DNA from: Nitrospira defluvii
GTDB taxonomy: Bacteria > Nitrospirota > Nitrospiria > Nitrospirales > Nitrospiraceae
Direction: 5' to 3'
Length of the DNA: 64,000 nt
NCBI GenBank assembly: GCA_000196815.1
Contig: FP929003.1
Location: forward strand, 2,813,501-2,877,500
Program-made: the position numbers and the translations under genes
In this document: one piece after another, positions 1-64,000 of the stretch
How positions within the stretch are numbered: the stretch's first letter is position 1
Layout: every line of letters begins with the position of its first letter
The notes under the pieces: generated by a model
Databases searched by the model: none
Seen by the model: only the letters and a program-made list of their open reading frames with translations
Told to the model about the DNA's origin: nothing

Positions 1-320
1 CAGGCTTCTAACTGATCCGAAAACACCAACGCGTCAAGATGATAGATCAATATATATTGGTACTCACTGAAGGAACGGTAAAAGGTTTCGGACAATAAGA
101 GGCGTGTATTCGCGGCGACACTCCCGAAATATTCATCGCCAAAACGCTTGAGCGAACAACCCGGCAAATCGATGCTGAGTGAGTTCGGCACAACCAGATA
201 CTTGTCATATGCGTGCAGATAATGCGTGAGATGCCGAAAAGAGATCTGCTCATCAGGAGTGAGCTCGCTCCGATTATGCATCGGCACTACGACGGCTACT
301 CGTTTTTGATGTATTTTCAC
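1..320 (-). CDS. DUF5672 family protein, 3' part cut by window edge
   Basis: The reading frame starts at a GTG (318-320) and runs open to base 1, so only about 106 N-terminal codons are present. The start reads VKIHQKRVAVVVPMHNRSEL, followed by DEQISFRHLTHYL, YDKYLVVP and YILIYHLDALVFSD. This is the usual opening of DUF5672 proteins, which sit in polysaccharide clusters and look like GT-A type glycosyltransferases. An in-frame TGA seven codons upstream limits the start to this GTG, and I see no strong ribosome binding site. It is the last gene of the long minus-strand sugar operon, 120 bases after the SGNH gene. The family is clear; the enzymatic role is inferred. Confidence 0.72.
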   Translation of the reverse strand, partial: MKIHQKRVAVVVPMHNRSELTPDEQISFRHLTHYLHAYDKYLVVPNSLSIDLPGCSLKRFGDEYFGSVAANTRLLLSETFYRSFSEYQYILIYHLDALVFSDQLEA

Positions 321-440
321 CGTTTCAACCCGTCCATTTCAAAGCATTCTGTACTGATCAACGCCACCGCAGGTTACAAACAAGTATGTAGCAGAACACA
401 CTTACCGGCTCGACTTTTCGACACACACGATCAGCAGACG

Positions 441-1892
441 TCACAGCTTCCCTAACTGCCTGAGCACCTCTTCGCCTACGAGCTTATGCCCGGCTTCATT
501 ATAGTGGGCGTATCGTCGAAACGGAAAAAGCGATAAAGGATCCGGATGGGTGACAAATACCTCATGCATGTCCATTACATGCAGCTTCAACCGCCTGGCT
601 ATCCCCAGCACGTTGTCGCGATCCTTGCTGGCCAATTCAGGGAGGCGATATCGTTCCCACGTGGGCAGATAGACGAACACGACACGCCCATCCCACGTCT
701 TTGCCGTTGCCTGGGCCTCGGCCAGAATACGCTCGAACAGTTGAAGGTCTTCCGGAGCAGCAGGTGCGCCGGAATGACGAAGGAACTCGAGCAATTCAGC
801 CGGAAACCCCTGTTCTGCTGGGCGGCGCTCATAAAATGACTGCACGGCATGACGGAGATGGTGAAGCTTCAGGATGTTCTCAAGAGAGATCGGAGCGGTC
901 GCCTTTGCCATTGCGGCATCAAGATAGTCCCTTAACGAATGATCGATCTCAGGTTGCCGCTCAAATAAGTGTTGAGAAAATGAGGATGACAAATACTTCA
1001 TCAAGAGCGGAGAGTTCTTCTCCCATCCGTCGAGATCTCTGAGATCATTGCCTTCATAATAAAACCACAGCACCAGTTTCGGCTTAAGTACCGGACCATA
1101 CTCTTTAAGCGTGGCTAAGCTCGTGAGCGGACCATGGCTATTTACGCCCAAATTCATCGTATTCGGATGATGCCCCCGGACCACGGCCACGAATCCTTTG
1201 TCTGACGAAACACACACTCCATGGGTATAGGAATCACCCAGCGCAAGAATTTCGACCGGTCTGTGCTCCCACATGCCACGCGGATTGTGAAAGCCGTGTT
1301 CATCGCTTTCGTATACGACATATTCGCCGCTCTCGTTACAAAACACCGTCGTCGTAGTGGCCATTCCAGCCACGGGCAAGAATTCCTCATGCTGGCTAGT
1401 CAGTACGGATTGGATGCTGTCACTGGATGACGGTGCAAACAGGACCATCGGAAAGACATCCGGATACGCATTGACGCCATGTGCCCGCATATCCAGGATC
1501 ACCTCCAAGCGCGATCGAGCATCGAACTTCTGGTGAGTCTCCTGCACAGTTTTCATTCGTTCAGCCGCAACCCGTACGTTTGCGTCCTGAGGGAAGCTTA
1601 ACCACGCTTGAGCCCCCAAGGAGGTAATTGCTGTGCCGGAATAGGCGAGGAGCAATTCAGCCAGATATACCGCGACACATGTGGATACGCCGACAAGCAC
1701 ACTATTGATCCTGAGGGATTCCGGTATTCGTACGCCGAGCGCCAGTATTACGGCAAACCCCACGAACACCAGATAACGGAGCGACATGCCATGGCGCCAT
1801 ACCAAGAAAACTAACAAGCCCGCACAGAGCGCAGCCCCTAACAAAAGCACACAATTTGCCAATATTCCCAGCTGGCGCCCAAGCTTAGCCAT
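441..1892 (-). CDS. Membrane-anchored SGNH/GDSL hydrolase-like protein
   Basis: A 483-residue protein. Residues 10-85 hold about three hydrophobic helices, and the rest is an SGNH-type domain: block I GDSYTHG near residue 218, a Gly block in NLGVNSHGP, the GND block in YYEGNDLRDL, and a C-terminal His in HYNEAGHKLV. Such proteins add or remove acyl groups on glycans at the membrane. The usual DxxH catalytic pair is not intact: the position three before the His is Arg (RRYAH), so activity may be altered, or the protein may be an AlgX/AlgJ-like acyltransferase relative. It lies 92 bases after the GT-B glycosyltransferase in the same operon. The substrate is unknown. Confidence 0.7.
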   Translation of the reverse strand: MAKLGRQLGILANCVLLLGAALCAGLLVFLVWRHGMSLRYLVFVGFAVILALGVRIPESLRINSVLVGVSTCVAVYLAELLLAYSGTAITSLGAQAWLSFPQDANVRVAAERMKTVQETHQKFDARSRLEVILDMRAHGVNAYPDVFPMVLFAPSSSDSIQSVLTSQHEEFLPVAGMATTTTVFCNESGEYVVYESDEHGFHNPRGMWEHRPVEILALGDSYTHGVCVSSDKGFVAVVRGHHPNTMNLGVNSHGPLTSLATLKEYGPVLKPKLVLWFYYEGNDLRDLDGWEKNSPLLMKYLSSSFSQHLFERQPEIDHSLRDYLDAAMAKATAPISLENILKLHHLRHAVQSFYERRPAEQGFPAELLEFLRHSGAPAAPEDLQLFERILAEAQATAKTWDGRVVFVYLPTWERYRLPELASKDRDNVLGIARRLKLHVMDMHEVFVTHPDPLSLFPFRRYAHYNEAGHKLVGEEVLRQLGKL

Positions 1893-1984
1893 TCGTCAAT
1901 TCGCTCCCTACGCCCCACAGAGGCTTGACGGCGAAGACATGGTCCTCCGCCTTCTCCGAAGCGAACATCTTCAGGCAGATGCTG

Positions 1985-3193
1985 CTATCGTCTTCCATGC
2001 TTTGCCAAAATCATTTCTATGGTTGCACGATAGGAACGCGCAAATTTCTCCGGCGTGTTATTGTTGTGGGCCGCCTCCCACGCTTTCTTAGCCCTCCGAC
2101 GCAAATCATCCGCAGACATTGCAGCAATCTCGCGCACCTGACGCATGATGGTTTCAATCGAGGCGTCTTCCAAAAGAAAACCAAAATTCTCCACGTCAAT
2201 TGAAGCTTCATAGGTCACGACAGGGATTACCCCAGCAGCCATGGTCTCTACCACAGCCGCCGCCCCTGCCTCAGAACAAGAGGGAAAGACATGTGCAAGG
2301 GATTGCTCCAACACCATTCGAAACTCCTCACTGGACTTATCAAGCCAACCGACACACTTGATATTCGGCGTGTGGAACAATTCTTTCCTATAAACATTCA
2401 CAAACTCTGGCTCATTGCGCACGGGCCCCACAATGGTGAGCTGGCATTCCGGCATTCTCACGAAAGCCTCCAGCACCAAGTCGAGTCCCTTGTGAACCAT
2501 TCCTCGACTTCCAAACCAAAGAAACCGGCGACGGGACTCATCGAAATCTTTGTTCTCCGGCCAAGGCCACATCTGTTGGACAACCATAGGTAAGCGAAAA
2601 ATCGGCTTATCCGCATAGGTATATGTGTTCACCGTAAACTCATTGCCGCAGGTTGTGAGGTAATCTGCGTGCTCAACCCCTAAATGCGGGGTTTCTAATC
2701 GATTCGGCGGAACCGTGAGCCCCTTCCGCCGCTGAAACGCCAACATTCTGACCATTTCTGCCGAGTTTTGGTAGACAATCTGAGCCGTATCACAGTGCAA
2801 AATCTTGATGCAGGTAGAAGGCAAATAAGGTTGTAGTCGCTGCAAATTCAGACGTGTATCAACCACGATATCGTACGGCTTCCAGGGAATGAATCTCTGA
2901 TTCTCACAGTGAATCACATCTACGTCATAGCCCAAATCGACAAAGGTCTGAGCCATGATGATAGTCTTCAGAAACTGAGGGTGACTGGTGGGAATGGGTT
3001 GCCCTCGCATTTTACAGAGCAACCCATGATTGTCGTATGAAATCAACACGTGGCCGTGTGAACTCCCCGCGGCGTGCAAGGAAACAACACCCCCACGGAA
3101 CTGAGGCCAGACACGGCAAACCGCAGTAATCACCTCTCGTCCCCATAGATACAGTTGGTACCGTTGCAAGTATCGCCACAACCGTTTCAGCAC
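1985..3193 (-). CDS. GT-B glycosyltransferase (family 1/4 type)
   Basis: About 402 residues. The N-terminal half binds the acceptor. The C-terminal half is a Glycos_transf_1-type domain, with WFGSRGMVHKGLDLVLEAF around residue 230 and the donor-site string SCSEAGAAAVVETMAAGVIP around 325, including the conserved E-x7-E pattern. I chose the GTG at 3191-3193 because AGAGG lies five bases upstream and the start nearly abuts the stop of the preceding gene (GTGCTGA). A slightly longer GTG start at 3208 is possible. It should add a sugar to the glycan made by this cluster, in the cytoplasm; donor and linkage cannot be read from sequence. Confidence 0.82.
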   Translation of the reverse strand: MLKRLWRYLQRYQLYLWGREVITAVCRVWPQFRGGVVSLHAAGSSHGHVLISYDNHGLLCKMRGQPIPTSHPQFLKTIIMAQTFVDLGYDVDVIHCENQRFIPWKPYDIVVDTRLNLQRLQPYLPSTCIKILHCDTAQIVYQNSAEMVRMLAFQRRKGLTVPPNRLETPHLGVEHADYLTTCGNEFTVNTYTYADKPIFRLPMVVQQMWPWPENKDFDESRRRFLWFGSRGMVHKGLDLVLEAFVRMPECQLTIVGPVRNEPEFVNVYRKELFHTPNIKCVGWLDKSSEEFRMVLEQSLAHVFPSCSEAGAAAVVETMAAGVIPVVTYEASIDVENFGFLLEDASIETIMRQVREIAAMSADDLRRRAKKAWEAAHNNNTPEKFARSYRATIEMILAKHGRR

Positions 3194-4131
3194 GTCGCCC
3201 TCTGCCACTCTTCAGGAATTGGCCAACCAATATGCCGCCCCCCACCTACTGCGGCAATCCATTGATGAAAATCCAGAGGATGGGAATCGATATGATGCAT
3301 CCCGCCTTGGGTCCAGAGCCTCCAACTCGGACCGAATAATGGACTACGCGAAGCGGGCTGCTCACGGTAGGTTGAAGGAGTCAGCTCCGTAATTTCCAAC
3401 GACCGTACTTTTGTCCCATAGACCGGAAAACAGTCCTGTTCAAAGCTAAGGATGCGATCGCCGACAACCACTACTCGTCCCGCCGGCCTTGCGATATGGG
3501 GGTTCTCTTGAATGATCGGAGATCGAGGATGCTCCTGCCAGGGACCTCCAAGGTTAGGAGCATGCCATCGACCGTGATAATAAAAGATGGAACTATCATT
3601 GAAACGATGGCCCCGGAGCAACGCGTCGGTACACTCCCACTTTGTCGGAAATGACCAAGCTTCGTAGAGACGCACACTCTCTGTCTGGTGGGCTTCCGGA
3701 ATCATATAATATCGGCCGTGCCACTCAAAACGTAGGGATAAGACAGGTGCAATGATTCACCCACTACAACTTCCTGATAGCTCCAAGCAAACCCATTCTT
3801 GCTGGTGGCCCAGGCAATCTGACCACAATCAGCATCAAAATTATATACTTCGAAAAACATGTGCCACCGATCCCCTACTCGAAGCAGGAATGGATCCGCG
3901 ACGAACATCGCCCTCACATCCGAAACATCTTCCCGAGTCAGTACCGGACTGAGTCCCCCTGGCGCGTGGCGAAGACGCAAGGGCGACGCCCCGGTGTCAG
4001 TCCTAACGACCAGAGTTGATGAAGAGCCCTCTGCCCCCAAACAATTGGTCCGCATTGCTCAAAGGACAAAGCTCGCGAATTTTTCGCTTCGCATACCACT
4101 TCAGGACCTGCTGCATCGCTGCAGCGGTCAT
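3187..4131 (-). pseudogene. GINT1-like glycosyltransferase, interrupted by three -1 frameshifts
   Basis: The gene opens with an ATG that overlaps the stop of the upstream SDR (ATGA, 4128-4131) and ends at 3187. Its protein is spread over three frames. The start reads MTAAAMQQVLKWYAKRK, the middle contains VLTREDVSDVRAMFVADPF and WHMFFEVYNF, and the last 172 codons start YYMIPEAHQTESVRLYEA. This is the layout of the N-terminal domain family of glucosamine inositolphosphorylceramide transferase 1-like proteins, common in bacterial glycan clusters. The clearest break is the A run at 3727-3730, where YPYV and EWHGRYYMIPE join only if one base is added. Two more breaks lie near 4034-4038 (C5 run) and 4001-4006. 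All three look like single-base losses, so they are either real decay or homopolymer errors. Confidence 0.72.
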
Positions 4132-5057
4132 GCACGCCCCATAGCAGCATGAGTAGTGTACCAAGCAATCGTCCGCCTCAATCCCTCATCCAGGGTAATC
4201 TGCGCACGCCACTTCAACAGTTGGTTGGTTTGCATGGTATCGGCGCTTCGCACCGGTTCCGACGGGCGATCCGGCAACATACCGAATAGCGGTTGCGTCC
4301 GCTCTCCCATCAGTAAGAAAATCCGCTCGACCACCGACCGGACTGTCCGGTTAGTTCCCGTTCCGACATCAAAACAGTTCCCCTCAATGTCGGGAACTGC
4401 CGCAGCCGCCAGGAACGCCTCCACGAGATCATCGATAAAAATCCAATCCACCTCCCAGAGGCAGGAAGACAGCCGGGGGGATTCTCCCCTGAGAAGTGAA
4501 AGAATGACGGATGGAATAATTTTGCTTCGGTCCTGGCCTGGCCCGAATGTCATGAACGGAGTAAGAACTACGGTCGGCGTCTGATAGAGCAAATGAAACA
4601 TTCGCGCATAGGCGCTCGACGTCCATTTTGCCGCCGCATAGGGAGAACTTGGAATCGGTGCGTGCTCGCCCCAAGCCGGTTCGGTAAGTGATCCGGTCAT
4701 CACAATACGGCCAGAGCCAGCCTCTGTTCCCGCCACAAGTATATTAACAGCGCTTACCACAAGCCCTTCGAGGGTAGGTAATACGAGAGCAAGGTCCGGT
4801 TTCGCGCCAGCAGAGCCAGCCAAATGGTACACCACCATTGGATTCAGGTCCGTCAGCAGTTTCCGCACACGATCGATGGCCGTAAGATCGACCTGCCACC
4901 AAATCGGCCCACCCGGCTCCGATCTCCGCTCAACGCGTGAAGTCGCGTGTACCTCCGCCCCCAGATCGAGCAACCGTCGACACAGATGTGATCCGAGAAA
5001 CCCACTGCCTCCCGTTACGAGTATTCTTTGGCCACGCCACAGATTAAGATTTGCCAT
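4128..5057 (-). CDS. NAD-dependent epimerase/dehydratase (SDR)
   Basis: A 309-residue extended SDR that modifies a nucleotide sugar. The Rossmann glycine motif is VTGGSGFLGSHL near residue 18, the catalytic YxxxK is in SPYAAAKWTSSAYARMF near 150, and a C-terminal substrate-binding region contains CFDVGTGTNRTVRSV. I chose the ATG at 5055-5057 (MANLNLWRGQRILVTG) because the frame upstream lacks family character and antisense-overlaps nothing useful. It follows the dioxygenase-like gene by 13 bases and its stop overlaps the next ATG. The exact reaction (4-reductase, epimerase or dehydratase) is not decidable here. It may complete the sugar begun by the cytidylyltransferase or UDP-glucose dehydrogenase genes. 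Confidence 0.82.
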   Translation of the reverse strand: MANLNLWRGQRILVTGGSGFLGSHLCRRLLDLGAEVHATSRVERRSEPGGPIWWQVDLTAIDRVRKLLTDLNPMVVYHLAGSAGAKPDLALVLPTLEGLVVSAVNILVAGTEAGSGRIVMTGSLTEPAWGEHAPIPSSPYAAAKWTSSAYARMFHLLYQTPTVVLTPFMTFGPGQDRSKIIPSVILSLLRGESPRLSSCLWEVDWIFIDDLVEAFLAAAAVPDIEGNCFDVGTGTNRTVRSVVERIFLLMGERTQPLFGMLPDRPSEPVRSADTMQTNQLLKWRAQITLDEGLRRTIAWYTTHAAMGRA

Positions 5058-5070
5058 AGAAGCAATACGT

Positions 5071-6012
5071 TTACAGAGACGAAGTGGGGGCATCCTTCGG
5101 TTTGTACTGCAACTCGCCGTTTTCCTGCGCGCCATCATCGTAGAGCGCGACGATCTCGGCAGGGATTTGGGACAAGTCTGTTCCGCGCAGGTAGTCTCGC
5201 ATGGTCGTTCCTGTGCACTCTTCATCAACATGAGGTGCGCCCCGGCGAGCGGCAGCATCATCCACATTCACCACACGGAAATCGATACTGAATCGGGTCT
5301 TGCCGGAGGTATTCGGCACACTCGAATGCAGTTGAGCCGCCGAAAACAGAATAATTCCGCCGGCAGGAACAATGATGCGAATTTGGGGATCGATCTCAAT
5401 CGTTTCAATAGGCTTGGAAAGGGGGCGTGGGTCGGCTTTCAGAAATTGAGAGACATGTCCGCCCCGATGTTGCTTGTTCCACTCATAATAATTGTGACTG
5501 CGGGAATCATTCTTGACAGCCCGATTCCAATACTTGGGATGAAAGGCCATCGCATTATCCGAACGGATGTCGTAAATAGGAATCCACCAATTGATTTGAC
5601 AAGGCGGGGCCGAATACCAAGTATCCCGATGCGGATGCCACGCATAGGCTATCCCGGTCGTCAGATAGTTGTCGCTGGTTGAACTTCGCATTTTGGGGAC
5701 ATCAAAGTAAGTTTTCTCAGGATCAGCTCCCATCTCCGACAACAACCCTCGCAGGTGTTTCTTGGAATCCGGGTGATGAATAAAGTGTGGCTTCAGCTTA
5801 CCTAGCACTTCAGCGTATTGCTCAACCGGCATCTGATATTGCGCGGTCTCAGGATCGAGCGGGGCAAACGCCTCTTCGATCAACTTGCGCGCATGGGCCA
5901 CCAACGCCAGGGAATGCTCTCGAGGTGAATACGCTACCAACTGCCCTTCAAAAATCAGTTTTCTTCTCTCGTCATCTGTCAATTGGGCATCATAGTAAAT
6001 TGTGTTATTCAT
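5071..6012 (-). CDS. Phytanoyl-CoA dioxygenase-like 2OG-Fe(II) oxygenase
   Basis: A 313-residue protein with the pattern of the 2-oxoglutarate/iron oxygenase superfamily. The HxD half of the metal triad is HPHRDTW near residue 125. A distal His and 2OG-binding Arg candidate lie in LHSSVPNTSGKTRFSIDFR near 245-265, and the core strand reads IIVPAGGIILFSAAQ. Such enzymes hydroxylate or desaturate small molecules and sugars. It starts with ATG, preceded by AGGAGG-like sequence (CAAAGGAGGTAACG). It lies between the aminopeptidase-like gene and an SDR in the sugar operon, so a sugar or a sugar-bound acyl group is a plausible substrate, though this is inference. Confidence 0.75.
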   Translation of the reverse strand: MNNTIYYDAQLTDDERRKLIFEGQLVAYSPREHSLALVAHARKLIEEAFAPLDPETAQYQMPVEQYAEVLGKLKPHFIHHPDSKKHLRGLLSEMGADPEKTYFDVPKMRSSTSDNYLTTGIAYAWHPHRDTWYSAPPCQINWWIPIYDIRSDNAMAFHPKYWNRAVKNDSRSHNYYEWNKQHRGGHVSQFLKADPRPLSKPIETIEIDPQIRIIVPAGGIILFSAAQLHSSVPNTSGKTRFSIDFRVVNVDDAAARRGAPHVDEECTGTTMRDYLRGTDLSQIPAEIVALYDDGAQENGELQYKPKDAPTSSL

Positions 6013-6169
6013 TCGTTACCTCCTTTGGCGTTACGCGCTTGATGATGCGCGTTCGCAGCCGGACCGCGATGCAGCACTCACTCACAAACACCCCGCCCAC
6101 CCAAGAACCATCCCACTGCGGCTAGCATCACTCCGAGTTCTGATTCCTACCTGGCACGCTCTCGGCAAC

Positions 6170-7483
6170 TTAACCAGCAGGACGCAGCAATCCCTGCCCC
6201 TCCAACGCATCAGCGGCTAGCTTGATGGTTAAAAAGGGCAACCCCGCTCGCTCAGCTATTTTCAACAAGGTGTGATCCCCGTCAGAGAGGTTCAAGACCC
6301 AGAGAAGAGCCATCTCCGCGCTCCGCCCCGTGACGTTTCCTCCGATGGTGCGATAGAGACCACGTTTGCCTAGCTGCGGTTCGCAATAGGGGGACGTGTT
6401 GACGTACCCCCTATCTGACTCCAATACCTCTACGACTGACTGGACCACCTGAAGAGATCGCGACAGTGATGTCGGTTTGACAAAATCGAGATTGTCGCCA
6501 GATGTGTGGTACTCCGGATATCCTCCATTCGCCCGACGCATGAAACATCCGACGGGAAGGTTAAACCCCGGTGAACCGTACTGACGCTCATCGTATCCAT
6601 AGGGGATAAACTCTGTGACCTCAAATGACTCTCCCGAGTGTCGTAAGACATGGGCAAATGCCTCATCAATGTCAGCATGACCAACTCGACTCTTCTTGTA
6701 GGTGAAGCCACCTTCATCGCCCACACCGGTCAGGACAAAGCCATGCTTGATGTTGGACACTTTCTGCTGGTTGAGGGCCAGCCAGGTGATCGCCCCGATA
6801 GTAACTGGAAGGAAGAGGAAACGATATGAGTATCGACGACGTGAACTAGTCTGTAACGATTTAGCCAAGAACGTCGCCACCGCAATTCCTGACAGGTTGT
6901 CATTGCACAAGGATGGATGACAGGCATGACATGAAATGAGCACTTCTTCTGCAGTGTCCCCTGGCAAATAGTATTCGCCATAGGTGAGGTGTCCCGGCTT
7001 CAAGGACGAGTCAATCACGACGTCATAGTCCTCATCACGAAGGTCCAGATATTGGCGATGGCTCAGACAAAATCCCCAAGACTCTTTGTAATAAGACGTT
7101 CTGTAGGGGATCCAATCTGGATGATCCGGCAGGGTGAAGAGGTGTGCTTTGAGCTCGCGTAGCGGCATACGCGCTGCGATCGGGGTGCTGTAGCTTACCA
7201 CATGCAAGTTGGATTGCTTAAAATCAATAACTCGCACTCCCTGACGATCAGCCACGTATGCATCCCGAATATTCCACTCGAGCGGGACCGTCCAATCAAA
7301 CACCTGCGTTCCGCTTGGCACGGCAGTGATGCTCAACGGAATATGCTGTTGAATGCGCCCGAACGTGTCCCGGATACCCTGCCCTGTAATACTTCGACAG
7401 ATCGGATAGAGTTCAGAGATAAATCGATACATCTCCTCGCCGCAACCGTCCGGCAAAACTCTGCTTACACCAGAACTCTTCAC
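6170..7483 (-). CDS. DUF4910 aminopeptidase-like protein with C-terminal winged helix
   Basis: A 437-residue protein. The N-terminal part (MYRFISELYPICRSITGQG) and the nested DUF2172-type segment are typical of the DUF4910 family, which has an M28-like zinc aminopeptidase fold. Possible metal ligands are in SCHACHPSLCNDNLSG near residue 190 and in GYPEYHTSGDNLDFV near 340. The last 80 residues look like a winged-helix module (LLKIAERAGLPFLTIKLAADAL). The GTG at 7483 has GAGGG nine bases upstream. Members of this family recur in surface-glycan clusters, where they may deacylate or act on aminoacyl-sugars; no reaction is established that I know of. Confidence 0.75.
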   Translation of the reverse strand: MKSSGVSRVLPDGCGEEMYRFISELYPICRSITGQGIRDTFGRIQQHIPLSITAVPSGTQVFDWTVPLEWNIRDAYVADRQGVRVIDFKQSNLHVVSYSTPIAARMPLRELKAHLFTLPDHPDWIPYRTSYYKESWGFCLSHRQYLDLRDEDYDVVIDSSLKPGHLTYGEYYLPGDTAEEVLISCHACHPSLCNDNLSGIAVATFLAKSLQTSSRRRYSYRFLFLPVTIGAITWLALNQQKVSNIKHGFVLTGVGDEGGFTYKKSRVGHADIDEAFAHVLRHSGESFEVTEFIPYGYDERQYGSPGFNLPVGCFMRRANGGYPEYHTSGDNLDFVKPTSLSRSLQVVQSVVEVLESDRGYVNTSPYCEPQLGKRGLYRTIGGNVTGRSAEMALLWVLNLSDGDHTLLKIAERAGLPFLTIKLAADALEGQGLLRPAG

Positions 7484-7518
7484 GTCACCAGGCCCTCAAT
7501 ATCCTCACCCACCAAGAT

Positions 7519-8787
7519 TCACTTGGCAAAAGAGCTTCCCTCTACATATTGATCAGGGCATATTCGAACTTCCGGAATCGGCACAACAAACTGTCCGCCC
7601 CAATTTCTGACGTAGCTCATTTGCTTCATGATTTCTTCTTTGAGATTCCAGGCAAGAATCAACACATAGTCGGGCTTCGTTTCCTTGATGCGTTCCGGGT
7701 CATGAATAGGAATATGCACCCCGGGTAGCCAATGTCCTTGCTTATATGTGCTTCTGTCCACGAGGTAATCGACAAAGTCCTGGCGTACCCCGCAATAATT
7801 GAGCAGCGTACTGGCCTTCGCCGCGGCACCATATGCGACTATTGATTTCCCCTCACGTTTTGCCCGAATCAGGAACTCCAGAAGCGCTCGTTTCACCTCT
7901 CGGGCTTTCTCCGAAAAGGAAAGATAGTGAGCGAGCGTCGCGAAGCCCTGTGCTTCCTCCTTCTTCTTCAGAGCCATCAATCGCTCAGTCACCGGCTTTA
8001 ACTGATGCTCATCATGACGAGCGTAGATTCGCAACGAACCACCATGCGTCGATATCTCATCGACGTCGAAAATAGTCAGGCCATGTTTCGCGAAGACCTG
8101 ATTCACGGTAGTCAGCGAAAAATAGGAAAAATGCTCATGATAAATCGTATCGAACTGATTCAGAGCCATGAGATGCATCAGATGAGGAAACTCAATCGTG
8201 ATAATCCCCTCAGGTGCCAGGAGAATTTTGAGCCCTCCGACGAAATCATTCAGGTCCGGCACGTGTGCCAAAACATTATTACCGATGATCAAGTCAGGAC
8301 GCCTTTCCTCCGCCACTAACTCTCGTGCAGTCTGGGTCCCGAAAAACTTTACACAGGATGGAACACCTTTCTTGATGGCCACTTCAGCTACATTCTTGGC
8401 TGGCTCGATCCCCAGCACGCGAATGCCTCGAGCAACAAAATTTTGGAGCAGATAGCCGTCATTGCTCGCGATTTCCACGACATAACTTTGAGCACCCAGC
8501 GAGAATCGTTCCACGGCCATATCGACATAATCTTTGGCGTGTTGGAGAAACACGTCGGAGAACGAGGAGAAATATGCGTAATCAGAGAAGATGTGGTCAG
8601 GGCTCTCAAATTCTTCTAGTTGAACTAACAGACACTGCTCACACACAAATGCCCGCAATGGATAAAACGGCTCCATCTGGTTTAGTTGATGGGCCTTTAA
8701 ATATGAATTGGCCAACGGAGACATGCCCAGGTCAAGAAAGACGTGCTGCAGAAGCGTCCCACAAAATCGACATCCGTCACGAAGCAT
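7519..8787 (-). CDS. Deoxysugar C-methyltransferase (SAM-dependent)
   Basis: A 422-residue three-part enzyme. Residues 1-65 are the zinc-binding N-terminal domain (CRFCG near residue 6 and CEQC near 50). A class I SAM-methyltransferase core follows, with VVEIASNDGYLL near 105. The C-terminal domain contains IVAYGAAAKASTLLNYCG near 320. This is the NovU/TylC3-type family that adds a methyl branch to carbon 3 or 5 of a nucleotide-activated keto-deoxysugar. A strong AAAGGAG lies eight bases before the ATG. With the cytidylyltransferase and SDRs nearby, it suggests a branched-chain sugar in the exported glycan. Family confidence is high; the exact sugar is unknown. Confidence 0.87.
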   Translation of the reverse strand: MLRDGCRFCGTLLQHVFLDLGMSPLANSYLKAHQLNQMEPFYPLRAFVCEQCLLVQLEEFESPDHIFSDYAYFSSFSDVFLQHAKDYVDMAVERFSLGAQSYVVEIASNDGYLLQNFVARGIRVLGIEPAKNVAEVAIKKGVPSCVKFFGTQTARELVAEERRPDLIIGNNVLAHVPDLNDFVGGLKILLAPEGIITIEFPHLMHLMALNQFDTIYHEHFSYFSLTTVNQVFAKHGLTIFDVDEISTHGGSLRIYARHDEHQLKPVTERLMALKKKEEAQGFATLAHYLSFSEKAREVKRALLEFLIRAKREGKSIVAYGAAAKASTLLNYCGVRQDFVDYLVDRSTYKQGHWLPGVHIPIHDPERIKETKPDYVLILAWNLKEEIMKQMSYVRNWGGQFVVPIPEVRICPDQYVEGSSFAK

Positions 8788-8850
8788 GACCTGTTCTCCT
8801 TTGGCTAGAACGATAACAGCAGGGGTGTGCAGTCACTCAAGCGAGTCTCT

Positions 8851-10212
8851 CTAAGTAAATTCTGGTGTGTATCCAACGCCGCGCCACACGACCCCTGCTG
8901 CGGCCATTGCTGCAGGCTCGAATACTCCACGGCCATCAATCACAAGAGCACGGGTCATCAATTTCAAAAAATCAGTCGGCTGAATACTTCGATACTCAGG
9001 CCACGCCGTCACGAGACAACAAGCGTCGCTCTTCTTCAACGCTTCCTCCCAACCTTCAGCAAACACGACATCCCGGAATTCCGGTCGCTTCTTCGCATGG
9101 GGCATGGCAATGGGGTCATGGGCGAGCACCTTTGCGCCCTTCCTCCGAAGCTCAGCCACCAAGGGCAAGGCCGGCGATTCCCGCAAATCATCCGTTCCAG
9201 GTTTAAATGCGAGGCCGAGCACGGCCACGGTCTTGCCTGCTAGCTTCAACTCTTTTTCCAGCAGGGCGACCATCCGGAGAGGCTGGTCGGCATTAATGTC
9301 CAACACGGCGTCCAACATCCGAGTCTGCTCGCCCACGGTACGCCCAAAGCTTCGAAGCGCCGCCACATCTTTCGGGAAACAACTGCCCCCAAACCCCAAA
9401 CCATGCCAAAGATACTCTGTTACTCCTGCCGCCCCACCTACCTGTCCATTGATTGGCGTAAGCCGCCTATCAAGATGAACCCCCTTCCACACCAAACGCG
9501 CGTCGACACCGGGGACTGCGGAACACATATTGCCGATTTCATTCGAGAATGAAATCATCGTGGCAAGCAGGGAATTGGATACATACTTAATCATCTCAGC
9601 CGTGCGCGGGGTTGTCACCAATTTAGGACAGGTGAAATCGGCATAGACGTTCAGAAACACCTCTGCGGTCATGGAGTCTGTGACACCGACCACAATGCGG
9701 TCCGGAACACGAAAGTCCTCGACGGCACGACCTTCCCTCAAAAACTCCGGATTCATGCATAAACCCCAGCCGTCCCCCACTTTCCTACCCACGTGAGACT
9801 CAATAGCGGCCTTCACCGGTCCCTCCGTGGTTCCAGGCAATACCGTACTCTTCACTGCCACAACATGGTATCCACGTTTGCTCGCTAGAGCCGACCCGAT
9901 CTCCTTTGCGGCAGCCACAATTTGCGACATGTCCATCCGACCATCCACCGTGGGCGTACCAACGCAGATTAGAGTTACATCAGAATCGAGAATGGCGGTC
10001 TTTGCATCCGTGGTGGCAGACAACATTCCCTTGTCGCGCGCCGAGCGAAGTAACTTATCTAATCCTATTTCATGAATCGGTGGACGTCCGGCGTTAATTT
10101 CCTGTACCACCTCAGGCCTGATGTCGATACAGGTCACCTGGTGCCCACGCTCTGCCAAGCAGGCCCCTGATACAAGCCCCACATATCCTGTCCCCATCAC
10201 TGATATCTTCAT
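8851..10212 (-). CDS. ugd: UDP-glucose 6-dehydrogenase
   Basis: A 453-residue nucleotide-sugar dehydrogenase that oxidises UDP-glucose to UDP-glucuronate with two NAD+. The start MKISVMGTGYVGLVSGACLA is the Rossmann motif. ESPALPL and the catalytic-Cys region GFGGSCFPKDVAAL near residue 260 are both present, and the C-terminal domain carries VLGLAFKPGTDDLRESPAL. I prefer the ATG at 10210-10212 because AGGG lies five bases upstream; a GTG two codons earlier is the alternative. It lies 14 bases after a UDP-glucuronate decarboxylase-like gene, so together they probably supply UDP-glucuronate and a derived pentose. Confidence 0.93.
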   Translation of the reverse strand: MKISVMGTGYVGLVSGACLAERGHQVTCIDIRPEVVQEINAGRPPIHEIGLDKLLRSARDKGMLSATTDAKTAILDSDVTLICVGTPTVDGRMDMSQIVAAAKEIGSALASKRGYHVVAVKSTVLPGTTEGPVKAAIESHVGRKVGDGWGLCMNPEFLREGRAVEDFRVPDRIVVGVTDSMTAEVFLNVYADFTCPKLVTTPRTAEMIKYVSNSLLATMISFSNEIGNMCSAVPGVDARLVWKGVHLDRRLTPINGQVGGAAGVTEYLWHGLGFGGSCFPKDVAALRSFGRTVGEQTRMLDAVLDINADQPLRMVALLEKELKLAGKTVAVLGLAFKPGTDDLRESPALPLVAELRRKGAKVLAHDPIAMPHAKKRPEFRDVVFAEGWEEALKKSDACCLVTAWPEYRSIQPTDFLKLMTRALVIDGRGVFEPAAMAAAGVVWRGVGYTPEFT

Positions 10213-10226
10213 GGTCACCCTAATGG

Positions 10227-11360
10227 TTAGCCGACACGTTCATCTTTCGCCAGCTCTTCCAAGCCAACGAACTGCTTGTACCATTGCAGCATTCTGCTCA
10301 GTCCGAACCGGAGATCGACCAGCGGGGTATAGCCGAGAAGCGATCGAGACTTCTCAAGATTCGGACAACGGCGGTTGGGATTATCCGTCAGATAGTCGGC
10401 TTCCTCACTCGGCGTATGGATAACTTTCCGCTTACTACCGGCTACCTCCAGCAACATACGACCGAGCTCTCGCATTGAAATTTCAGGCGAATCACTGCCT
10501 ATATTGAACGGTTCAGCATGATGCGATGATAACAGGGTCAAGAGATATCCGGTCAGTGCATCCGAGACATAACAAAACGTACGAGTCGGACTCCCATCCG
10601 AGCGAAGGACGATATCGCGATCGGCCAGGATATCGCGACAAAAATCAGGCAACACGCGGCCGTCTGCCAAGCGCAATCCAGGGCCAAAGTTATTGAACGG
10701 TCGGACGATCTTCGCGCGCACACCATGTTGCTGGTGGTATAAATAGCAGAGCGTCTCGCCCAAACGCTTCGATTCGTCATAACACGCTCGAGGACCGATA
10801 CATGACACATTGCCACGATAGGCCTCGTTCGTTGGAATTTCATGAGCCGGCGGATCACCGTAAATCTCACTTGAGCTGAAATAGAGGATACTTTCAGCCC
10901 GATGACTCTTGGCAAGCTCGAGCATATGCCGTAAGCCGGAGATATTCGTATCCAAAGTTTCCAACGGGTATTGTCGATACACTTTCGGACTGGCGATGGA
11001 TGCGCCGTGAATAATGAAATCGAAACGATGGCCCGCTGATCCCATCCAGGGCTTGGTAATATCTTGCCGGACCAGCTGTATGTCGGGGCTAGCTGCGGCT
11101 AACTCAGTCAGCCAGCGTGGGCAACCCCGGATGTAATTGTCGGCGGCGACTATGGACAGCGGTTCAGTCTTTAAGAGGTTCCGATTTAGATACGAAAAAA
11201 AATGGAGGAATCCAAACCCGAGAAATCCCGCTGCCCCCGTAACAAGAATATGCTTCCCGCGAAACGCCTCCAATCGAGGGCCCAGCGTCTTCTCCATTCG
11301 CGCCCAATCTTCATCCAACCATGCCTGCGCCTGCCCGAACAAAGATGCATCAGCGGTCAT
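10227..11360 (-). CDS. UDP-glucuronate decarboxylase-like SDR
   Basis: About 377 residues. After a 45-residue leader, the NAD motif is VTGAAGFLGFGFLHFF. The Ser/Tyr/Lys catalytic set lies in YFSSSEIYGDP and ACYDESKRLGETL, and the product-binding stretch is IVRPFNNFGPGLR. This resembles UDP-xylose synthase and dTDP-glucose dehydratase relatives, most closely the decarboxylase branch. The gene follows rfbF by 80-85 bases and precedes ugd, whose product UDP-glucuronate would be its expected substrate. GAGAGGAG lies upstream of two close ATGs (11366 and 11360); the second has the better spacing. It is not a canonical RfbG, so a CDP-glucose dehydratase is not obvious in the window. Confidence 0.75.
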   Translation of the reverse strand: MTADASLFGQAQAWLDEDWARMEKTLGPRLEAFRGKHILVTGAAGFLGFGFLHFFSYLNRNLLKTEPLSIVAADNYIRGCPRWLTELAAASPDIQLVRQDITKPWMGSAGHRFDFIIHGASIASPKVYRQYPLETLDTNISGLRHMLELAKSHRAESILYFSSSEIYGDPPAHEIPTNEAYRGNVSCIGPRACYDESKRLGETLCYLYHQQHGVRAKIVRPFNNFGPGLRLADGRVLPDFCRDILADRDIVLRSDGSPTRTFCYVSDALTGYLLTLLSSHHAEPFNIGSDSPEISMRELGRMLLEVAGSKRKVIHTPSEEADYLTDNPNRRCPNLEKSRSLLGYTPLVDLRFGLSRMLQWYKQFVGLEELAKDERVG

Positions 11361-11445
11361 TGACATGTACTCCTCTCTGCCTGTGCACGATGCCGCCAAG
11401 AGTCCGCGACCTTATGCATTTCAGAATTCGAATATTCAGTACTCG

Positions 11446-12216
11446 TCACCATAACTTCCAGGGAGCCTTGCCAGAATTCCACAACTCCTCCAGGTAACTC
11501 TTTTCTTTTAGGGTATCCATGCACGACCAGAATCCGTAGTGTTTATACCCTACCATCTCGCCGGCGTGAGCGAGGCGTTCGACTGGCTCACGCTCCCAAG
11601 CCGTATGATCACCATCAATATAGTCCAAGGCCTTTGTGTTGAGGACAAAAAATCCGCCGTTGATCCACCCCTCCCCAGACTCAGGCTTCTCAAAAAACTC
11701 AGTCACTCGGTCGCCGTCAAATCCAATCCGACCAAACCTCGCTGGGGACCGGACTGAGGTCATGGTTGCAATTTTCCCATGGGAGCGATGAAAATCCAGC
11801 AACTTGCTGATATTCAGATCTGCCACGCCATCCCCGTACGTCAACATGAATGTTTCATCGTTTCCTAGCCATTTCCTCAAACGCCTTACCCGTCCACCCG
11901 TCTGCGTTGTCTGTCCTGTATCGGCCAGATGAACGGTCCACTTCGGCTGGTTTCCATCATGAATTGTCGTTTTTCCCGTTGAGAGATCCACCGACAAGTC
12001 ATTGTTGATGGCAAAGAAATTCAGGAAGTACTCTTTAATCATTTCCCCTTTATAGCCAAGGGCAATGATAAACTCGGTTACTCCATACACCGCATGAATT
12101 TGCATGATATGCCAGAGGATTGGCTTGCCGCCGATTTCCACCATCGGCTTTGGACGAAGCACGGTTTCCTCGGACAATCGAGTTCCCAATCCCCCAGCTA
12201 AAATCACCGCTTTCAT
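11446..12216 (-). CDS. rfbF: Glucose-1-phosphate cytidylyltransferase
   Basis: A 256-residue nucleotidyltransferase that makes CDP-glucose from CTP and glucose-1-phosphate. It opens MKAVILAGGLGTRLSEET, followed by RPKPMVEIGGKPILWHIM, and contains TYGDGVADLNI near residue 125, ARFGRIGFDGDRVTEFFEKP near 160 and FWSCMDTLKEKSYLEELW near the end, all characteristic of RfbF. The ATG at 12214-12216 follows GGAGG by seven bases. CDP-glucose normally feeds RfbG and RfbH to make CDP-deoxysugars. Neither has a clear copy here, so the pathway either uses the SDRs in this cluster or genes elsewhere. Confidence 0.93.
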   Translation of the reverse strand: MKAVILAGGLGTRLSEETVLRPKPMVEIGGKPILWHIMQIHAVYGVTEFIIALGYKGEMIKEYFLNFFAINNDLSVDLSTGKTTIHDGNQPKWTVHLADTGQTTQTGGRVRRLRKWLGNDETFMLTYGDGVADLNISKLLDFHRSHGKIATMTSVRSPARFGRIGFDGDRVTEFFEKPESGEGWINGGFFVLNTKALDYIDGDHTAWEREPVERLAHAGEMVGYKHYGFWSCMDTLKEKSYLEELWNSGKAPWKLW

Positions 12217-12791
12217 GTCCCTACCTCCAGCAATCAATCATTGTCGCCATCCGTACTGACATGGATACCTACTTCAGAGCACATACCTATCTGCAGCGAG
12301 CAGGAGGCATAACTCCCCAGAACATCATCGAAAGCTCGCCAATTCCCAAACTCATAGTCGTATTCACAGAATGTGCCGTCCCACTCAATTCTGTTCCCAC
12401 AGGCACGACAAACTCACCATGGCCGGTAGGGGGCATTAGTCTTTACCATATCATCTTTAAGCTGAAAGACCTCCTCAAATAGCATTCTACTCGCCAAGTA
12501 AGGTGGAGCTGAGCTTTCGCGTTAAGACCGCCCGTAGTCTCGCATCATTCACACAGCCCAAGGAGTCGGGAAACGCGAGACTTATTTCAATCTCTGGCTT
12601 TACACAGCTAACTATCTCTTATTCACGCCGGAATCCTATTCGCATGCCAACAGAGTTACTCACACGAACATATTTGCAAGCGTATTAGCCGATCACAGAA
12701 CAACCAACAGCACAACCCTATCGATTGTCATGATTCCATGCTCTCAACCCAGCGAGGAGCAATCATACCAGTACTGACTAGTGGTTCCCTG
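12217..12791 (-). other. 575-base gap between wzt and rfbF with a broken small CxxC reading frame
   Basis: No intact gene is visible. On the minus strand, an ATG at 12487-12485 opens MLFEEVFQLKDDMVKTNAPY, meets a TGA at 12419-12417, then continues in the same frame for about 60 codons to a TGA at 12238-12236. The second part starts VCRACGNRIEWDGTFCEYDY, which looks like a zinc-ribbon segment. It could be a small protein gene killed by one nonsense change, or chance. The remaining 300 bases toward wzt (12488-12791) show nothing I can name; an upstream promoter for rfbF may lie here but no good -35/-10 pair stands out. Confidence 0.35.
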
Positions 12792-14063
12792 TCATAGCGA
12801 GCTATGCTCTGTTGTCCATCGAAGCAAGGGCCTTACAACCCCTTCCCACCGTCCTGTCACGTCACCCCGTGCCGTATCCCTGGTCCCAGGATCCACAACT
12901 CGAAAACCCACAGCTCGCGGCACATCACAATGCTCATGCCAAGGATCTTCCGAAAAAATCCCTCCCCCTACTACCATTGTTCCCTCTGACAGAAAATTCC
13001 CAGGAATCCAGGCGGTACTAACATATCGACCCACGGGACGAGGACGCCTGTACCATGCTGGATCCCGGTCGTTGACGATGAACGCGATCACGTCTTCTTC
13101 GGTATTGAAACCAAATTGCGCAACAACCATCTGCCCCGGCTTGAGGATGTCATATTCGATTTCTACGCGCATAGGCTTTCGAATATCGATGACATCCGAA
13201 ATCTGTCCCGCTTCGGATCTGACCCGCAAGGCACGGAGGCGCGCAACGTTATTGCCCGGAGCCTGGGTCGGATCCGGCCATTCCACTACCGGCTGGATGT
13301 GTCCGGCATGGAGGTAGTGATTCACCACCTCATGCGCCGGCCCTGCTTGCACGATCTCGCCCTTGTTCAACAGAATCGCGCGGGAACACATCCGGGTAAT
13401 CGCCGGCATGTCATGGGAGACGAGGATCACCGTCCGCCCGTGCTGCCCCACATCTTCCATCTTCCCCATGCACTTCTTTTGAAACCGGACGTCCCCCACC
13501 GCCAACACCTCATCGACGATCAGAATGTCCGGATCCATATGGGCCAGCACGGAGAACCCTAACCGGACATACATGCCGCTGGAATAATGTTTCACCGGCG
13601 TGTCGATAAACTGCTCCACTTCGGCAAACGCCACGATCTCGTCGAACTTACGGGCGATCTCCTGCCGCTTCATGCCGAGAATCGCGCCGCTCATAAAGAC
13701 GTTGTCGCGACCGGTCAGTTCCGGATGAAAGCCCGTGCCCACTTCCAATAAGCCACAAAATCGGCCGTGGATGAGCGCACGGCCTTGGGTGGGTTCCGTC
13801 ACCCGCGAGAGGATCTTGAGGAGCGTGCTCTTGCCCGAGCCGTTGGTGCCGATGACTCCGAAGACTTCGCCTTTTTTGATCTCAAACGATACATCGCGTA
13901 GTGCCCACAGGGTGTCCTGGGGCTGGGGGGAAGCCGACGGGCCACCGATGAGGCGGCGGAGCCCACGCGTCAAGGCTCCGGCGAGAGAGCCGTCTTGAGC
14001 ATGCGTCGTCCCCAGGCGATAGCGCTTGGAGAGCCCGGTGACGCTGACAGCGATGTTGCTCAT
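12792..14063 (-). CDS. wzt: ABC transporter ATPase for polysaccharide export, with Wzt C-terminal domain
   Basis: A 423-residue protein. Residues 1-240 are the nucleotide-binding domain: Walker A GTNGSGKST near residue 78, signature YSSGMYVRLGFSV near 155 and Walker B ILIVDEVLAVGD near 178. Residues 260-423 form a Wzt_C-like beta-sandwich (VEIEYDILKPGQMVVAQFGF, VGRYVSTAWIPGNFL) that in O-antigen systems recognises the finished glycan end. It lies immediately after the permease gene (stop TAG then ATG). It should power export of a lipid-linked glycan across the inner membrane. The extended C-terminus suggests that export depends on a terminal modification, consistent with methyltransferase genes in the same operon. 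Confidence 0.92.
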   Translation of the reverse strand: MSNIAVSVTGLSKRYRLGTTHAQDGSLAGALTRGLRRLIGGPSASPQPQDTLWALRDVSFEIKKGEVFGVIGTNGSGKSTLLKILSRVTEPTQGRALIHGRFCGLLEVGTGFHPELTGRDNVFMSGAILGMKRQEIARKFDEIVAFAEVEQFIDTPVKHYSSGMYVRLGFSVLAHMDPDILIVDEVLAVGDVRFQKKCMGKMEDVGQHGRTVILVSHDMPAITRMCSRAILLNKGEIVQAGPAHEVVNHYLHAGHIQPVVEWPDPTQAPGNNVARLRALRVRSEAGQISDVIDIRKPMRVEIEYDILKPGQMVVAQFGFNTEEDVIAFIVNDRDPAWYRRPRPVGRYVSTAWIPGNFLSEGTMVVGGGIFSEDPWHEHCDVPRAVGFRVVDPGTRDTARGDVTGRWEGVVRPLLRWTTEHSSL

Positions 14064-14909
14064 CTAAATCAGATCGGCGAAGGTTCGCTCCACCCTCCGA
14101 AAAAACATGACACCCCCGATCAGCAAGAATCCCACAACACCCAAACTCACCGCCACCATAGTCCAGTCGGGGGCCGACTTGCCGAGTAGCGCCCACCGAA
14201 ATCCCTCAATCACCCCTGCCATAGGGTTTAAACCGTAGTACCACCGGAGCGACTCGGGTACCAGAGATGCTGGGTAGAGCACCGGAGAGGCGAACATCCA
14301 CAACTGCGTCACCAATGGGACGACCGAAGCCACATCACGATATTTCACATTGAGGGCCGACAGCCACAGACTTACCGACAACGCCGTGAGCAGTGCGACA
14401 AGAACGAACAGAGGCAGAAACAACACCGTCCACTGGGGCAGCACTTGATACCAGGTCATCATTCCCATAAGGATCAGCAGACCGACGGTAAAATCAACGA
14501 GATTAATGAAGGTGGCAGCGATTGGAATGATCAGCCGTGGAAAGTAGACTTTCTTAATCAGGCCGCCTTCGGTCACCACGCTCAATGTGCTGCGCTCCAG
14601 GCTCCTCGCAAATAGGGACCATGGCAGAATGGCAGCGAATGCAAAGAGTGGATAAGGCAGTCCATCTGAAGGCACTTTTGCCAAGTAACTGAATACTAGG
14701 GTGAAGATCAGCGTGCTGAGCAAAGGCTGCATGAGGGCCCAGCCAGCCCCGATAGCGGTCTGAGCATAGCGGGTTTTGAGATCACGCCATGCGAGAAAGT
14801 ACAACAATTCCCGTGCAGCCCACAATTCACGCCATCCCACCTGGACATAACCTGTGCGGGGTTCTATTACCAGCACGGCCATGCTTTCTTGCTCTACTGT
14901 AGATTCCAT
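14064..14909 (-). CDS. wzm: ABC-2 type polysaccharide export permease
   Basis: A 281-residue integral membrane protein with about six helices. It begins with a cytosolic segment (RELLYFLAWRDLKTRYAQT), followed by the ABC2_membrane core with ILPWSLFARSLERST and the late motif LNPMAGVIEGFRWALLGK. These are signatures of Wzm/TagG-type permeases that pair with a Wzt ATPase. It is the first gene of the second polysaccharide block, after a 555-base gap, so a promoter probably lies just upstream. It should export a polyprenyl-linked chain in partnership with the ATPase encoded directly after it. Start ATG is at 14909; a later in-frame ATG (MAVLVIEP) is possible. Confidence 0.92.
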   Translation of the reverse strand: MESTVEQESMAVLVIEPRTGYVQVGWRELWAARELLYFLAWRDLKTRYAQTAIGAGWALMQPLLSTLIFTLVFSYLAKVPSDGLPYPLFAFAAILPWSLFARSLERSTLSVVTEGGLIKKVYFPRLIIPIAATFINLVDFTVGLLILMGMMTWYQVLPQWTVLFLPLFVLVALLTALSVSLWLSALNVKYRDVASVVPLVTQLWMFASPVLYPASLVPESLRWYYGLNPMAGVIEGFRWALLGKSAPDWTMVAVSLGVVGFLLIGGVMFFRRVERTFADLI

Positions 14910-15464
14910 CCTGATACCTAGCTAGCTATTGAATTCCGCCACCCGAGACCAAAGTTCCGGCACAACTACCTCTCTGCTCCTTCTAGAGCAAATGACCGGA
15001 ATCCACTTCTTTTCATGGGTCTTCCCAAGTGGAATGTGTCAATGAATGTTGACGGATCCACACCACAAGAGTAGCACAGCCGGCAGGAAATGATTTCTAT
15101 CCTAATCAAATGCGCTGCTTATGATCGAAGAATAGTGCACACTCAATGGAGGCAAGCAAATACGCTTCTCGAGAGGCAGAGAACCATCCTGTTGAACTAC
15201 CAGCACCCGCGCTTATGCATGTGAGAGAAACGACTCGGGACGGGATCTGCTGATACCACTCTCGCAATGCGCCCCAATAGGCAAGAAGTCGACCCACGAT
15301 GCGAATACTGAACGTCAGCACAGTTTGACTGTTGTCGAAAGTAGTAACTATCTAATCGCGAGCAACAAAACGTCAGAGAAACCTGGGCATCGTCAATTTC
15401 AAAAATTTCCCTGAGAAGAACACTAACTGGGTATAACCGCTGACGGACTCTTTCCAGAATGCAC
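14910..15464. other. 555-base intergenic stretch between deacetylase and wzm
   Basis: I found no convincing gene here on either strand; the open frames are short and lack domain character. The region separates the XrtA-type export block from the Wzm/Wzt and sugar block, both on the minus strand, so it is likely to hold a terminator and a promoter for wzm. I could not pick out a clear hairpin with a T run or a convincing sigma-70 or sigma-54 site. Confidence 0.4.
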
Positions 15465-16352
15465 CTACACTTCCGAAATCTGAGGAACCAGCCGCGCACT
15501 GTGCATTTGTTCAATTTGTGGAAAGACTTCTCGAATTGGAGCAAAAGAGAAATCTTGCAAGAGTTCCCGCATTCGGATTTCGGTCTTATCAAGATTCAAG
15601 TAGTGTCGCACTCGCGACACCAATGAACCTTCCATTCTTGGCTGATCCGGGTCGAATTCCCACGGATGCATATACATCACTAGTGAAGTCCCCTCGGCTT
15701 CCAACTTGCGAAGGAGTGCACGCAACAGTGCATACGGATACAACCTAAAATACCCACCCCCAGCAACGGGTAGCCGCACCCCCAAGCACTTAACCGTTGA
15801 GGGGGGCACCTCCCACAGGAGACCTGATGCGGTCAACAGTTGATGCGCCTCAGGGTTTGCAGAGGGCACACCGTAGCGATCATGGAGTACCGGGAAAATA
15901 CTGGAATCGTAGACATAGCCCTCTTCAACCAGAATCTGAGTCGCCCACATCGTATCTTTGGTGATGGAAAAGCTCGGTGCACGATAGCCAAGCATAGGCT
16001 GAGAAAGAATGTTCTCTAAGATACCTTTGGCCTTACGAATATCCTCGCGAAAAGTACTAGGAGTTTGGCTTGTTATGAGTTCATGGGCATACCCATGTGA
16101 AGCCACTTCGTGTCCACCGGATGCAATACGACGAACTAATGAAGGATACCGCTCTGCTACCCATCCTAGAATAAAAAAGGTTGCGCGAACGCCTCTATTT
16201 TCAAGCAATCCAAGCAGTCTGTCAGTATTGTCTTCGACGCGACTCTCAAATTGCCCCCAGTGCCTTCTTCGCATAGGGGTTTCAAATGCCGAAACCTGAA
16301 AATGCTCTTCGACATCAAATGACAAACAATGTCTAGGAATTGACTCAGGCAT
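15465..16352 (-). CDS. XrtA-type polysaccharide deacetylase
   Basis: A 295-residue NodB-fold carbohydrate esterase. It begins HCLSFDVEEHFQVSAFE, the hallmark start of the polysaccharide deacetylases associated with exosortase (XrtA/PEP-CTERM) loci. Metal and catalytic residues are visible in FDVEEHF (Asp near 14) and ASHGYAHE (His pair near 83-87), with the late motif MYMHPWEFDPDQPR near 225. It should remove N-acetyl groups from glycan amino sugars in the cell envelope; there is no evident signal peptide, as is usual in this subfamily. It lies 10 bases after the sugar transferase gene and ends the first polysaccharide block. Confidence 0.9.
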   Translation of the reverse strand: MPESIPRHCLSFDVEEHFQVSAFETPMRRRHWGQFESRVEDNTDRLLGLLENRGVRATFFILGWVAERYPSLVRRIASGGHEVASHGYAHELITSQTPSTFREDIRKAKGILENILSQPMLGYRAPSFSITKDTMWATQILVEEGYVYDSSIFPVLHDRYGVPSANPEAHQLLTASGLLWEVPPSTVKCLGVRLPVAGGGYFRLYPYALLRALLRKLEAEGTSLVMYMHPWEFDPDQPRMEGSLVSRVRHYLNLDKTEIRMRELLQDFSFAPIREVFPQIEQMHSARLVPQISEV

Positions 16353-16361
16353 TTGCGCCCC

Positions 16362-17429
16362 CTACCGTGCCCCCTCACCCATCAACATTACTTTCACTGT
16401 ATGAATAACAATTCGCAAATCCAAGGCCAGTGACAAATTCTTCACATAGAAGAGGTCATATTGAAGCTTGACGTGCGAGTCTTCCTTCGATGCACCATAC
16501 CGAAAACGGGTTTGTGCCCACCCTGTGATTCCTGGACGGACGGTATGCCTGAGATCGTAATAAGGTATGGTGTTTCTGAGTTCCTGCACAAACACCGGCC
16601 GCTCTGGTCTTGGGCCAACCAAACTCATCTCGCCTCTCATCACATTGATTAGTTGAGGAAGTTCATCCAACCTCCACTTCCGAATCCATCGACCAACTCT
16701 GGATACCCTAGGATCTTCACTTGTGGCCCATCTCGCCCCGCTTTGTTCAGCATCCTGCCGCATGGACCTGAACTTCCAGATCATGTAAGGGCGGCCGCGA
16801 AGCCCAACTCGCATTTGCCGGTAGAACACAGGACCGGACGAGTCTACTTTGATAAGGATAGAGAGAAGCAATACTAGCGGCACCAGTGCGACTATTCCTA
16901 CGATTGCCACTAAAACATCCAGGCACCGCTTCAAGAGCATCGTGACTAATCGACGCCGGAACCCCGTCGAAAAGATGAGTGCACTCGGCTTGAGATGGTC
17001 AATCGAAAGGCGGCCTGATTCTTCCTCATATAAATAGTGGCCATCAACAACATCACGCCCCATGGCCTTCATGTCCAACAGCGTTTGAACGGGCAGAACT
17101 GCGCGACGATCTTCCAAACACACGGCCACGGTATGAACTTGGTATCGCTCCGCAATCTCAAATAGTTGATCGTACGTGCCGATGATGCTCGGATTTACCA
17201 ACCGCTCACCTACCCGACTCGCATCCTTATCAAGAAATCCCACTACTTCGGTAAAACCGGTTCGTTTAGACAGAAGGGTCTGACAGAGATCTCGAGCAAG
17301 GGGCCCAACACCTAGAATTAACACTCTCCGCGTGAACTTAGGAAAGCTAACCGACACCGAAACTAGTGGTGGTTGGTTGACCACAGTCTCGAGGCCGATC
17401 TCCTGTTCGGACTTACTTGAGCTGTTCAT
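16362..17429 (-). CDS. Polyprenyl-phosphate sugar phosphotransferase, XrtA-system type
   Basis: A 355-residue protein. Residues 30-160 are a nucleotide-binding-like domain (RRVLILGVGPLARDLCQTL). A single membrane helix follows at about 175-200 (LLKRCLDVLVAIVGIVAL), then the bacterial sugar transferase domain with VGLRGRPYMIWKFRSM, DELPQLINVMRGEMSLVGPR and RPGITGWAQ. It loads the first sugar-phosphate onto undecaprenyl phosphate. Family members in exosortase loci usually have four extra N-terminal helices and about 460 residues; this one lacks them. The ATG at 17427-17429 lies inside the end of the upstream gene, a 17-base overlap. Confidence 0.88.
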   Translation of the reverse strand: MNSSSKSEQEIGLETVVNQPPLVSVSVSFPKFTRRVLILGVGPLARDLCQTLLSKRTGFTEVVGFLDKDASRVGERLVNPSIIGTYDQLFEIAERYQVHTVAVCLEDRRAVLPVQTLLDMKAMGRDVVDGHYLYEEESGRLSIDHLKPSALIFSTGFRRRLVTMLLKRCLDVLVAIVGIVALVPLVLLLSILIKVDSSGPVFYRQMRVGLRGRPYMIWKFRSMRQDAEQSGARWATSEDPRVSRVGRWIRKWRLDELPQLINVMRGEMSLVGPRPERPVFVQELRNTIPYYDLRHTVRPGITGWAQTRFRYGASKEDSHVKLQYDLFYVKNLSLALDLRIVIHTVKVMLMGEGAR

Positions 17430-19767
17430 GGTGAGCTTCGCGGTAATACTCCTGCTGCATGTAATAGGGAGTGGTGTGTGCATCTAAACCATTCAAGATA
17501 ATCCCCACATTGGTGGTATCACCGATGACTCTCAATGCCTTTTGTACAATATCGCGACCAGTCATGCTTGCCTTCACCACATAAGCGAGAAGATCTCCCA
17601 TGCTAGCCAACACCTGCATGTCAGCAAGTGGCAACACCGGTGGAGCATCAATGATCACGTAGTCAAACCTTTCTTTCAGTTCAGCGATCAGATCAGCCAA
17701 CTGATGCATTTTCGATAAGGCCAAAGGGTTATCTCCGACCGACCCTGCGGTAAGAATCCATGGGCCCGCCTCCCCAAGTCTCTGCAAACAATCTTCGACC
17801 ACCTTGGTGCCACGCAGAACTTCAGCCAGACCCGGTTGCTGCCAAACTCCTGCATAGATATGTTGCATAGGCCGCTTGAGATCGCAATCGATCACTATTG
17901 TTTTACGATCAAGGTCTTTTGCCAGCACGTAGCCCAAATTAAGAGCTGTAGAGGATTTTCCCTCTCCCATGACAGCACTGGTCACAACTATAGCCGTACT
18001 CTTTCGATCCCCTGTCATCAACTCAAGCCGAGTGGCCGCAACACGGTATTGCTCCGCCACAAATGAAAGCGGTCGCCACATTGAGACCAACTCCAGACCA
18101 GGAGTTGGGTCATTTAGTTTCCCATTGGCACCTCTGGACTTGCTAACAGATGCAACAGGAAGGCCTCCAGAAATCTCCAGACTTTCCCCCTGTTTTCCAT
18201 AACGCGGGAGCAACACCGAAGCATTTCGGCTTTTGCCAGAAAGTGCCCGCACGGTTTGCATTGATCCGCCGAACGCACTTTCGTAGAGTGGAATTGACGC
18301 AATCACCGGCAGGCCTAAAGTCAGCTCAACCTCTTCCGCAGACCGGAATCCTCGTCCCATAAGCTCAAGACCGACGGCACCGCCAAAACCTAACGCGCAG
18401 CCCAGGACAAGTCCCGCCGCCATAATCAACGGAATGTTGGGCACAACAGGAACAACGGGCGTATAGGCCGGATCTACGATGCTAAACTTGGCTCCCTTGC
18501 GTCCTTGGGCCAAACTCTTCTGCATGCCGGCACTGAGCTTCTTGTCCAGAAGCGATTGATAATTCTTTTGAAGGTTTTCATAGTCCCGTTCAAGTGTCTT
18601 TAGCTTCTGTTCCCGCTCTGGGGTATGTTCCACCCTCCGCTCATACTGAGAGATTTCACTAGAAATATGTGCCTGGTGGCGTTTTACCGCATCCAGCTCA
18701 AGAACAATCTCCTCACGCTGCTTGAGAAGCTCAGCATGGTATGGATCAATTGCCTTGCGCTTAGACTTTTTCCCAGCAGCCGGTTCTTCAACGCCCTCGC
18801 TATCAGGCAACAAATCGCGATATTGAGCTGAAGTCATTTCTCGGAGTTTCTTAATCTCCTCCTTAACTTGTACCAGATCGGGATAGGTCTCTTTATATGT
18901 TGAGGACAGCTCCACCAAGCGCCGTTCTAACTCCTTAATTCTCCCAAGGCGTGGATCCTTATTGCGCTTGCTGGAACCACCGACCGGCGAATCACTACTG
19001 ATTTCTCCAGTTTCCTCATAATCTTTAATTGACTTGTCGATTTGGGCCAATCGATTGGCCAGATTCTGGGCCTGCTCACTTTGTGACCGCATGTCATCCT
19101 GAAGTCGATCTAGCTTACGAAGATTTGCATCTATCTGCTGCGGAAGTTCTCCGAGATGTTGTTGTTTGAACTCTGAAATAATTTTTTCCTTTACCTCGAG
19201 CTCAGCTTTTGCATGTTTCAACTCAAGTCCAAGAAAATCCTCCGCCGCCTCGACGCCTCGCTCCCGATCCTTCAACGTCTCCTCAATGAACAAATCACTA
19301 AGTCTTGAAGTCACATCTCTAGCGATGATCGGATCTTCATTAGAGAATGAAAGAGTGATAAATAGCTTGTCCTTGGTAGGCTCAACCTTAATCGATCCCC
19401 GCATAGCTCTGATGGCATTCTCTGATTCTGGAACATCCGGACGATCTTTTTCGTATCCAAAAAGCCCAAACTCTCCCGCAATTTGCCCAAGAGTTTTTCT
19501 CCCCATCACAAACTGTCGCACTTCCATGACGCGATCGTCGAGTGTGGGTGAGTACAGGCCTCCAGCTGGATTAGGGCCGCTTACAATGGACTCTTCTATC
19601 TTCGCACCCTCAAACCACATTTTGGTCGCTGACTGATAAATCTTCGGCATGAGTGCACATACCACACCAGCGATACTCAGCGAGACCAAGATTGCAGAAA
19701 TAACGAACCACTTTCTGCTAACAACCGCTCGCCAATAATCCTCCGGAGACAATGTGCGCGTGTTCAT
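17413..19767 (-). CDS. Wzc/GumC-like polysaccharide co-polymerase with BY-kinase domain
   Basis: A 784-residue protein. A Wzz-type N-terminus with one helix (residues 19-38) is followed by a periplasmic coiled-coil region (about 170-400), a proline-rich second helix near 440-465, and a cytoplasmic bacterial tyrosine kinase domain. The kinase has Walker A VVTSAVMGEGKSS near 600, Walker A' VIDCDLKRP and Walker B YVIIDAPPVLP. The C-terminus is tyrosine-rich (YYMQQEYYREAHHEQLK), the expected autophosphorylation cluster. It controls polymer length and export with the Wza-like proteins. Its start overlaps the stop of the barrel gene (ATGA), indicating translational coupling. Confidence 0.92.
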   Translation of the reverse strand: MNTRTLSPEDYWRAVVSRKWFVISAILVSLSIAGVVCALMPKIYQSATKMWFEGAKIEESIVSGPNPAGGLYSPTLDDRVMEVRQFVMGRKTLGQIAGEFGLFGYEKDRPDVPESENAIRAMRGSIKVEPTKDKLFITLSFSNEDPIIARDVTSRLSDLFIEETLKDRERGVEAAEDFLGLELKHAKAELEVKEKIISEFKQQHLGELPQQIDANLRKLDRLQDDMRSQSEQAQNLANRLAQIDKSIKDYEETGEISSDSPVGGSSKRNKDPRLGRIKELERRLVELSSTYKETYPDLVQVKEEIKKLREMTSAQYRDLLPDSEGVEEPAAGKKSKRKAIDPYHAELLKQREEIVLELDAVKRHQAHISSEISQYERRVEHTPEREQKLKTLERDYENLQKNYQSLLDKKLSAGMQKSLAQGRKGAKFSIVDPAYTPVVPVVPNIPLIMAAGLVLGCALGFGGAVGLELMGRGFRSAEEVELTLGLPVIASIPLYESAFGGSMQTVRALSGKSRNASVLLPRYGKQGESLEISGGLPVASVSKSRGANGKLNDPTPGLELVSMWRPLSFVAEQYRVAATRLELMTGDRKSTAIVVTSAVMGEGKSSTALNLGYVLAKDLDRKTIVIDCDLKRPMQHIYAGVWQQPGLAEVLRGTKVVEDCLQRLGEAGPWILTAGSVGDNPLALSKMHQLADLIAELKERFDYVIIDAPPVLPLADMQVLASMGDLLAYVVKASMTGRDIVQKALRVIGDTTNVGIILNGLDAHTTPYYMQQEYYREAHHEQLK

Positions 19768-21380
19768 TTCTTTGTATCCACTCCTCCTGATCCAGATTTG
19801 CCCGCTCCTGACTCAGTAGACGAAGAGGCGCCGGCTGGACCTTCCCAGAAAGCACCAGACCTGAAGAAATCTCCACGCGGTGAATACGCGTACGTAAAAC
19901 CGAGCAGAACTACTTGTTTAGCAAAGCCAAAATCGGCAGCACTCACCCCACTCGTTTCAGTGTCAAACTTGAGCCACTGGTGACTAAGCATGGCAGTCAA
20001 CATGGGCGTGATGAGATAGTTAAGAGATACCGTCGTGCCGTAGGTTGCAAAGTTCGTACCAATGGATTCCGAGGTAAAACTACTTCTCGCGTAATTAAAA
20101 AGCGCCTGAGCACTCAACCTGTCAGTAATGCCAGCGGTGCTTCCTAATAGAATTGTATGGGTATATATGGCTCCCGCAGATTGAACGAAGCTTGGAAATA
20201 CGCCAAGATTATACATGAGGGTGACCCGATACGATCCTGGCGCCGCGATCACTCCGGGCATATTCATGCCAGCAAGAAGTGGAAGAAAGCCTCCACCTCC
20301 TACAGAACCAGCACCACTCGTTCCAGTCGCCTCTTGAATTTCACTACCTAACTTCCTAAGAAAAGAAGAGCCTGAGGCATAAGTTAGGCTAAAGCCCCCA
20401 GTTGGAAACATTGTGGCGGGGATTCTTCGTTGCCCTCCAGTAGTAGAGGTGTCCGGAATAGGCTCAACAAGAGTCAGGCCCCCGTTAAGCGAGGAACTCC
20501 ACTCCTTGGTCCACGCTCTCCCCCAGCCAAGTGTCCCACCATGCGTCGCATAGTCGCCAAATTGAGCTTGAGACATTTGCATAAACGTATACTTCACGGT
20601 CAAGGTGTCGATGGCGGAAATGCGTGAAGTCGGCCCTGCTGAAATGGAATGGGTCGTGGTATCAAACACCGTGTTCTGGGCTTGTCCCGACACTGTCGTA
20701 GATGGGGTGAATGACCCACCGAAACTAAGCTGAGAATAGGTGTAGGTAGTTTGAAAATCTGTAGTCGGCGAAAGGGAGTAAGAGTTTGCAAACCCAGCGT
20801 TGAACATAGTGGTTCTAATTCGCTGAGTGAGCAGTCCCGAGTCAATCGGCCCTGCAATCCCGATCCCTCCGGCACCAAACCCTCCTCCCCCGAAACCTCC
20901 CCCTCCCATTCCAGCCCCACCTCCGAGGCTACCAGCACCGAATGCAGGGGCCGAAGGGGTATACATGTATGTTCCAAAGATCCGAGCCCCTCGCATTCGT
21001 GGCAGAATCCTACTCACAGCTTGGGAGAGATCAATTCCCGTACTCGCATTGAATCCGACGTTGTCCAGGGCTGAGTTATTCACGAATTTCTGAACAATCG
21101 CGCCAACCGACAGATTTGCTTTCACCAGTGAGTTACTCTGCATAAAATTCAGCTGAGGAGTAACTACAGTGATAAAATCATCGGCCTTTGTACCTGGTGC
21201 CAATAACGACTTCGGCGTGAAAAACACGTTACTGTCGTATTGCTCGATAACCGAGATTGACGGCACCACGCGTATCTGTTGCGCGGCAGAGTCGGATGTA
21301 GTCCAACAAGACAACAGGGCAAAAACGCCGTAACACAACCAACGTATCTTCACGCACTGGTCACGGCACAACAATGACAT
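19764..21380 (-). CDS. Outer-membrane beta-barrel protein of the exopolysaccharide locus
   Basis: About 538 residues. A signal peptide is visible (basic start, hydrophobic WLCYGVFALLSC, then SAAQQ). Amphipathic, Tyr/Thr-rich strands follow, such as VTLMYNLGVFPSF and VVLLGFTYAYSPRGDFF, ending in a Ser/Gly-rich tail. It fits the outer-membrane proteins found next to Wzc and Wza genes in PEP-CTERM/XrtA loci, with a proposed role as a secretion or assembly porin. A striking Gly-rich insert lies at about bases 20855-20945. The ATG at 21378-21380 has AAGG six bases upstream and overlaps the upstream gene by 20 bases; a GTG at 21353 is the alternative. Confidence 0.75.
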   Translation of the reverse strand: MSLLCRDQCVKIRWLCYGVFALLSCWTTSDSAAQQIRVVPSISVIEQYDSNVFFTPKSLLAPGTKADDFITVVTPQLNFMQSNSLVKANLSVGAIVQKFVNNSALDNVGFNASTGIDLSQAVSRILPRMRGARIFGTYMYTPSAPAFGAGSLGGGAGMGGGGFGGGGFGAGGIGIAGPIDSGLLTQRIRTTMFNAGFANSYSLSPTTDFQTTYTYSQLSFGGSFTPSTTVSGQAQNTVFDTTTHSISAGPTSRISAIDTLTVKYTFMQMSQAQFGDYATHGGTLGWGRAWTKEWSSSLNGGLTLVEPIPDTSTTGGQRRIPATMFPTGGFSLTYASGSSFLRKLGSEIQEATGTSGAGSVGGGGFLPLLAGMNMPGVIAAPGSYRVTLMYNLGVFPSFVQSAGAIYTHTILLGSTAGITDRLSAQALFNYARSSFTSESIGTNFATYGTTVSLNYLITPMLTAMLSHQWLKFDTETSGVSAADFGFAKQVVLLGFTYAYSPRGDFFRSGAFWEGPAGASSSTESGAGKSGSGGVDTKK

Positions 21381-21984
21381 CACCAGCCTTGAGGAAGAAA
21401 TTTCCCTCCGAGTTTTTACCTTGAATAATGTCTTCATAGGGAACAGGAATTTGAACCTGTTTCGGCTGCCCCTGACCATTGGGTACAACGCGAAGCACAT
21501 GGATTTTATTTCTCGACGCAAACGTTGTGAAACCTCCAGCTAACGAGATGCCTTGCAAAACCGTCGCATAGGATTTTAGCGGCACCTTACCCGGCTTTGA
21601 TACTTCGCCGAGGACGTACACATAATAACTATTGACCTCTTTGACTTGCACCGACACTGTCGGGTTGGACATGAACTCGGCCAACCCATCTGCGATTCGC
21701 TTTGCCAAGACATTGGATGTCATTCCTGCAGCCTGAACGTCACCGATTAAAGGCATAGAGATTTTCCCATCAGGACGAATAATAACTTCTCGGGACAGCT
21801 CTTGATTTCGCCATATATTTACAACAAGAACGTCCTCCGGTCCCAACAAGAACTCATTCGGTGGAATATAGGTGACATTAAAGTCGATTTGTTCATTCCC
21901 GATCCAGCACCCCGGGAGAGCCAGAAGCAGGCTGAAAACAATACATACCCCCCCTCGCAACCATCTGCAACCGAAAGTTTTCAA
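21361..21984 (-). CDS. Wza-like polysaccharide export lipoprotein
   Basis: About 207 residues. A lipoprotein signal ends in LLLALPGC near residue 25. A polysaccharide export (Poly_export) domain follows with FLLGPEDVLVVNIWRN and VIIRPDGKISMPLIGDV, then an SLBB domain with YYVYVLGEVSKPGKVPL and ends LKAGDVIVVP. It would form an outer-membrane export channel for the glycan. The start is probably the TTG at 21982-21984: AAAGGAG lies eight bases upstream of it, whereas the GTG at 21993 overlaps that site. Downstream it overlaps the barrel gene start. It is a close paralogue of the next gene upstream. Confidence 0.87.
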   Translation of the reverse strand: MKTFGCRWLRGGVCIVFSLLLALPGCWIGNEQIDFNVTYIPPNEFLLGPEDVLVVNIWRNQELSREVIIRPDGKISMPLIGDVQAAGMTSNVLAKRIADGLAEFMSNPTVSVQVKEVNSYYVYVLGEVSKPGKVPLKSYATVLQGISLAGGFTTFASRNKIHVLRVVPNGQGQPKQVQIPVPYEDIIQGKNSEGNFFLKAGDVIVVP

Positions 21985-22045
21985 TTTCCCCACTCCTTTG
22001 GCTCGCGACAGCAAAATGTCACCCGTAAATTCGACTGAGGAGGCT

Positions 22046-22747
22046 CTACCTGGACGGCAACACCACCATCGTCTCCGAGGGCACGACAATCTGATCTCCT
22101 GGTTTTAGCTCTATGTTTTGATCGGAACCATCCCTCAGAACAATATCGTCGTAACTCGCCTTAATCTTGTTCAGCCCCTCGCCGTCTTTTCCAAATCGAA
22201 ATACCACAATCTTGTTGCGCGCAGCCACTTGCGTAAAACCATGCGCAATCGTAATCGCCTGCAACAAGGTTGTTTTGCTTTTTAAGGGGTACTTACCTGG
22301 TGCATTCACCTCACCAAGAACATATATTTGGTAACTATTTACTTCCCGAACCAAGATCGAAACCGTCGGGTTTTCCATATATGACTTCAATCGGGCAGAA
22401 ATCTCTTCGGTCAGCTGAGCCGCCGTTCGTCCCACTGCTGAGACATCACCGATGAGCGGGAGCGAAATCCTTCCATCAGGCCGAACTTGAACTTGTTTGG
22501 AGAGATCAGCATTTTTCCAGACTGTAATTTCCAAAACATCTTCTGGGCCCATAATATAATCCGGGGTCACCGTGAGGGATGATTTTTCTGCCCCTTCTCC
22601 TCCATGGCGCACCCCAGATGAACTTGCCCCTGGAGATGATCCCGCCACTAACGTCATCTTAGGCGCCTGGTCAAATTGTCCGGCGTGCGCCACGCCGATC
22701 ACATTTCCAACAAGAACAATACCACTCAACAAGGCCTTACCATTCAT
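22046..22747 (-). CDS. Wza-like polysaccharide export protein, second copy
   Basis: A 233-residue protein. A cleavable signal peptide (MNGKALLSGIVLVGNVIGVAHA) is followed by a Ser/Gly-rich linker. The export domain has YIMGPEDVLEITVWKN and VQVRPDGRISLPLIGDV, and the SLBB domain has YQIYVLGEVNAPGKYPL and IELKPGDQIVVPS. It lacks a lipobox, unlike its paralogue downstream. Two Wza-like proteins could form a mixed or double ring in the outer membrane, or serve different export steps. CAGGAG lies upstream of the ATG. It leads the tightly spaced export genes, preceded by the PilZ-like gene 54 bases upstream. Confidence 0.9.
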   Translation of the reverse strand: MNGKALLSGIVLVGNVIGVAHAGQFDQAPKMTLVAGSSPGASSSGVRHGGEGAEKSSLTVTPDYIMGPEDVLEITVWKNADLSKQVQVRPDGRISLPLIGDVSAVGRTAAQLTEEISARLKSYMENPTVSILVREVNSYQIYVLGEVNAPGKYPLKSKTTLLQAITIAHGFTQVAARNKIVVFRFGKDGEGLNKIKASYDDIVLRDGSDQNIELKPGDQIVVPSETMVVLPSR

Positions 22748-22801
22748 GACTTATTCTCCTGACGAAATTCCAGCTGGCCACTTGCAACAACTGCCTAGCA
22801 T

Positions 22802-23200
22802 CTACCTTCCCGCCGAGAACAAAAACTTCAAACCCACGAAAAAGGATGCCCCACTTCCAGACGCTGAAAAGGGGACTTTTCTAATCCAGCGTACTTCCGC
22901 AAGTGTTGGGGTCTCGGCCAGCGCGACAGGGGTCGGAACATGTACCTTAATGACCTGATCAAGCAGTGGCGCCTGAGCCATCAGGATCAACATTCCCCCA
23001 CTGCTAATGTTCAATGAGAGTGCTCGTCCGTGGAACGCGCTGGTTCCGTCTTGACCACCTTCACGATTTGGCAGGGACATTTCATAAGAGATTGGACGAA
23101 GGAGCGCTAGCCGCTCGGCGTGCTTCTCGCTGGCCGCAATTGTAGGCCAGTCCCATCCGTCTTGGGCTACAGGCCCATTTTGACTGCTTAGATCACGCAT
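22802..23200 (-). CDS. PilZ-like domain protein
   Basis: About 132 residues. The second half resembles a PilZ domain: the N-terminal arginine region RLALLRPISYEM and the DxSxxG-like motif LNISSGGMLI are present, though the Asp is replaced by Asn. The fold ends with RWIRKVPFSASGSGASFFVGLKF. PilZ domains bind cyclic di-GMP and control exopolysaccharide export; whether this one still binds the ligand is uncertain given the altered motif. I chose the ATG at 23198-23200 with AAGAG just upstream. It heads the export operon, diverging from a LuxR-type regulator 375 bases away. Confidence 0.65.
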   Translation of the reverse strand: MRDLSSQNGPVAQDGWDWPTIAASEKHAERLALLRPISYEMSLPNREGGQDGTSAFHGRALSLNISSGGMLILMAQAPLLDQVIKVHVPTPVALAETPTLAEVRWIRKVPFSASGSGASFFVGLKFLFSAGR

Positions 23201-23574
23201 CTCTTGAAACCTCACTACCGCACAAAACTTTACAAAATGCCTGACTGAAACCAACCAGGGCCTATACCATTAATAACTAAGCAGTTTATGGTTGATGGAC
23301 GGGTCCGGTACGTCTATTGAACAACAGCTGCCGAGGTCTTCTACCAGTTCATCTCATGCCAGATGCCCTACCCAGCGATAATTGCCTCTGCTTTTCCAGT
23401 ATAGAAGTACGAGCGTCAACGAACAATACCAATGACGTACGGATAACTCCCCCACAAGTATAATTTGACTACCTCGAAAGTATTATGTAGCATTACTAGT
23501 AACGGGCACATGCTTTAGGTTATCAGAAATAGCCTGATTGTCTAGAGAGATTAAGGACCATACGGAGTATAATC
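23201..23574. promoter_or_regulatory. Divergent intergenic region between the export operon and a LuxR-type regulator
   Basis: This 374-base AT-richer stretch separates two divergent genes and must hold promoters for both. For the plus-strand regulator, a plausible sigma-70 pair is TTGACT at 23465-23470 and TAGCAT at 23488-23493, spaced by 17 bases, about 80 bases before the GTG start. I see no clear sigma-54 site and no strong palindrome here. The exopolysaccharide operon promoter on the minus strand should lie near 23210-23320. Confidence 0.35.
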
Positions 23575-24186
23575 GTGGCTCAAAACGCTGTTCACTCTCA
23601 GGAACCTGCAGACAACCTGGCCGACCAACGTGCAGGTGCCGGAATCGTCGTTTTATCCTCCTCCATGCAACTGCTGCATATGAATCGACAAGCTGCTGAG
23701 CTGTCCAAGCTCATCAATATGGCTGAAAACGGAGGCGCACCTGCAAAGTCCGCCCAGGGGGTGCTTCCCGCCGCCTTGACCGAACTCTGTACCGAAGTTC
23801 TGAAGGCACTCCAAGTTCGCACCGAGGCGAAGGACTGGGAACAATTTGAGGTCAAACGAATCGCAGGAAACCCAAATCAGCCAGTCCTCCTTCGAGGATT
23901 TGGCTTGCCCGATCGAGGTGGCATCCAGCATGCCCGCCTCGTCGTAACACTGGAAGAGCTTGGCCGCCGGCAGCAACTTAATACCGATCAAGCCAAGGAA
24001 CGGTTTCAGCTCACAAACAGAGAACAATCAGTGGTTGAAAATCTGGCAAAGGGATGGACCAATAAGGAAATTGCCAACGCGCTGAAGATCACCGAGCAGA
24101 CAGTGAAGGAACACATCAAACACATCATGCGAAAGACAAATTCAACGACTCGGACAGGAGTTCTAGTCCAAGTGTTCCGATCTTAA
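23575..24186 (+). CDS. LuxR-type transcriptional regulator with PAS-like N-terminus
   Basis: A 203-residue protein starting at GTG. Residues 20-120 look like a PAS-type sensory domain (AGIVVLSSSMQLLHMNRQAAEL). The C-terminal 65 residues are a LuxR/GerE helix-turn-helix: FQLTNREQSVVENLAKGWTN, KEIANALKITEQTVKEHIKH and a final basic helix. There is no phospho-acceptor receiver domain. Its position, divergent from the polysaccharide export operon, suggests it regulates that operon; the link is inferred from location only. The converging downstream neighbour is the phosphonopyruvate decarboxylase gene. Confidence 0.85.
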   Translation: MAQNAVHSQEPADNLADQRAGAGIVVLSSSMQLLHMNRQAAELSKLINMAENGGAPAKSAQGVLPAALTELCTEVLKALQVRTEAKDWEQFEVKRIAGNPNQPVLLRGFGLPDRGGIQHARLVVTLEELGRRQQLNTDQAKERFQLTNREQSVVENLAKGWTNKEIANALKITEQTVKEHIKHIMRKTNSTTRTGVLVQVFRS

Positions 24187-24324
24187 CCTTCTAGTTTTCA
24201 TCCTGCGAAAATAAGATTATGGATTTCACTAGGAGCCAGCCACAGACCTGACGCTCACTTACCAGCCTGAGCTTCACCCAAACTGCCATCCCGCACAAAA
24301 CGCTCGAGCGAACCACCTCACGCC

Positions 24325-25452
24325 TCAATTCTCGACAAAATCCATGAACGCATTCTTGTTCTGACTTGGAGTAGTTAAGGGACGCCCGATATCCTTCCTG
24401 GCACCACAGCGTACTCGGACCTCCAACAAACTCGGACCACTTGAACGCTGCAACTCTTCCAGAGAGGACTGAAGTTCCTGCTTGGTTTGGACACAGAAGA
24501 CCGATTCGTAGCCGCAAGCATGAGCAATGCCCGGAACATCGACATCAAAGGCAACAGTCGGCTGCCCGCCTACCGAATCGTGGGCCCCATTGTTCACAAT
24601 GATATGCTTGAAATTACGGGGTTTGAGAACGCCGGTGATAGCAAGGCCCCCCATGTGCATGAGCAGAGCGCCATCTCCATCAAGACAATAGACGGAACGT
24701 CTGGGTTTTTGGAGCGCAATTCCTAGGGCGATTTGGGAAGCGTGTCCCATCCCTCCCACGGTTAAGAAATCCCGCTGATGGCCTTCTCCTCGCCTGCTTC
24801 TATACTCATATACTTCACGAGATGGCATGCCGGTCGTAGAAATGAGCACATCCCGTTCACCCAACGATTCGATCACCTGCTGAATCGCTTCTTCCCGAGA
24901 AAGCGGAAAATCTTTTTTCTCTACTTTGGGGGCAGCGAACGATTGAAAAGTCCCTTTTTTAATGACGAGCGCATACGGTGCGCTCATCTTTCGAACATGA
25001 GCCAAGGCATCCCTCAGAGCCGCCTGCGGATCAACTGTCTCAGGTCCTAAAATGGAATGAGGAATTTCCATTGCATCGAGCATCGAGAGCATCACCCGCC
25101 CCTGTTTCTTGTGTTGCGGTTCATCATGGACACCTGGCTCTCCTCGCCACCCGATCACAAGCAAGAGAGGAACCGAATACACTTCGGGGTCGGCCAACGA
25201 CAAAAGAGGATTGACGATGTTTCCCAACCCGGAATTCTGCAGATAGACCAGCGGAACGTTCCGTGTCGCGAGATGGTACCCGAGCGCCAGCGCCACAGCT
25301 CCTCCTTCGTTAGCACTGATGATGTGGTGACCGGCACGAGGAACATGCTCAAGACAGGCACAGAACTCCTTCAACAGAGAATCAGGTACCCCTGTAAAAA
25401 ACTCCACCCCACTGGCCTGAAGGTGCGTAATAAACTCCCGTGGATCAATCAT
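24325..25452 (-). CDS. aepY: Phosphonopyruvate decarboxylase
   Basis: A 375-residue thiamine-diphosphate enzyme that converts phosphonopyruvate to phosphonoacetaldehyde, pulling the unfavourable PEP mutase step forward. It begins IDPREFITHLQASGVEFFTGVPDSLLKEF, typical of the family. SANEGGAVALALGYHL near residue 50 carries the cofactor-activating Glu, and the cofactor-binding block is GMGHASQIALGIAL with CLDGDGALLMHMG near 250. It lies 117 bases after the PEP mutase gene on the same strand. AGGAG lies ten bases before the ATG. The pair defines the entry to phosphonate biosynthesis; a third enzyme (transaminase or dehydrogenase) is not adjacent. Confidence 0.92.
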   Translation of the reverse strand: MIDPREFITHLQASGVEFFTGVPDSLLKEFCACLEHVPRAGHHIISANEGGAVALALGYHLATRNVPLVYLQNSGLGNIVNPLLSLADPEVYSVPLLLVIGWRGEPGVHDEPQHKKQGRVMLSMLDAMEIPHSILGPETVDPQAALRDALAHVRKMSAPYALVIKKGTFQSFAAPKVEKKDFPLSREEAIQQVIESLGERDVLISTTGMPSREVYEYRSRRGEGHQRDFLTVGGMGHASQIALGIALQKPRRSVYCLDGDGALLMHMGGLAITGVLKPRNFKHIIVNNGAHDSVGGQPTVAFDVDVPGIAHACGYESVFCVQTKQELQSSLEELQRSSGPSLLEVRVRCGARKDIGRPLTTPSQNKNAFMDFVEN

Positions 25453-25569
25453 GCCGTCGTCTCTCCTGAGGCCTATGCCTCTCATAGCCGGACCTCACCT
25501 GTGTTTCACTGCGGACAGGACTTTTCATCCGACCAACACCAACTAACTGAATATTACTTGGATTGAAAC

Positions 25570-27204
25570 TCAGAAATTCCCAGCCTGGACAACATCCTCC
25601 AGGCTGTTGACATCCAACCAATGACCGACCGTATACAACACACGGACCGGGACGTCCCGTTTCAGGAGTTCCTGCAGCAATTGCGGAATGCCGGCCCTTC
25701 GATTCGCCGGATCGGCAAGCATGTTCAACAGGAGATCATTGACCTGGCTGGCCGCGCTGGAGGAGAGTTTAAGAAACCCCATCCAGACTCCATGGATCGA
25801 CTCTTCGGGAACGGTCTTCCCCAATTGCTTGAGATAGATTTTTGCATTGAAGGCTTTCCGCGAATTCGGAACGGAACATTCGGCAAAACCGCCCAAGCGG
25901 GCATAGCTGCTTTGATCCCTCCAGTTGCTGTCGACAAAAATCACGCAGTCATCCTGCTCCTGGCACAGCGCCTGCGGAATATACTTATTGAACAAGACAT
26001 CTCCATAGGAAACAATCGTCGGCTGGAAACGCCCCTTTCTGGATTGCAACGCCTGGGACAAGGAGGCCAATTCGCCGGTTTCAGCAAATTCAAGATTGTC
26101 GATATACGTCAAGTTGGGGAGGTCCACCGCCTCTTTCTTATAACCACGGACGACTAAAATATCTTTAATCCCAACGGCATTGTAGGCATCGACGATGTGG
26201 CTCAGGATGGGAACGCCCTGCACTTTCACCATGGTCTTGGGTTGGTCCTCGGTCAGTTCCCCCAATTCCTGTCCCCGGGACGCGGCCAATACCACCGCTG
26301 AGGTGCCCTCGGCACCTCGAGGCAGGTAACGTTCTTCCGCCTCCAATAACTCCGCGGCATTCTGCAGTCGAAATATTTCAGAGACCGGCGCGACCTTATC
26401 CTCAATGGAGAGGAGATGCTCACTCTCCTTCAACGCTCGCGCGGTTTTCTGCATGCTGGCCACGGCTGCGCGCAGCATATGATTTGCCCAGATCACCATC
26501 GAAAAACCATGCTGCCGAAACACATCCGTCGGCGTTGCATAGTATTTCGTGGGGACAATCACCACCGGACAACGATTGCCCCATTCCCGCTTGAACGCGA
26601 GGATCTCATCCGGCACCGAGAGCGCACTATGAATGAGAATGCCGTCCGCGCCCGCCTGATGATAGGCCTCCGCACGCCGCAACGCCTCCGCCAACCCCCA
26701 CCCGCAAATAAAGGCCTCAACCCTGGCAATCAGGCAAAAATCAGGGTCGGTCTGCGCATCTTTCCCAGCTTTAATTTTGCCGCAAAATTCCTGCATATCG
26801 GCGAGCGGCTGCGCATCGCCCTTGAGAAAACTGTTGGTCTTGGGGAACAACTTATCTTCGATGCACACCGCGGCGATATTGCGCTGTTCGAGTTTGCGAA
26901 TGAGCCGCTGCATGTTGTTGAAATTGCCGTACCCCGTGTCACCGTCGAGGAGGATCGGAATCCGGGTGGCATCGGACATGAATTCCAGGTCTTCAAGTAC
27001 CTGGGTCCAGCTGGCCTCATTGTTATCACGTACGCCGAACTGAGCCGAAATGGAGAGCCCGCTGGCCCAAATACCGGGAAACCCGGCCTCTTGGACGATT
27101 TTCGCGCTGAGTCCGTTGTGGGCTTCGCAGATGAACTGCAGGTGTTCAGAGAGGAGCAGGTTTCTAAATTGACGTGTCTTGGTCAATGCTTGGCTCGCAT
27201 TCAT
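25570..27204 (-). CDS. aepX: Phosphoenolpyruvate mutase fused to a nucleotidyltransferase
   Basis: A 544-residue fusion. Residues 1-285 are PEP mutase: DGDTGYGN at 87-94 and the diagnostic [10 protein letters not shown] at 116-125 (the EDK-x5-NS motif that separates mutases from lyases). From about residue 298 there is a nucleotidyltransferase domain ([48 protein letters not shown]). The first domain forms the C-P bond; the second probably activates a phosphonate such as aminoethylphosphonate with CTP for transfer to a glycan, as in PntC-type enzymes. Placement next to the polysaccharide locus supports a surface-phosphonate role. The ATG start has AAAGG 12 bases upstream. Confidence 0.92.
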
Positions 27205-27950
27205 GAGCGGAGGAACCTTTCACCAAAAGGATGGCACTCGATACGGGTTGACTGCTGGGATATATGTCACAACGATCAGGCAGCTGCATGGCGACAACCG
27301 TCCCATCTTCGGAACCAGCTGCTTGAAGCAACGCGTGCCGCCGGGTTACATGACCCGTCACACGGTAAAGGACATGCACACCACGAATCCCGACAATATC
27401 AGCCACGCACAAAATTCGCTAGAGTCACAACCGCCGGCGCACGGCCGAACCATGTGACGGACATCCAGCCAACAATTGGCTGCTTCAGCTGTAACTATCG
27501 CTGGTGCCCCCTTCGCTCTATCCGTCGCTCGGCTGCAGAATAGTAGCCCAGTGACTGGGTACGCCGCCACCGCTTCGTCACAGGAATACCATCTCGCATC
27601 CGTCGTCCTGCGAGCGATGGCCGAGCACAGACTCGGTCATGGAGAAGTTCTCTACCACCGAATTTGCAAGATCAAGATACAGTCGAGGTCTTCGCAGGGC
27701 AACGCCGACCAGCACTGAAGACTCAGCCATACCAGACACTACCCGTCACGCCACCAAGCGATCCGCGCAATCTCGACGGCCGGAAGTCACGCCAGGGAAG
27801 TCACCATAGGACCATCGTCGCTCATTCAAGATGCCTGTCCGAACTCATCTTTCGTGTTCTATTCAACACAGTGACATATTATTGAGACAGGACCAGCCTC
27901 AAATACAGAACTTTATCTCTTCCATTTCAACCACTTATAGTTTCACGGCC
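27205..27950. other. About 750 bases upstream of aepX without a recognisable gene
   Basis: Both strands were read. Several short frames exist, such as a minus-strand frame of about 50 codons near 27590-27745 starting MAESSVLVGVALRRPRLYL, but none shows a family signature, a good ribosome binding site or continuation. The stretch lies between the divergent aepX and lipoprotein genes. Its length is unusual for this gene-dense window, so a decayed gene is possible. Apart from the sigma-54 site at its far end I could not name any element. Confidence 0.4.
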
Positions 27951-27966
27951 TGGCCCGACACTTGCT
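27951..27966 (+). promoter_or_regulatory. Sigma-54 (RpoN) promoter, near-consensus
   Basis: The sequence TGGCCCGACACTTGCT matches the -24/-12 consensus TGGCACGN4TTGCW except for C in place of A at the fifth base. The GG and GC doublets are spaced correctly (GG, ten bases, GC). Transcription should start near 27978, giving a 5' leader of about 38 bases to the ATG of the lipoprotein gene at 28016. Sigma-54 promoters need an enhancer-binding activator; exosortase-type polysaccharide loci often use the PrsK/PrsR pair with RpoN, which would fit this setting. Confidence 0.65.
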
Positions 27967-28015
27967 CAATACCCTACTGTCTCGACAAAGAGACAGGGAT
28001 CGGAGGCAGCAGCAT

Positions 28016-28513
28016 ATGAGCGATAAACGAGACATCAGAGCCGGCATCTTCGCCATTCTGGTCGCTTCCCTGTCCCTCGTCGGTTGTCAATCCAACCCTG
28101 CGACAACCTCTGTTCGCTACGATAATGTTAGGTTTATGGATGTGTGGAGCACCTACACACATTGCTTGTCCTCAGACCAAACCCAATCGGCCCTGCTTGA
28201 TTCACACAAATTACGAGAAGTCAGTCAGGCCCAAGCTCTCCGTTCACCACTCGAAGACTTTCTCCCCACCAAGCTGAAGAGCATGGTGACCCAGCCGACC
28301 TCGAGACTGGCGGTGGACGTTCACGCCATGGCCGCAGCGTGCAGCCTGCATGCAGGAAATCTGGCCGTTGCAGTCGGAGAACATGATCTGGCACGTAATG
28401 AATTCAGGCAGGTGCTAGAAAACCAGACACAATCCGACTATTCCTACTACGCATCGCAAGCTCGGGAACGGCTGTCGTACCTCGACCTGACACTCCAAGC
28501 CGCTCTTCGGTAG
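28016..28513 (+). CDS. Predicted lipoprotein, unknown function, under a sigma-54 promoter
   Basis: A 165-residue protein. The signal ends in LVGC (Cys near residue 24), a good lipobox, so it should be a lipoprotein. The remainder is helical: RLAVDVHAMAAACSLHAGNLAVAVGEHDLARNEFRQVLENQ resembles a short TPR-like pair. GGAGG lies nine bases before the ATG. It stands alone on the plus strand, with a sigma-54 promoter upstream and glgA converging downstream. I do not recognise a family. Co-control with the nearby polysaccharide locus is an inference from the promoter class. Confidence 0.8.
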   Translation: MSDKRDIRAGIFAILVASLSLVGCQSNPATTSVRYDNVRFMDVWSTYTHCLSSDQTQSALLDSHKLREVSQAQALRSPLEDFLPTKLKSMVTQPTSRLAVDVHAMAAACSLHAGNLAVAVGEHDLARNEFRQVLENQTQSDYSYYASQARERLSYLDLTLQAALR

Positions 28514-28517
28514 TCTT

Positions 28518-28530
28518 TGCGCTTCGCGCA
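28518..28530 (+). terminator. Weak hairpin between converging lipoprotein and glgA genes
   Basis: TGCGC and GCGCA form a five-base stem around a TTC loop, just after the stop of the plus-strand lipoprotein gene and nine bases before the end of glgA. There is no T run, so this is at best a weak intrinsic terminator. Confidence 0.2.
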
Positions 28531-28538
28531 GGTGAGCG

Positions 28539-30068
28539 CTACTTCCGCTCTGGCTCTTTCCCTTCAAGCAGCTCCTGGAATAACTGCAGATAGATCTCGG
28601 CTGATCGAGCCCACGACAAATCCTGCTCCATGCCCGCCCTGACGATGCGGTGCCAATCCGCCTTTTTCCGATAGATCGACAATGCAAGCAAGAGACAGGT
28701 CAAAAGCGAGTCCGCACTGGTATCCGTGAAACTGAAACCGGTGGCGCGTGAGCCCTTGAAAGTACTCGGCGCATAATTGACCACGGTGTCGGCTAATCCT
28801 CCGGTCTTCCTCACGATAGGAACCGTACCATAGCGAAGGCTGTATAACTGACTGAGGCCGCAAGGCTCATAACGGGACGGCATGAGAAATATGTCCGCCC
28901 CGGCTTCAATCCGATGGGCTAGCCCTTCGTCGAAAACGTTGCGCACCGCGAGTCGCCCAGGATAGCGTTCGGCCAACTCACGCACCAGCTGCTCATACTT
29001 CACATCTCCGGTCCCGAGAATCACGACTTGGACATCAAGCTCCATGAGCTCAGGAATAATGTCGATCACGAGATCGATGCCCTTCTGACCGGTCAGTCTC
29101 GCAATCACCCCGATAAGCGGCCCCTTCTCGGTACCAAGCTTGAGTTCCCGCTGGAGCCCTTTCTTGCATCGCGCCTTGCCGGACATATCGGAGACAGAAT
29201 ACTGGGCCGGCAGGTGGGGATCCTTGGCGGGATTCCAAATCTCAGCATCAATGCCATTTACGATTCCATGCAGCACGTCCTTCCGCCCGCTGATCACCCC
29301 CTCCAGCCCACAACCATATTCCGGCGTCTGAATCTCCTGACTGTACGTGGGACTCACGGTAGTGAGGAGGTCGGCGAAGACGAGCCCTCCTTTCAAGAGA
29401 TTCAGTTTCCCGTAAAACTCAAGCCCCGCGGGGGTAAACAGCTGTGCGGGCAGGCCGGTGAGGGAAAAATGTTCAGCCGGAAATAGCCCCTGATATCCCA
29501 GATTATGGACGGTCAGCACGCTACGGATCTTGCCAAAGGCGACCTTCGCCTGATAGAGCGTCCGCAAGTAGACGGCACACAGCGCGGCTTGCCAATCATG
29601 CACGTGCAGCAGATCCGCCTGCCATCCGTCCTTTTCACCGAAGTGCACCAGTAATTCCATGACGGTCCGGCAGAAAAATGCAAACCGTTCGAGATTGTCG
29701 GGATAGTCGCGGCCGGCCTCCTGGTAGAGACCTGAACGGGAAAAGAACGCATCGTGGCGAACAGTCAAGACTCGCAGGCGTCCGGAACCTGCCACATTCG
29801 AATGCGCGCCGGTGAGCTCCTGGATACGCGCCTCGACCAGCCCCTGCGCGGTCGGCACCGCCAACCGGGCGTAGTCGACCACCTGATAGCCCAGCGCATC
29901 CACCTGTCGATAGGCAGGAAGCAGCACACAGACATCATGCCCCAACCTGGCAAACTCGGTCGCGAGGGCTCCGACCACATCGGCGAGTCCACCTGTTTTC
30001 GCAAATGGGACAACCTCGGAGGACACCATGCAGATCTTCAAGGAAGGCTGATTGGAAGGAGCCGTCAT
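28539..30068 (-). CDS. glgA: Glycogen synthase (ADP-glucose type)
   Basis: A 509-residue GT5 enzyme that extends alpha-1,4-glucan from ADP-glucose. The donor motif KTGGLADVVGAL lies near residue 25. DLLHVHDWQAAL near 150, VLTVHNLGYQGLFP near 190, IARLTGQKGIDLV near 315 and the C-terminal nucleotide site SRYEPCGLSQLYSLRYGTVP with the second KTGG (RKTGGLADTV) near 400 are all present. The length matches the family. The ATG at 30066-30068 gives the usual start context; a GTG six codons earlier is possible. It is the last gene of the long minus-strand run and follows a small lipoprotein gene. Confidence 0.95.
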   Translation of the reverse strand: MTAPSNQPSLKICMVSSEVVPFAKTGGLADVVGALATEFARLGHDVCVLLPAYRQVDALGYQVVDYARLAVPTAQGLVEARIQELTGAHSNVAGSGRLRVLTVRHDAFFSRSGLYQEAGRDYPDNLERFAFFCRTVMELLVHFGEKDGWQADLLHVHDWQAALCAVYLRTLYQAKVAFGKIRSVLTVHNLGYQGLFPAEHFSLTGLPAQLFTPAGLEFYGKLNLLKGGLVFADLLTTVSPTYSQEIQTPEYGCGLEGVISGRKDVLHGIVNGIDAEIWNPAKDPHLPAQYSVSDMSGKARCKKGLQRELKLGTEKGPLIGVIARLTGQKGIDLVIDIIPELMELDVQVVILGTGDVKYEQLVRELAERYPGRLAVRNVFDEGLAHRIEAGADIFLMPSRYEPCGLSQLYSLRYGTVPIVRKTGGLADTVVNYAPSTFKGSRATGFSFTDTSADSLLTCLLLALSIYRKKADWHRIVRAGMEQDLSWARSAEIYLQLFQELLEGKEPERK

Positions 30069-30086
30069 AGGAGGATCCAGCACCAC

Positions 30087-30548
30087 TTACTTCATAGCCG
30101 GAGACAATTCGAGGCGCGTCTTGAACTGGGACTCGTACTTCCAGGTCTTGCCGACGGCATGGACCTTTTCGGGCGTCATCGCCTGATGGTACACGAGCAT
30201 CTCCTCAAGAAACACCAGATACTGGCCACGATCGGCATAGGCCAGGAATAACGCATCGCCCGCGGCAAGCCCGGTCTCCCACCCCTGCGGAGACTCTCCG
30301 AGCGCCATGCGCGACTGAGGAATCAGTTGCCCGTCCTGCATCCCGAAGAAATGCGTGAACTGCTGATGGGTATAGGTCGGCTCCCCCCAGGTTTCAACGA
30401 AGGCTCTCGGGGTCAGCTGATGGATTCGATAGTCCCCCTGCTGAACCAGCTGTTTTTGCTGATCCAACGAAGGCAGACTCGAACAGCCCGCCGAGAGCAC
30501 AGCGACGAGCAACCACCCTCCCAAGACAATAAATCGAGCTTGCGTCAT
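30087..30548 (-). CDS. Small predicted lipoprotein, unknown function
   Basis: A 153-residue protein with signal peptide and lipobox LSAGC (Cys near residue 22). The mature part is soluble and aromatic-rich (AFVETWGEPTYTHQQFTHFF, GQYLVFLEEMLVYHQ) with no internal repeat. The pattern W-G-E-P-T-Y resembles outer-membrane lipoproteins of the SmpA/BamE type only loosely. It lies 18 bases before the start of glgA and follows the DUF971 gene by 49 bases. I do not recognise the family. Confidence 0.78.
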   Translation of the reverse strand: MTQARFIVLGGWLLVAVLSAGCSSLPSLDQQKQLVQQGDYRIHQLTPRAFVETWGEPTYTHQQFTHFFGMQDGQLIPQSRMALGESPQGWETGLAAGDALFLAYADRGQYLVFLEEMLVYHQAMTPEKVHAVGKTWKYESQFKTRLELSPAMK

Positions 30549-30597
30549 CTGAGTGAACCTCCCCTTCCGTCGGGCCCTTGAGCCCGCGCCGGACCGA

Positions 30598-30954
30598 TCA
30601 GAGCAACCGTCTGGACCGCGTCTCCACAGGTTTCACCGGCTGGCAAACATCGCACTGGCACATCCGCCGAAGAAACGTATAGGAATAAATCCCCGTATCA
30701 TGCCCGTCACTCCATGTAAATTGGAACGCATACCGTCCCACCGGCTGCACATCCTGCAACATAATGACCATCGGCACGTCATCCGGTTTCAACCGGAGTT
30801 CTCCCGTCCACTCATCCGTACAGGCGGCGCACGGGCAATGCTGCCGGAGATAACGGACAGGATAGAGCGCCTTGTGCCCGTCACTCCACGTGATGCTCAA
30901 GACACCCTTCGCCACCCATTCCATGTCGGTCGGTTCAAGCACTGTCTCACTCAT
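30598..30954 (-). CDS. DUF971 domain protein
   Basis: A 118-residue protein. The DUF971 (gamma-butyrobetaine hydroxylase N-terminal-like) fold is clear: LSITWSDGHKALYPVRYLRQHCPCAACTDEW, followed by IMLQDVQPVGRYAFQFTWSDGHDTGIYSYTFLR in two short blocks. The Cys pairs CPCAAC and CQCDVC may bind metal. Proteins of this kind are linked to iron-sulfur cluster handling (Apd1/Mrp neighbourhoods), but here it is next to recO. I chose the ATG at 30952-30954; a TTG three codons earlier is possible. Confidence 0.85.
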   Translation of the reverse strand: MSETVLEPTDMEWVAKGVLSITWSDGHKALYPVRYLRQHCPCAACTDEWTGELRLKPDDVPMVIMLQDVQPVGRYAFQFTWSDGHDTGIYSYTFLRRMCQCDVCQPVKPVETRSRRLL

Positions 30955-31017
30955 AACAGGCAATGCTCCCTTACTCGGCTTCCGAAAATACCTGCACCAC
31001 GCAAACCGGATACCCTT

Positions 31018-31776
31018 TTACACAGGGCTTCCACTGGTCAAAAAATCGACCGGCGGAAGCCGTCGCCCCGCCACCACCGTGACATAACTTTCTATGGCCG
31101 ACTCGACTTCAGTCCGCACCTGGCCGGCCGCATGCAGTCGATTCAAGAGCGCCGGCTGCATATGTAACGCTTGATGGAGAAATGCGACGCTTCCGCGGGA
31201 CAACGCCGTGCAACGAAACGGCTGGCGGCTCGCGCACCGCTCGCACACGATCCCCCCGGCCATGGGTGAGAATTGCGGGAGGGGGCTTCGATGCACCTGG
31301 CCGCAGGTCGCGCACTGCTCGGTTTGCGGCCGGAACCCCGTCATCCCCAACAGACGAATCTGGAACAAGAGGGTCGTCCATGCCGCGTCCCGACTCTCCA
31401 GCAACGTGCGCAGCCCCGACTCCAACATCTCAAATACCCGCGGCTCCGGATCGCCTTCCGCCATGACGGCACTCACCAGGTTGACCATGCGTCCCGCGGC
31501 GGTCATGAGGGTCAGATCGTCTCGAAATTTGGCAAACGGCTCATCCAACGCGACCTGTGAAATCCGGTAGAGTGAATCGCCGGGCTTCTCAAACAAATCA
31601 AGCTGGCAGAGGGTAAAGGGCTCGATCATACCGCCGAGACGGCTCTTCAAGCGGCGCGCGCCGCGCGCGACCCCGCGCAACTTGCCTAAACGCATCGTGT
31701 AGAACGTGACGATCCGGTCGGCGTCTCCCCACTTTCGGCTGTGCAGCACGATGGCAGCAGTCTTCACCAACGGCAT
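31018..31776 (-). CDS. recO: DNA repair protein RecO
   Basis: A 252-residue protein. The N-terminal OB fold begins LVKTAAIVLHSRKWGDADRIVTFYT and continues LGKLRGVARGARRLKSRLGG. A helical domain follows, with a four-Cys zinc site, CATCGQVH near residue 160 and CERCAS near 183. RecO helps load RecA onto SSB-coated DNA in the RecFOR pathway. I chose the ATG at 31774-31776, since the upstream codons add no family sequence. It follows mgtE by 54 bases and is near era, a common bacterial pairing. Confidence 0.93.
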   Translation of the reverse strand: MPLVKTAAIVLHSRKWGDADRIVTFYTMRLGKLRGVARGARRLKSRLGGMIEPFTLCQLDLFEKPGDSLYRISQVALDEPFAKFRDDLTLMTAAGRMVNLVSAVMAEGDPEPRVFEMLESGLRTLLESRDAAWTTLLFQIRLLGMTGFRPQTEQCATCGQVHRSPLPQFSPMAGGIVCERCASRQPFRCTALSRGSVAFLHQALHMQPALLNRLHAAGQVRTEVESAIESYVTVVAGRRLPPVDFLTSGSPV

Positions 31777-31830
31777 CTCACCACCCAGCGTGACGGATGA
31801 CAGGGAAACGAGGAGACCCACCGCGCATCA

Positions 31831-33168
31831 TTATCGAATTTGCTCGAGGAAGATCGTCGCCAGCGTGAGGTAAATGGCAATGCCGGTAATGTCATTGGCC
31901 GTCGTCACGAACGGGCCGGCGGCAACGGCAGGATCCACGCCCATCCGCTTCAAGACGATCGGCATCACCGTCGCCATACTCGTCGAGACCAGGAACGCCG
32001 TAATGAGCGACACACCGACCACCATGCCCAAGAAGACCTGATGCCACAACCAGCCCACCACGGTCAGCATCAGACTACAGGCAATGCCCATCAGGAAGGC
32101 AATCTTCGCTTCGCGAAAGAAAATCTTCCACACGTCGGTGAGTTCCACCAGGCCGGTGGCGAGCCCTCGAATAATCAGCGTCGAGGACTGCAACCCGACG
32201 TTGCCCCCCATCGCCGCGATGACGGGGATAAAACTGACGATGGCCACCACTTCCTGAATGGTATACCTGAACATCCATAACAGCATGCCGGACAGGAGGC
32301 TCCCGACGAGATTGGTAAAGAGCCACGGCAGACGCACACGGGCAGCGGCCATGCTGGAGGACTTGAACATCGCGTCCTCTTCGATGGCGCCGGCCATTTT
32401 CAACATATCTTCGGTCGCTTCTTCACGGATGACATCGACGACGTCGTCTACCGTGATGATACCGACCAATTTGCCGTCTTTCTCCACCACCGGAATGGCC
32501 AGCAGGTTGTAGCTCGCGACCTGGCGCGAGACCTCCTCCTGATCCATGTCCACAGCCACGCTGATCAGATCCCGGGTCATGATGTTCTTCAACGGAGTCG
32601 CCGGAGGGACGGTCAGCAATTGGCGCAGCGATAACACACCGACAAGCCGGTCCTCCTTGTCCGTCACATAGATGTAGAACACCATTTCCGCGTCGGTGGC
32701 CTGCTGCAAGCGACGAATGGCTTCCTGCGCCGTGGCATCCTCGAAGAGCGCGAAAAACTCGGTGGTCATGATGCCGCCGGCCGTGCCTTTGGGGTACTTC
32801 AGCAGGTCGGCGATTTCAGTAGAGTCCTCCGTCCGCATCAGCGCCAGGATCTCCTTGGCGCGATCGTTCGGAATCACACTCAAAATGTAGGCGATATCGT
32901 CGGAACCGAGGTCTTTCAACAACCAGGCGGCATCGGAAGGCAGCAGATCGGATAACACCAGCGTGATGCTCTCGCCGTCCAATTCGCTGAGCACCTGCCC
33001 ACGCTTGACGTCTCCGCGCACCAGTTCGAAGATTTCGCGTTTTTCTTTCAGTGAGGAAAGATGGTCGATGACGTTGGCGATATCCGCGGGATGCATGCGC
33101 GCCAGCATCTTGGCCAGATTGGTGATGGCGCCACGGCGCAGAAGCCGCTGAATGGAGACCAGCCGCAC
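31831..33168 (-). CDS. mgtE: Magnesium transporter MgtE
   Basis: A 445-residue protein. The N-terminal superhelical MgtE_N domain includes LARMHPADIANVIDHLS and DDIAYILSVIPNDRAKEIL. Two CBS domains lie at about 140-265 (VGVLSLRQLLTVPP, VGIITVDDVVDVIREEATED). Five membrane helices follow, with the conserved pore segment PVIAAMGGNVGLQSSTLIIRG split over residues 305-325 and the late FVTTANDITGIAIYL. It is a Mg2+-gated inner-membrane channel. The start is a GTG at 33168; the frame stays open upstream to the era stop with no better ATG or TTG, so the exact N-terminus is uncertain. Confidence 0.93.
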   Translation of the reverse strand: MRLVSIQRLLRRGAITNLAKMLARMHPADIANVIDHLSSLKEKREIFELVRGDVKRGQVLSELDGESITLVLSDLLPSDAAWLLKDLGSDDIAYILSVIPNDRAKEILALMRTEDSTEIADLLKYPKGTAGGIMTTEFFALFEDATAQEAIRRLQQATDAEMVFYIYVTDKEDRLVGVLSLRQLLTVPPATPLKNIMTRDLISVAVDMDQEEVSRQVASYNLLAIPVVEKDGKLVGIITVDDVVDVIREEATEDMLKMAGAIEEDAMFKSSSMAAARVRLPWLFTNLVGSLLSGMLLWMFRYTIQEVVAIVSFIPVIAAMGGNVGLQSSTLIIRGLATGLVELTDVWKIFFREAKIAFLMGIACSLMLTVVGWLWHQVFLGMVVGVSLITAFLVSTSMATVMPIVLKRMGVDPAVAAGPFVTTANDITGIAIYLTLATIFLEQIR

Positions 33169-33271
33169 GTCGGGCTTCGCCTGTCCCCCGCCGGCGTCAC
33201 GAGACGCATCTTTCCCGAGCGGCTCCCGATCAGGAAGTCGCGCAGGCTCGGGCGGTTGGATGGTGAGGTCG

Positions 33272-34156
33272 TTAATAACCTAACTCCGCAAGCGTTTGTT
33301 CGTCTTCCCGCCAGGATTCGCGCACTTTGACCCAGACCTTCAAAAAGACCTTCATCCCAAACAGGCGTTCCATATCTTCCCGGGCCGCCGTCCCCACCAG
33401 TTTGAGACGTTCGCCGTGTTTGCCGATCAGAATGCCTTTTTGCGACTCTTTCTCGACCAGCACCACGGCGCCGATCTTGGTCAATTTCTTGGTCTCGATA
33501 AACTCCTCGATCTCGACCGCCACCGAGTGAGGCACCTCTTCGTAGGTCTGCTGCAGAATTTTCTCCCGGATCAGTTCCGCCGCGAGGGTGCGCATCGATT
33601 GATCCGTAACCACATCGTCGCCGAACGTCGCTTCACCTTCCGCCAGGAGCGACACCGTCACCGACAACAGGCGATCCACATTGTCCGCGGTTTCCGCCGA
33701 GACCGGAACGATTTCCGTCCAGGGGAAAATCCGCAAATACTGCTCCATCAATGGCAACAATCGCGACTTGTTCACCAGATCGACTTTATTGATCACCAAC
33801 ACCACCGGCCGCGCCTGCTTGGCAACCGCCTGCTTCACATGCTCGATGACAGCGAGATCACCAGGGCCTGGCTGAGCGGTGGCTTCGACCACCACATACA
33901 GCACATCGGCATCGTCGAAGGTGTCCAGTGTCGTGCGCACCATCCGGCGGTTCAACAAGTGATGCGGTTCGTGAAACCCGGGCGTATCGAGAAACACAAT
34001 TTGAGCGCCCTCAACATGCGCCACACCCAGAATCCGCGTCCTGGTGGTCTGCGGCTTGTCGGAGACAATGGCGATTTTTTCTTTCAGCAGACGATTGAGG
34101 AGCGTCGATTTCCCGACATTCGACCGTCCGATGATGGCCACACTTCCAAACTTCAT
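33272..34156 (-). CDS. era: GTPase Era
   Basis: A 294-residue ribosome-assembly GTPase. G1 is GRSNVGKSTLL near residue 10, G2 lies in QTTRTRILG, G3 is DTPGFHEP near 57 and G4 is NKVDLV near 123. The C-terminal KH domain has GILIGKHGERLKLVG near 245 and ends with a Trp-rich tail (VWVKVRESWRE). It binds the 3' end of 16S rRNA during 30S maturation. Its start overlaps the end of the ftsB-like gene by four bases, suggesting coupling. Confidence 0.96.
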   Translation of the reverse strand: MKFGSVAIIGRSNVGKSTLLNRLLKEKIAIVSDKPQTTRTRILGVAHVEGAQIVFLDTPGFHEPHHLLNRRMVRTTLDTFDDADVLYVVVEATAQPGPGDLAVIEHVKQAVAKQARPVVLVINKVDLVNKSRLLPLMEQYLRIFPWTEIVPVSAETADNVDRLLSVTVSLLAEGEATFGDDVVTDQSMRTLAAELIREKILQQTYEEVPHSVAVEIEEFIETKKLTKIGAVVLVEKESQKGILIGKHGERLKLVGTAAREDMERLFGMKVFLKVWVKVRESWREDEQTLAELGY

Positions 34157-34518
34157 GGTGTCCTCACCGTGGGAAACCGTTCCTTCTCTCCAATCGGAGC
34201 CAATTGATACACCGTTTCTCCTTTCCGCACATACCCTAACCGTTCCCGGGCCAGTTCTTCGATGCGAGTCGGATCGTATTGCACGCGATCCAGATCCGTC
34301 CGCAGTTCGCCGTTCAACCGCTGAAGCTCGGCCAGCTCCTGATCAAGCTGCTCCGCATGGTCACGCAAATGCAAGTACCGCGAAATCCCCATCTCGCCGA
34401 ACAACAGGGTTCCCATCATGAGGAACAGCGCTCCGAGCCCCACCCATTTGCCGGCGGAACAGAGCTTCCGTTGCCAATCCAACCAGTCGCGACCCCGGTT
34501 CGGCTTGATCATCATCAC
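34153..34518 (-). CDS. ftsB: FtsB/DivIC-like septum formation initiator
   Basis: A 121-residue single-pass membrane protein: a cytosolic start, a helix at about 24-44 (WVGLGALFLMMGTLLFG), a coiled coil (LRDHAEQLDQELAELQRLNG), then the family tail PTRIEELARERLGYVRKGETVY. It should take part in the FtsQLB divisome complex. It follows the enolase gene by two bases, the typical eno-ftsB pairing across many phyla. Several ATG codons occur at the start; the first is used here. Confidence 0.87.
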   Translation of the reverse strand: MMMIKPNRGRDWLDWQRKLCSAGKWVGLGALFLMMGTLLFGEMGISRYLHLRDHAEQLDQELAELQRLNGELRTDLDRVQYDPTRIEELARERLGYVRKGETVYQLAPIGEKERFPTVRTP

Positions 34519-34520
34519 GA

Positions 34521-35822
<1,302 letters not shown>

Positions 35823-35844
35823 TCAAGAGTTTCGTCAAGCGTAA

Positions 35845-36549
35845 TCACTGCAAATAGATATCAAATCCACCAAAGCCTCCACCTTTCCTGGCATTTACAT
35901 AAGAAAGCCAGCCCATCATGGGCCAATCAAATCCATATGCGTTAAATAGGAGTCCTACTCCTCCGGAAGACGGCACCCCTGAAATAACCCACACGGACGC
36001 CCATACACGATCTGCCTCATCGCACAAATTGCGTAAATCACCGAGATTGGGCAATCCACCCCACATACATGAATAAACGACCAGATGTCTTTTTGTGTTC
36101 AAAGCTGCATTACAAGCCTTTTGAGTTTTTTTCTGAATCGCACCAGCCAACCGTATGGGATCATTGGGATCGCCGCTATATGCATACCGGGGGATCTCGG
36201 GAGACTGGCCCCCACGCCAAGCCTCACGAATTTTATAACCTCGTTCGTATGCCACGGTTACTTCAATTTCGAGGATCGAACGATCATGCTCTATTTCAAA
36301 ATCTTTGAGAATAGTACCTTGCTCAACCATTCGTATTTTGCCGATGCATATCTTGCGAGAGAGACAGCACGAAAAAGTGGAAGCTATAAGTGCCTCCTGT
36401 ACTGTTTTCTCATGCTCCTCCCCTTTTGAAAGAAACGCTTCGTTTCCAACTTCCGCAATATATTTTTTCGATCGATGAAGTAGTTCATCAGGATTCTGCC
36501 AGTCAAGAAATTTGGTCTCGAAGCCTGGTTTGGATATGAGGTTGTGCAT
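35845..36549 (-). CDS. Orphan protein of unknown function in an AT-richer insert
   Basis: A 234-residue predicted soluble protein with no signal peptide or membrane helix. Visible features are an acidic/basic block FEIEHDRSILEIEVTVAYERGYKIREAW and a Gly/aromatic C-terminus. I recognise no family; nuclease-like E-x-K patterns are only suggestive. Base composition is visibly AT-richer than eno and gatB on either side, and codon use differs, pointing to acquisition by transfer into the housekeeping run. It is on the same strand and 37 bases before eno. Confidence 0.6.
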   Translation of the reverse strand: MHNLISKPGFETKFLDWQNPDELLHRSKKYIAEVGNEAFLSKGEEHEKTVQEALIASTFSCCLSRKICIGKIRMVEQGTILKDFEIEHDRSILEIEVTVAYERGYKIREAWRGGQSPEIPRYAYSGDPNDPIRLAGAIQKKTQKACNAALNTKRHLVVYSCMWGGLPNLGDLRNLCDEADRVWASVWVISGVPSSGGVGLLFNAYGFDWPMMGWLSYVNARKGGGFGGFDIYLQ

Positions 36550-36597
36550 ATCGATTTTCGCTACGAGAGAGCAAGACTTACCGGGCTATGCCACACT

Positions 36598-38028
36598 TCA
36601 ACCAGCCAACGCCTTCTTCAACAGTTCGTTTACTTTCCCGGGATTCGCCTTGCCTCCGGACGCCTTCATCACCTGCCCGACAAGGAACCCCAACACCTGC
36701 TGCTTGCCTTCCTTAAATTGTCCGACCTGCGCAGGATTTTTCTTCAAGACTTCATCAATCATCGTCGCCAAGGCCCCTTCATCGGACACCTGCGTCAGCC
36801 CCTTTTCCTGAACGATCTGGGCCGGTGCCTTTCCCGAGGCATAGACGTCAGGAAAGATGTCTCGCGCCACCTTGAGACTGATCACCCCTTGATCCACAAG
36901 GGTCAGCAACTCGACCAGCCGTTCAGGCGTCACCGGCGAAGCATCCGCCTCAGTCCCGGAATTGTTCAATTCACGCAACAATTCACCCATCACCCAATTG
37001 CTGACCGTCTTGGGCTGCGGGTACAGCGTCACGCAGGCTTCGAAATACACCGCCAGCGCTTTGCTCGAAGTCAGAATACCCGCATCATACTCAGGCACAC
37101 CGTACTCCGTGATAAATCGCTGTTGCTTGGTCGAAGCCAATTCCGGCAATCCCTCGCGCAATTGCTCGATCCATTCGGACGAAATCTCCATCGGGACCAA
37201 ATCGGGGTCCGGGAAATACCGGTAGTCATGCGCCTCTTCCTTGCTGCGCATCACGGCAGTTTCCCCGCGCTCGTGATTCCAGAGCCTGGTTTCCTGATAA
37301 ATCTTGCCGCCCTCGTTGAGCACCTTGGTTTGCCGCTTGATTTCGTAATCCACGGCATCCTTCACAAACTTGAACGAGTTGATGTTCTTTAACTCGACTT
37401 TGGTTCCGAAGGTGGTCTGGCCGGCCGGTCGCAGGGACAGATTCGGTTCGCAGCGAAAACTCCCCTCTTCCATGTTTCCGTCACAGACATCGAGATACAT
37501 CAAGAGGTCGCGCAGCGACTTGAGGTACGCCACCACCTCTTCAGAAGAGCTCAAATCCGGTTCGGTCACGATTTCCAACAGGGGCGTCCCGGCGCGATTC
37601 AGATCCACCAGGCTCATCCCGCTGCCGGCCTCGTGCAGATTCTTGCCCGCGTCCTCTTCCAAATGCGCGCGCCGGATGCGCACACGCTTGCGACTCCCGC
37701 CGGCCGCAATTTCAATCCAGCCGTGTTCACAGATCGGCGCTTCGTATTGCGAAATCTGATACCCCTTGGGCAGATCGGGATAAAAATAGTTTTTGCGCGC
37801 GAAGCGGTTGCGGACCCCGATCGTGCCGTTCATCGCCAACCCGGCGCGCACCGCCATTTCCACGGCCTTCTCGTTGATGACCGGCAATGTCCCGGGCAAC
37901 CCCAAACAGACCGGACAGGTCTGCGAATTGGCCGTGAGACCGAACGTCGTCCCGCAAGCACAAAACAACTTCGACTGCGTGCGCAGCTGCGCATGCACTT
38001 CCACACCGATGACGACTTCGTATGCCAC
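36598..38028 (-). CDS. gatB: Asp/Glu-tRNA amidotransferase subunit B
   Basis: A 476-residue kinase and tRNA-binding subunit of GatCAB, which turns Glu-tRNA(Gln) and Asp-tRNA(Asn) into the amide forms. It begins [20 protein letters not shown] with the Cys motif CACGTTFG, then [26 protein letters not shown] near residue 80 and [17 protein letters not shown] near 165 are standard. The C-terminal tail (YqeY-like) ends [12 protein letters not shown]. It lies two bases after the YtxH-like gene, in a run that also contains gatC and gatA. Confidence 0.97.
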
Positions 38029-38030
38029 GC

Positions 38031-38351
38031 TCAGCTCTGCTCCCCCTTCGTGAAATGCTCGCGCTCCCGACGCATCGCTTCCCGCCCGGCATCGAAAGCA
38101 TCGCGCAACACGGTTTTTTTCGATTCAATGAAGTCGCGCCCCTCTTCGACCGCCCCTTCAAGCCGCTCACCCGCTTCGCCGACTAAATCCCGCAACCCGT
38201 CCTCCGCGCGCCGGGCATAGCCGCGCAGCATCTCGCGTGATTCTTGTCCGGTTCGCGGTGCCAACAAGATCGCTGCTACCGCACCCAACGCCGCTCCGCT
38301 CAGGAATCCCAACAATACCGCTGCCGACGATGGACCTTGATTATCCGCCAT
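38031..38351 (-). CDS. YtxH-domain small membrane protein
   Basis: A 106-residue protein. A Gly/Ala-rich helix at residues 10-30 ([20 protein letters not shown]) is followed by the [20 protein letters not shown] motif and a charged amphipathic tail. This is the YtxH-like family, often general stress or envelope-associated. Its start overlaps the end of the DUF948 gene by 11 bases, and these two families are commonly paired. Function within the gat operon is unknown. Confidence 0.85.
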
Positions 38352-38742
38352 TGTGATGCCCTCCCTCTTTGAAACGTTCCGTCACCACTTGCTTGGCCGC
38401 ACGAAACCCCGCCACGACACTGGCCACATTGGCCAACAACGAACCGCCGGAGCCCCGCACCACGCTATGTACCTGATTGACCGATTCGCCGATCTCCCCC
38501 ACGGCATGCAGCAGGACAGCGGCATGCTCAACCCCGCCACGCGCCTGCTCGGTCACATCATTCAGATTCTGACTCATCGTGCGCAATTCGGTGATCAGCG
38601 TCGGCAACTCGACATTCAACTTCGTCACCAGCTGCTCCGATTCGGCCACCATCTTTCGTATTTGAATCAAGAGCGGGACGAGGTAACCCACGAGCACCGC
38701 AAAGGCAATGGCGACCAGAATCGCGGCGACATCAACAATCAT
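38341..38742 (-). CDS. DUF948 domain protein
   Basis: A 133-residue protein. One N-terminal helix (VAAILVAIAFAVLVGYLVPL) is followed by long amphipathic coiled coil (ESEQLVTKLNVELPTLITEL and on). The size and DUF948 layout match proteins paired with YtxH. The gene is 18 bases after the gatA stop and overlaps the YtxH-like gene. It probably sits at the inner membrane with its helix bundle in the cytoplasm or periplasm; topology is not certain. Confidence 0.85.
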   Translation of the reverse strand: MIVDVAAILVAIAFAVLVGYLVPLLIQIRKMVAESEQLVTKLNVELPTLITELRTMSQNLNDVTEQARGGVEHAAVLLHAVGEIGESVNQVHSVVRGSGGSLLANVASVVAGFRAAKQVVTERFKEGGHHNGG

Positions 38743-38760
38743 AGGGCCTCCTTGTCAGGC

Positions 38761-40236
38761 TCACCGAATCGCCGGCCGTTTTGCCCGCCAGTTCGTTGCC
38801 TGCTCGTAGGCATGCGCCCCACGCAACAGGGTCTCTTCTTCAAACGGCCGACCGATCAACTGAAAGCCGATCGGCAATCCCGCCTTGCTGAATCCACAGG
38901 GGAGCGCAATGGCAGGTAACCCGGCCAGATTCGCCGAAATCGTGTAGATGTCGGACAAATACATCTGCAACGGATCCTGGGCCTTCTCCCCGAACTTGAA
39001 CGCCGTCGTCGGAGTCACGGGGGTGACGATCAGATCAACCGTCTGGAACGCCGCCTCGAATTCCTGCCGGATCAGCGTCCTGACCGCCTGCGCCTTCCCG
39101 TAGTACGCGTCATAGTAGCCTGCGCTCAGCACATAGGTCCCCAGCATGATCCGGCGTTTGACCTCAGGGCCGAATCCTTCCGCTCTGGTCTTCAGGTACA
39201 TGTCCAGGAGATCTTTGCTCTCCGCTGCCCGCAAGCCGAACTTCACGCCGTCGTATCGGGCCAGGTTCGAGCTGGCCTCGGCGGTGGCGATAACATAGTA
39301 GGTCGCGACGGCCGCATCGGTAGTCGGCAATTTGATCTCACGGATGTCCGCCCCGAGTTCCCGCAGGCCCTCGATAGCCGTGCGCACCGCCTGGTCCACT
39401 TCCGGATCGAGCCCGTCGGCAAAATACTCGGCGGGCACACCCACCTTCAACCGTTTGAGATCTTTCCGTTTGAGCGCCTTGAGATAGTCGGGAACCGGCA
39501 CGTTCGCGGACGTTGAGTCGCGCGGATCGTGGCCCGCAATGGCGCCCAATAAGAGGGCCGCATCCGTCACATCCTTCGTGATCGGACCGATTTGGTCCAG
39601 CGAGGAGGCAAATGCCACCAATCCATATCGGGACACCCGACCATAGGTCGGTTTCAACCCGACCACGCCGCAGAAGGCCGCAGGCTGGCGAATGGAACCG
39701 CCGGTATCGGATCCCAGCGCCGCGACACATTCATCAGCCGCCACCGCCACCGCAGACCCGCCGCTCGATCCGCCTGGCACAGTCTGAATGTTCCAGGGAT
39801 TGCGGCTGGCGCCGAAGGCCGAATTTTCGGTGGAGGATCCCATCGCAAACTCGTCCAGATTCGTCTTGCCGAGCAACAGATAACTTTGCGCCCGCAACTT
39901 TGCGACCACAGTCGCGTCATAGGGCGGCACGAACGTGTCGAGCATCCGGGAAGCACAGGTCGTCCGCACGCCTTCCGTGCAGATATTGTCCTTCACGGCG
40001 AGGGGCATGGCCATCATCGGCGTGGTTTTCCGCCACCCCTTCAACGCCTGGTCGAGACGTTCCGCCTGCGCAAGGGCCGCGTCTTTGCACTGCGTCAGAT
40101 AGGCGTTCACCTTCGGCTCGACCTGCGCCACCCGCAGGAAATAGGCGCGGACGATCTCCGTCGCCGTGACATCCCCGGCCGTGAACTTTCGCTGCAATTC
40201 CGACAGCGTGAGTTTGTGCAGCAACGTCAGTGACAT
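38761..40236 (-). CDS. gatA: Asp/Glu-tRNA amidotransferase subunit A
   Basis: A 491-residue amidase subunit that releases ammonia from glutamine for tRNA amidation. The amidase triad is visible: Lys in [13 protein letters not shown] near residue 82, the cis-Ser in [11 protein letters not shown] near 178 and the nucleophile region [13 protein letters not shown] near 155. Its ATG overlaps the panD stop by one base (TGATG), showing tight coupling. The C-terminal motif [19 protein letters not shown] is standard. Confidence 0.97.
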
Positions 40237-40601
40237 CAGCGTTTCACAGCCTTGCGAGTAATACGGTTTTTGCCATCGACCTGGATGATCTTCGGCTTAT
40301 GCCGCTTGATCTCTTCATCGCTGTAGTACTCGTAGCAGAAAATAATAATCTGATCGCCCACCGCCGCCTTGCGGGCGGTCGGCCCGTTCAGTACGATCTC
40401 CCCTCCTCCCCGCTTTCCCTTCATGGCGTAAGTCATGAACCGTTCGCCGTTGTTGAGGTTGGAACAGACGATCGCTTCATAGGGAAGAATGCCCGCCGCG
40501 TCCAACAAATCTTCGTCCACCGTGAGGCTGCCTTCATATTCCAGACAGGCCTCGGTCACCGTCGCTCGATGTATCTTTGCCCGCAACATTTGTCGAAACA
40601 T
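40236..40601 (-). CDS. panD: Aspartate 1-decarboxylase proenzyme
   Basis: A 121-residue pyruvoyl enzyme making beta-alanine for pantothenate and CoA. It starts [20 protein letters not shown], with the self-cleavage Gly-Ser in YEGSLTVD (Ser near residue 25) and the conserved [18 protein letters not shown] block. The ATG at 40599-40601 has AAGGAG 12 bases upstream. It lies between gatC (25 bases) and gatA (TGATG overlap), an unusual site for a pantothenate gene inside the gat operon. Confidence 0.95.
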
Positions 40602-40626
40602 AGTCGATTGATGCTCCTTCGATCGC

Positions 40627-40920
40627 TTAGGATTCTTGGATGATTTTCGGAACCCGGAAACACTGCGCCTCCGCATCGGGAGCATTGCTCAACGCTTGCT
40701 CGGTGGACAGCGACGCCTGCACCTGGTCCGGACGAAAGACGTTACTCTGCCCCGGCACGGTCGACGTCGGCTCCACGCCCTCCGTGGAAAACGATTTCAA
40801 CTTCTGCACATAGCCCACGATCTGATTCAGTTGCTGCGAAAAGGCCGTGGTCTCGGCCTCGGTCAACGCCAACCGCGCCAACTTGGCCACCTTCTCGACT
40901 TCCTGCCTTGTGATCTCCAT
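40627..40920 (-). CDS. gatC: Asp/Glu-tRNA amidotransferase subunit C
   Basis: A 97-residue subunit that clamps GatA to GatB. The opening ITRQEVEKVAKLARLALTEAE, the central QLNQIVGYVQKLKSFSTEGV and the late FRPDQVQASLSTEQALSNAP followed by a Phe-Val-Pro-like end (CFRVPKII) are typical. It leads the block gatC-panD-gatA-DUF948-ytxH-gatB, after a structured 103-base gap that follows glmS. Confidence 0.94.
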   Translation of the reverse strand: MEITRQEVEKVAKLARLALTEAETTAFSQQLNQIVGYVQKLKSFSTEGVEPTSTVPGQSNVFRPDQVQASLSTEQALSNAPDAEAQCFRVPKIIQES

Positions 40921-40941
40921 GACTCCCTCCCGGTTCTTAGA

Positions 40942-41021
40942 GGATGATCACCATGGTCTTCCGACAAGGCCGCAGGAAGCCCGGCGACCGAGAACGCAGT
41001 GGGAAGCCATGTTCATCATCC
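40942..41021 (-). terminator. Large imperfect hairpin after glmS, containing a repeat unit
   Basis: The arms 40942-40962 and 41002-41021 are nearly inverted copies (GGATGATCACCATGGTCTTC against GGAAGCCATGTTCATCATCC), separated by about 39 bases. The structure begins three bases after the glmS stop and ends 22 bases before the gatC start. The loop holds the string AAGGCCGCAGGAAGC that recurs near 47135. It could terminate or attenuate glmS transcription, or be an RNA-processing site in the glmS-gatC transcript. There is no T run, so classical intrinsic termination is not assured. Confidence 0.5.
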
Positions 41022-41023
41022 GA

Positions 41024-42856
41024 CTATTCTACCGTCACGCTCTTGGCCAAGTTCCGCGGCTGATCCACATCTTCCCCACGCAAGACCGCAATGTGATAGG
41101 CCAGCAACTGCAGCGGGATCGTAAAGAGAATAGGTGACAGCAACGGATGCACGTCGGGAATCGTAAAGACGGCGTCGGCAATCTTGCCCAACTCGCGCTC
41201 GCCCTCCGCCACGAAGGCAATCACCGGAGCCCGTCGCGCTTTCACTTCCATGAGATTGCTGACGGTCTTCTCATAGAGACGATCCCGGGGGGCCAACACC
41301 ACCACCGGCATATCCTTGTCGATGAGCGCGATCGGTCCGTGCTTCATCTCTCCCGCGGCGTAGCCCTCCGCATGGATATACGAAATCTCCTTGAGCTTGA
41401 GCGCCCCCTCCAGCGCGATCGGATAGTTGATCCCGCGCCCGAGAAACAAGAAATCCGGTTTCTTGTAATACCGTTTCGCGATCGCCAGAATCTCCGCTTC
41501 CCGGCCGAGCACATGCTTCACCAACGCCGGCAACGTGACCAGGCGATCGAGCCAGGACTTCCCGTCCGCCACAGTCAGGACACCCCGCACCCGGCCCAGA
41601 TGCAAGGCCAGCATGTAGAGCGCCGCCAACTGGCTGGTGAAGGCCTTCGTAGAAGCGACGCCGATTTCAGGACCGCAATGGGTGTAGAGCACCCCGTCGG
41701 ACTCGCGGGCCAGGGTGCTGCCCACCACATTGACGATCGAAACGACGCGCGCCCCTTTTTGCTTCGCTTCACGCGCCGCGGCCAGCGTGTCGGCCGTTTC
41801 ACCCGACTGCGAGATCGTGATGAACAGGTCGTTCTTTTCAATCAGCGGGTCGCGATACCGGAATTCGCTCCCGATATCCACCTGCACCGGCGTGCGAACC
41901 ATCTCTTCGAGCAGATACTTCCCGACGAGGCCGGCATGCCAACTGGTTCCGCAGGCCACGATCCAAATGCGTCCGACTTCGGCGAACTGTTTCGGCGTCA
42001 ATCCGATATCCGGAAGATCGGCCTCGCCGCTCTCATAGGAATAGCGGCCCCGGATGGTATCCAGAATCGTCTGCGGCTGCTCGTGAATTTCCTTCAGCAT
42101 GAAGTGAGGGTACCCGCTCTTTTCAGCGGCAGAGGCATCCCACGTGACCTTCGTCTTCTTGCGCGTCACGGTCCGGCCGTCGAGATCCGTAAACGTCACC
42201 GCGCCGGCCGTGACTTCGACCACATCGCCTTCTTCGAGAAACGTCACATCCCTGGTATGGGACAACATGGCCATCACATCCGAACCGACGAACGACGCCT
42301 CGGCCGTACGACCGATCACCAGCGGGCAACCGGACCGGGCCGCGACCAGCATGCCGGGCTCCCGCTCCGAAATCACCGCGATGGCATAACTTCCGCGAAT
42401 CTCCTTCGCCGTCGCGCGCACCGCATCCGCCAGGTGCAGCTTGCTTTTCTTCATGTGTGTATCGATCAGGTGCGCCACGACTTCCGTGTCGGTTTCAGAC
42501 TGAAACTTGTAGCCGTCCTTGACCAGGCGCTGTTTCAGCTCGACGTAATTTTCGATGATCCCGTTGTGCACCAGCACGCAGCTTTCGGAGCGGTGCGGAT
42601 GCGCGTTCTGCTCGGAGGGCTTGCCGTGCGTCGCCCAGCGCGTATGCCCGATGCCGCACATCCCGCCGATCGCCTTCTGCTCCAGCGACTTCTGCAGATT
42701 GATCAACTTGCCGACACTGCGGCGAATCTCGATCTTCTCCCCGCGCTGAATTGCCACGCCGGCCGAGTCGTACCCGCGATATTCCAGCTTCGACAACCCG
42801 TTCAATAAAATGGGTACTGCGTCCTGATTTCCCACGTAGCCAACGATGCCACACAT
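41024..42856 (-). CDS. glmS: Glutamine-fructose-6-phosphate aminotransferase
   Basis: A 610-residue enzyme that makes glucosamine-6-phosphate. Residue 2 is the catalytic Cys (MCGIVGYVGNQDAV). The glutaminase domain has GIGHTRWATHGKPSEQNAHP near 75, and two SIS domains follow (GTSWHAGLVGKYLLEE, SQSGETADTLAA, EGALKLKEISYIHAEGYAAG). The C-terminal end PRNLAKSVTVE is typical. It is nine bases after glmU, so UDP-GlcNAc precursor genes are co-transcribed. No glmS ribozyme is expected or seen. It supplies cell wall and the surface glycan. Confidence 0.97.
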   Translation of the reverse strand: MCGIVGYVGNQDAVPILLNGLSKLEYRGYDSAGVAIQRGEKIEIRRSVGKLINLQKSLEQKAIGGMCGIGHTRWATHGKPSEQNAHPHRSESCVLVHNGIIENYVELKQRLVKDGYKFQSETDTEVVAHLIDTHMKKSKLHLADAVRATAKEIRGSYAIAVISEREPGMLVAARSGCPLVIGRTAEASFVGSDVMAMLSHTRDVTFLEEGDVVEVTAGAVTFTDLDGRTVTRKKTKVTWDASAAEKSGYPHFMLKEIHEQPQTILDTIRGRYSYESGEADLPDIGLTPKQFAEVGRIWIVACGTSWHAGLVGKYLLEEMVRTPVQVDIGSEFRYRDPLIEKNDLFITISQSGETADTLAAAREAKQKGARVVSIVNVVGSTLARESDGVLYTHCGPEIGVASTKAFTSQLAALYMLALHLGRVRGVLTVADGKSWLDRLVTLPALVKHVLGREAEILAIAKRYYKKPDFLFLGRGINYPIALEGALKLKEISYIHAEGYAAGEMKHGPIALIDKDMPVVVLAPRDRLYEKTVSNLMEVKARRAPVIAFVAEGERELGKIADAVFTIPDVHPLLSPILFTIPLQLLAYHIAVLRGEDVDQPRNLAKSVTVE

Positions 42857-42865
42857 AGGTCGCCG

Positions 42866-44485
42866 TTACCTCCGTTTTGAACGTTGCACTGCCGGTTGCT
42901 TCTTCTTCACAGCACGCTTCGCGGATGTCGACGCCTTTGCGCGCGTAGAAATCTTCGCCCGCGTCACAGTCTTGGCAGACGTTGCAGCCTTCACCTCGGG
43001 AGCCGGAGGCGGGACCTGCCCGCTCTGTAACGCGCGCCGCCTGGCCGCCCAGCCCTCGCGAGTCACCTGGGGAACCCGGGCAATCACCAACGCATCCTTC
43101 GGCACATCCTGCGTCACGGTGGCGCCGGCCGCGATGATGGAACCTTGCCCGACCGTCACCGGCGCAACGAGCTGGACATCACTGCCGATAAATACGCCGT
43201 CTCCGACCACCGTGTGAAATTTCTTATAGCCGTCGTAATTGCAGGTGATCGTTCCAGCGCCGATATTCACTCCCGATCCGATCGTGGCGTCGCCAAGATA
43301 ACTCAAATGGTTGGCTTTGGACCCCTCACCGAGTTCCGTCTTTTTCATCTCGACGAAATTGCCGACCTTCGCCTTGCGCCGCGCGATGACACCCGGTCGC
43401 AGGTGCACGAACGGTCCGAGATGACAGTCCTCCTCCACCTGCGACTCGCGAAGAATACAGTGATCCAGAATCTCTACCCTGTCGCCGATGGCGCAATCCG
43501 TAATCCTGGCGCCGGAATGCACGACGACAGATTCGCCGATCGCCGTCCGGCCTTCGAGCGTCACATTCGGATACAACACCGTGTCACGGCCGATGGTCAC
43601 CTCCGCATCGATCCAGGTCGAGGCAGGATCCCGCATCGTGACACCGGCTTCCAGCCATCGCTCCTGAATCCGCCGGCGAATCACTCCCTCAGCCTCCGCC
43701 AATTGCACGCGGCTATTGATCCCGAGGCCCTCGTCGATATCGCGCAGCCGCAAGGCCGACACCGTGCGTCCCTGCTGGACCGCCATCTGCACGATGTCCG
43801 TGAGGTAATACTCGCCCTGCGCATTCCGGGGATCGAGTGTATCGAGCGCCGGAAAGAGAAATTCGCCGTCGACGACGTAGGTCCCGACGTTGATCTCGCG
43901 CACAGCCCGTTCGGCCTCAGATGCGTCCTTGTCTTCCACAATGCTCTGCACCGCGTTATCCGCCGCACCTTGCAACCATTCATCGCGACGCCGTCGAATG
44001 ACCCGTCCGTAGCCGGACGCATCGTCGAGCACGGCGGTCAGCAGAGTCACCGCAGCGCCCTGCGCATCGTGCATCGCCAGCAATTCCCGCACCGTCGCTT
44101 CCGTCAATAACGGGGTGTCGCCGTTGAGGATTACATAGCGGGACGGCTTCCGATGCGAGCCACCGCTGAACACCGGACGCGCCTGCAACACCGCGTGACC
44201 TGTCCCCAATTGCTTGGTTTGCTCGGCGACGGCCACCTGGTCGCCGACCGCCTCCACCACCTTCCGCACCTCCGCGCCTTGATGGCCGACGACGACCGCC
44301 ACACCCTGTTCAGCCAGGCTGCAGGCGATATCGAGTACGTACATCACCATCGGCCGCCCCCCCACCGGATGGAGCACCTTGGCCAGCGCCGACTTCATGC
44401 GCTTACCGAGTCCCGCCGCCATGATGATGACACCGAGCCCGGGAATGGAGGATGGCACAAGCTTGTCCTGCGACGAATGAGTCAT
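42866..44485 (-). CDS. glmU: Bifunctional UDP-GlcNAc synthesis enzyme GlmU with basic tail
   Basis: A 539-residue enzyme: an N-terminal uridylyltransferase (MAAGLGKRMKSALAKVLHPV near residue 23, NGDTPLL near 120) and a left-handed beta-helix acetyltransferase with hexapeptide repeats from about 270 (HLRPGVIARRKAKVGNFVEM, SYLGDATIGSGVNIGAGTIT). It turns glucosamine-1-phosphate into UDP-GlcNAc. The last 55 residues are an unusual Ala/Lys/Arg/Thr-rich tail (TSAKTVTRAKISTRAKAS), absent from ordinary GlmU. I chose the ATG at 44483-44485; upstream codons add no family sequence. Confidence 0.94.
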   Translation of the reverse strand: MTHSSQDKLVPSSIPGLGVIIMAAGLGKRMKSALAKVLHPVGGRPMVMYVLDIACSLAEQGVAVVVGHQGAEVRKVVEAVGDQVAVAEQTKQLGTGHAVLQARPVFSGGSHRKPSRYVILNGDTPLLTEATVRELLAMHDAQGAAVTLLTAVLDDASGYGRVIRRRRDEWLQGAADNAVQSIVEDKDASEAERAVREINVGTYVVDGEFLFPALDTLDPRNAQGEYYLTDIVQMAVQQGRTVSALRLRDIDEGLGINSRVQLAEAEGVIRRRIQERWLEAGVTMRDPASTWIDAEVTIGRDTVLYPNVTLEGRTAIGESVVVHSGARITDCAIGDRVEILDHCILRESQVEEDCHLGPFVHLRPGVIARRKAKVGNFVEMKKTELGEGSKANHLSYLGDATIGSGVNIGAGTITCNYDGYKKFHTVVGDGVFIGSDVQLVAPVTVGQGSIIAAGATVTQDVPKDALVIARVPQVTREGWAARRRALQSGQVPPPAPEVKAATSAKTVTRAKISTRAKASTSAKRAVKKKQPAVQRSKRR

Positions 44486-44536
44486 TGAGTCTTCACCATA
44501 AGAAATCGACGCAGGGTCTGTCGAGTGCACGCGGGA

Positions 44537-45211
44537 TCAACCGACCTGCACACCTGCATCGGGTTGCTTAATAGGCGCCCACGTCTTTCCGCCGGACTGC
44601 GACGCGCCGCCCGAGGGAGGAGTGGGCGTGTAGAGCCCTCCCGAGACGATCAATTTCATGGCCTCTTCCACCGTGATATCCACGGCGATCACTTCACGCT
44701 CGGGCACCAGCAGGAAATATCCGGACGTGGGATTGGGCGAGGTCGGAACGTAGACGTGCACCAGCGGGTCCGGCGAGAGCTGCTGCATTTCCCCCTTGGT
44801 CACACCGGTCACAAACGCAAAACAATAGTGGCCGTTCTTGGGAAACTGAATCAGCACCACCCGGCGATAACTCTCCCGTTCCGCAAACGAGAGAATGTCC
44901 ATCATCGACTTGATGGTGGAATAAATACCACGCACGACCGGCACGCGATTGAGCAATCCCTCCCACTGCCGGACCACATGACGACCGATAAAATTGGCGG
45001 CAAAGAGACCGGTGACAAAAATGAGCAGGATCAGCGCCACGATTCCCAAGCCCGGCACATAGTAGCCGGGGGTCACCAACTGAGCCGTGGCGTCGCCAAG
45101 AATGCCGTCCAGACTGACGAACAGGGTTTTCAAAATCAGGATGGTCCCCCAGATGGGGATCATGATCAGCAAACCGGTGAGAAAATAACGTTTGAGTGAA
45201 GCTTTCAACAT
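44537..45211 (-). CDS. DUF502 family membrane protein
   Basis: About 224 residues. It has two N-terminal helices (YFLTGLLIMIPIWGTILILK and GIVALILLIFVTGLFAANFI), then the DUF502 core RVPVVRGIYSTIKSMMDILS and a beta-rich domain with FPKNGHYCFAFVTG, YVPTSPNPTSGYFLLVP and EAMKLIVSGG. The C-terminus is Gly/Pro-rich. Function in bacteria is not established. I chose the ATG at 45209-45211 to match the usual N-terminus; a TTG at 45292 would add 27 residues. It precedes glmU by 51 bases and diverges from tmk. Confidence 0.85.
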   Translation of the reverse strand: MLKASLKRYFLTGLLIMIPIWGTILILKTLFVSLDGILGDATAQLVTPGYYVPGLGIVALILLIFVTGLFAANFIGRHVVRQWEGLLNRVPVVRGIYSTIKSMMDILSFAERESYRRVVLIQFPKNGHYCFAFVTGVTKGEMQQLSPDPLVHVYVPTSPNPTSGYFLLVPEREVIAVDITVEEAMKLIVSGGLYTPTPPSGGASQSGGKTWAPIKQPDAGVQVG

Positions 45212-45342
45212 GTGCGGCTGAAGGGCCCTTGGTAGAGCTGCATGATACTGGTCTTTCACCAATCGTCGCAAGCCTTTTCTTGCTATTTTCAATCACTTGG
45301 AATAGGATCCGGCCCTCTTGCTCCGTAGTTTTTCAGACCCGA

Positions 45343-46068
45343 ATGATGACGCCACGTAGCCGACCACCCCGGGGCCTGTTCATTACCCTCGAGGGAACGG
45401 AGGGGTGCGGAAAATCGACCCAGGCCAAACTCCTGGGCGAGCACCTCCGGAACCAGGGATACGACACGGTGGAAACCCGGGAGCCGGGCGGCACCCCGCT
45501 CGCGGAAAAAATCCGCTCGGTGCTGCTGGATCGCGCCGACGAACCGGTGGCGCCCGAAACCGAGGCCTTTCTGGTCCTCGCCGCGCGTCGGCAACATGTC
45601 GCCCAGGTCATCGAACCGGCGCTCGCGCGTGGGAGCATCGTGCTCTGCGACCGGTTCATCGACTCCACGCTCGCCTACCAGGGCTATGCGCGAGGACTAG
45701 ACATCGCCACGCTCGAACGACTCAATCGCCTCGCCACCCATACGCTCATGCCGGACCTGACGCTGGTGTTCGATCTCCCCGTTTCAACCGGCCTGGCGCG
45801 ACGGCGATCCGCCGCCGAGCTGAACCGGCTGGACCGCGAATCCCTCCGGTTCCATCGGAGAGTGCGAGCCGGATTTCTCGATCTGGCAAAGCGCCATCCC
45901 CGACGCATCCAAATCGTATCCGCGCGCGCCTCGCGAGAGACGGTCGCCCGCGCGGTTGCCCGTATCGTCACACCGCTGCTGGACCGGCCTGGACGAGCAA
46001 ACAGCCGTTCGGCAGCGTCACGGCTTCAGCCATCACGCACATCGCAGGTCCGCCATGCCGTTCGCTGA
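45343..46068 (+). CDS. tmk: Thymidylate kinase
   Basis: A 241-residue kinase phosphorylating dTMP to dTDP. The P-loop LEGTEGCGKSTQAKLLGEHL lies near residue 15. The DR[YF] motif is CDRFIDSTLAYQGYARGLD near 100, preceded by ETREPGGTPLAEKIR near 47. The lid region is RRRSAAELNRLDRES. The C-terminus is longer and more Arg-rich than usual. The ATG at 45343 (MMTP) is the first in a long open frame; an earlier in-frame start would lack the family sequence. It overlaps holB by 14 bases. Confidence 0.94.
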   Translation: MMTPRSRPPRGLFITLEGTEGCGKSTQAKLLGEHLRNQGYDTVETREPGGTPLAEKIRSVLLDRADEPVAPETEAFLVLAARRQHVAQVIEPALARGSIVLCDRFIDSTLAYQGYARGLDIATLERLNRLATHTLMPDLTLVFDLPVSTGLARRRSAAELNRLDRESLRFHRRVRAGFLDLAKRHPRRIQIVSARASRETVARAVARIVTPLLDRPGRANSRSAASRLQPSRTSQVRHAVR

Positions 46069-47086
46069 TATCATCGGCCATGACAGCGCCAAAACCTTGC
46101 TCCGGTCTGCAATCGCGCAGAATCGGCTTGCGCACGCCTACCTCTTCCATGGCGACGATCGCATCGGCAAACGTCTCCTCGCCCTTCGCCTGGCGCAAGC
46201 ACTCCTCTGCGAAACCGTCTCGAACGAGCAGGCACCGAATGCCTGCGGCGCCTGCCGGGCCTGTCGCCAGGTGGACGCGCGCACCCATCCCGACTTCATG
46301 GTGATCGAGCCGGACCAAGAACTCGCGAATCCCCAAATCAAGATCGAGCTCATTCGCGACATCGAACACCAGATGATCTATCGCCCGCTGATCGGTGATC
46401 GAAAGATCTGCCTGATCGACGACGCGGATCGCATGACGATCGGCGCCGCCAATGCCTTGTTGAAAACACTGGAAGAGCCGCCCGACCACAGCCTGTTCAT
46501 TCTGGTGTCGAGCCGACCCTATGCCCTGCCGGCCACGATCCGGTCGCGCTGCCAGGCCCTGCGACTGACGGCACCCGCGCAGACTCAAGTCGAAGCCGCC
46601 GTGATTCTCAAACGAGAACTTCCGCCGGCCGATGCGCACTTCCTGGCCGTGCTCAGTGACGGGCAATTGGGGCGAGCGTTGGAATGCGATCTCGAACAGG
46701 CGCGGAACAGCCAGAAGGAATTCGCCGTCATCTTTTCATCCAAAGGCCTCCAGTCCTATTCCACGGTGCTCGCCGCCGCCGAAGCCCTGTCGAAGGAAGA
46801 ACGCGGACCGGAAGCCTTCGACTGGCTGCTGCGTTGGCTGCGCGATATCCTCCTGGTGGCCGTGGGCACCGGCTCCGATCATGTGCTCAACCTGGATCAA
46901 AAAGCCGGCATGCAGGCGCTGGCCGAGCGCATCGACATCGACGAACTACTGGACCTGATCAACGATCTCGAAAAACTGGAGCGGCAAGCCCATCGGAACC
47001 TGAACGTGCAGATGGCGCTCGAAACCATCTTGCTGCGGGTCCGTCACCTGCTGACGCCTCAGGACACCGCCGACACGCCGCGATAG
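46055..47086 (+). CDS. holB: DNA polymerase III delta prime subunit
   Basis: A 343-residue clamp-loader AAA+ subunit. It starts PFADIIGHDSAKTLLRSAI. The P-loop-like segment is FHGDDRIGKRLLALRLAQAL near 33, which lacks the full GxxGxGKT as expected for delta prime. The zinc cluster has CGACRACR near 65-75, and CLIDDADRMTIGAANALLKT with EEPPDHSLFILVSSRP near 125 marks sensor regions. tmk-holB is a conserved pairing. The start ATG at 46055 is inside the tmk 3' end. Confidence 0.9.
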   Translation: MPFADIIGHDSAKTLLRSAIAQNRLAHAYLFHGDDRIGKRLLALRLAQALLCETVSNEQAPNACGACRACRQVDARTHPDFMVIEPDQELANPQIKIELIRDIEHQMIYRPLIGDRKICLIDDADRMTIGAANALLKTLEEPPDHSLFILVSSRPYALPATIRSRCQALRLTAPAQTQVEAAVILKRELPPADAHFLAVLSDGQLGRALECDLEQARNSQKEFAVIFSSKGLQSYSTVLAAAEALSKEERGPEAFDWLLRWLRDILLVAVGTGSDHVLNLDQKAGMQALAERIDIDELLDLINDLEKLERQAHRNLNVQMALETILLRVRHLLTPQDTADTPR

Positions 47087-47117
47087 TCTGTAGGCCTAGA
47101 AACCTTGTCGCAGGCGG

Positions 47118-47240
47118 TTCAGAAAGCCCGTCCGGCAAGGCCGCAGGAAGCACGACGACTGAGGCGTACCCTCTGGATACGTCGCAGGGAGACGCGCGAC
47201 CGAGAACACCGGCGGCGGCCTGTATCAACAGCCTGCTAGC
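47118..47240. repeat. Dispersed intergenic repeat unit before metG
   Basis: The 193-base gap between holB and metG holds GGCAAGGCCGCAGGAAGC, GACTGAGGCGTACCCTCTGG with a near-inverted ATACGTC, and GCGACCGAGAAC. The first and last strings recur at 40963-40996 after glmS (GACAAGGCCGCAGGAAGC, GCGACCGAGAAC). The CGTACCC/GGATACG part can form a short stem. This looks like a dispersed, possibly REP-like, genome repeat; only two copies are inside the window. Confidence 0.5.
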
Positions 47241-47279
47241 TTTCATCGCCGGCGTCTTGCTATCTTCACCCCACGGCAT

Positions 47280-49271
47280 ATGAACAAGCGCGACACGTTC
47301 TACATCACGACGCCGATCTATTACGTCAACGACGTCCCGCACATCGGCCATGCCTATACGACCGTGGCCGCCGACGTGCTCGCGCGCTACTGGCGACTCC
47401 GTGGACGCGACGTGTTTTTCCTGACCGGCCTGGATGAACACGGGCAGAAGGTCCAGCAGGCCGCCGCGAAGGCCGGTGTCGCCCCGCAAGCCCATTGCGA
47501 CCGCCTCGCGCCGCAATTCACAAACCTCTGGCAACGGTTGAACATTTCCAATGACGCCTTCATCCGGACCACGGATAAGCCGCATCAAGCTGTTGTTCAA
47601 CGATATCTTCAACAGCTGTACGATAAACAGCTGATTTACAAGGCAGACTACACGGGATGGTATTGCACGTACGATGAACGGTTCTGGACGGAGAAAGATG
47701 TCGTTAATGGCCTGTGTCCGGATTGCAAACGTCCCATCGAACGGTTGAGCGAGCACAATTATTTTTTCAAGATGGGCCAGTATCAGGAACGGTTGATCGA
47801 GCATATCCGAACCCACGACGATTTCATCCGCCCCGTCTCTCGACGCAATGAGGTCCTGGGATTTCTACAGACGCAAAAGCTGGGCGATCTCTCGATCTCA
47901 CGTCCGAAATCCCGCCTCTCCTGGGGGATCGAACTTCCGTTCGACAAAGAGTACGTCACCTATGTCTGGTTCGATGCGCTGGTGAATTACGTGTCCGCCC
48001 TGGAATACAAACCGGGACTCGAGCGATTCTGGCCAGCAGATGCCCATCTCGTGGGCAAGGACATCCTCACCACCCACGCGGTCTACTGGTCCACGATGCT
48101 GATGGCGCTGGAGCGCCCGCTGCCTCACTCGATTTTTGCGCACGGCTGGTGGACTGTCGATGGCGAGAAGATGTCCAAGAGTCGCGGCAACGTCGTCGAT
48201 CCCAACGCGATGATCGATCAGTTCGGTGCGGATGCCTTTCGCTATTTCCTACTGCGCGAAGTGCCGTTCGGACAGGACGGAGATTTTTCGCGTACCACCA
48301 TGGTCACGACCATCAACAGCGCGCTTGCCAACGGCATCGGAAACCTCCTGAGCCGGACGCTCACCATGATCGAGCGTTCCTGCGCGGGCACCATTCCCGA
48401 TCGTGGCCCTGCCGTCCTGCCGGAGCTCGAACAACGAATCGAAGACGTGGCCCGGCAACTGCCCGGCAGGATCGAAGCCGGTTACAATGCCCTGCTCTTC
48501 CGGGACGTGCTGCTCATGGTCGAGGAATTGAACAGCGCCTGCGATGAATACATCGACAAGAGCGCGCCCTGGAAACTGGCGAAACAGCCGGAGGCGCAAC
48601 CGCAACTCCACACCGTGCTGAATACGTCCGCGCGCGCACTTCGCCTGCTGGCTATCCTTCTCTACCCGTTCATGCCCACAGCGGCGCAGCAGATGATCCA
48701 CCAGCTCGGATTGTCACTGGATCTGTCACAACCAGTTTCGGACGAGAACAGCAGCTGGGACAAAACTCTAGCCGGCAGCCGGATCCAGAAAGGCGCCTCG
48801 CTGTTCCCCCGCATCGAAACCAAACCACAAGGAGCCAAACCCGTGAGCGAGACACCTGCATCTCCGCAGCCGAGCCCTGTCACTCCGAGCCCCGCCGCAG
48901 CCCAAAGCTCGGCCCCTCCGGTCGCCGCCCCCGCTGCCGCGCAACCGGCGCAGATCGGCATCGACGACTTCATGAAAATCCAACTGAAGGCGGCGAAGGT
49001 CCTGGCCGCAGAGCGAGTTCCGAAATCCGAAAAGCTGCTCAAACTCCAGGTCAGCCTCGGGAGCGAACAGCGACAGATCGTCGCCGGCATCGGCAAGAAA
49101 TACGAGCCGGAAACACTGATCGGGAAAACCATCGTCATCGTAGCGAATTTGAAACCGGCCAAACTGATGGGTATCGAATCTCAAGGCATGGTCCTCGCGG
49201 CCGGGGACAGTGAAGTGCGCGGCCTTGCCACCTTCATCGAAGATGTGGAGCCCGGCACCAAAGTGAAATGA
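47280..49271 (+). CDS. metG: Methionyl-tRNA synthetase
   Basis: A 663-residue class I synthetase. HIGH is PHIGHAYT near residue 20, the knuckle has WYCTYDERF and CPDCKRP near 125-150, KMSKS is EKMSKSRGNVVDPNAM near 300, and the anticodon-binding helices follow. A Pro/Ala-rich linker near 525-560 leads to a C-terminal EMAP-type tRNA-binding domain (IQLKAAKVLAAERVPKSEKL, GIESQGMVLAAGD). It makes Met-tRNA for initiation and elongation. Its stop overlaps the next gene start (ATGA). Confidence 0.96.
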   Translation: MNKRDTFYITTPIYYVNDVPHIGHAYTTVAADVLARYWRLRGRDVFFLTGLDEHGQKVQQAAAKAGVAPQAHCDRLAPQFTNLWQRLNISNDAFIRTTDKPHQAVVQRYLQQLYDKQLIYKADYTGWYCTYDERFWTEKDVVNGLCPDCKRPIERLSEHNYFFKMGQYQERLIEHIRTHDDFIRPVSRRNEVLGFLQTQKLGDLSISRPKSRLSWGIELPFDKEYVTYVWFDALVNYVSALEYKPGLERFWPADAHLVGKDILTTHAVYWSTMLMALERPLPHSIFAHGWWTVDGEKMSKSRGNVVDPNAMIDQFGADAFRYFLLREVPFGQDGDFSRTTMVTTINSALANGIGNLLSRTLTMIERSCAGTIPDRGPAVLPELEQRIEDVARQLPGRIEAGYNALLFRDVLLMVEELNSACDEYIDKSAPWKLAKQPEAQPQLHTVLNTSARALRLLAILLYPFMPTAAQQMIHQLGLSLDLSQPVSDENSSWDKTLAGSRIQKGASLFPRIETKPQGAKPVSETPASPQPSPVTPSPAAAQSSAPPVAAPAAAQPAQIGIDDFMKIQLKAAKVLAAERVPKSEKLLKLQVSLGSEQRQIVAGIGKKYEPETLIGKTIVIVANLKPAKLMGIESQGMVLAAGDSEVRGLATFIEDVEPGTKVK

Positions 49272-50134
49272 GTCGCCCCCGCTTCATCCGACTGATCGGC
49301 ACCTGCCTCCTCGTGCTGCTGAGCAGTGCGGGCGCGGCATTTACACCGGAACCCTCCGAGTCCGAACTCGACAGCAAAACCCGTTACAACGATCCCCTCC
49401 CCACAACCGTCCTGGTGCGAGTCGTTGCACACCGCTCGCTGGTCCTCGGCCACGACGTCGGCGGCGCGCGCGTCACGATGACCGATGTGGCGAGCGGACA
49501 ACTCCTGGCTTCCGGCCTTCAGCAAGGAGAACCGGGCGACCAGACTCAGATCATGCGCACGCCGCACCTCATGGACGAACCGGTCTACAGTGCCCGCCCC
49601 GCGGCCTCCTACACGGCCACACTCGAGCTCACGCGCCCGACGCTCGTGGAAATCACCGCGGAAGGTCCGCTGGCCTACCCCAACGCTTTGCAACGGGCGA
49701 GCACGACGGTCCTCCTGATCCCCGGCCACGATCTGACCAACGACGGCATCGTGCTGCACCTGTATGGGTACCTGCTGCAGATCGAACATCCGAAACCGGG
49801 TGAACCCCTCATCGCCAAAGAAGATGTCATGCTGCGCGCCTCGGTGCGCACGCTTTCGGGAGCGCTCGTGCGTCCGCACAGCGACTGGGACTCGCGGAAG
49901 ATCCATATTTACGCGGAACTCCTGATCGGCGACCAGATCGTGGAGCGCCTGCAAATGTTTTATGCGGGAGAGAAGAGCCGCTTCGAAGCGCCTTTCTTCG
50001 TCCCGATAGCAAAGGACGCACCCGACGGCATCACGCTGCGCGTCATCGCAGCCGACACGGCGACCGGCAACTTCGGAATGGGAACCGCGCAATACCCGGT
50101 GCTCTCCGAACGGCTCAGGCCCAGGAAGAATTGA
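49268..50134 (+). CDS. Secreted protein of unknown function
   Basis: A 288-residue protein with an N-terminal signal (LIGTCLLVLLSSAGAAF) and no further membrane helix. The mature part looks beta-rich, with Ig-like or transthyretin-like strands (VLVRVVAHRSLVLGHDVGGA, TLELTRPTLVEITAEGPL, MLRASVRTLSGALV). I recognise no family. It overlaps the metG stop by four bases and precedes ftsH by about 107 bases, so it is probably co-transcribed with metG. A periplasmic binding or assembly role is conceivable but unproven. Confidence 0.75.
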   Translation: MSRPRFIRLIGTCLLVLLSSAGAAFTPEPSESELDSKTRYNDPLPTTVLVRVVAHRSLVLGHDVGGARVTMTDVASGQLLASGLQQGEPGDQTQIMRTPHLMDEPVYSARPAASYTATLELTRPTLVEITAEGPLAYPNALQRASTTVLLIPGHDLTNDGIVLHLYGYLLQIEHPKPGEPLIAKEDVMLRASVRTLSGALVRPHSDWDSRKIHIYAELLIGDQIVERLQMFYAGEKSRFEAPFFVPIAKDAPDGITLRVIAADTATGNFGMGTAQYPVLSERLRPRKN

Positions 50135-50162
50135 CCCATGGGATGATCTATTACATGATATG

Positions 50163-50187
50163 GTGATGTCGTGATGGATGACATCAC
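50163..50187. promoter_or_regulatory. Perfect 8-base inverted repeat upstream of ftsH
   Basis: GTGATGTC at 50163-50170 and GACATCAC at 50180-50187 are perfect inverted copies around nine bases. It lies 29 bases after the preceding stop and 55 bases before the ftsH ATG. It could be an operator or a weak transcript hairpin. There is no T run. Confidence 0.35.
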
Positions 50188-50241
50188 GAAGATCGAGCAC
50201 CATCGACAGAACCCCTCAATCACCGATTCGACAATTTGTCC

Positions 50242-52026
50242 ATGGATCCTAAACAACGGCAATTCTCCATCTGGTATATGTTCATCGCCCTCTGGGCGCT
50301 GATCCTGCTGCAGACGTTTCTCCCCTCGTTCTTCAACCCGACCGAAATCCCCTACAGCGAGTTCAAAGAATCCGTGGCGGCGGGGAAGGTCACCGAAGTC
50401 GCGGTCTCCCCGCAGATCATTCACGGGAAGCTGAAAGAGGACAAGGTCTTCCACACGATTCGGATCGAAGACCCGGATCTGCTCAGGAATCTTGCGGAAC
50501 ATCAGGTGAAGGTCACCGGCGTCATCGAGAGCACGTTGTTCCGCGACCTGCTGTCCTGGATCGTGCCGATCGTGCTCTTCTTCGGCGTCTGGTGGTTCCT
50601 CTTGCGCCGAATGGGTCAAAGCCAAGGCTTCATGACGGTCGGCCAGAGCAAAGCCAAGATCTATGTGGAAAAGGAGGTGAAGGTCACGTTTGCCGACGTG
50701 GCCGGGGTGGACGAGGCCAAGCAGGAACTGGAGGAAATCATCGAGTTCCTGAAGACACCGGAGAAGTTCCGTCGGCTGGGCGGCAAAATTCCCAAAGGCA
50801 TCCTGTTGGTCGGCCCGCCGGGCACCGGAAAAACCCTCCTGGCGAAGGCCGTGGCCGGGGAAGCCGGCGTACCGTTTTTCTCCATCAGCGGCTCGGAGTT
50901 CGTGGAGATGTTCGTCGGCGTCGGCGCGGCGCGCGTGCGCGACCTGTTCGAGCAGGCCAAAGGCAAGGCGCCCTGCATCATCTTCCTCGACGAGCTCGAC
51001 GCGCTCGGCAAGGCCCGCGGGGTCGGTCCGATGGCCCATGAAGAACGGGAACAGACGTTGAACCAGTTGCTGGTTGAAATGGACGGTTTCGATTCACGCG
51101 TCGGGGTCATTCTCGTGGCGGCCACCAACCGCCCCGAAATTTTGGACCCCGCGCTGCTGCGGGCAGGACGATTCGATCGCCAAGTGCTCGTGGACCGGCC
51201 GGATAAGATCGGGCGGCTCGCGATTCTGAAAGTTCACGCCCGCACCATCACCATCGCTAATCAGGCGGATCTGGAAACGATCGCCGCCATGACGCCCGGC
51301 TTCGTGGGCGCCGATCTGGCCAATCTGCTGAATGAAGCAGCCTTGCTCGCCGTCCGGCGAGGCAAAGACACCGTCAGCCTGTCCGAATTGCAGGAAGCCG
51401 TGGAGCGCGTCATCGGCGGACTCGAAAAGAAAAACCGCGTCCTCAACAAAATGGAGCGCGCCCGGGTCGCCCACCACGAGGTCGGCCATGCGTTGGTAGC
51501 CATGTCCATCCCGGGCGGCGACGCGGTGCACAAAATCTCAATTATTCCTCGAGGTATTGCGGCGCTCGGATACACCATGCAGCTCCCGACCGAAGACCGG
51601 TTCCTCATGACCGTGTCCGAGCTCAAGAACCGGATCGCCATCCTGCTCGGCGGACGCGCGGCGGAAGAAGTCATCTATGGCGAAGTCTCGACCGGCGCGC
51701 AGGACGATTTGCGAAAGGCCACCGATATCGCCAAGAGCATGGTCAAGGCCTACGGCATGAGCGAGAAACTCGGCCAGGTGAGCTTGGAACGGGATCGACA
51801 ATCGATCTTCCTCCAAACCGGTCCTTCGCAGACACCGGGAGACTACAGTGAACAAACCTCCCGTGAAATCGATTGTGAGGTCCGGCTGTTGATCGATGAG
51901 CAATACGAACGCGCCCGCAACCTCATCACATCCCAGGAGGCCATCCTGCGGAAGGCGGCTCAGGCCTTACTTGAAAAGGAAACGATCAGCGGGGAGGAAC
52001 TCAAAACACTCGCCGAGTCGCACTGA
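50242..52026 (+). CDS. ftsH: ATP-dependent zinc metalloprotease FtsH
   Basis: A 594-residue inner-membrane AAA+ protease. Two helices (about 9-26 and 100-120) flank a periplasmic domain. The AAA domain has Walker A GPPGTGKT near 195, Walker [12 protein letters not shown] near 250 (usually DEIDA) and the second region [20 protein letters not shown]. The zinc motif is [11 protein letters not shown] near 415, with the third ligand in [16 protein letters not shown]. Length is a little short at the C-terminus. I chose the ATG at 50242; a TTG two codons earlier is also open. It degrades misfolded membrane proteins and regulators such as LpxC in other bacteria. Confidence 0.96.
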
Positions 52027-52130
52027 TAGCCGCACGCTCCAACCGTCACCGCAACGCATCCCTCCCGCTCCCCCAACAGGACCATGACAACGTCTTGCCC
52101 CGGCCGGTCTCTCATGAGACACTGACTACA

Positions 52131-53072
52131 ATGGTTCCTCACACCTACCATGAACTCCGCTCCCGATTGAGGATTGCCCTCGCCCTCAACGCCGTCATCA
52201 TCGTCGCAGAGTTTGTCGGAGGCTTCCTCACGAACAGCATCGGGCTGATCGGCGACGCGGGCCATAACCTCGTCGATCAGGGCTCCCTGTTCCTGGCGTT
52301 GTACGCGCATATCCTGACGGCGCGCCCCGCCACCGACAGCCGGACCTTCGGCTATCACCGGGCCGGCATCGTGGCCGCATTCCTCAACTCCTTTATCCTG
52401 CTGCTCACCGCCGCCGGCATCACGATCATGAGCGCCGAACGCATCCTGACTCCGGTCCCGATTCAGGGCGGCTGGGTCATGCTCATCGCCCTCATCAGCT
52501 TTGTCGCCAATCTGTCGATCGCGCTCCTGCTCCAGCACGGGGCGAAAGACGACCTCAATATCCGGAGCGCGTTCTGGCACATGCTCAGTGATGCCTGGGT
52601 CTCGTTGGGGGTTGTGGTGAGCGGCGGGGCCATCATGTTGACCGGCTGGTCGGTCCTCGACCCGCTGGTGAGCCTCTTCGTCGTCGTGGCGATCGTTCGC
52701 GGCGCCTGGCCGCTCTTTAAAGAATCACTTGAAGTCATTCTGGAGTCCACCCCGCCCGGCGTCAGCCCCGCGCAGGTCGCCGCCACCATCGAGTCGATCC
52801 CCGGCGTAAAGAACGTCCATGACCTGCACATCTGGGCCGTTGAACCGCGCCTCATCATGATGACCACGCACGTGCAGGTCGATGGAAACGACGAGGCCTT
52901 AACGACCGACCTCCTTCAAGCGATCCGGAACCGGGTGACCAGCGGATTCAAAATCAAACATCTGACGATCCAACTCGAAACGGAATGCTGCCATCCCGAA
53001 GCCGTCCACTGCGACCTCTCCAAACTCCACGACCAGCATTCGCATCCTGAATTCCTGCATAGCCACCATTAA
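52131..53072 (+). CDS. Cation diffusion facilitator (Zn/Cd/Co exporter)
   Basis: A 313-residue CDF-family transporter with six helices. The metal site HxxxD is visible in TM2 (DAGHNLVDQGSLFLAL) and TM5 (HMLSDAWVSLGVVV). The cytoplasmic C-terminal domain has IESIPGVKNVHDLHIWAVEP near 235 and LTIQLETECCHPEAVHC. The C-terminus is His-rich (HDQHSHPEFLHSHH), likely metal-binding. It exports divalent metals in exchange for protons. The ATG at 52131 lacks a clear binding site, and a TTG at 52095 is the alternative. Confidence 0.93.
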   Translation: MVPHTYHELRSRLRIALALNAVIIVAEFVGGFLTNSIGLIGDAGHNLVDQGSLFLALYAHILTARPATDSRTFGYHRAGIVAAFLNSFILLLTAAGITIMSAERILTPVPIQGGWVMLIALISFVANLSIALLLQHGAKDDLNIRSAFWHMLSDAWVSLGVVVSGGAIMLTGWSVLDPLVSLFVVVAIVRGAWPLFKESLEVILESTPPGVSPAQVAATIESIPGVKNVHDLHIWAVEPRLIMMTTHVQVDGNDEALTTDLLQAIRNRVTSGFKIKHLTIQLETECCHPEAVHCDLSKLHDQHSHPEFLHSHH

Positions 53073-53220
53073 TACTTTACTCACAAATTCCTGGGCGACC
53101 GTTACTAGTACAAGTCGCGCGTGACTCGGCTTTCGCAGTTAACTGGGACATTCCTACATTGCTAGATGGGCTTTTGCCGAGGCAGGGGGGAGGTCGATAG
53201 TATGCTGAAAGCTGGTGGCA

Positions 53221-54105
53221 CTAGCCCTGATTCGCCTTACACGAATAGGTCAATGCATCGAACAACAGGAGATTGCCTCCTTGGACCGGGGGCATCTGAA
53301 TGGGTTTCCCATTCTTCAAAAGCACTTTCACAATCCGAAACGCCCTCCCTGACCCACCGGCTCTTTCGTCCTTGACGGTAGACATATCAATCCCACTGAT
53401 TTCCGGCCAGCTAAGGCTTCGAAGCTTCAGCAACGTTCGCAGCTGGAGCCCTTCAGGCATGATCGTCACCTCTTGTATGAGATTTCCCCATAAAACAAGA
53501 GCTCCCACGGTCATCGCAGCAAAAAATGCACTGGGTATGTAGGCACCCTGCATCCCTGAGAGGAGCGAAAAGCACGCGAATCCGATAGGTGGCAAAAATC
53601 CAGACTTGTTGGCCCCCTTCCATACACTAAAGTGCTTGATCTGTTCATGAACGAGCCGATCCCGATACACCTTTTGGTGAATCAATTCCTCCAGCTTATC
53701 TGCGCCGTCAAGCTGCCAGTCCATTTCCATGAGGAAACGATTTCCGGCCCCATAGAGCCTCAAACGATTTGCCCGACCTCGAGCTTCCACGGCGACGATA
53801 TCACTCCAAGCAACTGATACCGCTGGCGCAGATTCAGGAATTCGCTCAATCCCGGCAACCCCTACAACGACCTTGTACTTAATCTGCTTAAGGGTATACA
53901 GGCACCAGAGAACTGCGGCAACAACAAGCATTGAGAACAAAAGCCCTAACCAGAAAATGACCGCTCTTTGACGCTGGTTAAGATCTTGGGTCCATGCAGA
54001 TGCGACCATGCCTCCGGCAGCAGCTATCATAACTATCCCGAGTATTGTCGCCCCAATTAGGGAAGACCTGAATGACTTTGAAATACGAAAGACCCTCTCG
54101 TCCAT
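53221..54105 (-). CDS. Membrane protein with PH-like domains, unknown function
   Basis: A 294-residue protein. Helices lie at about 15-35 and 50-72, followed by a soluble, PH-like segment (VVVGVAGIERIPESAPAVSV, WSDIVAVEARGRANRLRLYG). A second helix pair lies near 178-215, then another similar soluble segment (QLRTLLKLRSLSWPEISGID). The duplicated layout suggests two YdbT-like bacterial PH units. GAGGAGG lies eight bases before the ATG at 54103-54105, which fixes the start. It is alone on its strand between ftsH-CDF and the CobW gene; no function is assigned. Confidence 0.75.
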   Translation of the reverse strand: MDERVFRISKSFRSSLIGATILGIVMIAAAGGMVASAWTQDLNQRQRAVIFWLGLLFSMLVVAAVLWCLYTLKQIKYKVVVGVAGIERIPESAPAVSVAWSDIVAVEARGRANRLRLYGAGNRFLMEMDWQLDGADKLEELIHQKVYRDRLVHEQIKHFSVWKGANKSGFLPPIGFACFSLLSGMQGAYIPSAFFAAMTVGALVLWGNLIQEVTIMPEGLQLRTLLKLRSLSWPEISGIDMSTVKDERAGGSGRAFRIVKVLLKNGKPIQMPPVQGGNLLLFDALTYSCKANQG

Positions 54106-54263
54106 TTCAGCAACCTCCTCGAGCTGTACACTCACCCTTCTGAGTAACACCCCACTCATTTTTTCGCATTGGAAATGGAGAAAAGGCGCACCTTCCTATC
54201 GCGGCCTCATGCAGGTAGAATGTCCCAATTCGTCTTTTTTCATGAATAGCCCCGCTCTAACCT

Positions 54264-55211
54264 ATGCCCATCCCCTTCTACATGCTCTGTGGATCACTCG
54301 GCGCCGGCAAGACCACCTTGCTCATGCGCCTCCTCGAACATTGGAACAGCCAGGGACACAAAGTCGGCGTGCTGATGAACGAAGCGGGTGAGGTGAGCAT
54401 CGACGGACCGCGAGCGGGCACCATCGCCGAACAGGTCCTGAACCTGGCCGGCGGCTGCATCTGTTGCGATACGAAAGACGATCTGGCTTGGAGCATCGCC
54501 CAATTGGTGCAGGATTATGAATCCACCGTGATCATTCTGGAATGCTCGGGGATGGCCGACCCGGCAGAAGTCGTCGATGCGGTGACCGACGCCTACGTTT
54601 CACGCATGGTGAAACTTGAACGGATTTTTGCCATGCTGCATCCCGTGCCGTTACCGGAGACGGGCATGGCGGAACTCGTCACGCGGAATGCCATCCGGTA
54701 CGCGGATGATGTGATTTTGAACAAACGCGACCTCTACATTCCCGGCCATTGGGAACAGTTCCGCGAGACCATCACCCGCCTTAATCCGCACAGCCGGCTG
54801 TGGGAAACCAATCACGCCAGGCTCGACGTGACTGCCCTCCTCACCGCGCCCCAAACCCGTGCCACTCCGACGAACGTGTCGTTCGGAAAATTGCCGGAAG
54901 CAGAGCATAGGAGCGAGGCTCGTGCGTCGCATCACCCCATGGTAAGCACGGTGCGCTTGCCAAAACCGCTCGATCGCGCAAAGTTCATGAAATGGACGAA
55001 GTCCCTGCCGGAGGGAATGGAGCGGGCCAAGGGATTTTTTCGCTTTGCCGGGGAACCCGAACTGCAGGAGTTTCAGTTCTTTCCGCCGCGGACCAGCACG
55101 GTCGAACCGGTCATGCTGCTCGATGAACCGGACCACGTCGTGGTCTTGATCGGACGCAACTATGACCAGGACGGCTGTCGTACCTCCCTCCTCGCCTGCC
55201 TTGCTTCGTGA
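54264..55211 (+). CDS. CobW/COG0523 family GTP-binding protein
   Basis: A 315-residue G3E-type GTPase thought to deliver metal to client proteins. The P-loop is CGSLGAGKTTLLMRLLEHW near residue 9, the metal-binding CxCC is GGCICCDTKDDL near 68, and ECSGMADPAEVVDAV and NKRDLYIPG are the G3/G4 regions. The C-terminal CobW_C-like domain has KGFFRFAGEPELQEFQFF. The client is unknown; the nearby CDF exporter may hint at zinc handling, which is inference. Confidence 0.9.
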   Translation: MPIPFYMLCGSLGAGKTTLLMRLLEHWNSQGHKVGVLMNEAGEVSIDGPRAGTIAEQVLNLAGGCICCDTKDDLAWSIAQLVQDYESTVIILECSGMADPAEVVDAVTDAYVSRMVKLERIFAMLHPVPLPETGMAELVTRNAIRYADDVILNKRDLYIPGHWEQFRETITRLNPHSRLWETNHARLDVTALLTAPQTRATPTNVSFGKLPEAEHRSEARASHHPMVSTVRLPKPLDRAKFMKWTKSLPEGMERAKGFFRFAGEPELQEFQFFPPRTSTVEPVMLLDEPDHVVVLIGRNYDQDGCRTSLLACLAS

Positions 55212-55216
55212 GATTG

Positions 55217-55795
55217 TCAGGAAATCGAGCCGGGCAGAGCCTGCGAGGAAGAAGCCGATGCAGTCACCGGCCTGAAGCGGGACCAGCGGCGAAGAAACCA
55301 GGCCACACCTGCCCCGATCAGCCCGCCCACGATCCAGCCCCCGATCACGTCCGTCAGGTAATGAGCCCCGATGTAGACGCGCGAGATCCCGATCGCTGCC
55401 ACCAAGGGCCAGCTGATCCAGCCTGATTTCGGATAGAGGACCTGAAAAAACGCCGCGGCCGAAGCCGTGTTGGCAGCGTGATTGGAAGGAAACGAAAACG
55501 CCCCGCCGCAACCGAGCAACTGGTGCACATCGGCAAGCGTCACGCATGGGCGTGGTCGCTGAACTAAGCCCTTCAACTGTGTCCCGAGTGCATCCGTTGC
55601 GCCGACCACTGCGGCCAGCATCGCCCCGCCAATTACACACTCACGCCAATTGACCCAGGCCCAATAGGCTGCGGCCAGCAAAATGGGATACAGCAAGTTG
55701 CCCGGCTTGGCCAATTCGACTCCGATCCAATCGAGCAGGCTCGACTGCCCGGCCACGCCGTTGATGCCGCGAAAGAGAAGCTCGTCTACACCCAT
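55217..55795 (-). CDS. PAP2-family membrane phosphatase
   Basis: A 192-residue integral membrane phosphatase of the PAP2 type. The three catalytic blocks are KGLVQRPRP near 75, PSNHAANTASAAAF near 105 and SRVYIGAHYLTDVIGG near 140. Five or six helices surround them. Such enzymes hydrolyse undecaprenyl pyrophosphate or phosphatidic acid at the outer face of the inner membrane. I chose ATG at 55793-55795; a GTG at 55804 overlaps the hicA stop and would couple the two genes. Confidence 0.9.
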   Translation of the reverse strand: MGVDELLFRGINGVAGQSSLLDWIGVELAKPGNLLYPILLAAAYWAWVNWRECVIGGAMLAAVVGATDALGTQLKGLVQRPRPCVTLADVHQLLGCGGAFSFPSNHAANTASAAAFFQVLYPKSGWISWPLVAAIGISRVYIGAHYLTDVIGGWIVGGLIGAGVAWFLRRWSRFRPVTASASSSQALPGSIS

Positions 55796-55800
55796 GCTCG

Positions 55801-56043
55801 TCACTCAAAGAGTTGCCGGGAGAGCTGCTCGCGAGTCAGTTCGAAGTGTGCCGAAACATCGGTGAGGATTGCGGAGAGGGTTCCGATGCGAAGAGGACTG
55901 TGCTGCGGGATCGTAATATGATGTTCGCCATGTTCGGTAGTCGTCAGCCGGAGATGGCTACCGGTTTGTCGCGTGATCGAATACCCTAACTTCCGAAGAA
56001 TGTGGGCGAGATCGCCTCCCGACACATCTCGAGGAAGCCTCAT
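55801..56043 (-). CDS. hicA: HicA family toxin
   Basis: An 80-residue HicA/YcfA mRNA-interferase fold: RDVSGGDLAHILRKLGYSITRQTGSH, ending with the catalytic His in the GSHLRL segment, then HHITIPQHSPLRIGTLSAIL. It cleaves mRNA when not bound by HicB. The first base overlaps the hicB stop (ATGA at 56040-56043), so the pair is co-translated, with the antitoxin gene first. Confidence 0.9.
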   Translation of the reverse strand: MRLPRDVSGGDLAHILRKLGYSITRQTGSHLRLTTTEHGEHHITIPQHSPLRIGTLSAILTDVSAHFELTREQLSRQLFE

Positions 56044-56246
56044 ACGGCGATGACTTCCTCCCGAACATGATGGAGACGAACCACCTTAGGAGCGGCCCCT
56101 TCCTCAAAGTGACAGCGGACCGCATCGCGAACTTTTGTTGGAAGTTCCGCCAGTGTATCGGCCTCCGTGAAAATCGACGGCCCAAGGGATCGAGCAACGA
56201 AACCACCCTCTGGTGCCTCCTCAACTATGAAGATTAGCTCTGTCAT
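56040..56246 (-). CDS. hicB: HicB-like antitoxin, short form
   Basis: A 68-residue protein. It starts LIFIVEEAPEGGFVARSLGPSI, followed by FTEADTLAELPTKVRDAVRC, matching the short HicB domain (partial RNase H fold) without a DNA-binding extension. It neutralises the HicA toxin encoded directly after it, with ATGA overlap. Because there is no helix-turn-helix, autorepression may need another factor. Confidence 0.88.
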   Translation of the reverse strand: MTELIFIVEEAPEGGFVARSLGPSIFTEADTLAELPTKVRDAVRCHFEEGAAPKVVRLHHVREEVIAV

Positions 56247-56439
56247 ACGCGCCTCATCACCAGTAAACTTGGATCATGCTAATCGCATTCGCGCCCAATG
56301 TCTAGCTAACCTATCCTCGTTGGTCAGGGCTGATCCCAGTGGTAAGTTGCCCGTAGTCATCGTCCATCACTGCGTCCCGCTTGGCTATCCCCAGGAAGAC
56401 AAACCTGGGTCGACATTGCCTATAGCGTATTCTGTGCAT

Positions 56440-56832
56440 TCACTCCCACACTATATTCGTGACGCCGGGAATGAGCGGCACTAGCTCGGCCAGATGGGAC
56501 CTCAACCGTTCGAGCTCAGGGGTAGGGTCAACACGCTTGAACAGGCGCTGCGTCACCGACAATTCCGCGACGGGATAGACCATCCATTCAGTGGTGCTGT
56601 CTTCGGTGTTGCTGCACGCCAGCCACAGCATGAATGGCTTACGCGAGATCATCACTATCCACCCGAAGTCTTCAGGAATGACCCCCTCCACCGGCACCCC
56701 ACGCTCCTGAAGCCGCTCGGCCAGCCACTGTGCCAACGCTTGACCATAACATCCAGGATTAGTGTGCTCCTCCTCGCCCGGAATGGGTTTGAAGAAGTCG
56801 GAGGTGAAGGTGACTTGGGGGCCTGTGTTCAT
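56440..56832 (-). CDS. Small protein of unknown function
   Basis: A 130-residue soluble protein. It contains the stretches SDFFKPIPGEEEHTNPGCYG, LAERLQERGVPVEGVIPEDF and GWIVMISRKPFMLWLACSNT, with mixed alpha/beta character. I recognise no family with certainty; it resembles small conserved hypothetical proteins of accessory regions. There is no signal peptide. It lies alone between hicBA and another orphan gene, all on the minus strand. Confidence 0.7.
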   Translation of the reverse strand: MNTGPQVTFTSDFFKPIPGEEEHTNPGCYGQALAQWLAERLQERGVPVEGVIPEDFGWIVMISRKPFMLWLACSNTEDSTTEWMVYPVAELSVTQRLFKRVDPTPELERLRSHLAELVPLIPGVTNIVWE

Positions 56833-57013
56833 GATGGCAAATATTTAACGGGCAATGGCATCGTGGTCCGCTCCCATCACGATCGCCTCCCCCAGCATTA
56901 AAGATACCGTCGAACTTTGACGATTAAATAAAAAGGCCTGACCTCTTCGACCGTTTCCCCTGAGACCGCAAGGCAAGCTTCCGATCACGTCACGCTTCTA
57001 CACAACCGAACCG

Positions 57014-57403
57014 TCACTGCGTTCTCCCGAACCGTTCTTGAAACCCGTCACGCGCGTCGCCGATGAACACGAGCAGGTCATCCTCCGGAACCATGACCAC
57101 CTCGATGTTGAGGCGAGCGGCTTCCTGACACAACTCATCCGGAATCTGCTCTTCCGCAACGAACATCTTTGAGGGCCATGTGCCTGCGCGGTCATGCCCT
57201 TGTTGCAGCAAGTGGCGCGACTCTGGCTTGGACGGACCCGTGGCTCGGGCGGAATACGTTTCCATACCGACAATGTAGCAACTGGCCGCGTCCATCAAGG
57301 CGAGGCAATCAAAGTCGCCGTCTCGTTCCGTGACAATAGGCGCATCATTGAGCCGAAAGCCAATCCAGGCATCGTTGACCTCTAATTGATTAGGGTGAAG
57401 CAT
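57014..57403 (-). CDS. Small protein of unknown function
   Basis: A 129-residue soluble protein starting at ATG (57401-57403); a GTG three codons upstream is possible. Visible parts are LEVNDAWIGFRLNDAPIVTE, CLALMDAASCYIVGMETYSA and IEVVMVPEDDLLVFIGDARD. I do not recognise a domain family, although the size and accessory neighbourhood resemble toxin-antitoxin or stress proteins. There is no signal peptide. Confidence 0.65.
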   Translation of the reverse strand: MLHPNQLEVNDAWIGFRLNDAPIVTERDGDFDCLALMDAASCYIVGMETYSARATGPSKPESRHLLQQGHDRAGTWPSKMFVAEEQIPDELCQEAARLNIEVVMVPEDDLLVFIGDARDGFQERFGRTQ

Positions 57404-57495
57404 GAGTTGCACTACCTCTGTCGTCGAACAGCCCCGATTCAGCGGCGGGCCGCGCAGCGGACCGTCCGCTGCAATTGGCTGTTAACCAGCCTGCT

Positions 57496-58011
57496 TCAGT
57501 CAAAGCCAATGACTCCGATTGCGAGTTCCTCTCGGTCAGGGCTGACCGTTGCGAACTCACGATATACGGTCCACACGAAGGCCCAATCGACTTTGATTTC
57601 AGCCAGATCGGGAGCATCGAGCACAAAGGCATCGTCACCACGCCCTTTGACGGCTGCAGCCCACCCTTCGACTGGTTGTCGCTGCTCGTTATTGGGAGGA
57701 ACAGTGAACTCAGGGTCGTCGAGTGCGGCCCGGATTCGATCCTCGAGCTGCTCGGTGGTGATCGGACGAAACCACTCGGCGGCGAGTCGGTCGCACAGGA
57801 ACGGGCCATGGCGCTGGATGGACTCTCCCCATTGCCCCGGATCGCAGAACGATCGTTGCGAGATCGGGGCGCGCAGGAACTCCGTGAGAACGTGATTGCA
57901 GTCCTGCCGCTCGGTAGCGGGGCCATCGACCTTGAAGCGCGTGAGGTCGAACCACCCGAAGTCCCACAGAGGTGTCATCGTCGTGTCGATCACGGAGAAG
58001 CTGAGTGCCAT
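57496..58011 (-). CDS. Protein of unknown function
   Basis: A 171-residue soluble protein. It begins MALSFSVIDTTMTPLWDFGW and has an acidic, aromatic-rich C-terminal half (DDAFVLDAPDLAEIKVDWAF). A competing plus-strand frame covers the same bases but has poorer composition and no start signal. Weak purine-rich sequence lies before the ATG. I recognise no family. It closes a run of three small minus-strand orphan genes near hicBA. Confidence 0.6.
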   Translation of the reverse strand: MALSFSVIDTTMTPLWDFGWFDLTRFKVDGPATERQDCNHVLTEFLRAPISQRSFCDPGQWGESIQRHGPFLCDRLAAEWFRPITTEQLEDRIRAALDDPEFTVPPNNEQRQPVEGWAAAVKGRGDDAFVLDAPDLAEIKVDWAFVWTVYREFATVSPDREELAIGVIGFD

Positions 58012-58711
58012 CCCGTCTCAAGCCCCGTGTGGCTAACTCACTAAGTTTAGGCAATCCGCATGAGAACCTGGTCCGACCATGTCAGCCCGCAGAACAGGCC
58101 GCTCCCGTTCGTGAACCATACGCCATGATCGTGATCGTTTCAATGCGTTCCGAGTGCGGATTCAGTGCGACACTTATTCGGACAGAATCAGAGCACCCCA
58201 GCGATGCCGGTTGCAATCTCACATGGAGATCCATCGCCTGGTCACACAACGGGCACGCAAGAAGGGGAAGCACACCGTCAACTTGGAGTCGTTGCTGAAG
58301 GAGCAACGACTCGCGATAGATCCGCATCGTCTATCTGATCATCGACCAAGAGATCCTGGTCGAAGTCGTCGCCATTCGAACACGCGATGACCTCGCGTTC
58401 TATCAGAAAGCACGCAAACGGTTCACCCGCCGGAACCGAGAGAATGACTATTCCTCACTGCGTGAAAGTATGAGTACCTCGTGGCGCCGTGCGCGCATTG
58501 ACTCGTTCGACGCGGGCGCCGATAATGCGCCGCATCGAGGCCGACAGGGTGGATAACAGTCGCCTGTCCCAGACCGCCGCCAGTCGACGGTCGCGGATTT
58601 CAAGGAGTACTCAGTGCGGGGCCTCGACCACCCGCTCGAGTCGATTGTATTCTACGACGTTCATGTTTCTATGCCTCCGGTTCTGGGCCGGAACCTTCGT
58701 TCGAGGATCGT
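58012..58711. other. 700-base stretch with gene remnants only
   Basis: No intact gene is clear. A minus-strand frame at 58082-58327 encodes 81 residues with a CPLC pair (ACPLCDQAMDLHVRLQ) and could be a small zinc protein, but its start context is poor. A plus-strand RelE/ParE-like remnant occupies 58320-58556. The last 150 bases lead into the propeller peptidase gene; its frame stays open upstream without a start codon. Confidence 0.4.
58320..58556 (+). pseudogene. RelE/ParE-like toxin remnant
   Basis: The plus-strand frame reads IRIVYLIIDQEILVEVVAIR followed by TRDDLAFYQKARKRF, resembling the C-terminal strand and helix of RelE/ParE toxins (xYRVLYxIDDExxVVxVxxIRHR). It is preceded by an in-frame TAG directly before ATC at 58320, and no start or upstream toxin sequence is readable in frame, though CGCGAT just upstream would continue in another frame. 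It is therefore a fragment or decayed gene. Confidence 0.35.
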
Positions 58712-60508
58712 ATGATTAGCGGACCCGGTGCGGCCATGTTGGACAGCAAGCTCTTCGTCTCACGCCTGAACGGCGACTTCCGCGACCTGTACGAGCGATG
58801 GTGGGATGGAGACGAGTGGATCTGGATCAACCACGGCAAACCTGCCGGCACTGCCGTCACCGGTACGCCCGGCGCGGCGATGCTGGATGAAAAACTGTTT
58901 GTCGTCGTGGCCGACGGCAGTCTGTGGGAACGGCATTGGCGAAGCGACCTCGGACGCTGGGCCTGGAACAGCCATGGGCGACCCGGCAATCGTCCCATTG
59001 TGCACGGTCCCGGCGCTGAAATGTTGAATGAGAAATTCTTCGTCGTCACGGACGACGGGCACCTGTGGGAACGCCATTGGAGGAACGACCTGGGGCGTTG
59101 GGTGTGGAACGACCATGGCACGCCGCCGGCCACCACCGTCGCCACGGCCCCCGGTGCCGCCATGATGGACAGTAAGCTGTTTGTCGGCACCGCGAACGGA
59201 CGGCTCTACGAACGTGTCTGGAACGGGACTCAATGGGTGTGGGTCGATCATGGATTGCCGGTCGGCACGTCCGTGGCCACGGCGCCTGGAGCGGCGATGA
59301 TGAACAGTAAACTCTTCGTCGGCACTGCGGACGGACGATTGTTCGAGCGAGTGTGGAACGGGAGTCAGTGGGTCTGGGTGGACCACGGCGCGCCGCCTGG
59401 AACGACCGTCGCCACGGCCCCCGGCGCGGCCATGATGGACAGTAAGCTGTTTGTAGGCACCGGCAATGGGCACCTGTATGAACGGCTGTGGAACGGCAGC
59501 CGGTGGGTTTGGGTGGATCACGATACCCCACCCGGCACCACCGTCAACGCCGCCCCCGGCGCCGCCATGATGGACAGTAAGCTGTTCGTATCCACGGCCA
59601 GCGGACGGCTCTACGAGCGCACCTGGGATGGGACTCGCTGGACCTGGGTGAACCACGGCACAGCCCTCCACGATCGCGCCGAGCATGTGGTGGGCCGCCC
59701 TGGATCGGATCCCAAACTCTCGATCCTGATCATGGGGGACGGCTATGCCGAGGCCGACATGCCTGCCTATCGGTCGCAGGTTACCAGCCAGGTTCTGGTG
59801 GCGTTAAGCCTGGATCAGTTGCTGTTGCATCAAGGCGCGTTCCGTGTCGTTCGGGTCGACTTGGTGTCGGTGGAGTCCGGTGTTCGAGAGCGCCGCTACA
59901 GTACGAGAGGCACCATCACCTCGGATGTGTTCAAATCCTCCCGGCTCGGCCTCATTCCCAACGACAGCTGGGATCGTTGCTGGTTCGATCTGTCGACGTA
60001 TACGGACGCGCGCATCGAAAAACTGCGCCTGCGGTTCGCTCCCGAGGCCGACCATGTCATCGTACTCGTCAAGTCGGACACCTGGGGCGGGTGCAGCTCG
60101 GTCGGCCCCGGCACTGGTTATTTTACGGAAGGCAGCGGCATGACGACCGTGGCCCATGAGCTGGGACACAACCTGTTTCGCCTGGGCGATGAATACCTCA
60201 GCGACAGCGCCAGGGAAACGTACACCGGCGTGAGCAACTACCCGAATACCTCGGAGGCGCCGTCGGATTGGACCGCACTCAAATGGTTCGACCTCGTCCA
60301 CCCCGATACCCCGTTACCGACGAATGCAGCCCGTCCACCCGCCGGGTGGAATCGCCGCACCAGCGTGGGCGCGTTTGAAGGGGCCGGGGGCTCCTATGCA
60401 ACCGGGCTCTTCCGACCGGTGCTGGAATGCCGGATGAACCAAAACAATCCGCCCTGGTGCCCGGTCTGCGGGCGAAAGATTCTTTCCGATCTGGAGGTGT
60501 TCGAATGA
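58712..60508 (+). CDS. Seven-repeat PLL-like beta-propeller fused to M64-type metallopeptidase
   Basis: A 598-residue two-part protein. Residues 1-325 are seven repeats of about 46 residues of the form PGAAMMDSKLFVGT, then LYERVWNG and WVWVDHG, as in PLL/DUF346-type seven-bladed propellers that can bind sugars. Residues 330-598 are a peptidase of the M64 (IgA protease-like) type: ILIMGDGYAEADMPAYR, then VAHELGHNLFRLGDEY near 480 with the HExxH zinc site, and a C-terminal Cys motif CRMNQNNPPWCPVCGR. No signal peptide is visible although such enzymes are normally secreted. The start ATG has AGGA five bases upstream. It is coupled by ATGA overlap to the DUF1508 gene. Confidence 0.82.
   Translation: MISGPGAAMLDSKLFVSRLNGDFRDLYERWWDGDEWIWINHGKPAGTAVTGTPGAAMLDEKLFVVVADGSLWERHWRSDLGRWAWNSHGRPGNRPIVHGPGAEMLNEKFFVVTDDGHLWERHWRNDLGRWVWNDHGTPPATTVATAPGAAMMDSKLFVGTANGRLYERVWNGTQWVWVDHGLPVGTSVATAPGAAMMNSKLFVGTADGRLFERVWNGSQWVWVDHGAPPGTTVATAPGAAMMDSKLFVGTGNGHLYERLWNGSRWVWVDHDTPPGTTVNAAPGAAMMDSKLFVSTASGRLYERTWDGTRWTWVNHGTALHDRAEHVVGRPGSDPKLSILIMGDGYAEADMPAYRSQVTSQVLVALSLDQLLLHQGAFRVVRVDLVSVESGVRERRYSTRGTITSDVFKSSRLGLIPNDSWDRCWFDLSTYTDARIEKLRLRFAPEADHVIVLVKSDTWGGCSSVGPGTGYFTEGSGMTTVAHELGHNLFRLGDEYLSDSARETYTGVSNYPNTSEAPSDWTALKWFDLVHPDTPLPTNAARPPAGWNRRTSVGAFEGAGGSYATGLFRPVLECRMNQNNPPWCPVCGRKILSDLEVFE
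58721..59690 (+). repeat. Seven tandem coding repeats of about 138 bases
   Basis: Seven units encode the propeller blades. Units four to seven are the most alike at the DNA level: CATGATGGACAGTAAGCTGT recurs at about 59161, 59430 and 59568. The first three units have diverged. The pattern fits blade duplication by recombination, so blade number may vary among strains. Confidence 0.7.
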
Positions 60509-61215
60509 GCCCACACCCGCAGTGGCGCGGACAACGGCGCATCCGGGTCGCGCTCGAATTTACGGCGCGAGGAGTCCGCCTCGCCGGCATGAAACCGCTG
60601 GAAGGGCCGGCCGTCCAACGGCCTGTCCTGGAGGGAAGTTATCTCGCTGAGGTCACGGTCGGTGGAGTGACGGCGATCGTGCATTCGTTCAACGATCCGC
60701 GATCGGTTCGCGGGATTTCACGGCCGCAGCAGCCGGGGCACAGCTTTGCTCGCCAGGATACGGCCATCGTCTATGTCGATGTGCCGATCGCCCACGAGGG
60801 TCCCCTTGGGGACATCTCGATCAGCGTGACCGATCTCTCGAAGCTACGCCAGCGGCCGGTTGATATGGCCGAGGTGCAAGCGCTGCTCGGCCGTGCGCCC
60901 AAGGGAATTCGCGCGGCGGGACGCATTACCAGTGAGCAACTGCGGGCGCATCCCGACTGGGGAGCGTTGGGGCTCCCCGGTGTTCCGTCGGCCCCACGCC
61001 TTGGCTTCTATGAGATTTACCGTGATCGAGAAAAAACGTTCCGCTGGCGCCTGCATCACAGCGATGGACGAATTGTAGCGGAGTGCGCCAAGCCGTACCC
61101 CAGCCGTGCAGCGTGCGAAGCAGACCTTCGCTGGATGAAAGAATCGGGCTCACGAGCGCCTGTCCGATCGCTCGATATTCCCACTCCACCGGCGACCCCG
61201 AAAAAGCGGAAGTAG
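60505..61215 (+). CDS. Protein with C-terminal DUF1508 (YegP-like) domain
   Basis: A 236-residue protein beginning at the ATG that overlaps the peptidase stop. The first 140 residues look beta-rich (RIRVALEFTARGVRLAGMKP, DTAIVYVDVPIAHEGPLGDI) with no family I can name. Residues 165-215 are a DUF1508-like unit (FYEIYRDREKTFRWRLHHSD, then YPSRAACEADLRWMK). The coupling suggests a partner of the propeller peptidase, such as an inhibitor, carrier or substrate; this is inferred from arrangement only. The C-terminus is basic (TPKKRK). Confidence 0.72.
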   Translation: MSPHPQWRGQRRIRVALEFTARGVRLAGMKPLEGPAVQRPVLEGSYLAEVTVGGVTAIVHSFNDPRSVRGISRPQQPGHSFARQDTAIVYVDVPIAHEGPLGDISISVTDLSKLRQRPVDMAEVQALLGRAPKGIRAAGRITSEQLRAHPDWGALGLPGVPSAPRLGFYEIYRDREKTFRWRLHHSDGRIVAECAKPYPSRAACEADLRWMKESGSRAPVRSLDIPTPPATPKKRK

Positions 61216-61614
61216 CTGTCTGGTAAACATCCGGGCGCGGCGCACGCACACCTCTTTGCCGAACGATCGGCCCCGCCGAACGCTGATACAATTTCGTGCA
61301 GGCACTGCGGCAGGCGGTCACATCGTAGAGCGCTCCTAAAGGTGCTAGGCGAAACCCGCGGGCCATGCGGCCTGCCCCAACCGGTCAAGAGGCACAGGTC
61401 AAGATCTGCCCCCGACGTGCGTGATCTCGATCAACGCCCAGCGATTCGAACGGTTTTACCGCTGAACCACTCGGTAAAGCGATCGAGGCATTCGTCGTCG
61501 TCACACGATAGCCCTTTAGCTCGAGAAACAATGCAGCGGTCGCAATACTGAGCCGTTTATTTCCTTTGAGATCAAGGAGCTTCACCAGGTCAGACAGGTC
61601 TTCGGGCCGGTGCG
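61216..61614. other. Decayed coding sequence, family unclear
   Basis: No intact gene. On the minus strand, readable protein pieces run through 61600-61430 but need frame changes: GNKRLSIATAALFLELKGYR in one frame, then DDECLDRFTEWFSGKTVRIA in another, ending TGA at about 61427. The GNKR string recalls Doc-type toxins but the rest does not clearly fit. CACAGGTCAAGATCTG at 61393-61408 matches a motif beside the transposase remnant at 63.6 kb. Bases 61216-61390 show nothing I can name. Confidence 0.4.
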
Positions 61615-61789
61615 GTTGGGGGCGGTGCAAACAGACCAATCACCCTGGCTCGTTGTGTTTGTGCGAAGGCGGATCGGGGTTCCCTCCCAGTTGCTCGGCA
61701 AGTACGGTGTGGACATCGTGACCGGCCTGCTGAAGCAACACCTCAGCAGTGCGAGGAAGATTCTCGTCGAGTTTAAATCGGATGAGCAT
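61615..61789 (-). pseudogene. DUF5615 PIN-like toxin, truncated and frameshifted
   Basis: The ATG at 61787-61789 opens MLIRFKLDENLPRTAEVLLQ, then AGHDVHTVLAEQLGGNPDP, the standard N-terminus of DUF5615 PIN-like proteins that pair with DUF433 antitoxins. The frame ends early at a TGA after about 53 codons, and the later part of the family is only partly readable in other frames (ARVIGLF). It lies ten bases after the DUF433 remnant in the usual antitoxin-toxin order. It is decayed, so no functional toxin is expected. Confidence 0.65.
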
Positions 61790-61798
61790 CCTTCGGAC

Positions 61799-62031
61799 TT
61801 AAGCGGGGATGGGAACGATACGTTCTCACGCCAAGTCCGCTGCATAGCCGGGCGCTACGGGAATGGGCCCAAGCCGAAGCGAGGGGTATTGATCGAGAAT
61901 AGGCTCAAGCGTTTCACCTGCAGCGAAATTGTCCAACACCACCGAACCGGTATGCGGGAGCCTCCAAAGCACACAGCGCCATGCATAATTTGCGGGTCAG
62001 TCGAAATGTAGGGTTTCCAGTCCATCCCCAT
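61799..62031 (-). pseudogene. DUF433 antitoxin remnant
   Basis: The ATG at 62029-62031 gives MGMDWKPYISTDPQIMHGAV, then GGSRIPV, the DUF433 start. One base is lost after GTT near 61945-61950, and the sequence continues in another frame as VVLDNFAAGETLEPILDQYP. A later TGA replaces an Arg codon in YAADLA*ERIVPIPA. AGGAAGG lies before the ATG, showing the original start signal. With the DUF5615 remnant it is the fossil of a type II toxin-antitoxin pair. Confidence 0.65.
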
Positions 62032-62359
62032 CCTTCCTGATACGACCATCACCATGGCACTCTGCAACTGTTCGCGCTCGGCAATTAAGGTACTACTGGC
62101 GACCTTCGTTACCACGGCCTAAACGGCCGGCCAGGACCACCATTGAGGGCGGTGCTCACTCCACATCCACGACGTTCGCGCGCCGTGCCACCCACAAGCC
62201 GAAGGTGTCGTATGAGATCGCACACGGGCGTCTGAGCCGTGCAATCCTGCCCCCTTCAGTCGCGTCTCATGTCCCGCTCCTGGACTGCCGCGGCAGACTC
62301 TCGTCAGAACGGCGCGACTGCAGTACAATCCGATCCCTCACAGCAAGGAGGGATGTCCC
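62032..62359. other. Intergenic stretch upstream of a secreted protein gene
   Basis: Nothing that looks like a gene is seen in these 328 bases. The last 20 bases carry AAGGAGGGA, a strong ribosome binding site seven bases from the next ATG. No clear sigma-70 or sigma-54 promoter could be picked out, though one for the secreted-protein gene is expected here. Confidence 0.4.
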
Positions 62360-63181
62360 ATGACCATACGAACCTTTGCTCCGCGTGTCGGCCTGCTGGT
62401 TGCGCTGAGTGCCGCACTGCTGCTGCCGGCCTCCACACCGTGGGCCGGGACGGGTGCCGTGCGGCCGGGAAGCGGCTACACCATCGCCGGCCATCCATTG
62501 GATGACCGCGACCCGCAGTACACGGTGAACGACTATCGCACCTACGTCATCGCCGGGTGCGTGCCGAAATATCTGCCGATTAAGGGGCCCGTCGGTTCCG
62601 TGTGGGTCGCCTGTAACGATCTGGATTACGCGAAGGACAAGGTAGTCGAAAGCCGGTTCGTATCCTGCCTGGAGATGTTTCCGGGCGGCGTGCTGCAAGG
62701 GCTGTTCATCAAAGAGGTGAACAACCGCACGTGGGAATCGTTCCGGTTCTCCTGCCGGGAACTGCAGGCCGACGGCACGGTCGGGTCCCGTTGGGAGAAG
62801 AGCCCGTTCCTCTTCAATTACGAAAAAGAGGGCACATTGTTCGAGACTACGGTGCCGACCAGCCGGCTCTCCATCGGCCTGTACGAGGTCTACAACAAGC
62901 TGCAACTCCGGGAGAGTCTCCTGCAAGTGGGGCTGGAACATGCCACCGCGGAGGATATCCACGAGAACGGGGTAAAAGGACAAGATCCGCAATCCATTCA
63001 GGTCAGCCCCAGGGTGCCGGATGCGTTCGGACTGGGAGGCATAGCGGGCACACACAAATGGGAATGTCCTCCGGGGATGGTGGTGACCGGCGCCGCCATC
63101 GGCCACGTGCCCGATAAGAAGGGAAAACACACCCGCCCGGTCTATCTCCTCATGGAGTGCCGGAAACTCTTTCACGGATAG
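62360..63181 (+). CDS. Secreted protein of unknown function
   Basis: A 273-residue protein with a signal peptide (VGLLVALSAALLLPASTPWA) and a mature domain with several Cys residues (IAGCVPKYLPIK, WVACNDLDYAK, RFVSCLEMF, FRFSCREL, WECPPGMVVTG, MECRKLF) that could form disulfides. The strong AAGGAGGGA ribosome site supports expression. The last 50 residues repeat a Gly/Val-rich theme seen in lectin-like folds, but I recognise no family. It stands alone on the plus strand among decayed elements. Confidence 0.75.
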   Translation: MTIRTFAPRVGLLVALSAALLLPASTPWAGTGAVRPGSGYTIAGHPLDDRDPQYTVNDYRTYVIAGCVPKYLPIKGPVGSVWVACNDLDYAKDKVVESRFVSCLEMFPGGVLQGLFIKEVNNRTWESFRFSCRELQADGTVGSRWEKSPFLFNYEKEGTLFETTVPTSRLSIGLYEVYNKLQLRESLLQVGLEHATAEDIHENGVKGQDPQSIQVSPRVPDAFGLGGIAGTHKWECPPGMVVTGAAIGHVPDKKGKHTRPVYLLMECRKLFHG

Positions 63182-63219
63182 GGAAGAGTCGGAGATAGGC
63201 CGAGCTGAGGTCAGGTCTT

Positions 63220-63561
63220 TTTCTGTGCACGCCCTCCGGTCGCAGCGTTCGCCTTGAAGCGGCCTTGCAAGACATGGCCCACCCGCTCGTGACGGCGGTT
63301 AAAGGCTTGGGTATAGACGCCATTGAGCTAGCGCATGGCGGTGGAGAGATTGGCCTCGGGTGCTTCCACCAGCAGGTGAAAGTGGTTGCTCATCAGGCTG
63401 TAGGCATGCAGCACGAGATGACAGCGGGCGACGACCCGCTCCAGCACGCCCAAGAACCGCCGCCGATCCTCGTCGTCGAGGAAGATGTCTTGGCGGGCAT
63501 TGCCTCGAGCAGTAATGTGATAGAGCGCCCCGGCATATTCAAGGCGCAACGGTCGGGCCAC
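63220..63561 (-). pseudogene. REP-associated tyrosine transposase, broken
   Basis: The GTG at 63561 opens ARPLRLEYAGALYHITARGN, with YSLMSNHFHLLVEAPEANL near residue 55: the HxH nuclease site of IS200-like REP-associated (RAYT) transposases. After 77 codons an in-frame TAG replaces a Gln codon (TAMR*LNGVYTQAFNRRH), the frame then continues to VLQGRFKAN and loses similarity. The catalytic Tyr helix beyond is missing, so the gene is dead. The flank TGCACAGTTCAAGATCTG at 63582-63599 is a likely terminal motif. Confidence 0.85.
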
Positions 63562-63582
63562 GGGGGGCTACCCTATCAACCT

Positions 63583-63599
63583 GCACAGTTCAAGATCTG
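63583..63599 (+). repeat. Transposase-flank motif shared with 61.4 kb
   Basis: GCACAGTTCAAGATCTG at 63583-63599 matches GCACAGGTCAAGATCTG at 61392-61408 except for one base. The first lies just upstream of the broken RAYT gene. The second lies at the edge of the decayed toxin-antitoxin zone, hinting that a related element once inserted there. Confidence 0.45.
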
Positions 63600-63696
63600 A
63601 CCCTCTTGGCTCGGACGTTGTGACGCGGCGTCGCGGCGTGACCCAGCCTGCTTGATTTTCAAGACAGTTGCTGCCCCTTAGCGTCTGCCCTCACAG

Positions 63697-64000
63697 TTAG
63701 GCGAGCCGCCGCCCGCTGAGTAACCAGTAGCCACCGAGTACACATCCATAAAGCGCTACCCCGAGAACGACCAGTTCGAGCTGGCGCGACAAATCTGAGT
63801 CGAACACGCCGTAGCACCACGCAGTTACACCGAGGAAAAGAGCGATTGCTCCTCGATACCGAATACTACGAGCAGAGGGATTGGTTGACGTTTCGCCCAA
63901 CAATTGTTCTGGTGGGCGCGATGAGATACCATACACAATTGGGCCGGCCATGATCCACGCGGGAAAGCCGATTACGACTACGAGTGCGGTCCATATCCGG
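63697..64000 (-). CDS. Small membrane protein, 5' end cut by window edge
   Basis: The frame reads to the right edge without a start codon: an ATG at 63949-63951 is internal, since upstream codons encode IWTALVVVIGFPAWIMAGPI, a good membrane helix. Two more helices follow (IALFLGVTAWCYGVF and LVVLGVALYGCVLGGYWLL). It ends LLSGRRLA. I recognise no family. It is partial, with an unknown amount missing. Confidence 0.55.
   Translation of the reverse strand, partial: RIWTALVVVIGFPAWIMAGPIVYGISSRPPEQLLGETSTNPSARSIRYRGAIALFLGVTAWCYGVFDSDLSRQLELVVLGVALYGCVLGGYWLLSGRRLA

Follow-up and report, generated by a model that had tools for sequence, protein, structure and literature searches.

The closest described systems are the Pnt clusters, which comprise Ppm, Ppd, AEPT and PntC (Rice et al. 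2019, PMC6697681). In that study, about a third of mutases are fused to a PF12804 domain and clusters carrying both a fused and a separate nucleotidyltransferase are noted; the PntCs assayed there are one free-standing and one transaminase-fused enzyme, with no mutase-fused PF12804 domain among them (PMC6697681). Replacing Arg15 of the GXG(T/S)R loop, Lys25 of the PK motif or Lys153 by alanine cuts the activity of Tde-PntC to <10% (PMC6697681). Fom1-type fusions join a mutase to a cytidylyltransferase domain that is N-terminal and belongs to PF01467 (PMC6697681). For the mutase itself, the mussel enzyme has the catalytic residues Asp58, Asp85, Asp87, Glu114, Asn122, Arg159 and His190, with roles as assigned in PMC7916636, and a hydrolase of the same family has Thr at the Asn122 position (PMC7916636). 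The EDKxxxxxNS signature is taken as the mark of a valid pepM in the phosphonate survey of Acker et al. 2022 (PMC8931226). Literature searches, which left out most subscription journals, returned no paper on phosphonate synthesis in Nitrospira.

We analysed a stretch of 64,000 nucleotides from Nitrospira defluvii (the window; G000:C1:2813501-2877500), whose genome is a single contig of 4,317,083 bases. The window contains a PEP mutase-nucleotidyltransferase (NT) fusion with a decarboxylase gene beside it:

25570-27204, minus strand: PEP mutase-NT fusion gene, 544 aa
26350..27204, minus strand: PEP mutase domain, fusion residues 1-285, motif [10 protein letters not shown] (TIGR02320; ungapped 1M1B match)
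25570..26346, minus strand: fused PntC-like NT domain with non-canonical loop [16 protein letters not shown] (PF12804; AF2 model; structural match)
24325..25485, minus strand: one-chain phosphonopyruvate decarboxylase, 386 aa (TIGR03297; AGGAGA ahead of 25452)

The mutase part matches TIGR02320 over residues 13-283 with 387 bits (cut-off 319.55), carries the EDKxxxxxNS motif and aligns without gaps to mussel PEP mutase 1M1B over 277 residues (E 3.9e-124). Window residues D60, D87, D89, E116, N124, R161 and H192 are invariant in seven aligned sequences, and all catalytic positions of the mussel enzyme are kept; the window enzyme differs from it in bearing an extra C-terminal NT domain. Judged by these alignments the protein is a true PEP mutase, with a putative activity converting PEP to phosphonopyruvate, and it is the only EDKxxxxxNS-type mutase in the whole genome. 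The other two genomic matches were rejected as a second canonical PEP mutase: one is a methylisocitrate lyase-like protein and the other scores 24 bits. The adjacent decarboxylase scores 495 bits against TIGR03297 (cut-off 312.5); the ATG at 25452 (MIDPREF..., 375 aa) is the likelier start codon, since the ribosome-binding-like AGGAGA precedes it. As sequence matches, both the fusion and the decarboxylase are far beyond chance. An earlier note on this DNA had named a true PEP mutase with a fused nucleotidyltransferase and an adjacent decarboxylase, and had read them as leading to an activated phosphonate; these predictions hold up, and its remark that the neighbourhood has no aminotransferase agrees with the ORFs of window positions 1-38000, among which none was seen by eye. 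A LuxR-type regulator, recognised by eye (window 23575-24186, plus strand), is convergent with the decarboxylase gene and conserved in near relatives.

The best match of the PhnW model in the genome, at G000:C1:695410-696480, corresponds to an AEP transaminase gene (G000:C1:695407-696507) directly followed by a canonical pntC. This second locus, ~2.1 Mb from the window, has the order ppdA-ppdB-AEP transaminase-pntC-CDP-alcohol phosphotransferase, with all features below assigned by family match:

L009:14272-14769, second locus: ppdA
L009:14766-15344, second locus: ppdB
L009:15408-16508, second locus: AEP transaminase (TIGR03301, 345.1 bits)
L009:16505-17224, second locus: PntC/LicC-like protein
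L009:17258-18802, second locus: protein with C-terminal CDP-alcohol phosphotransferase domain
L009:18795-19790, second locus: flippase-like protein

A scan of this locus found no PEP mutase. The transaminase score lies below the TIGR03301 cut-off of 360.8, a value passed in only 1 of the 395 genomes searched; its Lys193 aligns with the lysine of 1M32, so that the PLP lysine is kept, and the solved sequences nearest to it are AEP transaminases, with 1M32, 6PD1 and 9KK8 ranking first. PpdB reaches 187 bits as sulfopyruvate decarboxylase beta versus 174.6 as phosphonopyruvate decarboxylase, both under cut-off. The long N-terminal part of the CDP-alcohol phosphotransferase protein resembles an NTP transferase by eye and gives no Pfam hit. 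Where the locus continues (L010), several ORFs look by eye like glycosyltransferases and one looks Wzx-like; among the glycosyltransferase-like genes lies one for a lactate racemase-like protein (PF09861, L010:6042-7376). Breakdown of AEP is unlikely, since the genome contains no detectable PhnJ and no phosphonatase above cut-off (best 45.6 of 220 bits).

This gene content suggests that the pathway is most likely split, with the mutase and one decarboxylase in the window; the second locus would contribute the two-part decarboxylase, the transaminase and the enzymes for activation and transfer. The window would then encode the opening steps of a pathway to 2-aminoethylphosphonate (AEP) that is divided between two loci, and for which we infer each reaction, the flow between the loci and the acceptor. 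The fused mutase would convert PEP to phosphonopyruvate, whose decarboxylation to phosphonoacetaldehyde would pull the unfavourable equilibrium; either the adjacent decarboxylase or PpdA/PpdB, the split enzyme of the second locus, would catalyse this step. The second-locus transaminase would form AEP, the separate canonical PntC would produce CMP-AEP, and the adjoining CDP-alcohol phosphotransferase would pass the AEP group to an alcohol acceptor, most likely a lipid, giving a phosphonolipid.

Compared with the Pnt clusters (PMC6697681), Nitrospira has the same four enzymes, but their genes are divided between two distant loci and the fused domain is acidic in place of the loop Arg. The window protein resembles Fom1-type fusions (PMC6697681) in joining a mutase to a cytidylyltransferase-like domain, whereas the N-terminal layout of Fom1 occurs in another genome, G175. 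There, L105:7622-9004 encodes a third kind of mutase: it reads EDKKGLKRNS, its N-terminal domain resembles a cytidylyltransferase (TIGR00125, TIGR01518), and the genome carries a mutase of the window type as well. In a scan of named genomes, 15 of the best 80 of 567 relatives (L174-L179, L181-L185, L187-L190) come by title from Gamma-, Beta-, Alpha- and delta-proteobacteria, Andreprevotia, Spirochaetes, Gemmatimonadota and Anabaena. There the decarboxylase adjoins the fused mutase in 14 loci, the transaminase is present in 12 and a separate PntC-like ORF in 9; L187 and L188 end shortly afterwards, and L190 shows none of the three. Because other phyla hold mutase fusion, decarboxylase, transaminase and pntC together, the window pair looks like part of this common set, the later genes of which would lie elsewhere in Nitrospira.

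Models for three enzymes (mutase, transaminase and decarboxylase) were run against 395 genomes from the phylum, 143 of which belong to the order. The transaminase was scored as present at 290 bits or more; mutases over the TIGR02320 cut-off were called type A (the window type), and those at 258-292 bits or fragmentary were called type B. Within the order, the transaminase is present in 141 genomes (exceptions G354 and G358), type A in 93, type B in 40 and neither type in 10. No genome has both, where independence would give 26 (Fisher p 2e-26, kinship ignored), and all 22 genomes of the window's genus carry type A. Across all 395 genomes, a mutase of either type occurs in 136, the transaminase in 142, and both in 133. 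Within the order, mutase and transaminase are inherited jointly. Coordinates compared by eye place the transaminase within ~6 kb on the same contig in 32 of 41 type B genomes and in 0 of 93 type A genomes; the remaining type B genomes have the two genes on separate contigs, far apart (G135) or without any transaminase (G358). When mapped on a tree of the transaminase itself (87 sequences, of which 81 carry an A or B label; the search was short and support is from SH-aLRT only), the mutase type changes at least nine times. The simplest reading of these distributions is that either type can supply the phosphonopyruvate used by a single AEP locus that stays constant. Of the 93 type A genomes, 31 have a one-chain decarboxylase above cut-off next to the mutase; as the other 62 have no such match, they would rely on the second-locus PpdA/PpdB or some unseen alternative.

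Nine genomes possess the transaminase but neither mutase. In six of these (G055, G292, G218, G304, G141 and G282) the PLP lysine is replaced by D, D, D, E, V and A, respectively, and no pntC occurs within the stretch read, while the trio ppdA-ppdB-transaminase persists. The other three (G212, G232 and G370) retain the lysine and pntC and are 90-95% complete, so the mutase may be absent merely from the assembly. Among mutase-bearing genomes sampled, the lysine is kept in 81 of 81. The joint loss of lysine and pntC with the mutase therefore suggests that the work of the transaminase is tied to the mutase. The lysine-less proteins (L099, L101, L106, L107, L235 and L237), which lie beside intact-looking ppdA and ppdB and are still open reading frames, have perhaps been reused.

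Type B is also a mutase-NT fusion. All 26 proteins examined of the 41 read EDN[VI][YF]PKRCS in place of EDKxxxxxNS, and three score 271-285 bits, under the TIGR02320 cut-off. In alignments, type B keeps the Asp, Glu, Arg and His residues assigned to PEP mutase; what changes is the Lys of EDK, which is replaced, and Asn122, which becomes Cys. From the A/B swap we infer that type B is a PEP mutase; that it lacks EDKxxxxxNS and reads EDNxxPKRCS seems to be a new point. The fusions with this motif (L085:9918-11597 and 25 further loci) usually lie near the AEP transaminase gene.

The surroundings of the window module bear on the acceptor. Among the 80 named loci kept as the best of 567 relatives, 7 (L112, L114-L117, L119 and L120) share the window's polysaccharide genes next to the module, as does G208; the probes were the window's own genes, other such genes being detectable only in five type A loci that were read by eye. 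Other neighbours are shared in L111, L113, L118 and L173, and several loci end early. By this comparison the polysaccharide neighbourhood is confined to near relatives. In the five other type A loci, with nine neighbours from four of them scanned against Pfam, the adjacent genes are ispD, ispF and a tRNA pseudouridine synthase in G175 (G145 is similar by eye), an OmpA-like gene in G108, and genes without a family from the Pfam scan in G250. In G143, the start of the mutase gene is overlapped by 4 bases by an acyl-ACP-synthetase/acyltransferase-like gene, with a dicarboxylate symporter behind. The product of the overlapping gene (L071:9003-11813) combines AMP-binding, acyl-carrier and acyltransferase domains, making a lipid link possible there. 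Around type A in other genomes, the neighbouring genes thus serve housekeeping, transport or lipid functions, and a polysaccharide link was set aside. From its one domain, the CDP-alcohol phosphotransferase makes a lipid acceptor the better guess.

The fused NT domain matches PF12804 (MobA-like NTP transferase) over residues 303-426 with 48.8 bits (cut-off 27). Its AF2 model (pLDDT 89.6) finds PntC as the top structural match (6PD2_C, Z 27.4, rmsd 2.2 over 226, 20% identity), followed by GlmU (Z 26.2) and LicC (Z 25.7). It therefore shares with Tde-PntC (6PD1/6PD2) and Spn-LicC (1JYK) the fold, as well as the PK lysine (K37) and metal-binding Asp (D116), both invariant in 32 sequences. It differs in having Glu at the loop Arg and, in type A fusions of Nitrospirales, Asn for the Asp of the EID motif. 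The loop keeps its Lys and has an Arg three residues upstream of the Glu; in place of GXG(T/S)R with its catalytic Arg, the window domain reads SRGQE. Across 108 distinct type A fusions, the Arg15 position is Glu in 106, Asp in 2 and Arg in none, and the upstream Arg is present in nearly all; type B loops read GFEKQL or similar in 25 of 26, the remaining one being unmatched by the search pattern. Separate PntCs found by a motif filter keep the Arg in 41 of 41; since the filter demanded G-x-G plus a motif like EY[ED], it preselects canonical proteins in all but the Arg position. In other phyla, separate PntCs have it in 9 of 9. Mere decay of the fused domain is ruled out by 40 invariant columns in 32 sequences. 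Sequence and model together indicate a strongly conserved domain with a PntC-like fold that yet fails the PntC signature, and which is probably not the main AEP cytidylyltransferase. An acidic residue where AEP cytidylyltransferases have Arg, despite a canonical PntC in the same pathways, seems to be a new point.

We consider it less likely than not that the fused domain is nevertheless an ordinary PntC, making CMP-AEP redundantly with the separate enzyme. Its PF12804 score, the top rank of Tde-PntC among its structural matches and the invariant lysine and Asp would all fit, and the upstream Arg could substitute for the missing one; however, the Arg15 position is acidic in 108 of 108 fusions, R15A leaves <10% activity in Tde-PntC (PMC6697681), and the same pathways retain a canonical PntC. 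A joint reading of both mutase domains is offered tentatively, at somewhat less than even chances. It holds that the fused NT domain, kept beside canonical PntC in at least four phyla, has a separate activity other than AEP cytidylyltransferase, serving another acceptor or gating the mutase by sensing a nucleotide or CMP-phosphonate. In the same reading, type B would be an unrecognised PEP mutase with Cys for Asn122, swapped with the canonical type at least nine times in the order and missed by the EDKxxxxxNS filter of phosphonate surveys.

Since mutase and transaminase co-occur, the mutase types swap, and lysine and pntC are lost with the mutase, the window mutase most probably serves AEP synthesis in trans, and we hold this two-locus reading with good confidence. 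Against it stand the transaminase score (345 of 360.8), the mutase-less trio in six genomes, and two genomes outside the order: G174, with mutase fusion, decarboxylase and CDP-alcohol phosphotransferase, and G297, with a lone mutase, neither having a close transaminase. The layout of G174, the private decarboxylase adjoining type A in 31 genomes, and a fused loop distinct from that of AEP-type PntC, which may mean a different substrate, would suit a self-contained window module, in which a non-AEP phosphonate is made from phosphonoacetaldehyde, activated by the fused domain and placed on the neighbouring polysaccharide. We regard this as improbable: mutase and transaminase occur and vanish together, the polysaccharide neighbours are not conserved, and the genome has no iron alcohol dehydrogenase-type reductase. 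The sole match in a genome search for such a phosphonoacetaldehyde reductase is an ORF of another apparent family, which we take to be a 3-dehydroquinate synthase, and this next step was rejected. Of the two gene types that the earlier note proposed to search for, the transaminase was therefore found, at a distant locus, and the reductase was not. Its suggestion that the final phosphonate may not be AEP is countered by the canonical pntC and by that transaminase, with its order-wide pairing with the mutase; its surface attachment through the polysaccharide locus gives way to the second-locus CDP-alcohol phosphotransferase as transferase candidate, and its assignment of the activating role to the fused domain is put in doubt by the non-canonical nucleotide loop. 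Less probable still, and very unlikely in our estimate, is a second locus acting on sulfonates (sulfopyruvate to sulfoacetaldehyde to taurine) and unconnected with the window mutase. The slightly higher sulfopyruvate score of PpdB and the survival of the trio in six mutase-less genomes point that way, but a PntC-like enzyme follows in the second locus, the transaminase lysine is lost in those same six genomes, and type B lies close to the transaminase in most of its genomes.

The repeated swap predicts PEP mutases without EDKxxxxxNS, so that surveys such as that of Acker et al. 2022 would undercount phosphonate makers (PMC8931226). Because of the acidic loop, it is questionable whether mutase-fused PF12804 domains should count as evidence that a phosphonate is activated; it also opens their function to a direct test. 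Among nitrite oxidisers, Nitrospira are a major group. Nearly all of the order most likely retains a predicted AEP pathway whose first enzyme has been replaced repeatedly; should AEP indeed be made by almost all its members, phosphonate would be a core surface or membrane trait of the Nitrospira group.

What the first reader, a model, noticed from the sequence alone, without database searches (positions are those of the whole stretch)
58712..61215. Lectin-like propeller fused to an M64-type peptidase, coupled to a DUF1508 protein
Seven near-identical blades precede a metallopeptidase with HELGHNLFRLGDEY. I know of no described system with this exact fusion plus a coupled YegP-domain partner. 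It may be a sugar-guided peptidase acting on glycoproteins, with the partner as inhibitor, chaperone or substrate. The lack of a signal peptide is puzzling and suggests unusual export or a role inside the cell.
Basis: partly seen in the sequence, partly recalled or inferred. Interest (0 to 1): 0.62.

Follow-up and report, generated by a model that had tools for sequence, protein, structure and literature searches.

The report
Lectin-guided M64 peptidase, coupled partner
A nitrite-oxidising bacterium carries a gene pair for a zinc peptidase fused to a sugar-binding-type propeller and a small coupled partner; comparison suggests that M64 peptidases are often two-subunit enzymes whose active-site-capping domain is a separate gene, here moved downstream and given an extra domain.

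Summary
ORF 58712-60508 (598 aa) is a seven-bladed propeller (residues 1-318) followed by an M64 peptidase with intact catalytic and structural zinc ligands. The propeller model matches Photorhabdus PLL-type fucose lectins best (Z 29-31). The ATGA-coupled partner is 60505-61215 (236 aa); only its last ~55 residues are DUF1508. Both genes are under purifying selection. They occur together in 6 of 395 Nitrospirota genomes, all Nitrospira (the window is N. defluvii), and on one Gemmatimonadetes MAG contig.

Two results go beyond the finding. (1) Of 75 other M64 loci, 62 have a separate ~130-residue beta-domain gene directly upstream, usually overlapping the peptidase gene, and 6 have the same domain fused in front of M64. 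(2) A low-confidence model of the partner's first 140 residues ranks the N-terminal domain of Bacteroides M64 enzymes first among solved structures (DUF1508 proteins aside). So the partner is best read as a trans-acting M64 cap domain, moved downstream and fused to DUF1508. Sequence support for that last step is weak.

A PLL-type propeller was joined to M64 at least twice, in opposite orders (AU p 4e-7), both found in Nitrospira. Lack of a signal peptide is the norm in the main split-M64 clade. Sugar ligand, substrate and export route are untested.

The parts
58498..58526 (+). promoter-like hexamers (TTGACT-17-GATAAT) in the conserved ~240-bp upstream segment; consensus match only
   Evidence: segment conserved in congeners
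58703..58714 (+). GAGG ribosome-binding-like site and ATG start of the peptidase gene
   Evidence: conservation sharpens at the ATG
58712..60508 (+). PLL-type propeller + M64 metallopeptidase, 598 aa, no signal peptide
58712..59665 (+). seven-bladed PLL-lectin-like beta-propeller, residues 1-318
   Evidence: fold search (PLL4 8q82 Z 31.4, rmsd 2.2 A, 284 aligned)
59708..60496 (+). M64 peptidase domain, residues 333-595
   Evidence: PF09471; PDB 3p1v/4df9
60155..60196 (+). HELGHNLFRLGDEY: zinc ligands H482, H486, D493, general base E483; second-zinc ligand E494
   Evidence: aligned to BF3526 H311/H315/D322/E312/E323 (PMC12402451)
60428..60469 (+). second (structural) zinc site cysteines C573, C583, C586
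   Evidence: aligned to BF3526 C398/C409/C412; conserved in A4
60493..60508 (+). GGAGG then ATGA stop/start overlap coupling the two genes
60505..61215 (+). partner protein, 236 aa
60505..60924 (+). partner N-domain, residues ~1-140: proposed trans-acting M64 N-terminal (cap) beta-sandwich
   Evidence: VIA-align ranks 2-4 = M64 NTDs, Z 5.2-5.3; hhalign p 0.007-0.019; model pLDDT 53
61000..61170 (+). DUF1508/YegP-type domain, residues ~166-222
   Evidence: PF07411; 3bid/6q2z

Best explanation
The pair encodes a two-component M64 zinc peptidase. The large protein carries a PLL-type seven-bladed propeller that probably tethers it to a glycan (inferred) and an M64 catalytic domain with a complete zinc site. 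The small protein supplies in trans the beta-sandwich cap that other M64 enzymes carry as a fused N-terminal domain or as a separate upstream gene. In Bacteroides BF3526 that cap lines the active site and limits how much substrate fits, so here the partner probably caps, stabilises or regulates the peptidase; its C-terminal DUF1508 domain is an add-on of unknown role. Shown here: anatomy, intact zinc ligands, co-occurrence, purifying selection, PLL fold by model, and the widespread split/fused cap gene next to M64. Inferred: that the partner's N-domain is that cap, complex formation, catalysis, sugar binding, location.
For: M64: PF09471 E 3.5e-23, PDB hits, ligands aligned to those of BF3526. 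Propeller: ranks 1-19 by VIA-align are PLL/PHL/BP39L lectins, Z 28-31, 18-21% identity against 6-12% for other propellers; Foldseek agrees. Module rule: 62 of 75 other M64 loci have the cap gene directly upstream (commonest spacing a 4-nt overlap) and 6 have it fused to M64; fused and split versions are homologous (hhalign 2.6e-16). Compartments generally match: in Flavobacteriia the cap is a lipoprotein and M64 has a Sec signal, elsewhere usually neither has one. Partner as cap: its model over residues 3-140 picks the NTDs of 9qdi, 3p1v and 4df9 at ranks 2-4 of 991 chains, Z 5.2-5.3, next unrelated chain 4.1; strand order fits BF3526's NTD; window-type loci have no upstream cap gene but always the partner. 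Pair kept at 69%/48% identity in a Gemmatimonadetes MAG.
Against: The partner model is poor (pLDDT 53, pTM 0.40); Z about 5 can be a common arrangement. Profile comparison is weak: p 0.007-0.019, matched by 4 of 100 column shuffles. The split-cap profile itself links only weakly to Pfam M64_N of Bacteroides (p ~0.015). The partner lies downstream whereas caps lie upstream. It lacks an obvious counterpart of the cap glutamate that binds substrate in BF3526 (inspection). The RSL-type fucose-binding arginine is not evident in the blades, so sugar binding is uncertain.
Confidence: 0.58

Rival explanations
1. Toxin-immunity or peptidase-inhibitor pair: the partner binds and blocks the peptidase in the producing cell; the peptidase is delivered by a non-classical route and the propeller binds target surfaces.
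For: Small downstream gene with ATGA overlap; neither protein has a signal peptide; in G021 the peptidase gene has 11 frame-shifting indels while the partner and two tested neighbour genes have none, as expected if the partner outlives a toxin. A 'Peptidase M64' T6SS effector candidate is listed for Salmonella (PMC11669294).
Against: No secretion or delivery genes seen beside the pair in the listed neighbourhood. The small gene next to other M64s is a cap-domain gene that also exists fused to M64, which fits a subunit better than immunity. A cap can also inhibit, so the two ideas overlap. The G021 indels could be assembly error.
Confidence: 0.2
2. The partner is an unrelated chaperone, adaptor or substrate; the beta-sandwich resemblance is a common arrangement, and the propeller has replaced the cap in this lineage.
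For: Weak sequence link and a low-confidence model; the window M64 is a long-branch lineage (2.2 changes per column), so it may have lost the cap; the propeller sits where fused caps sit.
Against: Cap domains rank above all other non-DUF1508 folds; partner gene is always adjacent and coupled.
Confidence: 0.17
3. A cytosolic housekeeping peptidase whose propeller is only a protein-protein scaffold without lectin activity (compatible with the cap-subunit reading of the partner).
For: No signal peptide; RSL-type arginine not evident in the blades.
Against: Closest folds are all PLL-type lectins; PLL lectins also lack signal peptides, yet PLL2 and PLL3 were found in the extracellular fraction (PMC12203525); PLL-type propellers were joined to M64 at least twice.
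Confidence: 0.15

Closest known systems
BF3526 / BACOVA_00663, M64 peptidases of Bacteroides (PDB 4df9, 9qdi, 3p1v)
   Same: M64 family by sequence, same catalytic and second zinc ligands; N-terminal beta-sandwich cap resembles the partner's N-domain
   Different: Cap fused in one secreted polypeptide; no propeller, no DUF1508
ThomasA, IgA protease of Thomasclavelia ramosa (M64; 9qdh, 9ekk)
   Same: M64 zinc peptidase family
   Different: Sec-secreted 137-kDa multidomain IgA-specific enzyme with another N-terminal domain; no coupled partner described
PLL/PHL seven-bladed lectins of Photorhabdus; BP39L, CV39L
   Same: Seven-bladed fold, Z 27-31; no signal peptide (reported for the Photorhabdus PLLs)
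   Different: Stand-alone lectins; 18-21% identity (CV39L 11%), ligand sites here untested
M64 with C-terminal PLL-type propeller and upstream cap gene (Cellulomonas, Microbacterium, Streptomyces, other Nitrospira)
   Same: Lectin-type propeller + M64 + coupled small gene, no signal peptide on M64
   Different: Domain order reversed, independent origin (AU p 4e-7), no DUF1508
DUF1508/YegP proteins (3bid, 2k8e, 6q2z)
   Same: The last ~55 residues of the partner
   Different: Small DUF1508-only proteins of unknown function

Membership tests
Peptidase family M64 (PF09471) | Profile match over curated cut-off | tested here: met
   82.7 bits against cut-off 26
Peptidase family M64 (PF09471) | HExxH...D zinc site and general-base Glu | tested here: met
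   H482 E483 H486 D493, aligned to BF3526
Peptidase family M64 (PF09471) | Second zinc site E/C/C/C seen in the solved M64 structures | tested here: met
   E494 C573 C583 C586
Peptidase family M64 (PF09471) | Peptidase activity | not testable with these tools
   needs assay
PLL-type seven-bladed lectin | Seven-bladed propeller built of W-motifs | tested here: met
   7 repeats, about 4 strands each, Z 31.4 to PLL4
PLL-type seven-bladed lectin | Conserved sugar-site residues (Trp pairs) and fucose/O-methyl sugar binding | tested here: inconclusive
   two or three Trp per blade kept (sequence), RSL-type Arg not evident; binding not testable
M64_N cap domain (PF16217) for the partner N-domain | Pfam PF16217 sequence match | tested here: not met
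   no match up to E 10; not filed as a PF16217 member
M64_N cap domain (PF16217) for the partner N-domain | Cap beta-sandwich fold | tested here: inconclusive
   top non-DUF1508 structural match, Z 5.2-5.3, on a model with pLDDT 53
M64_N cap domain (PF16217) for the partner N-domain | Encoded with and coupled to M64 | tested here: met
DUF1508 (PF07411) | Profile match over cut-off | tested here: met
   26.5 bits against 22; 3bid and 6q2z
Toxin-immunity (effector) pair | Linkage to a secretion system or delivery marker | tested here: inconclusive
   none obvious in the listed neighbourhood; genome not searched for secretion systems

The most novel reading that the evidence does not exclude
Most M64 peptidases outside the Bacteroides type are obligate two-subunit enzymes whose active-site cap is supplied in trans by a translationally coupled gene, on which targeting modules (PLL-type lectin before or after M64, VWA) are swapped; in Nitrospira the cap moved downstream and gained a DUF1508 domain, making a glycan-tethered peptidase whose activity is gated by a separable subunit.
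Probability: 0.45. Interest if true: 0.62.

Novelty: new variant of a known kind. Interest (0 to 1): 0.5.

Why it matters
Very few M64 enzymes have been studied biochemically (ThomasA and BF3526 in the papers read), and no study of the signal-peptide-less majority found here turned up. If they are split enzymes, single-gene expression would give incomplete protein, and the coupled gene should be co-expressed. Two independent fusions of a PLL-type propeller to M64, in opposite orders, suggest that glycan tethering of these peptidases is selected for. N. defluvii is a nitrite oxidiser known from activated sludge (own knowledge), where glycan-directed proteolysis of matrix or neighbours would be of ecological interest.

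Tried and rejected
Mis-annotated start hiding a signal peptide: rejected, conservation sharpens at ATG 58712 and no other ATG/GTG/TTG precedes it in frame. Unique fusion: rejected. Common origin of the two propeller-M64 fusions: rejected by AU test, with the caveat of a long branch. Window partner or DUF1508 near other M64s: none found by profile. Partner in viral contigs: none; in plasmids only DUF1508-region hits. Sequence-only proof that the partner is a cap domain: not reached. Foldseek alone on the partner gave no significant match (best DUF1508, E 0.08). First genome-collection scan failed for lack of a conserved stretch, repeated with closer sequences. In one search two partner rows (G023, G008) were read on the wrong strand, so their dN/dS values are void; corrected translations are. 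Literature on split M64, lectin-M64 or DUF1508 function: none found among the held papers.

Full report
What is there. The window lies in a closed 4,317,083-base genome. By size (own knowledge) and by close relatives named Nitrospira defluvii and Nitrospira sp. (97% and 94% protein identity) it is Nitrospira defluvii. ORF 58712-60508(+) encodes 598 aa. Seven repeats of 45-48 residues start at PGA[AE]M, 44-84% identical to one another, so 'near-identical' fits only blades 4-7 loosely (58-84%). Residues 333-595 are an M64 peptidase. The partner begins at ATG 60505 inside an ATGA overlap preceded by GGAGG; it is 236 aa, with DUF1508 only at residues ~168-220.

Zinc sites. The solved M64 enzyme BF3526 uses H311, H315, D322 and base E312, with a second zinc on E323, C398, C409 and C412 (PMC12402451). 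The alignment to 4df9 places window residues H482, H486, D493, E483 and E494, C573, C583, C586 at these positions. Catalysis is therefore likely; activity is untested.

Propeller. An AlphaFold2 model (pLDDT mostly 60-92 in this part) shows seven blades of about four strands. The nearest solved structures are Photorhabdus lectins PLL4, PLL5, PLL3, PLL2, PHL and PLL (Z 29-31, rmsd 2.2-2.7 A over 283-287 residues), then BP39L; other propellers follow at 6-12% identity (Foldseek one search agrees). A sequence profile weakly finds RSL-type fucose lectins (E 0.04-0.1); the Glu and Trp of their motif are kept, the Arg is not (inspection of the alignment). PLL lectins bind fucose and O-methylated sugars in sites between blades, lack a recognised signal peptide, and two were found in the extracellular fraction (PMC12203525). 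Sugar binding here is an inference.

Distribution. The partner occurs in 6 of 395 Nitrospirota genomes, all of one genus, each time next to the peptidase gene: intact in G000, G016 and G023; split over two contigs in G006; cut by a contig end in G008; frame-shifted in G021. A Gemmatimonadetes MAG contig of 3.6 kb (L051) holds the same pair at 69% and 48% identity; mis-binning cannot be excluded, but at 69% the sequence is not a copy from this Nitrospira group. dN/dS is 0.09-0.10 for the peptidase and 0.14-0.16 for the partner (correctly stranded pairs, G000 against congeners). The G021 peptidase gene has 11 frame-shifting indels against none in its partner or in two neighbour genes: a decaying gene or local assembly errors.

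The M64 module. A scan of 85,000 genomes returned 80 M64 loci. An iterated profile of the small gene upstream of several of them finds that gene directly upstream of M64 in 62 of the 75 loci outside the window's own family, most often with a 4-nt overlap, and fused in front of M64 in 6 more. Fused and split versions are homologous (hhalign 2.6e-16). In Flavobacteriia the small protein is a lipoprotein and M64 has a Sec signal; in the other phyla usually neither has one (a crude hydrophobicity check read by eye), so the two products mostly share a compartment (an apparent exception, L110, may be a start-codon question). In BF3526 the fused N-terminal beta-sandwich flanks the active site, contacts substrate through E97 and is thought to limit the non-primed subsites (PMC12402451). 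The small gene is therefore best read as a trans-acting cap. No paper describing this split was found among the held papers.

The window's partner. Its first 140 residues have no Pfam match. A weak AlphaFold2 model (pLDDT 53) has the strand order beta1-beta2-beta3-beta4-short helix-beta-beta. In VIA-align the solved M64 structures with this cap (9qdi, 3p1v, 4df9) take ranks 2-4 of 991 chains over model residues 3-140, Z 5.2-5.3, with the next unrelated chain at 4.1; the DUF1508 proteins 3bid, 2k8e, 6q2z and 2k7i match the C-terminal part. Profile comparison with the upstream caps is collinear (13-99 against 2-98) but weak (p 0.007-0.019; 4 of 100 shuffles as good). Position, coupling, absence of an upstream cap gene in this family and the structural ranking together favour a relocated cap fused to DUF1508; I put this at about 0.6-0.65.

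Two fusions. M64 with a C-terminal seven-bladed PLL-type propeller occurs in Nitrospira G001, G007, G027, L110 and L112, and in Cellulomonas, Microbacterium, Dermatophilaceae and Streptomyces, Pfam Fungal_lectin E 2.9e-7 in Cellulomonas. In the M64 tree these lie inside the 44-row split clade (support 99), the window family outside it on a long branch. Holding both propeller types together is rejected (lnL 129 lower, p-AU 4e-7). The tree is a quick one and long branches are in play.

Mechanism. Most likely: a glycan-tethered zinc peptidase whose substrate access is shaped by the partner. Alternatives are an inhibitor/immunity partner, an unrelated adaptor, or a cytosolic scaffolded peptidase. 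Export is unresolved: no signal peptide exists on either protein, and secretion systems were not searched for in the genome.

Noticed in passing
outside the window: G000:C1:2887346-2889919 (L157 10347-12920): Second, divergent M64-like protein of N. defluvii (857 aa, PF09471 E 1.2e-10), ATGA-coupled to a 1085-aa DUF6603 protein and followed by an 871-aa protein without Pfam match; a similar set in congener G001 (L158).
   Followed up: partly
L093-L128, flavobacterial M64 loci: Split M64 pairs in which the cap protein is a lipoprotein and M64 has a Sec signal; together with SP-less pairs this suggests matched compartments.
   Followed up: partly
L054, L063, L065, L077, L081, L091: SP-less M64 proteins with a C-terminal VWA domain and an upstream cap gene, including Nitrosospira.
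   Followed up: no
G021 C34:269702-271486 (L035 9703-11487): Peptidase gene with 11 frame-shifting indels while the coupled partner and two tested neighbour genes have none.
   Followed up: partly
window 55801-56246 (-): HicBA-like toxin-antitoxin gene pair, by inspection only.
   Followed up: no
window 63328-63561 (-): Fragment resembling a REP-associated tyrosine transposase, by inspection only.
   Followed up: no
window 62360-63181 (+): Protein of 273 aa with an N-terminal signal-like segment and no Pfam family over cut-off; well conserved and partly duplicated beside the pair in congener G023.
   Followed up: no
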